A stretch of DNA of 35,862 nt, taken from the NCBI GenBank assembly GCA_009886115.1, contig VFJJ01000097.1, forward strand, positions 1 to 35,862. The letters are read 5' to 3'. Below are positions 1-35,862 of this stretch, in pieces. The stretch comes from Actinomycetota bacterium. Its GTDB lineage: Bacteria > Actinomycetota > Acidimicrobiia > IMCC26256 > VFJJ01. Under the pieces are notes generated by a model. It did not search any database. It was given only the letters and a program-made list of their open reading frames with translations, and had not been told where the DNA came from. The number at the start of each line of letters is the position of its first letter. Position 1 is the first letter of the stretch. The position numbers were made by a program, and so were the translations under genes.

Positions 1-1
1 C

Positions 2-265
2 ATGCCCACAAGCAAACGCGAGAAGCCGAGCGTCTCGCCGTCCGATCTCGCCGACCGGCTCGAACCCCTCGGAGAACTCCGAGCCAAAGCTCTCCTCCGC
101 CACACCTTCGGCGACCTCCCCGACGCCAGCGACGTCCTCGAACGCCTCGCCCAAGCCCTCCGCCAACTCGACGACACCAGGCCCGAGGACGTGGTGGATG
201 GCCCGACCCCAAGGCCGGTCGGTCCGACGGCCAAGCGAGTCCGCAAGAGCGCGGGTGCCCGGTAA
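2..265 (+). CDS. Hypothetical small protein, possibly 5'-incomplete
   Basis: An 87-residue open frame begins with ATG at the second base of the window and ends with TAA. I do not recognise the family. The product is rich in charged residues, with a probable helix in the middle (Leu/Ala/Arg-rich, about residues 15-57) and a Pro/Arg/Lys-rich basic tail (about 66-87). No membrane segment or signal peptide is visible. Because the frame is open up to the window edge, the true start may lie upstream and this could be the C-terminal part of a longer protein. It sits next to short repeats and a damaged tRNA gene, so it may belong to an inserted segment, but that is inference. Base composition is GC-rich like the rest. 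Confidence 0.45.
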   Translation: MPTSKREKPSVSPSDLADRLEPLGELRAKALLRHTFGDLPDASDVLERLAQALRQLDDTRPEDVVDGPTPRPVGPTAKRVRKSAGAR

Positions 266-312
266 GCCGCGCGGCGCCGGACGGGCCCGGCTCGGCGACG
301 CCAGGAGGCCGG

Positions 313-355
313 CGTGACCTAACCGTGACCTAACGAAACGGAACTGGGGGTCACG
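313..355. repeat. Tandem 11-bp repeats plus inverted copy of their core
   Basis: CGTGACCTAAC occurs twice head to tail (313-323 and 324-334), and the inverse of its first seven bases, GGTCACG, follows at 349-355. No gene covers the stretch. The arrangement resembles short arm-type binding repeats, but no recombinase gene is visible here, so the role is unknown. Confidence 0.55.
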
Positions 356-388
356 AGACGGTACGGGCCAACACGGGGCGGACGCTCT

Positions 389-424
389 GACCAGCACTTT
401 CGCGGTTCGGTGCTGGTCGCGAAA
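389..424. repeat. Interlocked inverted repeats (pseudoknot-like layout)
   Basis: Two perfect inverted repeats are interleaved. GACCAGCAC (389-397) pairs with GTGCTGGTC (410-418), and TTTCGCG (398-404) pairs with CGCGAAA (418-424), sharing base 418. The order A-B-A'-B' allows either two mutually exclusive hairpins or an H-type pseudoknot. The block lies where the 3' third of the minus-strand tRNA-Gly should be and replaces its normal T-arm and acceptor strand. Confidence 0.7.
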
Positions 425-476
425 CCCCCGTGGCTCAGCTTGGGAAGCTGATGTTCTACCGCTGAACTACACCCGC
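403..476 (-). tRNA. tRNA-Gly (anticodon CCC), 3' third aberrant, possible pseudogene
   Basis: Read on the minus strand from 476, the acceptor 5' strand GCGGGTG, the D-arm (GTTC, loop, GAAC) and the anticodon arm (TCAGC-TTCCCAA-GCTGA, anticodon CCC at 444-442) match bacterial tRNA-Gly(CCC) closely. After the variable loop and a run of five G the match fails: the T-stem partner is absent, the T-loop reads TTTCGCG, and no CACCCGC strand pairs with the acceptor. The expected length would end near 403. The gene therefore looks truncated or overwritten in the T-loop, a region that is often an integration site. It may be a non-functional remnant. tRNA-Gly isoacceptors elsewhere (for example with anticodon UCC) could read GGG codons, so loss is tolerable. 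Confidence 0.5.
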
Positions 477-570
477 GTAGACCTTCGTACGCTAGCAAAC
501 GGCCGATTCGGCTGCGGTCTCGACTGGCAGGGTCGCCGCGCCGGGGGCGGCGAGTGAGCAGAATCGGTGG

Positions 571-1002
571 GTGCATGCGCGACCGATCGAGCCGGGGCTG
601 TTCCGCATCGGCGATCCCGAGGCCGAGGCGCCCGACATCGCGCTCATCGGGGGGTGGTCGCCGGCGAGCGGGCTGGCGCACTTCCCGCTGCTCGACACGT
701 GTCCGTACACGGGAGTCGCCGACGTGGAGGAGCGCGAGCTCAGCACTCGGGGGACGCTGTGGGGGTGGACGGCCGTCACGGCGCCGCCGCCGGGATACCG
801 GGGTCAGGTCCCGTACGGGTTCGGGATCGTCGAGCTCCCGGAGGGGCTGCGCGTGCTGGGGCGCATCACCGAGAGCGACCCGTCCCGGCTGAGCTTCGGC
901 CAGCCCATGCACCTCGTCGCCGACGCGCTGTTCACCGACGGCGACTCCGGCGAGACGGTGATCACCTGGGCGTTCGCGCCCGACACCGAGACCGCGTCGT
1001 GA
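571..1002 (+). CDS. DUF35-like OB-fold protein, thiolase partner
   Basis: This 143-residue protein resembles the DUF35/ChsH2-like OB-fold family that pairs with thiolase-type enzymes acting on acyl-CoA or sterol side-chain CoA thioesters. The C-terminal half (about residues 60-140: TRGTLWGWTAV, PYGFGIVELPEGLRVLGRI, PMHLVADALF, ITWAFAP) is the OB-fold. The N-terminal rubredoxin-like zinc ribbon of the family is degenerate: I see one Cys (LDTCPYTG) instead of paired CxxC motifs, so zinc binding is doubtful. The start is a GTG; no strong ribosome binding site is visible. The stop overlaps the GTG of the downstream thiolase-like gene (GTGA), which supports translational coupling and a complex between the two products. 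The exact substrate cannot be told from sequence. Confidence 0.75.
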   Translation: MHARPIEPGLFRIGDPEAEAPDIALIGGWSPASGLAHFPLLDTCPYTGVADVEERELSTRGTLWGWTAVTAPPPGYRGQVPYGFGIVELPEGLRVLGRITESDPSRLSFGQPMHLVADALFTDGDSGETVITWAFAPDTETAS

Positions 1003-2195
1003 GCGCAGGGAGCGCAGGGAGCGCAGGGAGCGCGGTCGAGATCGCCGGCGTCGGCCTGCACCCGTTCGGCCGTTTCGACGGGAAGTCCGTCACCCGCATG
1101 GGCGTCGAGGCCGTTCGCGGCGCACTCGGCGACGCCGGGCTGGATGGCGGCAGCCCCTCGCACCCCCCGTTCCAGGCGGCCTTCTGTGCGACGGCCTACG
1201 GCGGCGTGGCGGCCGGCCACAAGGTGCTCGGCGCCTTGGCGCTCACCGGGATGCCGATCGTCGACATCGAAGCCGGATGCGCATCCGGGGGCGCGGCCAT
1301 CCAGCTCGCAGCCGGTGCCATCGCTGCGGGCCAGTTCGACTGCGTGCTCGTGTTCGGGATCGAGAAGATGCCCAAGGGAATCATCCGGTCCTCGTTCTTC
1401 GAGCCGTGGCGCGAGGAGGCGGGCCTGGCCGCCACGCCGAGCTACTTCGCGCTCAGGGCTCAGCGGCTGATGCGCGAGCGCGGCGTGACCAAGGCCGACC
1501 TGGCCGAGGTCGTGGTGAAGAACCGCCGTCACGGCGTGCACAACCCGAACGCCATGTTCCGCAAGGAGGTGAGCGCCGACGAGGTGCTCGCCAGTCGCGT
1601 GGTCTGCGAGCCGCTGCATCTCTGGATGCTGTGCAGCCCCAACGAGGGCGCCGCCGCGGTGGTGCTGAGAGCAGCTCGACCGAACGGCAACGGTGCCAGC
1701 GTGCATCGACCGACCGTCACCCTCCGGTCCGCGGCACTGCGGAGCCACCTGCCCGGGAGCGTCCTGGGCGAGGCCACTCCCATGAGTGGTATCGACGATT
1801 CCGCCATCCCGCCGCCGTCACGTCTCGCCGCCGACACCGCCTACGAGACGGCGGGTCTCGGCCCCGACGACGTCGATGTCGTGGAGTGCCAAGACACCGA
1901 TGCCGCCCGCGAGCTGATCTCCTACGAGGAGCTCCGTCTGTGCGCGCCGGGCGAGCAGGCCCGGCTCGTCGGCGACGGCAGCGCCAGCTTGGGTGGGCGA
2001 CGGCCTGTCAACCCGTCGGGCGGCCTGCTGTCGAAGGGCGAGCCGCTCGGTGCATCGGCGTTGGCTCAGGTCGTCGAGCTGGTCGAGCAGCTCCGGGGAA
2101 CCGCCGGTGCCCGCCAGGTCGCCAACGCCAAGGTGGGCTTGGCCCACACGGTCGGCCGAGGTGCCAACGCCTGCGTCATGATCGTCAGTCGCTGA
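999..2195 (+). CDS. Thiolase-like protein (SCP-x/Ltp2 type), atypical active site
   Basis: A 398-residue thiolase-superfamily protein, usual length for lipid-transfer-type thiolases. The nucleophile region is intact (EAGCASGGAA, Cys94). Other catalytic motifs differ from classical thiolases: the first His motif reads ECQDTDA (about 296-302) where HDAF-like sequences are usual, and the GHP motif is GEP (Glu348). The C-terminal motif reads AHTVGRGANACVMIV. Altered residues and a DUF35 partner are features of thiolase-fold retro-aldolases such as Ltp2, so C-C cleavage other than CoA-dependent thiolysis is possible (inference). The GTG start at 999 overlaps the upstream stop and the first 12 residues come from a 9-bp microsatellite (SAG repeats); the true fold begins at VEIAGVG. 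A CoA-transferase gene follows 41 bp downstream. Confidence 0.85.
   Translation: MSAGSAGSAGSAVEIAGVGLHPFGRFDGKSVTRMGVEAVRGALGDAGLDGGSPSHPPFQAAFCATAYGGVAAGHKVLGALALTGMPIVDIEAGCASGGAAIQLAAGAIAAGQFDCVLVFGIEKMPKGIIRSSFFEPWREEAGLAATPSYFALRAQRLMRERGVTKADLAEVVVKNRRHGVHNPNAMFRKEVSADEVLASRVVCEPLHLWMLCSPNEGAAAVVLRAARPNGNGASVHRPTVTLRSAALRSHLPGSVLGEATPMSGIDDSAIPPPSRLAADTAYETAGLGPDDVDVVECQDTDAARELISYEELRLCAPGEQARLVGDGSASLGGRRPVNPSGGLLSKGEPLGASALAQVVELVEQLRGTAGARQVANAKVGLAHTVGRGANACVMIVSR
1002..1033 (+). repeat. 9-bp microsatellite at the thiolase start
   Basis: AGCGCAGGG is repeated three times with a fourth partial copy, directly at the GTGA junction. It encodes the Ser-Ala-Gly repeats at the N-terminus. 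Copy-number change keeps frame, so the N-terminus can vary in length without inactivating the gene. Confidence 0.8.
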
Positions 2196-2236
2196 ATGCG
2201 GCGCCCCGAGCGCCCCGAACGACCGGAGGCCGTCAG

Positions 2237-3442
2237 ATGACCCTGCCCCTCGAAGGCGTGAAGGTGCTCGAGCTCTCCGAGCACGGGTTCGTCCCGTCGG
2301 CATGCGCCGTGCTGGCCGACTGGGGCGCCGATGTCGTCAAGGCCGAGAAGCCCAGTGGCGACGCCATGCGCTTCATCATGGGCCAGGGCCTGGTCGTGAA
2401 CACCGGCGACTTCAACTTCATCAACGAGCTCGTGAACCGCAACAAGCGGGGGATCGCCCTCGATCTCAAGGTTCCCGAGGCCCGGCCGGTGTTCGAGAAG
2501 CTGGTGGCGTGGGCCGACGTGTTCGTCACCAACCAGCTCCCCGCTGTGCGCCGCAAGCTGAAGTTCGAGCCCGCCGACCTCTTCGCCGTCAACCCCCGCC
2601 TCGTGTACGCCAAGGGCCACGGGCAGGGCCAGAAGGGTCCCGATGCCGAGGCCGGCGGCTTCGACGCCGTGTCGTGGTTCGCCCGCGGAGGCGTGGCCCA
2701 CATGCTCTCGCCCGAGGACGGTCCGCTCGTGAGCCCCAGGCCGGCGTTGGGCGACATCCCCACGGGCGCCATGTTCGCCGGCGCCATCTCGGCCGCGCTG
2801 TTCCGGGCCAGCCGCACAGGCATCGGGGTGGTCGTCGACATCTCGCTGCTCGCGGGCGCGGTATGGACGCTGTCCCCCGACATCACCGCGGCCTCGCTGC
2901 TCGGTACCGACCCGCCGAGGAGCAGCGCCCGCGCCGTCCCGAGCCCCATGGTGGGCAGCTACCAGACGGCCGACCGCCGATACGTGCAACTCGTGATGAT
3001 CAACGGTGATCGCTATTGGCCCAACGCCACCAAGGCGCTGGGCCTGGAATCGCTGGGGGCCGATCCTCGCTACGCCACCGAGGCTGGCCGTGACGCCGAC
3101 AGCGAGGTGATCAAGGCCGCATTCCGCGAGGCCATCGCCACGAAACCCTTGGCGGAGCTGGTCGAGCGGCTCACCGCCGAGGGGTGCATCTTCGCCAAGT
3201 TCGCCAACACCGTCGAGGTGCTGGCCGATCCGATGGTGCTGGCCAATGGCTACGTTCCCCGCCATCCCGTCCATCCCACGGCTCGCCTCGCCGCGACGCC
3301 GGCGCAGTTCGACGACGAGCAGATCACGATCCGCAGAGGCGCCCCCGGCCTGGGAGAGCACACGGTGGAGGTGTTGCGCGAGCTCGGGCTGGCGAGCGCC
3401 GAGATCGACGGGCTCCGCGCCGCGGGCGCGATCGCCGGGTGA
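2237..3442 (+). CDS. CaiB/BaiF-type class III CoA transferase
   Basis: A 401-residue class III (formyl-CoA transferase-like) enzyme that moves CoA between acyl groups. The family start LPLEGVKVLELSE...ADWGADVVKAEKPSGD is present, followed by NRNKRGIALDLK (68-78) and the catalytic Asp in ALGDIPTG (Asp173). The C-terminal acceptor region ends with PGLGEHTVEVLRELGL. Length is normal for the family. The ATG has a clear GGAGG seven bases upstream. It follows the thiolase-like gene by 41 bp and probably shares its transcript, suggesting activation or CoA recycling of the same acyl substrate, whose identity cannot be read from the sequence. The stop is followed by the dcd promoter-like region within 50 bp. 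Confidence 0.9.
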   Translation: MTLPLEGVKVLELSEHGFVPSACAVLADWGADVVKAEKPSGDAMRFIMGQGLVVNTGDFNFINELVNRNKRGIALDLKVPEARPVFEKLVAWADVFVTNQLPAVRRKLKFEPADLFAVNPRLVYAKGHGQGQKGPDAEAGGFDAVSWFARGGVAHMLSPEDGPLVSPRPALGDIPTGAMFAGAISAALFRASRTGIGVVVDISLLAGAVWTLSPDITAASLLGTDPPRSSARAVPSPMVGSYQTADRRYVQLVMINGDRYWPNATKALGLESLGADPRYATEAGRDADSEVIKAAFREAIATKPLAELVERLTAEGCIFAKFANTVEVLADPMVLANGYVPRHPVHPTARLAATPAQFDDEQITIRRGAPGLGEHTVEVLRELGLASAEIDGLRAAGAIAG

Positions 3443-3477
3443 GCCGACCCAACTGACCGGCTCGCCGGACCAACCAC

Positions 3478-3483
3478 TAGCGT
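3478..3483 (+). promoter_or_regulatory. -10-like hexamer for dcd (leaderless candidate)
   Basis: TAGCGT lies eight bases before the dcd ATG with no ribosome binding site between. A start of transcription at or next to the ATG would give a leaderless mRNA. A weak -35-like CTGACC lies at 3453-3458, 19 bases upstream. Confidence 0.4.
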
Positions 3484-3491
3484 GCGGCCCC

Positions 3492-4064
3492 ATGATCCTG
3501 TCGGACCGGACGATCCGTGACGAGGTGGCCGCCGGGCGCATCGTGATCGATCCCTTCGAGGCCGATCTCGTGCAGCCGGCGAGCATCGACGTGCGTCTGG
3601 GCGGGCAGTTCCGGGTCATGCGCAACAGCCGTGTGACGCACATCGATCCGTTCATCGCCAACGACACCTTGATGGACGTCGTGGAGATGACCGACGCCGA
3701 GCGCTTCGTGCTCCACCCCGGCGAGTTCGCCCTGGGTCACACCGCCGAGACGTTCACGCTTCCCGACGATGTTGTGGGCGTCGTCAACGGGAAGAGTTCG
3801 TTGGGCCGACTCGGACTGCTGATCCATGCCACGGCCGGGTACATCGACCCGTGTTTCTCGGGAACGATCGTGCTGGAGCTGAGCAACGTGTCGACGTTGC
3901 CGATCCTGCTTCGGCCGGGCATGAAGGTTGCTCAGATCGTGTTCCAGCGCATGGATCGCTCCGCCGAACGGCCCTACGGCCATCCGGCGCTGGGCTCGAA
4001 GTACCAGGGCCAGAGTGGCGCCGTGGCCTCCCGCTACAGCGACAACGCCAGCCCCGACGTCTGA
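3492..4064 (+). CDS. dcd: dCTP deaminase, probably dUMP-forming (bifunctional)
   Basis: A 190-residue dCTP deaminase that makes deoxyuridine nucleotides for dTMP synthesis in the cytoplasm. Family motifs are complete: LVQPASIDVRL (26-36), HPGEFALG (75-82), GKSSLGRLGLLIHATAG (100-116), YIDPCFSG (117-124), the catalytic Glu in VLELSN (Glu129), and GSKYQGQSG (168-176). The sequence is much closer to the mycobacterial bifunctional deaminase/dUTPase, which yields dUMP directly, than to the monofunctional E. coli enzyme, so the dUMP-forming activity is likely (inference from similarity). The ATG is preceded by a TANNNT hexamer and not by a ribosome binding site. The gene stands alone and converges on the exporter gene downstream. 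Confidence 0.95.
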   Translation: MILSDRTIRDEVAAGRIVIDPFEADLVQPASIDVRLGGQFRVMRNSRVTHIDPFIANDTLMDVVEMTDAERFVLHPGEFALGHTAETFTLPDDVVGVVNGKSSLGRLGLLIHATAGYIDPCFSGTIVLELSNVSTLPILLRPGMKVAQIVFQRMDRSAERPYGHPALGSKYQGQSGAVASRYSDNASPDV

Positions 4065-4066
4065 GG

Positions 4067-4102
4067 CTCGAGCGGCGCCGCGCTCGGCGCGCTCCGCTCG
4101 AG
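4067..4102. terminator. Hairpin between convergent dcd and exporter genes
   Basis: CTCGAGCGG (4067-4075) pairs perfectly with CCGCTCGAG (4094-4102) around an 18-base loop that is itself GC-rich. It lies in the 40-bp gap between two convergent stops, so it can serve both genes. No T-run follows, which is common in GC-rich actinomycetes. Confidence 0.55.
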
Positions 4103-4104
4103 GC

Positions 4105-4998
4105 TCACGCCACCAGCGCGGCACCCGAGCGGATCGCCATGGCGGTGGCCACCGTCATCACGACGGCCACGAACCATCGCGTCAGACGGGCGTTGTCGAC
4201 GCGATGCGCGACCCGGCCTCCCGCCAAGGCCCCACAGGCCGCCGCCGCGCCGAACACGAGGATCAGACCCCAGTCGAGGTCGAGGCCCCGAGCCTTGAGG
4301 GCGAACGCCCCTGACGTGTTGATGGCGATGATCAGCAGCGACGTGCCGACCGCCTCGCTCATCGACAGGCCGAGCAGCAACACCAACGCGGGGACGATCA
4401 CGAAGCCGCCACCGACCCCGAAGAAGCCGGTCATGAGCCCGACGCCGATGCCTGCAGCGGCGATGCGGACCCGGAAGGCGAGCGAGACCTCGGGACGGTC
4501 GGGACGGTCGAGACGGTCGGGACGGTCGAGACGGTCGAGGAGCGCGACACCCGGCCGAGCTCCGGCACCGTGCGATCTCGCGCTCTGGGGTGGGGCATCG
4601 GGAACGGTTGACGCGGTCGAGCTGACGGGAACGCACGAACGGCTCCGGCGGGCGAGCGTCATCGCCGCCGCGACCATCACGAACGAGAACGCCAGCATCA
4701 GCACGTCGGCGTCGAGACGCTGCCCGAGCGAATTGCCCGCCACCGAGCCGGCCACGCCGACGAAGCCGAACGGCACGGCGACGTCGCGCCGGACCCGCCG
4801 GGCGGTCCAATGGGGTCGCAAGGCGATGACGGCCGTCACGAACACGACCACCAGTGAGGATGCCGTAGCGGCCTTCGGCGACTCGCCGGCCACGTACACG
4901 AGCACCGGTACGGCGAGGATCGATCCTCCGGCCCCGACCGATCCGAGCGACGCTCCGATCAGCAGTCCAAAGCCCACGAGCAGCGCCACCACGATCAT
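4105..4998 (-). CDS. TauE/SafE family sulfite/anion exporter
   Basis: A 297-residue integral membrane protein of the TauE/SafE (COG0730) family, which exports sulfite or organosulfonates. It shows the internal duplication of the family: GASLGSVGAGGSILAVPVL (15-33) in the first half and MTGFFGVGGGFVIVPAL (189-205) in the second, each followed by membrane helices. The halves are joined by a long polar linker (about 118-172) containing DRLDRPD repeats. I chose ATG at 4998 because GGGAG lies seven bases upstream on the minus strand; a longer frame to 5055 adds a non-membrane Pro/Ser stretch. An AT-rich palindrome lies about 70 bp upstream. The exact anion cannot be inferred. Confidence 0.88.
   Translation of the reverse strand: MIVVALLVGFGLLIGASLGSVGAGGSILAVPVLVYVAGESPKAATASSLVVVFVTAVIALRPHWTARRVRRDVAVPFGFVGVAGSVAGNSLGQRLDADVLMLAFSFVMVAAAMTLARRSRSCVPVSSTASTVPDAPPQSARSHGAGARPGVALLDRLDRPDRLDRPDRPEVSLAFRVRIAAAGIGVGLMTGFFGVGGGFVIVPALVLLLGLSMSEAVGTSLLIIAINTSGAFALKARGLDLDWGLILVFGAAAACGALAGGRVAHRVDNARLTRWFVAVVMTVATAMAIRSGAALVA
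4492..4536. repeat. Five 9-bp tandem repeats in exporter linker
   Basis: Units GGGACGGTC and GAGACGGTC alternate in five head-to-tail copies. On the minus strand they encode Asp-Arg-Pro and Asp-Arg-Leu triplets in the cytoplasmic or periplasmic linker between the two halves of the exporter. Indels of a unit keep frame. Confidence 0.85.
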
Positions 4999-5068
4999 CG
5001 GACCGCTCCCGGTGCTCGTGGTCCGACACGATGGTGGCTCGGGCCTCGCGCCCACGAACGCTCAGAGT

Positions 5069-5086
5069 TGTCCATATGTACGGACA
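5069..5086. promoter_or_regulatory. AT-rich palindrome upstream of the exporter gene
   Basis: TGTCC (5069-5073) and GGACA (5082-5086) form an inverted repeat around ATATGTAC. The surrounding bases (TTGTCCATATG, ACATTATCG) are far more AT-rich than the rest, as expected for a promoter. It lies 71 bp before the exporter ATG, so it is an operator candidate for a repressor that I cannot identify. Confidence 0.4.
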
Positions 5087-5173
5087 TTATCGACGTCGGG
5101 CGGCTCCGTCTGAATCGAGCCTCGACGCTTCTGCCCGCTTTGTCGCCAGCCGATCGGCTCGTGGACGCTCGTG

Positions 5174-6730
5174 TCAGACGGGCTTGCGATCGAAGCGGGG
5201 CGACAGTGCCCGAGCCGCCGTCGGGCAGACCCCGAGCACGGCTCCGTAGGCCAGGTGGGGGCCCCACACGGCGATGGCGGGAACGCCGAGATCGGCCAAC
5301 GACCCGCTCTCGCGCAAGAAGCGCCCGTAGGCGACCCACTCGGCCCGGGCGCGCCGGCCCCGACGGGTGAGTGCGAAGCCGGCAGCGAGTCCGGCACCGA
5401 TGGCCAGCACCGGACCGGCGATGAGCGCCACGACCGCCACGGTGCTGCGCCCCCCGCTGCCCACGAGGGCGGTGACGCCCATCACCACCGCGGCAACCAG
5501 CAGCACCACGGGGGAGAAGGCCGGCGTCGTCAGCCCGTCGCCGCGGGCCCGCTTGTGCATGGCCCGCCGCATGGGACGAACGAAGGGGTGAGGGCCGTCG
5601 CTCCACAGGGGTGGGCCGGTGAGCATGACCTCGGCCGCGGCCTGACCCTGCGGGCGCAGCGCCGTCAGGAGCAGGCGCTCGAATTCGTCGACACCCGAGG
5701 TGGAGGCCGGGATGCGGAGGGTGAAGCGCTCCGAGTCGATCCCGTCGATACGGATCTCGCGCCGGGCGGCAAGGCCCAGGAGGGTCCCGGCGACCACCGA
5801 GCGTTCACCGCCTCCGCTCGTACCCACGAGCATCCCGACAACCGCCGGCGGCAGCGCGGACGGGGGCTCGTGGATCTCGTCCGGGACCCCGGCTGCTGCT
5901 CCCGCCTGTTCGGCCGCGGCCCGTCTCCAGCGCGGGACGAGCCATGTCAGGAGCAGCCCGAGCCACGCGCTCAGCAGCACGGCCGCGACGAGTTGCCTCA
6001 CTGGTGTGTAGTCGTCGGGTTCGCCGTCTTCGAGCGGACCTTCGGTCAGCTCGGCGCGTCGAGCGTCGAACGCGTCGTCGACCGTCCCCGCGACCACGGG
6101 GGCCGACGGCACCGCGCTCGAGGTGAGCTCGGCCAGCATGGTGGCGTCGCGCCAGGGAAACCCGGCTGCGGTGAACCGGACGGCCGCACCATCAGCACCG
6201 CTGGCGATGATGCGCTCGGCGCGGATGTCATGCAGCGGCGGGACGATGAATCGGTGGTCCCAGGACCCCGAGTCGTCGTACCACGACAGCACACCCTGGA
6301 CCTCGGTGTCGCCCAGGCCGGTGTAGGAGATCAGGCTCGGGTACATGCCGAGCTCGACGAGCGCACCGTCTTCGAAGCGGCGGACGGCCCCGGCCACCTC
6401 ATAGCTGATCGAGGCCGTCCCCTGGAACACGCCGACCGGGCCGTTCGAGAAGTCGGAGACGGCCACGGGGACGCCGTCGACGCGCACCTGCTGGGCGTCC
6501 GCTGGCAGATCGAAGCCGAGATCACGCTCCTCGTCGTCGCGGAACTCCAACCTGAGCTCAACCGCCACCACACCGTCGGGCTGCACCGCCCCTCGCCACA
6601 CGATGCGACGGAGATCGTCGCTCGTGTCGGTGATCACCGGGGTGGGCTCGAGCACCGCGCCCCACGCCTGCACCACGAGCAGCGCCAGGATCGCCAGCAA
6701 CGGCACGACGAGGAAGCGACCGGGGCGCAC
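5174..6730 (-). CDS. DUF2207 family predicted membrane protein
   Basis: A 518-residue membrane protein matching the DUF2207 pattern. An N-terminal signal/anchor helix (about 5-26) is followed by an extracytoplasmic beta-rich domain (about 35-210), a membrane helix (about 245-268), a cytoplasmic region with the family-like PPAVVGMLVG and LLGLAARREIRIDGI segments, two further helices (about 402-455) and a C-terminal tail ending in VPAIAVWGPHLAYGAVLGV. The biochemical role of DUF2207 is unknown to me. It starts with GTG 12 bp after the stop of the lipoprotein gene and probably is the last gene of a three-gene operon with the EtfD-like oxidoreductase. Function in that context is not deducible. 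Confidence 0.8.
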   Translation of the reverse strand: MRPGRFLVVPLLAILALLVVQAWGAVLEPTPVITDTSDDLRRIVWRGAVQPDGVVAVELRLEFRDDEERDLGFDLPADAQQVRVDGVPVAVSDFSNGPVGVFQGTASISYEVAGAVRRFEDGALVELGMYPSLISYTGLGDTEVQGVLSWYDDSGSWDHRFIVPPLHDIRAERIIASGADGAAVRFTAAGFPWRDATMLAELTSSAVPSAPVVAGTVDDAFDARRAELTEGPLEDGEPDDYTPVRQLVAAVLLSAWLGLLLTWLVPRWRRAAAEQAGAAAGVPDEIHEPPSALPPAVVGMLVGTSGGGERSVVAGTLLGLAARREIRIDGIDSERFTLRIPASTSGVDEFERLLLTALRPQGQAAAEVMLTGPPLWSDGPHPFVRPMRRAMHKRARGDGLTTPAFSPVVLLVAAVVMGVTALVGSGGRSTVAVVALIAGPVLAIGAGLAAGFALTRRGRRARAEWVAYGRFLRESGSLADLGVPAIAVWGPHLAYGAVLGVCPTAARALSPRFDRKPV

Positions 6731-6742
6731 GGACAGTCCGGC

Positions 6743-7429
6743 TCACACCACGATGGCGACGACGGTGCCGTCGAGTCGGGCACGCACCTCGAAGCTCTTC
6801 ACCGGCGAAGACACCCCGAGCTGCCAGGCCAGGCCGGAGTCGTCGAACACTCCGAAGTCGAGCGTGACGTCGAGAACCTCGGCGCCGGGCGCGCGCAGTT
6901 GGATCTCGTCGATGAGCGCCGCGGGAGCTTCGAGATCGACCCCGTCGAGCCCGAACCATGGGCCGTCTTCCGGTCGGGGCGTGCTCGGCGCCGAAAGCCC
7001 GGTCTCGAGGTCCCAGTCGTGGTCGACGAGTCGTGAGGCCCCGGGGGCTGCGCGCACGGCGAACTCGATACCGAACGACGTGACCGACAGCTCGACCAGC
7101 TCGACATCGTCGCCGTACGCCGCCACGAGATCACGCACCGCCTGCTCCAGATCGGCAACGTCGAGTTCGGTGTCCACCACCGTGGCATCGTCACCCAGCC
7201 CGAGGTCGGGCAGCGCCGCGAGCTGCGCCGAATCCTGGGGTCGAGGTGGACGGGGCACCGTGGTCGGTGAACCGACCCCGATGTCAGCCTCCGCGATCGT
7301 CGGCAGAGACGTGTCGAAGGTGTCAGCACAGCCAGCCACGACGGTCGACACGACGATCGCCATGGCGACCGCCGCCACGACCCCCGGCACCCGCCTCGTC
7401 GGCTGCTGCAGCCGGTGCACGCACGTCAC
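6743..7429 (-). CDS. Hypothetical lipoprotein
   Basis: A 228-residue secreted lipoprotein of unknown function. The N-terminus has basic residues (QPTRRVP), a hydrophobic stretch (GVVAAVAMAIVVSTV) and a lipobox VAGC with Cys34 as the predicted lipidation site. After a Pro/Thr-rich spacer the mature domain is acidic (DLGLGDDATVVDTELDVADLE) and beta-strand rich towards the C-terminus (LDVTLDFGVF, FEVRARLDGTVVAIVV). No Cys or catalytic motif stands out. I chose GTG at 7429 because it overlaps the TGA of the upstream oxidoreductase gene (GTGA), indicating coupling; another GTG at 7420 is possible. Its placement suggests an envelope protein made together with the neighbouring membrane proteins. Confidence 0.7.
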   Translation of the reverse strand: MTCVHRLQQPTRRVPGVVAAVAMAIVVSTVVAGCADTFDTSLPTIAEADIGVGSPTTVPRPPRPQDSAQLAALPDLGLGDDATVVDTELDVADLEQAVRDLVAAYGDDVELVELSVTSFGIEFAVRAAPGASRLVDHDWDLETGLSAPSTPRPEDGPWFGLDGVDLEAPAALIDEIQLRAPGAEVLDVTLDFGVFDDSGLAWQLGVSSPVKSFEVRARLDGTVVAIVV

Positions 7430-9687
7430 GGACGGATCGAGCCTCCCGAGAACCCCGTGATGGGCGTGTCGGCAGAAGCCACCGCGGCAGCGCTTCGCGA
7501 TTCGATGGCCTCCAGCAACACCTGCGAGATGTCGGACACTTTCACGTTGTCGCCTTCGCCCTTCTCGTTGACACCGTCGGCGATCATCACGTAGCAGAAC
7601 GGGCAGGCCACCGCTATGCGGTCGGGCTTGGTCGCCAAGGCCTCTTCGGTGCGCTCGACGTTGACCCGCTTGTCGCCGAGATGCTCCTCCATCCACATGC
7701 GGGCACCGCCGGCGCCGCAGCAGAACGAGCGGGTGCCGTTGCGGGGCATCTCGACGACCTCGACCCCGCCGATCGCGCCGATCACCCGACGGGGCGCGAC
7801 GTAGACGTCGTTGTGCCGACCGAGATAGCACGAGTCGTGGTACACGATGCGCTCGTCGAGCGAGGCACCCACGAGCGACAGTCGTCCATCGTCGACGAGG
7901 TCGGCGAGCAATTGCGAGTGATGCACGACCTCGTAGTTGCCGCCGAGTTGCGGGTACTCGTTGAGCAACGTGTTGAAGCAGTGCGGGCACTGGGTGACGA
8001 TCTTCTTCACTCCCATGCCGTTGAGCGTGCCGATGTTCTCGGACGCCAGCATCTGGAACAGGTACTCATTGCCCGATCGGCGGGCCGAGTCACCGGTGCA
8101 CAGCTCCGACGGCCCGAGGATCGCGAAGTCGATCCCAGCTCGTTGCATGAGCTTGGAGGTCGCCTGGGTGACCTTCTTGTTCCGATCGTCGAACGAGCCG
8201 GCGCAACCCACCCAGTACAGGTACTCGTGCTCGAAGGCGTCGGCTGGGTCGACGATGACGACACTCTCGTCGAGCCCCTCCGCCCAGGCGGCGCGCTCGT
8301 GATTGCCGAGACCCCACGGGTTGTACGAGTTCTCCATGCCCCGGTAGGCGATGCCGAGCTCGGTCGGGAAGTCGGACTCCATGAGGGTGAGGTAGCGCCG
8401 GATGTCGAGGATCTTGTCGAGGATCTCGATGTTCACCGGGCAGATCTCGTCACACGCTTTGCACGACGTGCACGACCAGATCTCGTCGGTCGTGATGAGC
8501 TCGAACACGGAGTTGGCCGAGACCACCACGCCCGCCTCGAGACCGACCGTCGGCGAGACGGCCGGCGTTCCGGTGGCCGACATGATCTGGCCGATGTTGA
8601 GCACGATCTTGCGCGGGTCGAGGGGCTTGCCGGTGATGTTCGCCGGGCACACGGAGGTGCAGCGCCCGCAGACTGTGCAGGCGTCGGTGTCCATGAGCTG
8701 CTTCCAGGTGAAGTCCTCGATGGCCTTGGCGCCGAACGACTCGAGCGTGGTCTCCCCGTCGAGCAGGTACGGCATGGCCTTCATGGCGCCCTTGGGGCGG
8801 TCGCGGTCCTTCAGGTACATGTTCATCGGCGACGTGACCATGTGCCGGAGCTTCGTGGTGGGCAAGAGGATCGCGAAACCGAGGAAGGCCACGAAGTGCA
8901 GCGCCCAGACCCAGCGGTGGAAGTCGGACAGGGTCCCCTCGCTCAGATTCCCGAACCACTTCGCGATCTCCCAGCCGACGAACGACCACCGCTCGAACTC
9001 CGGACGGGCTCCCAGCTCGGCGCCCGAGTGGGCGATCCGCAGGCCCTCCACGAAGAACCCGGAGACGCCGATGAGCAAGAAGCACCCCAGGACCAGCGCG
9101 TCCTCGGGACGGGTCTTCGACCGGATCCGCTCCGGCCGTTGCACGTAGCGCCGGACGATGGCCCACACGATGCCGGCCACGAAGATCACGCCGAAGAGAT
9201 CGGCGGTGAAGGCGTAGGCCCGATAGGTGTCGCCGTGGAGGAACTTGAGGCTCTCCGGGACCTGGTGGTCGATCTCGAGGAGCACGGTGGCGATGAACAA
9301 CACGATGAACCCGAAGTAGATCATCGAGTGCATCGCCCCGGCGGGAGCGTCGCGCAGCAGCGTGCGCATCCAGACCCCGGCCCGGAAGTCGCGGGCTCGC
9401 CGGCCGGCGTTGTCGCGACGGAGCGAGCGGTCGTCGGGTCGGCCCCGCTCCCAGTTCTTCACCCGCATGGCGGCCATCCAGCCCACCACGAGGCACATCG
9501 TTGCCATCAGCGTGTAAAAGACCGCTTGAACCGGTGCAGGGACGTTGCCGAACACCTCACGCGAGACCGGCGAATCGTCGTGCCAGTCGGTGATGCTGGG
9601 GACGATGCCCGAGCCGGCGAACACCAACGCCGCCATGACGCTGGCAGCGATGACGAGTTGGTGCGGCTTGACGCGAACGCGGCGCAC
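7426..9687 (-). CDS. Membrane Fe-S oxidoreductase, EtfD-like (NarI-like + 4Fe-4S + CCG domains)
   Basis: A 753-residue protein with about six N-terminal membrane helices (roughly residues 10-280, resembling the NarI-type haem b region), two 4Fe-4S motifs (CTVCGRCTSVCP at 337-348 and CTSCKACDEICP at 406-417) and heterodisulfide-reductase CCG repeats (WVGCAGS, QCPHCFNT, DSCYLGRHNDVY, FCCGAGGARMWMEE, CPFCYVM). This domain order matches mycobacterial EtfD (Rv0338c), a membrane acceptor that passes electrons from ETF and fatty acid beta-oxidation to menaquinone; that role is inferred from similarity. GTG at 9687 is chosen because GGGAGGG lies six bases upstream on the minus strand and the first helix follows directly; the frame runs further upstream to 9786 without good support. 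The lipoprotein and DUF2207 genes follow with overlap or short spacing. Confidence 0.88.
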   Translation of the reverse strand: MRRVRVKPHQLVIAASVMAALVFAGSGIVPSITDWHDDSPVSREVFGNVPAPVQAVFYTLMATMCLVVGWMAAMRVKNWERGRPDDRSLRRDNAGRRARDFRAGVWMRTLLRDAPAGAMHSMIYFGFIVLFIATVLLEIDHQVPESLKFLHGDTYRAYAFTADLFGVIFVAGIVWAIVRRYVQRPERIRSKTRPEDALVLGCFLLIGVSGFFVEGLRIAHSGAELGARPEFERWSFVGWEIAKWFGNLSEGTLSDFHRWVWALHFVAFLGFAILLPTTKLRHMVTSPMNMYLKDRDRPKGAMKAMPYLLDGETTLESFGAKAIEDFTWKQLMDTDACTVCGRCTSVCPANITGKPLDPRKIVLNIGQIMSATGTPAVSPTVGLEAGVVVSANSVFELITTDEIWSCTSCKACDEICPVNIEILDKILDIRRYLTLMESDFPTELGIAYRGMENSYNPWGLGNHERAAWAEGLDESVVIVDPADAFEHEYLYWVGCAGSFDDRNKKVTQATSKLMQRAGIDFAILGPSELCTGDSARRSGNEYLFQMLASENIGTLNGMGVKKIVTQCPHCFNTLLNEYPQLGGNYEVVHHSQLLADLVDDGRLSLVGASLDERIVYHDSCYLGRHNDVYVAPRRVIGAIGGVEVVEMPRNGTRSFCCGAGGARMWMEEHLGDKRVNVERTEEALATKPDRIAVACPFCYVMIADGVNEKGEGDNVKVSDISQVLLEAIESRSAAAVASADTPITGFSGGSIRP

Positions 9688-9876
9688 GCGACCCTCCCGA
9701 TGGGCGTGACCACGCCCGAAGTCGACCTGAAAGTTGCCGAAATCTAGCGCGGGGCCTTGCGGCGGCTCGGCCTCACCGAGACCCACCGAGGAGGCTGCTG
9801 AGCGCGCGCCACGAACGCGATCTCGGCGACGGGCCCACGTGCGATGTCGCTCGGACGAGCGAGCCGGCCTGCGGTG

Positions 9877-10302
9877 CTACTGGACGGCGCGGGCGTCGCT
9901 GTCGCGCAGGCGCTTGGCCATGCCGATCAGCAGCTTGCGGGCCAGCCCCGGGACCTCATCGAGGAGGCCGGCGAACTCGGGCCTGGTGAGGATCAGCACC
10001 CGCATGGCGTTGTCGGCAACGACCGTCGCGTTGCGGGGACCACCGTCGAGGAGCGACAGCTCACCGAACGACTGCCCGGCGCCGAGCGTGGCGACCTTGC
10101 GCCCGTTGCGCTTCACGACGGCGCTGCCCTCGTCGATGACGAAGAACTCCTTGCCCGTCGCACCCTCTTCGATGATCGTGCGTCCCGCCGGGATGTCGAG
10201 CGGTGTCGCCTTGGAGGCGATCAGCTTGAGATCCTTCTTGGAGCACGCGGCAAACAGCGGGTGCTCAGCCAGGTGTGCGATGAATGCGTCGGTTCGCGCC
10301 AT
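9877..10302 (-). CDS. Cyclic nucleotide-binding domain protein
   Basis: A 141-residue single-domain protein of the CAP_ED/cNMP-binding family. The beta-roll runs from about 13 to 125, with GRTIIEEGATGKEFFVIDEGSA, the phosphate-binding cassette FGELSLLDGGPRNATV (Glu and Arg that contact cAMP are kept), and a final helix. There is no DNA-binding domain, so it must act by itself or with a partner. The ATG at 10302 fits the usual family N-terminus (ALxxHPLF). No ribosome binding site is seen; a TACGCT hexamer ends eight bases before the ATG, suggesting a leaderless mRNA. It is divergent from a winged-helix regulator gene across a 106-bp gap with a palindrome, so joint regulation is plausible. Confidence 0.85.
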   Translation of the reverse strand: MARTDAFIAHLAEHPLFAACSKKDLKLIASKATPLDIPAGRTIIEEGATGKEFFVIDEGSAVVKRNGRKVATLGAGQSFGELSLLDGGPRNATVVADNAMRVLILTRPEFAGLLDEVPGLARKLLIGMAKRLRDSDARAVQ

Positions 10303-10310
10303 GGCCGGGA

Positions 10311-10316
10311 AGCGTA
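10311..10316 (-). promoter_or_regulatory. -10-like hexamer for the cNMP-binding protein gene
   Basis: On the minus strand TACGCT is followed by eight bases and then ATG. No Shine-Dalgarno sequence lies between, so a leaderless transcript is likely. Confidence 0.4.
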
Positions 10317-10370
10317 GCGAAGTCGCTGGCGTCACGCCCGGATGCCGGCCCGGAGCCTTCATCGGCGCGA

Positions 10371-10396
10371 AACAGGCTCGAAACACGAGCCCTGTT
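10371..10396. promoter_or_regulatory. Palindromic operator candidate between divergent regulators
   Basis: AACAGGCTCG (10371-10380) and CGAGCCCTGTT (10386-10396) are inverted copies that differ by one extra C, with AAACA between them. The element sits 12 bases before the winged-helix ATG and about 70 bases before the divergent cNMP-protein ATG. Position and symmetry suit autoregulation by a dimeric regulator. Confidence 0.55.
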
Positions 10397-10408
10397 GCAT
10401 GCACGGCA

Positions 10409-10888
10409 ATGGATGTGACCCTGGTTCGCTGGCCCGAGGAAGCCCCCCGATTGACGGCGCTTCGCGCCGAGGGCGCCCCACGTTTGCTCCTGGTGCGCAG
10501 CGACGCCGAGCCTCCGATGCCCGTCGACGAGCTCGAGGACTGGGTGCGCATCCCCTCCGAAGATCGCGATGTCCGAGCCCGAGCAGCAACCTTGGCAGCG
10601 CGGGCAGCGGCGAGGCTCCGACCTCACGTTCACGAAGACGACCTGTTGCGGTTCCGCGATCAGTGGATCGCCCTGTCGCCGCTCGAAGGAGCCATGGCCC
10701 GACCGCTCGTCGAGCGGTTCGGCGCGGTCGTGGCCCGCGACATCGTGACTCGCAGCGCCTGGCCGGTCGGACCGCCGACGCGCAACGCACTCGACGTGCA
10801 CATGCTGCGACTCCGTCGCCGAGCCCGGCTCGTCGGCCTCGAGGTCCGCACGGTGCGAGCCCGCGGGTACCTGCTCCAGGCGGTCTGA
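10409..10888 (+). CDS. Winged-helix regulator with degenerate receiver-like N-terminus
   Basis: A 159-residue protein whose C-terminal part (about 85-158) is an OmpR/PhoB-type winged helix: LSPLEGAMARPLVERFGAVVARD, then the recognition helix region NALDVHMLRLRRRAR, and the wing strand VRTVRARGYLLQ. The N-terminal 65 residues (APRLLLVRSDAEPPMPVDELEDWVRIP) recall a shortened receiver domain but lack a clear phospho-acceptor Asp and the Lys switch, so phosphorylation is unlikely. No kinase gene is adjacent. Start: ATG at 10409 gives a sensible N-terminus; the frame is open far upstream but overlaps the divergent gene. It is probably a transcription regulator of its own region through the palindrome directly upstream (inference). 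Confidence 0.75.
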   Translation: MDVTLVRWPEEAPRLTALRAEGAPRLLLVRSDAEPPMPVDELEDWVRIPSEDRDVRARAATLAARAAARLRPHVHEDDLLRFRDQWIALSPLEGAMARPLVERFGAVVARDIVTRSAWPVGPPTRNALDVHMLRLRRRARLVGLEVRTVRARGYLLQAV

Positions 10889-10930
10889 TCGCTGAGCGAT
10901 ACTTGCCTCCACCGATCCGTCCACGATCGG
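10888..10930. promoter_or_regulatory. Two small palindromes before the HtrA-like gene
   Basis: ATCGCT-G-AGCGAT (10888-10900) overlaps the end of the winged-helix gene, and CCGATC (10912-10917) pairs with GATCGG (10925-10930). GATACT at 10898-10903 is -10-like. The 61-bp gap could hold a terminator, a promoter and an operator; none can be assigned firmly. Confidence 0.3.
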
Positions 10931-10949
10931 CCTGATGGAGGCCTGCTCG

Positions 10950-12629
10950 ATGAAGCGAATCCTGGCTGCAGCCGCGACGGCTCTCGCGCTCACCCTGACC
11001 GCCTGCGGCGGCGGAGGGGGCGGAGGGGGCGGAGGCGGCAGCGGTGACGACGCGCAAGACGACGACTCCGGCTCGACGCGCCCGCGCCGTACCACGACCT
11101 CCGAGCGCAGCGAGCCCGACGACGCGACGACGACCACGACCGCCCCCGACGACGCGACGACGACCACGTCCGGGACCGGCAACCCGATCGTCGACCTGTC
11201 GCAGGTGGAAGCGGCCACGATCCAGATCATCGGCACCGGCGTCTACCGCGATCCCGAGATCGGAACCATCGACGCATTCGCCGGTGCCGGGTCGGGATTC
11301 TTCGTCACCGCCGACGGCCTGGCGCTGACGGCGTACCACATCGTCGCGGGGGCCGAAGCGCTCAGCGTCTACGTGAGCGGCGACGACCGGACCTACACGG
11401 CCTCGGTCGTCAGCAGTTCGGAGTGCAGCGATGTCGCGCTGATCCAAGTCGTTGGGCTCGAGACCTCCGTCGCCTCGCTCACCGTCTTCGACGGCGAGGT
11501 CGAAGGGGGTCTCGCCGTCCATGCCGCCGGGTACGCGCTCCCGGAGACGCCGGGCGAGCGAACCGAGTACGTGGTGGCCGACGGGATCATCGCCGACCCC
11601 GACGCCGACGACCAGACGCTGGCCTCCTTCGTGCCCTACAACCTGAGGGTCGACGCCCCGATCGAGCCCGGCGCGACCGGGGGGCCGCTGGTGACCGACG
11701 CGGGGCTCGTGGTCGGCATCAACCATGCCAACCTGAGCGACAACCGGGACCGTCAGCTCGTGACGCCGCTCGAGTTCGGGCTCGACCTCATCGGCGCGAA
11801 CCCCGGATACGTCGACGGTTTCGGCATCTCCGGCAGCGTCGTCGACGATCCGTCGTCGGGTGTGCTCGGCGTTTGGGTCACGACCGTCGACCCGGGCTCG
11901 CCGGCCGCGCTCACGGGAGTGCAGCCCGGCGACGTGGTGATGCGCATCGGCGAGAGCCTCGTCGGGGGCGACGGCACGCTGTCGGCCTATTGCGACGTCC
12001 TCCGATCGAGCACCGCGTCGGAGCCCGTGGACGTGCAGGTGTACCGGCTCGACACGACCGAGACGCTCGCCGGCACGATCAACGGCGCCCCCCTGGCGCC
12101 GTCGTTCACCTTCGTTCGTGACGTGACGGCCGCCCTCGAAGGCCTCCTGCCCGATGCAACGCCCTACACCGGCTACGAGACCGTCACCGACGACACCGCG
12201 GTGTTCAGCGTCGACGTGCCGGTGGAGTGGGCCGACGTCAACGGCGGGGCGATCACCTTCGGCACCGGTGAGACTCCAGGCGTCACCGCAGCAGCCGATC
12301 GGACGAGGTTCGTCGAGACGTTCGACGAGCCGGGCATCCAGATGCTCTACATCGAGAGCTCGTTCGGCGATCCCGCGTCGATCCTGTTCGAGCAGTTCGA
12401 TTTCACGTCCGCGTGCACCAGCGAAGGCTTCTCCAGCTACGAGGACGCCGTCTTCGTGGGCAGCTACGAGCTGTGGACGGGCTGCGGCGCCAACTCGACT
12501 GCGCTCCTCGTCATCGCCGGCCAGCCCTCCGAAACCCTGCTCCAGCCCGTGGCCCTGGTCTTCCAGATGGCCTCGACCGCCGACCTCATCGCCCTACAGC
12601 GCATCTTCGACTCTTTCACCTACATCTAG
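10950..12629 (+). CDS. HtrA/DegP-like lipoprotein with PDZ domain, catalytic Ser replaced by Thr
   Basis: A 559-residue envelope lipoprotein. The signal peptide ends in lipobox LTAC (Cys19), followed by eleven Gly and a Thr/Asp-rich flexible linker to about residue 77. A trypsin-like domain follows with His130 (LTAYHIVAG) and Asp161 (CSDVALIQV), but the nucleophile motif reads EPGATGGPL where HtrA proteases have GNSGGP, so Thr243 replaces Ser. A PDZ domain (about 293-368, VDPGSPAALTGVQPGDVVMRIG) and an extra C-terminal domain of about 180 residues with two Cys complete it. ATG at 10950 is chosen because GGAGG lies eight bases upstream and it directly precedes a typical MKR signal start. It may be an inactive scaffold or chaperone, or a Thr-dependent protease; the sequence cannot decide. 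Confidence 0.85.
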   Translation: MKRILAAAATALALTLTACGGGGGGGGGGGSGDDAQDDDSGSTRPRRTTTSERSEPDDATTTTTAPDDATTTTSGTGNPIVDLSQVEAATIQIIGTGVYRDPEIGTIDAFAGAGSGFFVTADGLALTAYHIVAGAEALSVYVSGDDRTYTASVVSSSECSDVALIQVVGLETSVASLTVFDGEVEGGLAVHAAGYALPETPGERTEYVVADGIIADPDADDQTLASFVPYNLRVDAPIEPGATGGPLVTDAGLVVGINHANLSDNRDRQLVTPLEFGLDLIGANPGYVDGFGISGSVVDDPSSGVLGVWVTTVDPGSPAALTGVQPGDVVMRIGESLVGGDGTLSAYCDVLRSSTASEPVDVQVYRLDTTETLAGTINGAPLAPSFTFVRDVTAALEGLLPDATPYTGYETVTDDTAVFSVDVPVEWADVNGGAITFGTGETPGVTAAADRTRFVETFDEPGIQMLYIESSFGDPASILFEQFDFTSACTSEGFSSYEDAVFVGSYELWTGCGANSTALLVIAGQPSETLLQPVALVFQMASTADLIALQRIFDSFTYI

Positions 12630-12664
12630 ACGTAACGAGACAGCGGCGTCAGGGAGCGCTGACC

Positions 12665-12695
12665 CGCTGGCGGTGGCCGGCCAGCATCGCCAGCG
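12665..12695 (+). terminator. Hairpin downstream of the HtrA-like gene
   Basis: CGCTGGCG (12665-12672) pairs perfectly with CGCCAGCG (12688-12695). It lies 36 bp after the stop codon and before the dnaK promoter, followed by TGACTTCTCT. Likely terminator separating the two units. Confidence 0.5.
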
Positions 12696-12723
12696 TGACT
12701 TCTCTCACATCGGGAGCAGAAAA

Positions 12724-12744
12724 CTTGGGTCTGTGACACTCAAG
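12724..12744. promoter_or_regulatory. HAIR operator (HspR-binding inverted repeat)
   Basis: CTTGGGT-N7-ACTCAAG matches the HspR operator consensus CTTGAGT-N7-ACTCAAG with one change in the left arm. It covers the -35 element and most of the spacer of the dnaK promoter. The hspR gene is in the same operon, so autorepression relieved by heat shock is expected from the known Streptomyces and mycobacterial systems. Confidence 0.9.
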
Positions 12745-12753
12745 TTTTATGAT
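12725..12753 (+). promoter_or_regulatory. dnaK operon promoter
   Basis: TTGGGT (12725-12730) and TATGAT (12748-12753) are separated by exactly 17 bases, fitting the main vegetative sigma factor. The -35 hexamer lies inside the HAIR operator, so bound HspR would block RNA polymerase. The predicted leader is about 60 nt. Confidence 0.8.
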
Positions 12754-12821
12754 GCGGAGTACCGATACATGAACGGGCGCCGCGACGGTGGCCCGACTTC
12801 GCTTCCTCTGGAGGATCTCCC

Positions 12822-14684
<1,863 letters not shown>

Positions 14685-14689
14685 ACGTC

Positions 14690-15325
14690 ATGAACGACCA
14701 GCAGTGGATCGTCGGGGACGGCGAGTCCGTCCCCGCGACCCCCGATCCGACCGGGCCCGCGAGTCGGTCGAACGATGTCGGCGAGGGCGACGTCGGTGCC
14801 GCCGACGTCGCCCTCGCCGATGACAGGTGTTTTACCGATGGCGTTGCCGACGCCGAGATCGTCGACGACGAACCGCTCACCGAGATCGAGGTGCTCGCCG
14901 CGGAGCGCGACGAGTACCTCCTCCATCTGCAACGGCTCCAGGCCGACTTCGACAACTTCCGGAAGCGCTCGGCCCGCGATCAGGCTGCACTCAGCCAACG
15001 GGCGTCGGAGCGGCTCGTCGAGGAGCTCCTCCCCGTCCTCGATGCCTTCGACCTGGCGATGATGAGCGTCGTCGAGCTCCCCGACGAGCACGCCAAGGTG
15101 AAGAAGGGCATCGAGCTCACGTATGCCCAGATGGTCGGCGTGCTCGAGAAGGCCGGCCTGCAGCGCGTCGACGCCCTCGACCAGGCGTTCGACCCGTCGT
15201 TGCACGATGCCGTCATGCAGGTCGACGAAGGACGCGACGAACCGGTCGTCGTGGAGGTCATGCGGGCCGGATATCACCTCAAGGGCAGGGTGCTGCGGGC
15301 CGCCATGGTCAAGGTGGCCAAGTAG
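14690..15325 (+). CDS. grpE: Nucleotide exchange factor GrpE
   Basis: A 211-residue GrpE, which releases ADP from DnaK. The conserved core starts near residue 65 with the dimer coiled coil (EIEVLAAERDEYLLHLQRLQ), then ADFDNFRKRSARD, LLPVLDAFDLAM, and the beta-wing ending in VMRAGYHLKGRVLRAAMVKVAK, typical of the family. The first 60 residues are acidic and low-complexity, contain the peptide ADAEIVDDE also found in the DnaK tail, and are encoded across a perfect 19-bp palindrome. The ATG lies 5 bp after the dnaK stop, so the two are surely cotranscribed and probably coupled. Function is confident; the N-terminal extension is unusual. Confidence 0.97.
   Translation: MNDQQWIVGDGESVPATPDPTGPASRSNDVGEGDVGAADVALADDRCFTDGVADAEIVDDEPLTEIEVLAAERDEYLLHLQRLQADFDNFRKRSARDQAALSQRASERLVEELLPVLDAFDLAMMSVVELPDEHAKVKKGIELTYAQMVGVLEKAGLQRVDALDQAFDPSLHDAVMQVDEGRDEPVVVEVMRAGYHLKGRVLRAAMVKVAK
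14778..14820. repeat. Perfect 19-bp palindrome inside grpE
   Basis: The arms at 14778-14796 and 14802-14820 are exact reverse complements (left arm begins TCGGCGAGGG, right arm ends CCCTCGCCGA) with a 5-base loop TGCCG. In mRNA this makes a very stable hairpin about 90 nt into grpE. It encodes Val-Gly-Glu-Gly-Asp and Ala-Asp-Val-Ala residues of the acidic N-terminus. Confidence 0.9.
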
Positions 15326-15426
15326 CGGCGTGCGAGCGGCGCCGGCGTGGTGCGGTCGAGGCCACGGTGGCGCCACGGCGGTGAGGGAAGTGGACGGCGG
15401 CGACGACCTCGGAGGAGGTGACGCAC

Positions 15427-16392
15427 ATGGCACCCCAGCGTGAATGGTTCGAGAAGGACTACTACAAGGAGCTCGGGGTACCGGCGAGCGTCACCGACAA
15501 GGACGTCACCAAGGCGTACCGGACCCTCGCCAAGCAGTTCCACCCCGACGCCAACCCGGGCGACACCGTGGCCGAGGATCGCTTCAAGGCCATATCGGCG
15601 GCCTACGAGGTGCTGTCGAACGCCGAGAAGCGCAAGGAGTACGACGAGGTTCGCAGGATGGTCGCATCGGGTGTGGGCCCCGGTCGCCTCGGTGGGGGCG
15701 GAGGGTTCGCCGGCTTCGGAGCCGGGCCCCGAGGCGCTACGCACATCCGGTTCGAGGATCTCGACGACGACGCATCGTTCTCCGACCTGTTCAGCCAGCT
15801 CTTCACCAGCGGCGGACCGGGGGGGCGCGGGCGCACCAGCCCCCGCAAGGGTCGCGATCTCGAGACTGCGGTGCACCTCGACTTCCTCGAGGCCGCACAC
15901 GGCGTGCAGACCACGGTCCGGTACCCGGCCCAGGGTGAGGTGCGTGAAGTCACGGTGCGCGTTCCGGCCGGTGTCGACGACGGGCAACGGATCCGCGTCG
16001 CCTCACGAGGGCTCGACGGCACGAACGGCGGCCCCCCAGGCGATCTCTACGTGCAGGTCGAGGTGCGGCCGCATCGGATCTTCGGGCGGGAGGGCAACAA
16101 CCTCACGCTCACCGTCCCCGTCACCTACCCCGAGGCCGCGCTGGGCGCCGAGATCCGCATCCCGACGCTCGACGAGCCGGTCACCATCAAGGTCCCGGCC
16201 GGCACCCCGTCGGGCAAGTTGATGCGGGTACGCGGCCGCGGTATCGCCAAGGCCAGCGGCGCCAAGGGCGATCTGCTCCTGACCATCGAGGTTGCGGTAC
16301 CTCGCCATCCGAACAGCGACGAGAAGAAGGCACTCGAAAAGCTCGCCGCCGCCATCAAGGAATCGCCTCGAGCCCACTTCGAGACCACGTGA
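15427..16392 (+). CDS. dnaJ: DnaJ-family co-chaperone without zinc finger (type II)
   Basis: A 321-residue J-protein that stimulates DnaK ATPase and delivers substrates. The J domain (about 10-76) has the HPD motif at 39-41 ([10 protein letters not shown]). A Gly/Phe-rich region follows (about 84-130, [15 protein letters not shown]), then the C-terminal peptide-binding beta-domains ([72 protein letters not shown]). The four CxxCxGxG zinc repeats of classical DnaJ are absent, so it is a CbpA-like type II protein in the place where actinomycetes usually carry zinc-binding DnaJ1. ATG at 15427 is chosen over GTG at 15418 because AGGAGG ends eight bases before it. hspR follows after 14 bp. Confidence 0.93.
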
Positions 16393-16406
16393 GGAGGTGA
16401 GCACCG

Positions 16407-16799
16407 ATGGCTGACACCGACGACACCCGAGCAGTCTTCGTCATCTCCGTGGCCGCGGAGCTGGCCGGCATGCACCCGCAGACCCTGCGGATCTACGAGC
16501 GCAAGGGGCTCATCGAGCCCCAACGCACACCGGGCGGCTCCCGGCGATACTCCGCAGCCGACATCAAGCGACTCCAGATGATCCAAGAGCTCACCAACGA
16601 CGGCATGTCGCTGGTCGGGGCGTTGCACGCGATCCACCTGCGGGACCTGCTGGCCCAGGCCCACGACGAGATCGCCCGGCTCCGCGCCGAGCTCGACCAG
16701 ACCCGTCGGGAAGCCCAATGGGCGCTCGACCAGGTGCACCGGTCGTACCGACGCGATCTGGTGCCCCTCAACCAGGCGGTCGTCAGGTTCACGCGTTAG
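16407..16799 (+). CDS. hspR: Heat-shock repressor HspR (MerR family)
   Basis: A 130-residue MerR-type regulator. The winged helix starts near residue 10 with [22 protein letters not shown], followed by [31 protein letters not shown], almost the standard HspR signature, and a C-terminal coiled-coil dimer helix (about 75-112) ending in a basic tail. HspR is known to repress the dnaK operon by binding HAIR sites with DnaK as co-repressor; a HAIR site lies upstream of dnaK here, so a feedback loop is expected. GAGGAGG overlaps the dnaJ stop region and lies nine bases before the ATG. Confidence 0.95.
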
Positions 16800-16881
16800 C
16801 ACGAGCCGGAGCAAGCGCTGTAGCAGTGCCGGCGTGGGGGCGCCGGACCATCCGGGGGGCCTGATCAACGAGAAGGCACAC

Positions 16882-19467
<2,586 letters not shown>

Positions 19468-19515
19468 CGCTCACGCAGCGACGCTGTGCGCTGCCGCTGT
19501 GCGGCTCCAGCGGGA

Positions 19516-19558
19516 TTCTTCGCGATTTCGCACCGGGGGTGCGCGAAATCGCGAAGAA
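19516..19558. terminator. Strong hairpin after clpB
   Basis: TTCTTCGCGATTTCGC (19516-19531) is an exact inverse of 19543-19558, leaving an 11-base loop. The inner CACC/GGTG can also pair. It lies 48 bp after the clpB stop, the natural end of the heat-shock operon. No T-run follows. The rest of the 307-bp gap to purA (19559-19700) shows no gene I can support. Confidence 0.65.
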
Positions 19559-19700
19559 AGCGCGGGTGGCGCCCGGCGGTGCGGCGCGCTACGGGCGTTG
19601 GGCGGTGGTGGCGACGATGGCACCACCACCGACGTCCACATCGAGGCATGCGCGTACGCGCTCGGAGCGGGCCGTCGGCGACGGGCGCGTCTACGATCCT

Positions 19701-19727
19701 CCGAACGTGACTACCGTTCACGTTCGG
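19701..19727. promoter_or_regulatory. Perfect 10-bp inverted repeat upstream of purA
   Basis: CCGAACGTGA (19701-19710) and TCACGTTCGG (19718-19727) flank a 7-base spacer CTACCGT. A -10-like TACGAT lies just upstream (19692-19697). The site is about 50 bp before the purA ATG, so it is an operator candidate. The CCGAAC/GTTCGG core resembles the half-sites of the Bacillus PurR box, but I know of no such regulator in this group. Confidence 0.55.
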
Positions 19728-19774
19728 TGCGCAGCCAACGACCCGCCCGAGCGCCGTCTTCAAGTGAGGCAGCC

Positions 19775-21058
19775 ATGCCGGGCACGGTGATCGTCGGGAC
19801 GCAGTGGGGCGACGAGGGCAAGGGGCGCTTCGTCGACAACCTGTCCGAGCGGGCCGACTTCGTGGTGCGCTACCAGGGCGGGCACAACGCCGGGCACACG
19901 ATCGTGGCCGACGGCCAGACGCTCAAGCTGCAGCTCGTCCCCAGCGGGATCCTGCACTCGCGGGTGACAGCGGTGATCGGCAACGGAGTGGTGGTCGATC
20001 CGGCGGTGCTGCTCGCCGAGCTCGACATGCTCGAAGCCAAGGGTGTCTCCACGGCGAAGGTGAAGCTGAGCGGCAACGCGCATCTGATCATGCCGTACCA
20101 CCAGGAGCTCGACCGGGCCACGGAGCGCTTCCTCGGCGCCAGCAAGCTGGGCACCACCAAGCGGGGGATCGGCCCGGCGTATGCCGACAAGGCCAGCCGC
20201 ATCGGCATCCGGGTGCAGGACCTCCTCGACGCTGGCATCTTCAAGAAGAAGCTCGACCTCGCCGTGCGCGAGAAGAACGCCGTTCTGGCCAAGGTCTACA
20301 ACCGCCTTCCCCTCGACGGGCGCGACATCTACGAGTCGTACCTGGCGATGCTGCCCCGCCTCGAGCCGCTCATCGCCGACACCGTGTTCCTCGTCAACGA
20401 GGCGCTCCGCGACGGGCGCGAGGTGCTCTTCGAGGGCGCTCAGGCCACGTTCCTCGACCTCGACCACGGCACGTATCCTTACGTGACCTCGTCGAATCCC
20501 ATCTCGGGCGGCGTATGCACCGGCGCCGGTGTCGGGCCCCGGGCGATCGACCGGATCGTCGGCGTGGTCAAGGCGTATCTCACCCGGGTGGGCGAGGGAC
20601 CGTTCCCGACGGAGCTCTTCGACGAGGTCGGCGACATGCTCGTCGAGCGGGGCCGGGAGTTCGGCACGAACACGGGGCGCCGTCGTCGGCCGGGCTGGCT
20701 CGACGTGGTGATGTTGCGCCACGCCGTGATGCTCAACACCTGCACCGAGTTGGCGATGACCAAGCTCGACGTGCTCTCGACGCTGGCCGAGATCAAGGTG
20801 TGCGTGGCCTACGAGGCCGACGGGGTCCGCTACGAGCACCTCCCCTATCACCAGACCGTGCTGCATCACGTGACACCGGTCTTCGAGACCCTGCCCGGCT
20901 GGCGATGCGACATCAGCACGTGCCGCCGTTTCTCCGACCTGCCTCCACAGGCCCGGGACTACGTCCGTCGCGTGGAAACCCTCGCCGGCGTGCCGGTCAC
21001 GATGGTGTCGGTCGGGCCCGACCGCGACCAGTCGTTGAACCTGGACGGTGCCGCATGA
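19775..21058 (+). CDS. purA: Adenylosuccinate synthetase
   Basis: A 427-residue enzyme that joins IMP and aspartate using GTP, the first step from IMP to AMP. Motifs: [19 protein letters not shown] at the N-terminus (GDEGKG at 12-17), [13 protein letters not shown] with the catalytic His, [67 protein letters not shown] and TKLDVL. Length is normal. ATG at 19775 gives the canonical start; the frame is open far upstream without support. It is the first gene of the purine region and may be controlled by the palindrome 50 bp upstream. purD follows after 85 bp that contain another palindrome. Confidence 0.97.
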
Positions 21059-21069
21059 CGGCGCACTCG

Positions 21070-21119
21070 CCAACTGTCAGCATGGCGCCCCGTATCCGGG
21101 GTCTGACGCCGACAGTTGG
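21070..21119. repeat. 50-bp imperfect palindrome between purA and purD
   Basis: Outer arms CCAACTGTC (21070-21078) and GACAGTTGG (21111-21119) and inner arms CCCCG (21088-21092) and CGGGG (21097-21101) are perfect; the stretch between them pairs only partly. Both half-sites are 23 nt long around a TATC loop. It may be a terminator-antiterminator, an RNA regulatory element for purD or a dispersed palindromic repeat. Confidence 0.6.
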
Positions 21120-21143
21120 AGGGGTGGGCGCCGGGGAGCCGTG

Positions 21144-22409
21144 ATGCGGGTCCTGGTCATCGGCTCCGGCGGACGGGAGCATGCCCTCGCCTGGGGCCTC
21201 ACCCGGTCGAACGACGTCGAGGTCGTGTGCGCGCCGGGGAACCCGGGGACGGCCGACCTGGCCACGAACATCGCAGTCGACATCCGCGACCGAAGCGCCG
21301 TGGTCGATCTGGCACGGGGCATCGATGCCGATCTCGTGGTGGTCGGCCCCGAGGAGCCGTTGGTGCTCGGTGTCGCCGATGCCTTGCGCGACAAGGGAAT
21401 TCTGGCGTTCGGGCCCGGTGCCGACGGGGCGGCGCTCGAAGGCTCCAAGGCCTGGATGAAGGAGGTCCTCGAGGACGCCGGCGTGGCGACGGCTCGCCAC
21501 GGCACGTTCGACGCCACGTCGGAGGCGGGCGCCCTGGCCTTCCTCGGGACGCTCCCCGGTCTCTACGTGGTCAAGACTGACGGTCTCGCCGGCGGCAAGG
21601 GTGTCGTGGTCACCGAGTCGATCGCCGAAGCCCGCGACGCCGTGCGGGGGTACCTCAGCGGGGAGCGCTTCGGGGACGCCGGGCGCACCGTGGTGATCGA
21701 GGAAGGCCTGAGCGGGCCGGAGTTGTCGATCCTCGCCGTGTGCGACGGCCACGACGCCGTGGCCCTCGCTCCCGCACAGGACTTCAAGCGCATCGGCGAC
21801 GGCGACACCGGGCCCAACACCGGCGGCATGGGGGCGTACTCGCCCGTGCCTCTGGCGACTCCCGCCGTGGTGCACGATGTGATGCGCGACGGTGTCGAAC
21901 GCACGCTGGCCGTCCTCCGTCGGCGCGGGATCGACTACCGGGGGGTGCTGTACGCCGGGATGATGCTCACCGTCGACGGTCCGAAGATGCTGGAGTACAA
22001 CGTGCGCTTCGGCGATCCGGAGTGCCAGGTGATCGTGCCCCGGTTCGCGTCCGACCTGGCGACGCTCCTGACAGAAGCGGCGAGCGGAGCGCTGAAGACC
22101 GACGTGCGCTGGCGCGACGACGCTTGCGTGACGGTGGTCATCGCGGCCGACGGCTATCCCGCATCGCCCCGCACCGGCGACGAGATCATCGGGGTCGAGG
22201 CCGCAGCGGCCCGGCCCGAGACGATCGTGTTCCATGCCGGCACGAGCCGGAGCCTCGACGGACGCCTGATCAGCGCCGGCGGTCGCGTCCTCGACGTCAC
22301 CGCCACCGGACCGACGATCGCCGAGGCCCGGGCGCGGGCCTACGACGCCGTGTCGATGATCTCCTGTGCCGGCATGCAGTTCCGACGAGACGTGGCATCC
22401 GCGTGGTGA
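21144..22409 (+). CDS. purD: Phosphoribosylamine-glycine ligase (GAR synthetase)
   Basis: A 421-residue ATP-grasp enzyme of the second de novo purine step. Diagnostic segments are MRVLVIGSGGREHALAW, VVVGPEEPLVLGVADAL, GILAFGP, SKAWMKEVLEDAGV, VVKTDGLAGGKGVVV, VIEEGLSGPELSILAVCDG, PAQDFKRIGDGDTGPNTGGMGAYSP and YNVRFGDPECQV. The C-terminal subdomain with VVIAADGYPASPRTGDEI is complete. ATG at 21144 is chosen; a GTG lies directly before it and GGGGAG is about ten bases upstream. It is separated from purA by a 50-bp palindrome and from the next gene, on the opposite strand, by a hairpin. Confidence 0.97.
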   Translation: MRVLVIGSGGREHALAWGLTRSNDVEVVCAPGNPGTADLATNIAVDIRDRSAVVDLARGIDADLVVVGPEEPLVLGVADALRDKGILAFGPGADGAALEGSKAWMKEVLEDAGVATARHGTFDATSEAGALAFLGTLPGLYVVKTDGLAGGKGVVVTESIAEARDAVRGYLSGERFGDAGRTVVIEEGLSGPELSILAVCDGHDAVALAPAQDFKRIGDGDTGPNTGGMGAYSPVPLATPAVVHDVMRDGVERTLAVLRRRGIDYRGVLYAGMMLTVDGPKMLEYNVRFGDPECQVIVPRFASDLATLLTEAASGALKTDVRWRDDACVTVVIAADGYPASPRTGDEIIGVEAAAARPETIVFHAGTSRSLDGRLISAGGRVLDVTATGPTIAEARARAYDAVSMISCAGMQFRRDVASAW

Positions 22410-22430
22410 GCCGGGCGGTGTCCGTCCGAC

Positions 22431-22455
22431 CGGGTCGTGATCGCGCCGCGACCCG
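22431..22455. terminator. Hairpin between purD and the convergent small gene
   Basis: CGGGTCG (22431-22437) pairs with CGACCCG (22449-22455) across an 11-base loop, 21 bp after the purD stop and facing the 3' end of the minus-strand gene. Weak but well placed. Confidence 0.4.
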
Positions 22456-22509
22456 ATGGCGACCAATGCTGCCCGGCATCGTCACCCAGACCCGCCGGAG
22501 CGGCTCGGG

Positions 22510-22851
22510 TCACGCCCGGGGGATCACCGAGGCGACGAGCATCGTGACGGCCAAGCCGTTCATGAGCATCAGCAGCCTGACCCGTCCGGCCATGGCCTCG
22601 GCGCCCGCGACGACCGGATGCTTGTCGAGCCCGGCGGGCCTGTGCAGCGCCCGGGTGCGAACCCGCTCGGCCGTGATCGACTTCTGTCGTGCCTTCGACC
22701 GGGCGCCGGCGATCGCCAGCGCACAGCCGACGCACAGCGCCGGTCGCGACGGTCCCTGGGGGTACACGAGACAGCGGTGGCAGAAGCTCTCCGCACACTC
22801 TCGGCACGCGCCGGCCGCTTCTTCATCCATGTGCTTGCTGCATCGATCCAT
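22510..22851 (-). CDS. Hypothetical membrane protein with Cys/His zinc-binding head
   Basis: A 113-residue protein of unknown function. Its N-terminal 43 residues contain seven Cys and a His in a B-box-like pattern (Cys4, His7, Cys16, Cys19, Cys24, Cys27, Cys40, Cys43), suggesting two bound zinc ions. After a basic middle segment (about 50-85) a single hydrophobic helix (LLMLMNGLAVTMLVASVIP) near the C-terminus should anchor it in the membrane with the zinc head in the cytoplasm. ATG at 22851 is chosen because GGAGG lies seven bases upstream on the minus strand; a GTG one codon earlier is possible. It interrupts the purine cluster on the opposite strand, divergent from purB. No link to purine metabolism is visible. 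Confidence 0.7.
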   Translation of the reverse strand: MDRCSKHMDEEAAGACRECAESFCHRCLVYPQGPSRPALCVGCALAIAGARSKARQKSITAERVRTRALHRPAGLDKHPVVAGAEAMAGRVRLLMLMNGLAVTMLVASVIPRA

Positions 22852-22914
22852 CACGGCACCTCCGTTGGTGCCCCAGCCCGCCTGCCATCACATCGACCGG
22901 AGAGGTGACGACTC

Positions 22915-24234
22915 TTGATCCCCCGCTACCGCTTGGCGCCCATGTCTGAGCTGTTTAGCGACGACTCGCGGTTTTCGACCTGGTTGGAGGTCGAGATCCT
23001 GGCCGTCGAGGCCTGGGCCGAGATCGGTGTCGTCCCCAAGGAGCACGCCGCAGCCATCCGGGCCCGGGCCGGCTTCGACGTCGCGACGATCGAGGAGCGC
23101 GAGCGAACCACCGAGCACGACGTGGCCGCGTTCGTGGACGTGGTGCAAGAGCGGGTCGGGATGCCCGCAGGGGGCTGGGTCCACTACGGGCTCACGTCGA
23201 CCGACGTCGTCGACACCGCTCTGTCGTTGACGCTGGCCCGAGCCGCCGATCTCCTGATCGCTGCCGCCGAGGGGCTCGACGTCGCCATCGCCGGGAGAGC
23301 CGAGGAGTTCCGGAGCACGCCCATGGTCGGGCGCACCCACGGCATCCACGCCGAACCCACCACCTTTGGCAACAAGCTGGCCCTGTGGGCGTTGCAGGTA
23401 CGGCGCGATGTGGTGCGGTTGCGTCGGGCTCGCGAGGCCGTCGCTGTGGGGAAGCTCTCGGGCGCGGTCGGGACCTACTCGCACGTCGACCCGTCGATCG
23501 AGCGGTTCGTGTGCGAGCGGCTCGGCCTCACGCCGGTGCCCGCGACCCAGGTGCTGGCCCGCGATCGTCACGCCGAGTTCCTGTACGCCTGCGCGTCGGC
23601 CGCCGCCACCGTCGAGTCGTTCGCGCTGGAGATCCGCCATCTGCAGCGCACCGAGGTGGGCGAGGTTGCCGAGCCCTTCCGCGACGGGGCTCAGAAGGGT
23701 TCCAGCGCCATGCCCCACAAGCGCAACCCGGTGAAGTGCGAGCAGATGTGCGGCCTGGCCCGGATCGTTCGATCGAACCTCCAGGCGGGGTTGGAGAACG
23801 TGGCTCTCTGGCACGAGCGTGACATCTCGCACTCGTCGGTCGAGAGGGTGATCCTGCCCGACTCGGCCATGCTCGCCTACTACCTGCTCGTGAAGTTCAA
23901 GGCCATCGTCGAAGGGATGCGGGTGTACCCCGAGCGCATGCTCGAGAACCTCGACCGCTCGTACGGCCTCGTGTTCTCGCAGGCCGTCCTGCTGGCGCTC
24001 GTCGAGCACGGGCTCTCGCGCGACCACGCCTACCGCTTGGTGCAGACGGCCGCCATGCTGACCTGGGAGCAGCGCAGGCCGTTCCTCGACGTGCTGCGCG
24101 AGTCGCCCGCCGTGGTCGACGCGCTCGGCGACGAGCGCCTCGCCGCCTGCTTCTCGCTGGAGGGGACCCTCGCCAACGTCGGGAACACGTTCGACGCGCT
24201 CGGCCGCCGCTCCCCGGGGGCAACGAGCGCATGA
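22915..24234 (+). CDS. purB: Adenylosuccinate lyase
   Basis: A 439-residue fumarase/aspartase-superfamily enzyme that acts twice in purine synthesis, splitting fumarate from SAICAR and from adenylosuccinate. The start MIPRY is typical for PurB and uses a TTG codon with GAGAGG upstream. Motifs: TTEHDVAAFVDVVQERVG, HYGLTSTDVVDTALSL, MVGRTHGIHAEPTTFGNK, GKLSGAVGTYSHV, the signature GSSAMPHKRNPVKCEQ (catalytic Ser loop), and HERDISHSSVERVILPDS. Length is normal. Its stop overlaps the purC start (ATGA), so both are coupled. It is divergent from the small zinc-head gene across 63 bp. Confidence 0.97.
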   Translation: MIPRYRLAPMSELFSDDSRFSTWLEVEILAVEAWAEIGVVPKEHAAAIRARAGFDVATIEERERTTEHDVAAFVDVVQERVGMPAGGWVHYGLTSTDVVDTALSLTLARAADLLIAAAEGLDVAIAGRAEEFRSTPMVGRTHGIHAEPTTFGNKLALWALQVRRDVVRLRRAREAVAVGKLSGAVGTYSHVDPSIERFVCERLGLTPVPATQVLARDRHAEFLYACASAAATVESFALEIRHLQRTEVGEVAEPFRDGAQKGSSAMPHKRNPVKCEQMCGLARIVRSNLQAGLENVALWHERDISHSSVERVILPDSAMLAYYLLVKFKAIVEGMRVYPERMLENLDRSYGLVFSQAVLLALVEHGLSRDHAYRLVQTAAMLTWEQRRPFLDVLRESPAVVDALGDERLAACFSLEGTLANVGNTFDALGRRSPGATSA

Positions 24235-25124
24235 CCGCCGTTCCCTTGCGCCACCTGCGTTCGGGCAAGGTACGCGACCTCTACGACGCCGGACCCGACC
24301 ACCTCCTGCTCGTGGCCTCCGACCGGCTCTCGGCCTACGACGTGATCATGGACGATCCGGTCCCCGACAAGGGCCGCGTCCTCACGGCGCTGTCGAGCTT
24401 CTGGTTCGAGCAGACCGCATCCGTGTTCCCGAACCACCACGTGTCGTCGGATCCGGCCGACTTCCCCGAGGGCGCCGCGGCCGGCGTCGGCTCCGACATC
24501 GTCGGACGGGCCATGCTCGTTCGGCGCGCGACGGTCGTCCCGCTGGAGTGCGTCGTGCGGGGCTACCTGTTCGGCTCGGCATGGAACGACTACCGGGTGA
24601 CCGGCCGGGTGCAGGGCTCGATCCTTCCCGCTGGCCTGCGCCAGGCCGACCGCCTGCCCGAGCCGCTGTTCACCCCGACCACCAAGGCCGACGCCGGTCA
24701 CGACGAGCCCCTCACACGCGACCAGGCCGTCGCGCTGGTGGGTACCGAGCGTTTCGAGTCCCTCGAAGCTGCGGCCCTTGCGCTGTATGGGTTCGGGGCT
24801 GCCCATGCGGCCGAGCGGGGCATCATCATCGCCGACACCAAGTTCGAGCTGGGCGAGATCGACGGGGAGCTCGCGGTCGTCGACGAGATGCTGACGCCCG
24901 ACTCGTCCCGGTTCTGGCCCGCCGACGCCTGGCGCCCGGCGACGGCCCCTCCGTCGTACGACAAGCAGTTCGTGCGCGACTGGCTCGACTCGACCGGATG
25001 GGACCGCACGCCGCCCCCGCCGCGACTCCCCGCCGAGGTGCTCGACGGCACCCGGCGCCGGTACGTCGAGGCCTACGAACAACTCACCGGACGGTCCTTC
25101 GAGCACTGGTATCACCCCCGGTAG
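24231..25124 (+). CDS. purC: SAICAR synthetase
   Basis: A 297-residue phosphoribosylaminoimidazole-succinocarboxamide synthase, joining CAIR and aspartate with ATP. Motifs: SGKVRDLYDAG (11-21), LLVASDRLSAYDVIM, PDKGRVLTALSSFWF, VVPLECVVRGYLFGSAW, LPEPLFTPTTKADAGHDEPL, IIADTKFELGEIDGELAVVDEMLTPDSSRFW and YDKQFVRDWL. Length fits the longer actinobacterial/yeast-like form. Its ATG overlaps the purB TGA. A hairpin 50 bp downstream probably ends the purB-purC transcript. Confidence 0.97.
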   Translation: MTAVPLRHLRSGKVRDLYDAGPDHLLLVASDRLSAYDVIMDDPVPDKGRVLTALSSFWFEQTASVFPNHHVSSDPADFPEGAAAGVGSDIVGRAMLVRRATVVPLECVVRGYLFGSAWNDYRVTGRVQGSILPAGLRQADRLPEPLFTPTTKADAGHDEPLTRDQAVALVGTERFESLEAAALALYGFGAAHAAERGIIIADTKFELGEIDGELAVVDEMLTPDSSRFWPADAWRPATAPPSYDKQFVRDWLDSTGWDRTPPPPRLPAEVLDGTRRRYVEAYEQLTGRSFEHWYHPR

Positions 25125-25174
25125 TGCCCCACCATGGCCACGCTCCGCCAACCGAGCGCCAACTCACAACGAGG

Positions 25175-25209
25175 CGGGGCCGTCGAAGGAGTGTTTCGAC
25201 GCCGCCCCG
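25175..25209 (+). terminator. Hairpin after purC
   Basis: CGGGGC (25175-25180) pairs with GCCCCG (25204-25209), and GTCGAA with TTCGAC inside it, with a small bulge. It lies 50 bp after the purC stop and ends in GTTGGG. Likely terminator of purB-purC. Confidence 0.5.
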
Positions 25210-25248
25210 TTGGGTAGTGAGCCATCCCGCGCTCCCGGAGGTGCCGTC

Positions 25249-25374
25249 GTGCAGCCAGAGATCGAGACGGACCAGGAGGCGCTCGACAAGCCCACGCTGC
25301 GCCAGCGGCTCCACTCGGCTGCGGGTGATCGCCACGTCGAGGCCATCAAGCAAGAGCACGAGGGATCGTCCTGA
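25249..25374 (+). CDS. Small hypothetical protein (41 aa)
   Basis: A GTG with a clear GGAGG seven bases upstream opens a 41-codon frame ending in TGA, in the gap between purC and purS. The product is charged and helical (ALDKPTLRQRLHSAAGDR, VEAIKQEHEG). There is no membrane segment, Cys or signal peptide. I do not recognise it. The strong ribosome binding site and balanced codon use argue that it is real; the short length argues caution. Expression could be in the same transcript as purS, 153 bp downstream, or independent. Confidence 0.45.
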   Translation: MQPEIETDQEALDKPTLRQRLHSAAGDRHVEAIKQEHEGSS

Positions 25375-25434
25375 GCATCCAAGGGGCACCGGCCTTCAGC
25401 TGCGCCCACGCTCAGATTCCGTGCGCTCCACGTG

Positions 25435-25488
25435 TGCGACCTGCCTGACCCCCTTGCGACCTGCCTGACCCCCTTGCGACCTGCCTGA
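25435..25488. repeat. 20-bp tandem repeats upstream of purS
   Basis: The 20-bp unit TGCGACCTGCCTGACCCCCT occurs twice (25435-25454, 25455-25474) and its first 14 bases a third time (25475-25488). The array lies 26-80 bp before the putative purS -10 hexamer, where an activator or repressor could bind cooperatively. Otherwise the region 25375-25434 shows nothing I can support. Confidence 0.75.
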
Positions 25489-25514
25489 TCGGGGCGAGCC
25501 GTCGGGCGGCCACC

Positions 25515-25520
25515 TAGGCT
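25515..25520 (+). promoter_or_regulatory. -10-like hexamer for purS (leaderless candidate)
   Basis: TAGGCT is followed by seven bases (no Shine-Dalgarno) and the purS ATG. Predicted transcription start is at the ATG. Confidence 0.5.
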
Positions 25521-25527
25521 CGTTCCC

Positions 25528-25800
25528 ATGCGCTTCCATGCTCAGGTCGACGTGACCCATCGACCGGGAATCGCCGATCCGCAAGGCGCCACCGTCGAGC
25601 GAGCGCTGCCCGCACTGGGCTGGACCAACGTGTCAAAGGTCGCTGTGGCCAAGAGCATCCGGCTGGTGATCGACGCTGCGGACGAGGTCGAGGCCCGGTC
25701 CCAGATCGACGACATGTGCCGGCGCTTCCTCACCAACCCGGTGCTCGAGAGCTTCACGGTCACCATCAGCGAGCTGACCCCGTCGGGAGCCGATGCATGA
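25528..25800 (+). CDS. purS: FGAM synthase, PurS subunit
   Basis: A 90-residue PurS, the small subunit that holds PurQ and PurL together in the three-part formylglycinamidine synthase. The fold signature is clear: [30 protein letters not shown], followed by [14 protein letters not shown] and [17 protein letters not shown]. Length is normal. The stop overlaps the purQ start (ATGA). An ATG without ribosome binding site but with a TANNNT hexamer seven bases upstream suggests a leaderless mRNA for the purS-purQ-pyrE unit. Confidence 0.95.
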
Positions 25801-26504
25801 CGGCTCGGGTCGGCGTGGTCGTCTTCCCCGGGACCAACTGCGAGCACGACGCCGCCTACGCCGTCCGGCTCCTCGGAGGCGACGCAGACCTGGTCTGGCA
25901 CCGGTCGACCGACCTCACAGGATTCGACGCCGTGATCCTGCCCGGAGGCTTCGCCCACGGCGACTACCTGCGCACGGGGGCCATCGCCCGCTTCTCTCCG
26001 GTGATGGACGCCGTGGGTCGCTTCGCGCACGCGGGCGGGCCCGTGGTCGGGATCTGCAACGGGTTCCAGATCCTCTGCGAAGCCGGGCTCCTGCCCGGTG
26101 CGCTGCAGAAGAACGCCGGGCTCAAGTTCCTCTGCCAGACCGTGGCCCTGCGGGTCGAGACCACGTCGACCGTCCTCACCCGGGGTGCGACCGTCGGGCA
26201 GGTGCTGCAGATCCCCATCAACCACTTCGAGGGCTCGTACGTGTGTGACGCCCGGACTCTGTCGGCGCTGCGCGACGACGATCGAGTCGTGGTGCGCTAC
26301 GTCGACAACCCCAACGGAAGCATCGACTCGATCGCCGGGATCTGCAACGACGCTCGCAACGTCGTGGGCCTGATGCCTCACCCCGAGCGGGCCGTCGAGG
26401 ACGTGCTCGGCTCGAGCGACGGTGCCGTGCTCCTGGGCTCGTTGCTCGTCGCAGCCGCATCGTCGGCGCCCGTGTCGGTCGTCTCGTCGCCGGTGCGGCC
26501 GTGA
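25797..26504 (+). CDS. purQ: FGAM synthase, glutaminase subunit PurQ
   Basis: A 235-residue class I glutamine amidotransferase that supplies ammonia to PurL. The catalytic triad is visible: Cys87 in [11 protein letters not shown], His195 and Glu197 in [27 protein letters not shown] and [18 protein letters not shown] are typical. The C-terminal 15 residues are a Ser/Val-rich tail. The ATG overlaps the purS stop and its own TGA overlaps the GTG start of pyrE, so three genes are translationally coupled. Confidence 0.97.
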
Positions 26505-27058
26505 CCGCTCCGTCTGGTAGGGAGCGGCTGCTCGAGGCGCTGAAGGTGCATGCGCTCCGAGTCGGCGAGTTCACCCTGGCTTCGGGACGCACGTCGAGCT
26601 GGTATCTCGATGCCCGGCAGGTCACGTTCCGGGGCGACTGCGTGGAGCTCGTGGGACGGTGTGTGCTCGACGCGGTGCGCGGCGTCATCGAAGAGCCCGA
26701 GTTCGATGCCATCGGAGGGCTCACCGTCGGTGCTGATCCGGTGTCGCTGGCCGTGGCCCTGACCGCGTGTAGCAACGCGTTCACCGTCCGTAAGGAGCCC
26801 AAGGGTCATGGGATCGGTGGCCGCTTCGCCGGCGTGATCGAACCCGGGCAACGGGTGCTCGTGGTCGACGACTCGATCACGAGCGGGAGCTCGACGCTGC
26901 AGGCTATTGCCGCGCTCCAAGAGTTCGAGTGCACGGTGATGGGCGTCTCGTGCATCGTCGATCGAGGCGGCGTCATCGGCCCCCTATTGGCCGACATGGG
27001 AATCCCGTTCGCTCCGGTCTTCGGCGCGAACGATCTCGGCTTCGCGTTCGGGAGTTGA
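26501..27058 (+). CDS. pyrE: Orotate phosphoribosyltransferase
   Basis: A 185-residue type I phosphoribosyltransferase that converts orotate and PRPP to OMP in pyrimidine synthesis. It shows [19 protein letters not shown] near the N-terminus (the usual start of OPRTases), [16 protein letters not shown], the flexible-loop region [14 protein letters not shown], and the PRPP motif [13 protein letters not shown] (about 121-133). Other type I phosphoribosyltransferases are possible by the motif alone, but the N-terminal region favours PyrE. It starts with GTG overlapping the purQ stop. A strong terminator begins two bases after the stop. It is the only pyrimidine gene in a purine cluster, and both pathways draw on PRPP. 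Confidence 0.9.
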
Positions 27059-27060
27059 CG

Positions 27061-27096
27061 CGCTGAAGCCCCCGCGGCGGCGCGGGGGCTTCAGCG
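27061..27096. terminator. Strong bidirectional terminator after pyrE
   Basis: CGCTGAAGCCCCCGC (27061-27075) and GCGGGGGCTTCAGCG (27082-27096) are perfect 15-bp arms with a six-base loop. It lies between convergent genes (pyrE and the small basic protein) and should stop transcription from both sides. Confidence 0.85.
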
Positions 27097-27131
27097 TTGG
27101 AACCTGGAGCAGGCGCTCTGAGCGGGCGCTG

Positions 27132-27554
27132 TCAGCGACCGGAGCGGCTCACGCCAGCCTTGCGCAGGACATCGGCCGAGACGCCGAGCTCGCGCCATGC
27201 CGCGTAGCTGATTCCCTTGCGGCTGCCATAGGACTTGGCCTGGGCGACGAACTCCGCTTCGAGCTTCGACAGGTCGATCTTGGCGCTCATTCTCTCGAGC
27301 TCCTCACCGAGATCCATCCGCTCCTGGATGAGTTGGAGGCGATCCACCGAGGTGGCACCTTCGAGCTCGGTCTCGATGACGAGCAGCCTCTTGCCGATGG
27401 ACTCAGTGGTCCGCTTGCGGCCACGCTTGGGTCTGTGCTGCTCAAGGGCGTCGAGATACGCCCGAACCGCCGCGCCTTGGCGACGCCCTTCGGCGAGCGC
27501 CGCCTTGTGGTCGTCGGTCATCGTCATCTTCTGCTTCTTGGTCTTCGGAGGCAT
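27132..27554 (-). CDS. Conserved-looking hypothetical basic protein
   Basis: A 140-residue soluble protein that I recognise only as an actinobacterial hypothetical type. The N-terminus is very basic (PPKTKKQKMTMTDDHKAALAEGRRQG), followed by HRPKRGRKRTTESI, a predicted coiled coil (about 70-110, KRLLVIETELEGA, RLQLIQERMDLGEELERM), and a C-terminal segment (KSYGSRKGISYAAWRELGVSADVLRKAGV) that looks like a small helical DNA- or RNA-binding module. ATG at 27554 is chosen because AGGAG lies six bases upstream on the minus strand. Nucleic acid binding is inference from charge. It lies between pyrE and purL on the opposite strand. Confidence 0.75.
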   Translation of the reverse strand: MPPKTKKQKMTMTDDHKAALAEGRRQGAAVRAYLDALEQHRPKRGRKRTTESIGKRLLVIETELEGATSVDRLQLIQERMDLGEELERMSAKIDLSKLEAEFVAQAKSYGSRKGISYAAWRELGVSADVLRKAGVSRSGR

Positions 27555-27586
27555 CGGTTCTCCTGATCGGCGCTGGCCAAGAGTTC

Positions 27587-27616
27587 TTGACCCAATTGAC
27601 GGTACCACCATATACG
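27587..27616 (+). promoter_or_regulatory. Promoter candidate upstream of purL
   Basis: TTGACC (27587-27592) and TATACG (27611-27616) with 18 bases between them form a sigma-70-type promoter in the most AT-rich part of the 138-bp gap. Transcription would start near 27623, giving a leader of about 95 nt before purL. Confidence 0.55.
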
Positions 27617-27626
27617 AGAAGTTCGG

Positions 27627-27641
27627 CGATCATGGTGATCG
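27627..27641. promoter_or_regulatory. Small palindrome at the predicted purL transcription start
   Basis: CGATCA-TGG-TGATCG is a perfect 6-bp inverted repeat at about +4 to +18 relative to the upstream promoter. It could be an operator or a 5' hairpin in the mRNA. Confidence 0.35.
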
Positions 27642-27703
27642 TGACGCGAAACAGGTACCGCGAGTCCGAGGCTCCACACCGGGGAGCGAACGGTGCATGT
27701 CGG

Positions 27704-27709
27704 TAGCCT
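27704..27709 (+). promoter_or_regulatory. -10-like hexamer directly before purL (leaderless candidate)
   Basis: TAGCCT is followed by seven bases and GTG at 27717, the same spacing as at purS and the malic enzyme gene. It may be a second, leaderless promoter. Confidence 0.4.
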
Positions 27710-27716
27710 GCGACCC

Positions 27717-30134
27717 GTGGTCTCCAACCCCGGCTCACTCGTGCCGTTGCACCGCCAACTCGGTCTCACCGACGACGAGCTCGAAGCCGTCGTCGTGCTG
27801 CTCGGGCGCGAACCGAGCCACCTCGAGCTGGCGATGTTCGCCGTCATGTGGTCGGAGCACTGCTCCTACAAGTCGTCGTCGATCCATCTGAAGCGGTTCC
27901 CGACCGAGGCGCCGTGGGTGCTCGTCGGTCCCGGCGAAGGCGCGGGCGTGGTCGACGTCGGCGACGGCCTGGCCGTTGCGGTCCGCATCGAGAGCCACAA
28001 CCACCCGTCGGCCATCGAGCCCTATCAGGGTGCGGCCACCGGTGTCGGCGGCATCATCCGTGACATCTTCTCCATGGGGGCCCGTCCGATCGCGCTGCTC
28101 GACCCGTTGCGGTTCGGGCCGCTCGACGATCCCCGCAACCGCTTCCTTCTCGAGGGCGTGGTTTCGGGCATCTCCGGGTACGGCAACGCTGTGGGGGTCC
28201 CCACGGTCGGCGGTGAAGCGGTGTTCGATCCGTGCTATTCCGGCAACCCGATCGTCAACGTCATGTGCGTGGGCGTCATCGCGACCGACGATCTGGTGCT
28301 GGCCCGGGCCGACGGCATCGGCAACCTCGCCGTGCTGCTGGGCTCGGGAACCGGTCGTGACGGCATCGGTGGGGCGTCGGTCCTGGCCAGTGCGGGCTTC
28401 GACGACCAGACCGACGAGAAGCGGCCATCGGTGCAGGTCGGCGATCCGTTCGAGGAGAAGCGCCTGATCGAGGCCTGTCTCGACCTGGTGAGCGCCGGGC
28501 TGGTGGTCGGGGTTCAAGATCTCGGAGCCGCCGGGATCTCGTGCGCGGCTTCGGAGACCGCGGCCAAGGCCGGCAACGGGATGGACGTCGACATCGCCCG
28601 GGTCCATCGGCGCGAGCCCGGCATGAACGCCGTCGAGGTCATGACCTCCGAGAGCCAGGAGCGGATGCTGGCCATCGTTCGTCCCCGCGACCTGGCGGCG
28701 GTGCTGGCGCGATGCGCCCGCCACGAGGTCGTGGCGTCGGTGATCGGGCGGGTCACGAACACCGGTCGGTTCCGGGTCTACGACGGCCTGTTCGATGCCG
28801 AGACCAGCCCGGGGCAGCCGATCGCGGTCCCGCTGGCCGACGTACCTGCGGGCAGCCTGGGCGACGGGCCCTCCTACCAACGACCGCTCCGGGAGCCCGC
28901 TGGGCATCGGGCGCATCTCGAACAGGATCCTCGCCCCACGCTGGAGGAGCGCTTTCCCGTCCCCACCGAGCTCACGCTCGAGCTCCTGGGGCTGCTCGCA
29001 TCACCGACGATCGCCGACAAGTCCTGGATCTGGTCGCAGTACGACCATCAACTCTTCCTCAACACCGTCGTGGGGCCGGGCGGCGACGCCACGGTGTTGC
29101 GGCTGAAGGACCACGGCGTGGGGCCCGTCAAAGCTCTGGCCATCTCGACCGATGGCTCGGGCCGCTTCTGCCGGCTCGATCCTCGTACCGGCGGGCGGCT
29201 GTCGGTGATGGAAGCGGCCCGCAATGTCGCGTGTGCCGGGGCTCGACCGCTGGCGCTGGTGAACTGCATGAACTTCGGCAACCCCGAGCATCCCGAGGTC
29301 ATGTGGCAGTTCTCCGAGTCGGTCGACGGGATGAGCGAGGCCTGCCGGGCCTTGGGGCTGCCGGTGATCGGCGGCAACGTCAGCTTCTACAACGAGTCGC
29401 ACGGCGCCGACATCGACCCCACGCCGGTCGTGGGGGTGCTCGGCCTCATCGAGACGTTCGACGGGCGGCCGCCCGGTACGGCCGTGGAACCCGGGCAACG
29501 GGTGTTCCTGCTCGGCACCACGGCCGGTGAGCTCGGCGGATCGGAGTGGGCGGCCGTGATGCACGGTCTCACGGGTGGACGGCCGCCACACGCCGACCTC
29601 GAGGCCGCGGCGGCGCTCCACACCCTCGTGTCGGCGCTGGTGGCCGAACGGGTCGTCGACGCTGTGCACGATTGCTCAGACGGGGGCCTCGCGGTGGCGC
29701 TCGCCGAGATGAGCATCGCCGGCGGCGTCGGGATGAGCGTCGAGCTGGGCGCATCCGCCGATCTGGCGTGCCTCGTCCCGGCAACGGCGCTGTTCTCGGA
29801 GTCGGCCTCCCGGGTGCTCGTCGCCATCGGCGACACCGGTGTCACCGACGATACCGGCGACGGTGCCGATGGCGACGGCAGCCATACGCGCGCCGGGAAC
29901 GACAACGGCGCACGCCGCGAAGGAGCGGTCGAGGAGCTGCGGCGGCGAGCGGGGGCGGCCGGCGTGCCGATCGCCGAGGTGGCTCGGGCCGGAGGCGATC
30001 GGTTCACCGTGCGCACTGGCGCCACGGCACACGACCACGTGGGCTCGGTCGTGGTCGATGTGAGCGTCGCCGAGATCACCGCAGTCCACAGGGAATCGAT
30101 CCCCCACCTGATGGCTGCATCCGTGGTGCGCTGA
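27717..30134 (+). CDS. purL: FGAM synthase, PurL subunit (small form)
   Basis: An 805-residue ATP-dependent PurL that converts FGAR to FGAM with ammonia from PurQ. Two AIR-synthase-like halves are present, with [116 protein letters not shown] and [15 protein letters not shown]. An Asp/Gly-rich insertion at about 704-735 ([12 protein letters not shown] and following residues) is unusual. GTG at 27717 is chosen for the TANNNT hexamer seven bases before it; GTG at 27693 with GGGGAG upstream, adding eight residues, is equally possible. purF follows after 16 bp. Confidence 0.97.
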
Positions 30135-30150
30135 TGGGAGACTCGCAGCT

Positions 30151-31722
30151 GTGACGGGGGCGAGCGCGCAGGCCGGGGGCACGACGAGTGACGGCCCGAC
30201 GAGCGACAGCCCGACCGGCGACACCGGCGACACCGGCGACGGCAAGCCCCGGGAGGCCTGCGGGGTCGTGGGAGTGTTCACCCCGGGCCAGCCTGCGGCT
30301 CGGCTGGCCTACTTCGCGATCTTCGCGCTGCAGCATCGAGGGCAGGAATCCGCTGGCATCGCCGTGAGCGACGGTCGGAGCCTGCAGGTCGTCAAGGACA
30401 TGGGTCTCGTCACCCAGGTGTTCGACGATCGGAGCCTCCAGCCCCTCCACGGGCACGTCGCCATCGGTCACGTCCGCTATTCGACCACCGGCTCGAGCAC
30501 CTACAACAACGCCCAGCCCATCTACCGCTCGGCCGGCGCCGGCAGCTTCGCCTTGGGGCACAACGGGAACCTGACCAACACCGAGGAGCTCGCCGGATTG
30601 CTCGGAATGCTCCCGGGGATGACCCGCCCCGAGTTCACCTCCGACTCCGACCTGATCGCCGAGCTCGTCGCTCGCGAGTACGGCGACGAGCCCCTCGGCG
30701 ACCAGCGCGACCTCGAGACGGCCCTGCTGGCGGTGTTGCCCCGGCTCCAGGGGGCGTTCTCGCTGGTGCTGATGGACGAGCGTTGCGTGGTGGCCGTCCG
30801 CGATCGCAACGGGTTCCGCCCTCTGGTGCTGGGCCGGGCCGAGACGGGTTGGGTGGTGGCCTCGGAGACCGCTGCGCTCGACATCGTCGGGGCCCGGTTC
30901 GTGCGTGAGGTCGAGCCCGGCGAGATGGTCGTGATCCACGACAACGGCCTGCGCTCGCACCGCTGGGCCGAGGCCTCGCCCAACTTGTGCATCTTCGAGT
31001 TCGTGTACTTCGCCCGTCCCGACTCGATGCTCTACGGCCACAACGTCCACGCCGCCAGGCAGCGCATGGGCGAGGAGCTGGCCCGGCAGGCGCCGGTGAG
31101 CGCCGACATGGTGATGCCCGTCCCCGAGTCGGGCGTTCCTGCCGCCCAGGGCTTCGCCCGCACGACGGGCGTCCCGTACGGCGACGGGCTGGTCAAGAAC
31201 CGCTACGTGGGTCGCACGTTCATCTCGCCGACCCAGCAGATGCGGGGCTCCGGGGTGCGGGTGAAGCTCAATCCTCTGGCCGAGAACATTCGCGGGAAGC
31301 GCCTCGTCGTCGTCGACGACTCGATCGTGCGGGGGACCACGACCCGCCAGATCGTCGCCATGCTCCGGGAGTCGGGCGCCACCGAGGTGCACCTGCGCAT
31401 CAGCTCGCCGCCCTACCGCTGGCCGTGCTTCTACGGCATGGACACCGGTCGCCGCTCCGAGCTCCTGGCTGCCGACATGTCGGTCGGTGAGATCTGCGAC
31501 TACATCGGCGCCGACTCGCTGGCCTACCTCGAGCTCGACCGACTGGTGCGAGCCACGGGCGCCCCCGGACCGTCGTTCTGCACCGCGTGCCTCAGCGGCG
31601 ACTATCCCGTGGCCGTGCCCGAGGGCCTGGCCACGGAGATGCTCGAGATCACCCCGAGCTCGCCCCGTCAGACCGCCGACGAGATGCCGGCTCGACGACC
31701 CGCGGGCATCATCGTCCGATGA
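30151..31722 (+). CDS. purF: Amidophosphoribosyltransferase
   Basis: A 523-residue enzyme of the committed step, making phosphoribosylamine from PRPP and glutamine. Cys37 in ACGVVGVF is the glutaminase nucleophile, exposed after removal of a propeptide; here the propeptide is 36 residues long and low-complexity (SPTGDTGDTGDGKP), longer than usual. ALQHRGQESAGIAV, HVRYSTTG and GHNGNLTN follow; the PRPP motif is VVVDDSIVRGTT. Cys residues in PNLCIFEFVYF, YRWPCFYG and SFCTACLSG match the four 4Fe-4S ligands of the Bacillus subtilis-type enzyme, so an Fe-S cluster is likely. GTG start with GGGAG upstream. purM follows after 16 bp. Confidence 0.97.
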   Translation: MTGASAQAGGTTSDGPTSDSPTGDTGDTGDGKPREACGVVGVFTPGQPAARLAYFAIFALQHRGQESAGIAVSDGRSLQVVKDMGLVTQVFDDRSLQPLHGHVAIGHVRYSTTGSSTYNNAQPIYRSAGAGSFALGHNGNLTNTEELAGLLGMLPGMTRPEFTSDSDLIAELVAREYGDEPLGDQRDLETALLAVLPRLQGAFSLVLMDERCVVAVRDRNGFRPLVLGRAETGWVVASETAALDIVGARFVREVEPGEMVVIHDNGLRSHRWAEASPNLCIFEFVYFARPDSMLYGHNVHAARQRMGEELARQAPVSADMVMPVPESGVPAAQGFARTTGVPYGDGLVKNRYVGRTFISPTQQMRGSGVRVKLNPLAENIRGKRLVVVDDSIVRGTTTRQIVAMLRESGATEVHLRISSPPYRWPCFYGMDTGRRSELLAADMSVGEICDYIGADSLAYLELDRLVRATGAPGPSFCTACLSGDYPVAVPEGLATEMLEITPSSPRQTADEMPARRPAGIIVR

Positions 31723-31738
31723 CTCGACAACGAAGCAC

Positions 31739-32818
31739 GTGACCGAACCCGAGAACCGGGCGTACCCCGAGGCGCACCCCGACGCCGGCCTGACCTACGC
31801 GGCGGCCGGCGTCTCGATCGAGGCCAACGACGTGGCCGTCGAGCGCCTCCGCAGCCACGTTCGAAGCACGAACCGACCCGAGGTGATCGGCGATCTCGGG
31901 TCGTTCGGGGGCCTGTTCTCCTTCGCGGCCAAGGCCTTCGACGATCCTGTGCTCGTCTCCTCGACCGACGGTGTGGGAACCAAGTCGCTCGTCGCTGCGG
32001 CGTTGCGCCGCTACGACACCATCGGCATCGACCTCGTGGCCATGTCGGTCGACGACATTGCCGTCCAGGGCGCCGATCCCTTGTTCTTTCTCGACTACGT
32101 CTCGCTGGGCCGCAACGACCCGGCGATGGTCGAGCAGATCGTCGCCGGCGTGGCCGCCGGCTGCCGGCAGGCCGGCGCGGCGCTTCTCGGCGGCGAGATC
32201 TCCGAGCACCCGGGCCTGTTCCCCGAGGGCGGTTTCGATCTGGTCGGCTTCGCCGTGGGTGTCGTCGAACGGGCCGCGCTGCTTCCGAGAGCAGTCGCGC
32301 CCGGTGACGTGCTCGTGGGGATCGCCAGCCCCGGGCTCCGGTCGAACGGGTACACGCTGGCCCGCCACGCGCTGCTCGAGGTGGCCGGACGCCGGCTCGA
32401 CGAGCCCGCCTGGGATGGAGCCGACGTCACGCTGGGCGACGAGCTGCTGCGACCCAGCGTGATCTACGCGCCGGCACTGGCGTCGCTGCGAGCGGTGGTC
32501 GAGGTTCATGCCTTCGCCCACGTCACCGGGGGTGGCATCGCAGGGAACCTGGCGCGCGTGCTCCCGTCCGACTGCGACGCCGTCGTGAACGGTGGCACCT
32601 GGCCCGAGCCCCCGATCTTCGCCGTCGTCGCCGAAGCCGGGCCGGTCAGCCGCTCGGAGATGGAACGCGTCTTCAACCTCGGCGTGGGGATGATCGCCGT
32701 CGTCGCCGGCAATGCCGGTCGAGCTACCGTCGAGCACCTCGCGGCGATCGGCCACGAAGCGTGGCTGATCGGCGAGGTCGCCGCCGGGACCGGGCACGTC
32801 ACGCTCGTGAGCCGCTGA
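31739..32818 (+). CDS. purM: AIR synthetase (FGAM cyclo-ligase)
   Basis: A 359-residue PurM that closes the imidazole ring of FGAM to AIR using ATP. Motifs: LTYAAAGVSIEANDVAVERL, SSTDGVGTKSLVAA, IGIDLVAMSVDDIAVQGADPLFFLDYVSLG, ALLGGEISEHPGLFPEGGFDLVGFAVG (family usually GGETAEMPG, so Ile-Ser-Glu-His is a variant), GLRSNGYTLAR, VHAFAHVTGGGIAGNL and VFNLGVGMIAVV. GTG at 31739 is chosen because it gives the usual short N-terminus; no strong ribosome binding site is seen, and coupling to purF (stop 16 bp upstream) may compensate. It ends the purL-purF-purM unit. The following 212 bp to bldC show no gene. Confidence 0.96.
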   Translation: MTEPENRAYPEAHPDAGLTYAAAGVSIEANDVAVERLRSHVRSTNRPEVIGDLGSFGGLFSFAAKAFDDPVLVSSTDGVGTKSLVAAALRRYDTIGIDLVAMSVDDIAVQGADPLFFLDYVSLGRNDPAMVEQIVAGVAAGCRQAGAALLGGEISEHPGLFPEGGFDLVGFAVGVVERAALLPRAVAPGDVLVGIASPGLRSNGYTLARHALLEVAGRRLDEPAWDGADVTLGDELLRPSVIYAPALASLRAVVEVHAFAHVTGGGIAGNLARVLPSDCDAVVNGGTWPEPPIFAVVAEAGPVSRSEMERVFNLGVGMIAVVAGNAGRATVEHLAAIGHEAWLIGEVAAGTGHVTLVSR

Positions 32819-33030
32819 CTCGGCGTTCTCCGCCGGGTTCCGCCTGCTCGCGGCCATTGGCCGAGCTACATCCTCCGAGAGTGATTCCGTCTCCAGTTGG
32901 GCTGGATGTGTGCCGATGGTGCTTGAGACCACCCACAGGGCGGGATGTCGGAACCAGGCCGGTACCGACTATCGCTGGCCACCGTGGAGCATCGGGCCCC
33001 TGATGCTCCCTGGCGCACGAGGAACTTTCG

Positions 33031-33231
33031 ATGACCAATCGCCACAATGACGAAGAACTTCTGACCCCCTCAGAGGTGGCGGCGCTCTTCCGGGTCAACC
33101 CGAAGACCGTCACCCGCTGGGCCCGGGCCGGAAAGATCTCGGCCATCCGTACGCTGGGGGGGCACCGGCGCTTTCGGGCGTCGGAGATCCGCAAGTTCCT
33201 CGAGGAAGTCGAGAGCGAACAAGCGGGTTGA
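33031..33231 (+). CDS. bldC: BldC-family developmental regulator
   Basis: A 66-residue MerR-type winged-helix protein almost identical in pattern to Streptomyces BldC: LLTPSEVAALFRVNPKTVTRWARAGKISAIRTLGGHRRFRASEIRKFLE. BldC binds DNA as head-to-tail oligomers and delays development in Streptomyces. In other actinomycetes its targets are unknown. Length is typical. GAGGAA about nine bases before the ATG supports the start. A terminator-like hairpin lies 49 bp after the stop, so the gene is monocistronic. Confidence 0.95.
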   Translation: MTNRHNDEELLTPSEVAALFRVNPKTVTRWARAGKISAIRTLGGHRRFRASEIRKFLEEVESEQAG

Positions 33232-33279
33232 CCACAACCGTCCACCGGTTGGTGACTGGGCAGGTCACTGAGCAGCGGA

Positions 33280-33327
33280 CGCGCCCGAGGTGATGGCATC
33301 GGCAACGGTGTCACCACCTCGGGCGCG
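33280..33327. terminator. 13-bp hairpin after bldC
   Basis: CGCGCCCGAGGTG (33280-33292) and CACCTCGGGCGCG (33315-33327) are perfect inverted arms, followed by TTCTCG. The 22-base loop contains a further weak pair. Likely bldC terminator. Confidence 0.75.
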
Positions 33328-33362
33328 TTCTCGCGTCCGAGGTGGGCCGGGCCCCGTGGTGG

Positions 33363-33368
33363 TACGTT
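33363..33368 (+). promoter_or_regulatory. -10-like hexamer for the malic enzyme gene (leaderless candidate)
   Basis: TACGTT is followed by seven bases and the ATG at 33376. No ribosome binding site is present, fitting a leaderless mRNA. Confidence 0.5.
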
Positions 33369-33375
33369 CCCCGCC

Positions 33376-34788
33376 ATGCGAGCACCGAACCCTGCCTACT
33401 CCGTCCGCATCCGCGTCGAGGTCTCGAACGTCCCCGGGACCCTGGGGCGCTTGGCCACGGCGATCGGCGACGTCGGCGGGAACATCCAGGCGATCGACAT
33501 CTTCGAGGCCAGCGCCGAGCTGCTCGTGCGCGATGTCACCGTCGAAGCGCGCGACGAGGCCCATGCCGAGGCCATCCGGTCCACCGTGGAGTCGGTCGAC
33601 GGGGTGCATGTCCGCGACGTCTCCGACCGCACGTTCCAGCTCCACGAGGGCGGCAAGATCGAGATGCGATCACGCATCCCCTGCCGCACCCGCGACGATC
33701 TCTCGATGGCATACACCCCGGGCGTGGCCCGGGTCTCGATGGCCATCGCCAAGAACCCCGAGGAAGCCTTCCGGTACACGATCAAGAAGAACACCATCGC
33801 CATCGTGAGCGACGGCACGGCGGTGCTGGGCCTCGGCGACATCGGGCCCTTCGGGGCGATCCCGGTGATGGAGGGCAAGGCCTTGCTCTTCAAGGAGTTC
33901 GCCGGCATCGACGCCTTCCCCATCTGTCTCGACGTCACCAGTGCCGAAGAGATCATCGAGTCGGTGCAACGCATCGCTCCGGTCTTCGGCGGCATCAACC
34001 TCGAGGACATCGCGGCGCCGCGGTGCTTCGAGGTCGAGGAGCGCCTCGACGAGCTCCTCGACATCCCGATCTTCCACGACGACCAGCACGGGACGGCCAT
34101 CGTCACGGTCGCGGCACTGCGGAACGCGGTCAAGATCGTGGGCAAGTCGATGAGCGATCTCAAGGTGATCGTCGCCGGCGTCGGCGCCGCCGGGGTCGCC
34201 ACCACGAAGATGCTCATGGCGCTCGGCGTCGAGAACATCATCGGCGTCGATCGACGAGGGGCCGTGTACACGGGCCGCGACGAGCTGAACGCCTCGAAGC
34301 GCTGGTTCGCCGAGCACACCAACCCCGAGATGCGCAAGGGAGCGATCTACGAGGTGCTGCCCGGCGCCGACGTGTTCATCGGTCTCTCGGGACCCAACGT
34401 GATCATGCGCGACGACCTCAGGGTGATGGCCAAGGACCCCATCGTGTTCGCCATGTCGAACCCCGACCCCGAGATCCCGCCCGAGGAGGCCGAGGGCATG
34501 GTCGCGGTGATGGCGACCGGCCGGTCCGACTACCCGAACCAGATCAACAACGTGCTGGCGTTCCCGGGCGTGTTCCGCGGTGCGCTCGACGCCGGCGCGA
34601 CCACGATCACCGACGACATGAAGATGGCCGCGGCCGACGCCATCGCCTCGGTGATCCCCGACTCCGAGTTGTCGCCCGGCTACATCATCCCTTCGGTGTT
34701 CAACCCCCGGGTCGTCGAGCGGGTGTCGGCGGCTGTGCACGCCAAGGCCAAGGAACAGGGCGTGTGCCGGCAGGTGTGGGAAGGGTGA
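33376..34788 (+). CDS. Malic enzyme with N-terminal ACT domain
   Basis: A 470-residue NAD(P)-dependent malic enzyme, decarboxylating malate to pyruvate. The first 80 residues are an ACT-like ligand-binding domain (VRIRVEVSNVPGTLGRLATAIGDVGGNIQAIDI), suggesting allosteric control by a small molecule such as an amino acid. The catalytic part starts with LSMAYTPGVARV, with IVSDGTAVLGLGDIGPFGAIPVMEGKALLFKEFAGIDAFPICLD, FHDDQHGTAIVTVAAL, the Rossmann motif VIVAGVGAAGVATTKML and VFAMSNPDPEI. The cofactor preference cannot be read surely. The ATG has a TANNNT hexamer seven bases upstream. The stop overlaps the GTG of the HAD-family gene (GTGA). Confidence 0.94.
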   Translation: MRAPNPAYSVRIRVEVSNVPGTLGRLATAIGDVGGNIQAIDIFEASAELLVRDVTVEARDEAHAEAIRSTVESVDGVHVRDVSDRTFQLHEGGKIEMRSRIPCRTRDDLSMAYTPGVARVSMAIAKNPEEAFRYTIKKNTIAIVSDGTAVLGLGDIGPFGAIPVMEGKALLFKEFAGIDAFPICLDVTSAEEIIESVQRIAPVFGGINLEDIAAPRCFEVEERLDELLDIPIFHDDQHGTAIVTVAALRNAVKIVGKSMSDLKVIVAGVGAAGVATTKMLMALGVENIIGVDRRGAVYTGRDELNASKRWFAEHTNPEMRKGAIYEVLPGADVFIGLSGPNVIMRDDLRVMAKDPIVFAMSNPDPEIPPEEAEGMVAVMATGRSDYPNQINNVLAFPGVFRGALDAGATTITDDMKMAAADAIASVIPDSELSPGYIIPSVFNPRVVERVSAAVHAKAKEQGVCRQVWEG

Positions 34789-35540
34789 GCGGGCCCTCGC
34801 GCCGCCGGGTCGACGCGGTCACGTTCGATTTCTGGGAGACGCTGTGCCGGCGTCGGCCGGGGGCGCTCGAGGAACGGCGGGGCGAGCTCATCTCGGTCGT
34901 CGCGGCCGGCGTGGGCGTGACCGTCGACGCTGACACCCTCGACGGAGCGATGAGCAGGGTCTGGGACGTGTACGTCGAGGCCTGGAACGCGAACCGTCAG
35001 TTCTCGGGGAACGACGCGGCCCTCTGGGTCGCGACACTGTTGGCCCGCAGCCACCCGGAGCTGGCATCCGCCGCGGTCCAGACGAGCATCGTCGAGGCCT
35101 TCCACCGGGCCGCCGACGACGCCGACCTGGTCCTGATCGTCGGCGTCGGCGAGGTGCTCGCGGCCCTGTCGGCAGCGGGGATCAAGCTCGGGATCATCTG
35201 CGACGTCGGGTTCCTGGCATCGTCTGAGCTGCGCCGCGCGCTCGATCGTCATGGTGTGCTGTCACGGTTCGACCATTGGTCGTTCTCCGACGAGGTCGGC
35301 GTGTTCAAGCCCGACCGTCGAATCTTCGAGCACGCGTTGGCCGGGCTCGGCGGGGTCGATCCCGCACGCTCCGCTCACGTCGGAGACATCCGGCGCACCG
35401 ACATCGCCGGTGCCCGGGCCATGGGAATGCTGGCGATCCGCTTCAGCGGGGTCTCGGACGACCGTGATGGCGCGCACCCCGAAGCCGACGTCGTGATCGA
35501 CGATCACCGCGACCTCGTCGACATCGTGCTCGGAACCTGA
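34785..35540 (+). CDS. HAD-superfamily hydrolase, dehalogenase-like
   Basis: A 251-residue HAD hydrolase. Motif I is FDFWETL (nucleophile Asp15), with Trp17 where phosphatases have a second Asp that acts as general acid. Motif II is LGIICDVGF, motif III has Lys in VGVFKPDRRIFEHAL, and motif IV is HVGDIRRTDIAGARAMG. Missing the second Asp is typical of haloacid-dehalogenase-type members, which have a Tyr there, so a non-phosphatase reaction or altered activity is possible. The helical cap lies at about 35-110. The GTG start overlaps the malic enzyme stop (GTGA), implying cotranslation. Substrate unknown. Confidence 0.85.
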   Translation: MSGPSRRRVDAVTFDFWETLCRRRPGALEERRGELISVVAAGVGVTVDADTLDGAMSRVWDVYVEAWNANRQFSGNDAALWVATLLARSHPELASAAVQTSIVEAFHRAADDADLVLIVGVGEVLAALSAAGIKLGIICDVGFLASSELRRALDRHGVLSRFDHWSFSDEVGVFKPDRRIFEHALAGLGGVDPARSAHVGDIRRTDIAGARAMGMLAIRFSGVSDDRDGAHPEADVVIDDHRDLVDIVLGT

Positions 35541-35599
35541 GCCCTGCCGGGGCGACGGGCTGCCGGGCCGCCCTGGGCAACGAGCGCCTTGGGCCGGCA

Positions 35600-35616
35600 G
35601 CTGTTGCAGCAACAGC
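35600..35616. terminator. Small hairpin between convergent genes
   Basis: GCTGTTG (35600-35606) pairs with CAACAGC (35610-35616) across CAG. It lies between the stops of the HAD gene and the minus-strand repeat protein gene. Confidence 0.4.
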
Positions 35617-35622
35617 CGTGGG

Positions 35623-35862
35623 TCAGCCGTCGGCCGGTGGCTCGATGGGCGCTTCCTCGGGAGGGAGTGTTTCGATCGGAGGGGGTTCTTCGGCGAAGGT
35701 CAGGTCGGTGAAGGGATCGTCAGGGACGCCGTCACCGTCGATGTCGATGTCGGGCAGCGAATCCAAGATCGCGGCGAGGTCGTCGGGAATGCCGTCGCCG
35801 TCGACGTCGATGTCGGGCAGCGAATCCAAGATCGCGGCGAGGTCGTCGGGAATGCCGTCGCC
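35623..35862 (-). CDS. Asp-rich calcium-binding-like repeat protein, C-terminal fragment
   Basis: The last 79 codons of a minus-strand gene that continues past the window end. It has 21-residue repeats containing DGDGIPDDLAAILDSLPDI, resembling thrombospondin type 3/dockerin-like calcium motifs (DxDGDGxPD). Two nearly identical DNA units of 63 bp and a partial third are seen. The C-terminal 30 residues are Pro/Glu-rich (FAEEPPPIETLPPEEAPI). Such repeats usually occur in secreted or surface proteins and bind calcium, but the N-terminal part that would show a signal peptide is outside. The apparent TTG start at 35829 is an ordinary Leu codon inside the repeat. Confidence 0.75.
   Translation of the reverse strand, partial: GDGIPDDLAAILDSLPDIDVDGDGIPDDLAAILDSLPDIDIDGDGVPDDPFTDLTFAEEPPPIETLPPEEAPIEPPADG
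35731..35862. repeat. 63-bp tandem repeats within the Asp-rich gene
   Basis: The segment repeats with a 63-bp period, with only a few base differences between copies (for example GTCACCGTCGATGTCG against GTCGCCGTCGACGTCG). Near identity at DNA level shows recent duplication. More copies probably lie beyond the window. Confidence 0.85.

Follow-up and report, generated by a model that had tools for sequence, protein, structure and literature searches.

A broken tRNA-Gly(CCC) gene probably marks the attL junction of a tyrosine-integrase island that supplied the 5′ half of its target

Introduction

Islands that leave a 5′ fragment of their target tRNA gene represent a rare, already catalogued mode of integration, and passages of the Islander work count 159 islands with a displaced 5′ fragment out of 3919 (PMC4383910). 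The cases in those passages combine an intact tRNA gene with a 5′ fragment in the same orientation and an integrase gene between the two, and their crossover is consistent with the anticodon loop. According to a review, rebuilding of a tRNA gene under the promoter of the element is rare among bacteria, while for archaeal pTN3-like integrases, which target the tRNA 5′ half and whose genes are split on integration, it is the norm (PMC8371274). A further related system is tRNA-dependent lysogeny, described for actinobacteriophages with tyrosine integrases, in which the integrase breaks the host tRNA and the element keeps the function by carrying a full tRNA, with 8-10 bp common to the two partners (PMC10865867).

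Here we analyze a stretch of DNA of 35,862 nucleotides (“the window”), which is an entire contig (G000:C156) of a 5.4-Mb draft genome in 224 contigs, and in which a 5′ tRNA fragment left by an island is unusually clear. The locus resembles the Islander 5′-fragment islands in its intact tRNA and 5′ end fragment, in the same-orientation layout that a second genome (G034) has in one contig, in the integrase of the presumed interval between them and in a crossover consistent with the anticodon loop; in addition, the arm-type sites, the flank boxes and the integrase clade tie the present case to 3′-half islands at the same tRNA gene. As with pTN3-like integrases, the tRNA 5′ half is targeted and the rebuilt tRNA would be under the element promoter, but the integrase frame is whole (399 aa) and lies away from the att site, at 1.9 kb, which rules out a split integrase of the pTN3-like type. 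As in tRNA-dependent lysogeny, a tyrosine integrase breaks the host tRNA and the element keeps its function; unlike in that system, with its short core and no tRNA rebuilding, half a tRNA with 43 common nucleotides is involved, and the tRNA is rebuilt beside the island's own arms. An apparently broken tRNA gene thereby becomes a readable integration record, and it offers a natural comparison in which related integrases rebuild either the 3′ or the 5′ half of one tRNA gene while the arrangement of arms and integrase stays constant, yielding a testable proposal for the origin of the rare 5′-type islands.

Results and Discussion

An earlier note on this DNA had described a tRNA-Gly(CCC) whose 3′ part is replaced by inverted repeats after about 50 intact nucleotides. 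The replacement is confirmed, and the intact 5′ part comes to 43 nt. Its nucleotides (476 to 434, minus strand) are identical to nt 1-43 of the sole intact tRNA-Gly(CCC) of the genome, which the proposed genome search located on contig C102 (6210-6283, minus strand). They comprise the acceptor 5′ strand, the D-arm and the complete anticodon arm; the C102 gene then continues into a normal T-arm, whereas in the window the T-arm is absent and foreign DNA with interlocked inverted repeats follows. Of the tRNA-model searches that had been called for, ARAGORN made no tRNA call in the window, and the Rfam tRNA model matched the fragment at 33.3 bits by skipping 50 nt, the lowest score among 48 tRNA matches in the genome, which cautions that an att junction can pass as a tRNA in a covariance model. 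The features at this end of the locus are the following.

434-476, minus strand: displaced native 5′ half of tRNA-Gly(CCC), 43/43 identity to the C102 copy, with dcd synteny in relatives
489-498, minus strand: -10-like element TTGCTAGCGT of the putative native tRNA promoter, recognized by eye
3246-4064, plus strand: frame of dcd (dCTP deaminase; Pfam DCD, E=5e-49), which anchors the native tRNA-Gly(CCC) locus

On the 5′ side of the tRNA start, the window and C102 copies have only two bases in common, so each copy has its own promoter region. An element TTGCTAGGTT was found by eye at a comparable place in the relatives L101, L097, L009 and L010. In most of 20 relatives an intact tRNA-Gly(CCC) adjoins dcd, often within a few hundred bases, and since dcd lies at 3.2-4.1 kb in the window, on the same side as in the relatives, the fragment marks the native locus. 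This comparison, which the earlier note had proposed, shows the tRNA whole in the relatives. At the sequence level, the gene is thus split and its native 3′ half is gone from the window locus. Genes for an OB-fold protein, a thiolase and a CoA-transferase (571-3442) separate the tRNA from dcd, unlike in the relatives, where dcd is mostly directly beside the tRNA; a short tandem repeat with the unit GAGCGCAGG lies at a gene junction (1003-1034).

A fragment of this kind could arise by plain decay, or by a small palindromic insertion into a redundant copy of the tRNA, without site-specific recombination. The second, intact gene makes the window copy dispensable, and the 3′ region is close to the length of a T-arm plus acceptor (33 nt versus 35 nt before the flank motif). 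The Rfam alignment indeed pairs the acceptor with positions 377-384, through an acceptor-like match, CGTCCGC, at 378-384; however, such a partner occurs in 61% of shuffles, so that an acceptor stem restored in this way is at chance level. Where a palindrome has inserted into a tRNA gene, in the manner of the Rickettsia palindromic elements, the remaining tRNA resumes behind the insert. We found no T-arm that resumes, and the only acceptor-like piece is the chance-level match. Furthermore, the break coincides with the end of the anticodon arm and is followed by arm sites that, within the genome, only the C102 copy shares, and the same break is present in an independent genome (G034, below). We therefore consider both decay and such an insertion very unlikely.

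The arm sites in question adjoin the fragment.

313-334, minus strand: pair of arm-type integrase-like sites, directly repeated GTTAGGTCACG with 11-bp spacing

The sequence TTAGGTCACG has three copies only in the 5.4 Mb of the genome, two beside the window fragment (313-322 and 324-333) and one 5′ of the intact C102 tRNA (6381-6390), all in the same orientation relative to the tRNA. In the window the arm repeats are found on the 3′ side of the anticodon centre, at 113 and 124 nt; on C102 they are on its 5′ side, at 137 and 126 nt. Their 11-bp spacing recurs in the related att sites that we measured. Putative arm-type sites thus stand on both sides of the core, at ~100-140 nt from the anticodon centre, as in the attP of tyrosine integrases. 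Such a layout, with arms on the two flanks of one attP, suggests that the window holds one junction and C102 the other. The two are separate contigs that we infer to be linked in this genome, the link being direct only in G034.

Based on these arrangements, which are read from the DNA itself, we consider it very probable that the window crosses the attL of a tyrosine-integrase island that gave the tRNA its 5′ half and stranded the native 5′ half. In this model, the island attP would carry a promoter plus the tRNA-Gly(CCC) 5′ half, with arm-type sites on both flanks, and a tyrosine integrase would recombine it with the host tRNA gene at a putative crossover point within the anticodon stem-loop. 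At the C102 end, the island promoter and 5′ half would be joined to the host 3′ half, giving a working tRNA, while at the other end the host promoter and 5′ half would be left against the distal attP arm. The start of the window would then be island interior, with the far junction (attL) at about 433. The idea of an element scar or recombination site thus holds, as a single att junction, the tRNA being whole in relatives and on C102. Integration at the tRNA 3′ end, also suggested earlier, does not fit, because the 5′ half comes from the island and the displaced piece is the native 5′ half. We saw neither an attP circle nor a same-species empty site.

A second, complete example is found in G034, where the whole layout lies within one contig (C26). 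The 5′ fragment is upstream of the intact tRNA in the same orientation; the intact tRNA has arms and a truncated integrase (3280-3705) on its 5′ side, 8.2 kb separate it from the decayed 5′ fragment (36/39 matches), and after the fragment come an inverted repeat and paired arms, and then dcd at a distance of 3 kb. This example bears on the possibility that the window junction is a metagenome assembly chimera, fusing the tRNA to unrelated DNA, as might be feared in a draft of 224 contigs with the junction 433 bases from a contig end. The DNA joined to the tRNA nevertheless has the rare arm sites of C102, and the same type of junction being contig-internal in G034 argues against an assembly artefact, making a chimera extremely improbable. 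In class-wide pattern surveys of 395 genomes, 5′-type islands appeared only in G000 and G034, the patterns being tied to tRNA-Gly(CCC) and to a TTAGGTCACG-type arm sequence, such that other cases may be missed; a survey match in G348 was set aside, its sequence being unlike the G000 and G034 sites.

The presumed integrase of the island is encoded on C102 at 8199-9398 (Pfam E=1.6e-18). Its distance of 1.9 kb from the att site, the truncation of its G034 counterpart and the small number of 5′-type examples, two in all, count against the island model. It groups with the G034 fragment and with a tRNA-Ala-associated integrase (support 100/99, for the group and not for its inner order), and the contig of the latter carries the same arm sequence beside the 3′ end of tRNA-Ala. 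The 5′-type integrases branch apart from the 3′-type tRNA-Gly integrases, and the closest phage integrases among the matches listed, mostly from mycobacteriophage records, are 30-38% identical. Compared with the features of an Islander-type island, the genome has the intact tRNA and the end fragment, here on different contigs; an integrase is present at C102:8199-9398 and as a remnant in G034, the interval being deduced in the window genome; and for a size range of 2-200 kb the G034 island measures 8.2 kb, contig breaks interrupting the window genome. The window itself holds one frame of the presumed island interior.

2-265, plus strand: open frame of 87 aa at the contig end, island interior

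Its product had no Pfam or PHROGs match and no convincing homologue among 100 relatives. Sixteen matches to an arm plus tRNA start in viral contigs were discarded, those inspected being coding-like or belonging to other tRNA kinds. The 18-mer CGAAAGTGCTGGTCAGAG was likewise rejected as a single mobile repeat family, given the mixed nature of the 30 genome and 6 viral stretches that have it; several adjoin tRNA ends, and others resemble transposon ends, terminators or coding DNA.

Contig C102 holds in addition a lone 3′ half of tRNA-Gly(CCC) (3446-3475). Pairs of ATGGCA arms at 11-bp spacing stand beside this lone half and likewise 3′ of the intact tRNA. The interval 3446-6283 (L082) is a classic 3′-half island, about 2.7 kb long, that retains part of an integrase; the difference in arm type, TTAGGTCACG versus ATGGCA, makes the two islands on C102 distinguishable. 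The cargo of the L082 island consists of the C-terminal integrase remnant and two frames that resemble an AbiE pair by eye (Pfam: a weak MarR match only).

An intact tRNA of the same isotype near an integrase, together with a lone 3′ half, is also what tRNA-dependent lysogeny of the actinobacteriophage type (PMC10865867) might lead one to expect. The lone half is, however, accounted for by the classic island, whose ATGGCA arms match those on the 3′ side of the intact tRNA, so that such lysogeny is not needed to explain it. In addition, the arms of the island under study are at matching distances from the fragment and, on the 5′ side, from the intact tRNA, and the fragment and the intact gene have 43 nt in common, not 8-10. 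This explanation is thus improbable, and we retain an island that rebuilt the 5′ half.

The classic 3′-half island of C102 (3.4-6.2 kb) resembles the window island in using the same tRNA gene with homology from the anticodon arm, in its arms, which are paired on each flank with 11-bp spacing, and in its similar flank boxes. Unlike the window island, islands of this kind supply the 3′ half and strand a 3′ fragment, with the core in the opposite orientation relative to arms and integrase; a classic 3′-half island is excluded for the window, where the fragment is a 5′ one at the native dcd locus. In 3′-type islands with an orientable layout, the arms follow the integrase direction on both sides and the core has its 3′ half first, while in both 5′-type islands the arm/integrase arrangement is kept and the tRNA core is reversed. 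The anticodon arm (TCAGCTT-CCC-AAGCTGA) reads as a perfect inverted repeat centred on CCC. Core sites for the integrase on its two sides would therefore be identical, and the integrase could bind either way round with arms and integrase gene unchanged. We thus propose, at even chances, that a 3′-rebuilding island may have become a 5′-rebuilding one by reversal of only the tRNA-derived core within an otherwise unchanged attP. If true, core reversal could also account for the 5′ fragments left by other islands.

Three arrangements in other genomes involve tRNA-Gly genes. In G057 (C1:1305535-1319676; L153, L157, L160 and L162), a single intact tRNA-Gly(CCC) is accompanied by three lone 3′ halves in a tandem array of about 14 kb, with integrases interspersed. 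In L113 (G051:C115:885-2216), which has a different arm type, the integrase beside tRNA-Gly(CCC) reads away from the tRNA, so integrase direction is variable within the group. In L118 (G046:C356), an integrase is followed, within ~250 bases, by a 3′ half of tRNA-Gly(UCC) in reversed orientation and by a whole tRNA-Gly(UCC) that points the opposite way.

The interlocked A-B-A′-B′ block that had first drawn attention to the locus is real, with 9-bp and 7-bp stems as reported, and its coordinates can now be set, with base 418 shared.

410-418, minus strand: arm A of the 9-bp inverted repeat, GACCAGCAC, containing GACCAG, the reversed CWGGTC box
389-397, minus strand: arm A′ of the 9-bp inverted repeat, GTGCTGGTC, containing CTGGTC, the forward CWGGTC box
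418-424, minus strand: arm B of the 7-bp inverted repeat, TTTCGCG, with base 418 common to arm A
398-404, minus strand: arm B′ of the 7-bp inverted repeat, CGCGAAA
385-401, minus strand: att-flank motif GAAAGTGCTGGTCAGAG; similar boxes adjoin tRNA cores in the att sites of relatives

Of dinucleotide shuffles of the 63-nt region, 0.5% contain a 9-bp repeat and 0.03% contain the interlocked pair. Across its 35.9 kb the window nonetheless has 9-bp repeats of this sort 44 times and interlocked sets three times, which makes the repeat by itself a weak, unexceptional signal; the two further sets, of similar size, lie at about 14777-14815 and 35111-35151. The possibility that the block folds into a pseudoknot is unlikely on steric grounds, by reasoning rather than computation, because the stems share base 418 and there is no loop to cross an 8-9-bp helix. 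Nor does the block look like a working RNA switch or a terminator that ends a modified tRNA. The 63-nt region does fold well, with z = -2.28 over the whole 104 nt, but no U-run follows the repeats, the shared base means that both stems cannot form fully at once, and similar box pairs occur in att DNA arms that are not downstream of a tRNA promoter; such a role therefore seems highly unlikely.

These boxes point instead to the att site. CWGGTC has a background of 4% per 43 nt. Among proximal flanks, 11 of 15 have it 8-18 nt past the tRNA end (8 of 12 without the three chosen by motif), and among distal flanks five of nine have it 32-44 nt from the core, counts that are indicative, since the flanks were gathered by hand and are partly related. 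Three distal flanks, that of the window among them, have reversed CWGGTC at 15-18 nt, and reversed and forward boxes form an inverted pair in the window and in one of the other two; in several sites the pair is imperfect or single. As other islands have CWGGTC pairs at similar distances in their distal att arms, the 9-bp repeat is probably the inverted CWGGTC pair of the distal attP arm, and not tRNA structure, and the pair is a probable candidate for a protein-binding site. In Blastococcus (L050, near 6500), where the 8 kb read around it held no related integrase, GAAAGTGCTGGTCAGAG occurs in the form of a hairpin that precedes an intact tRNA-Gly(CCC) by a few bases.
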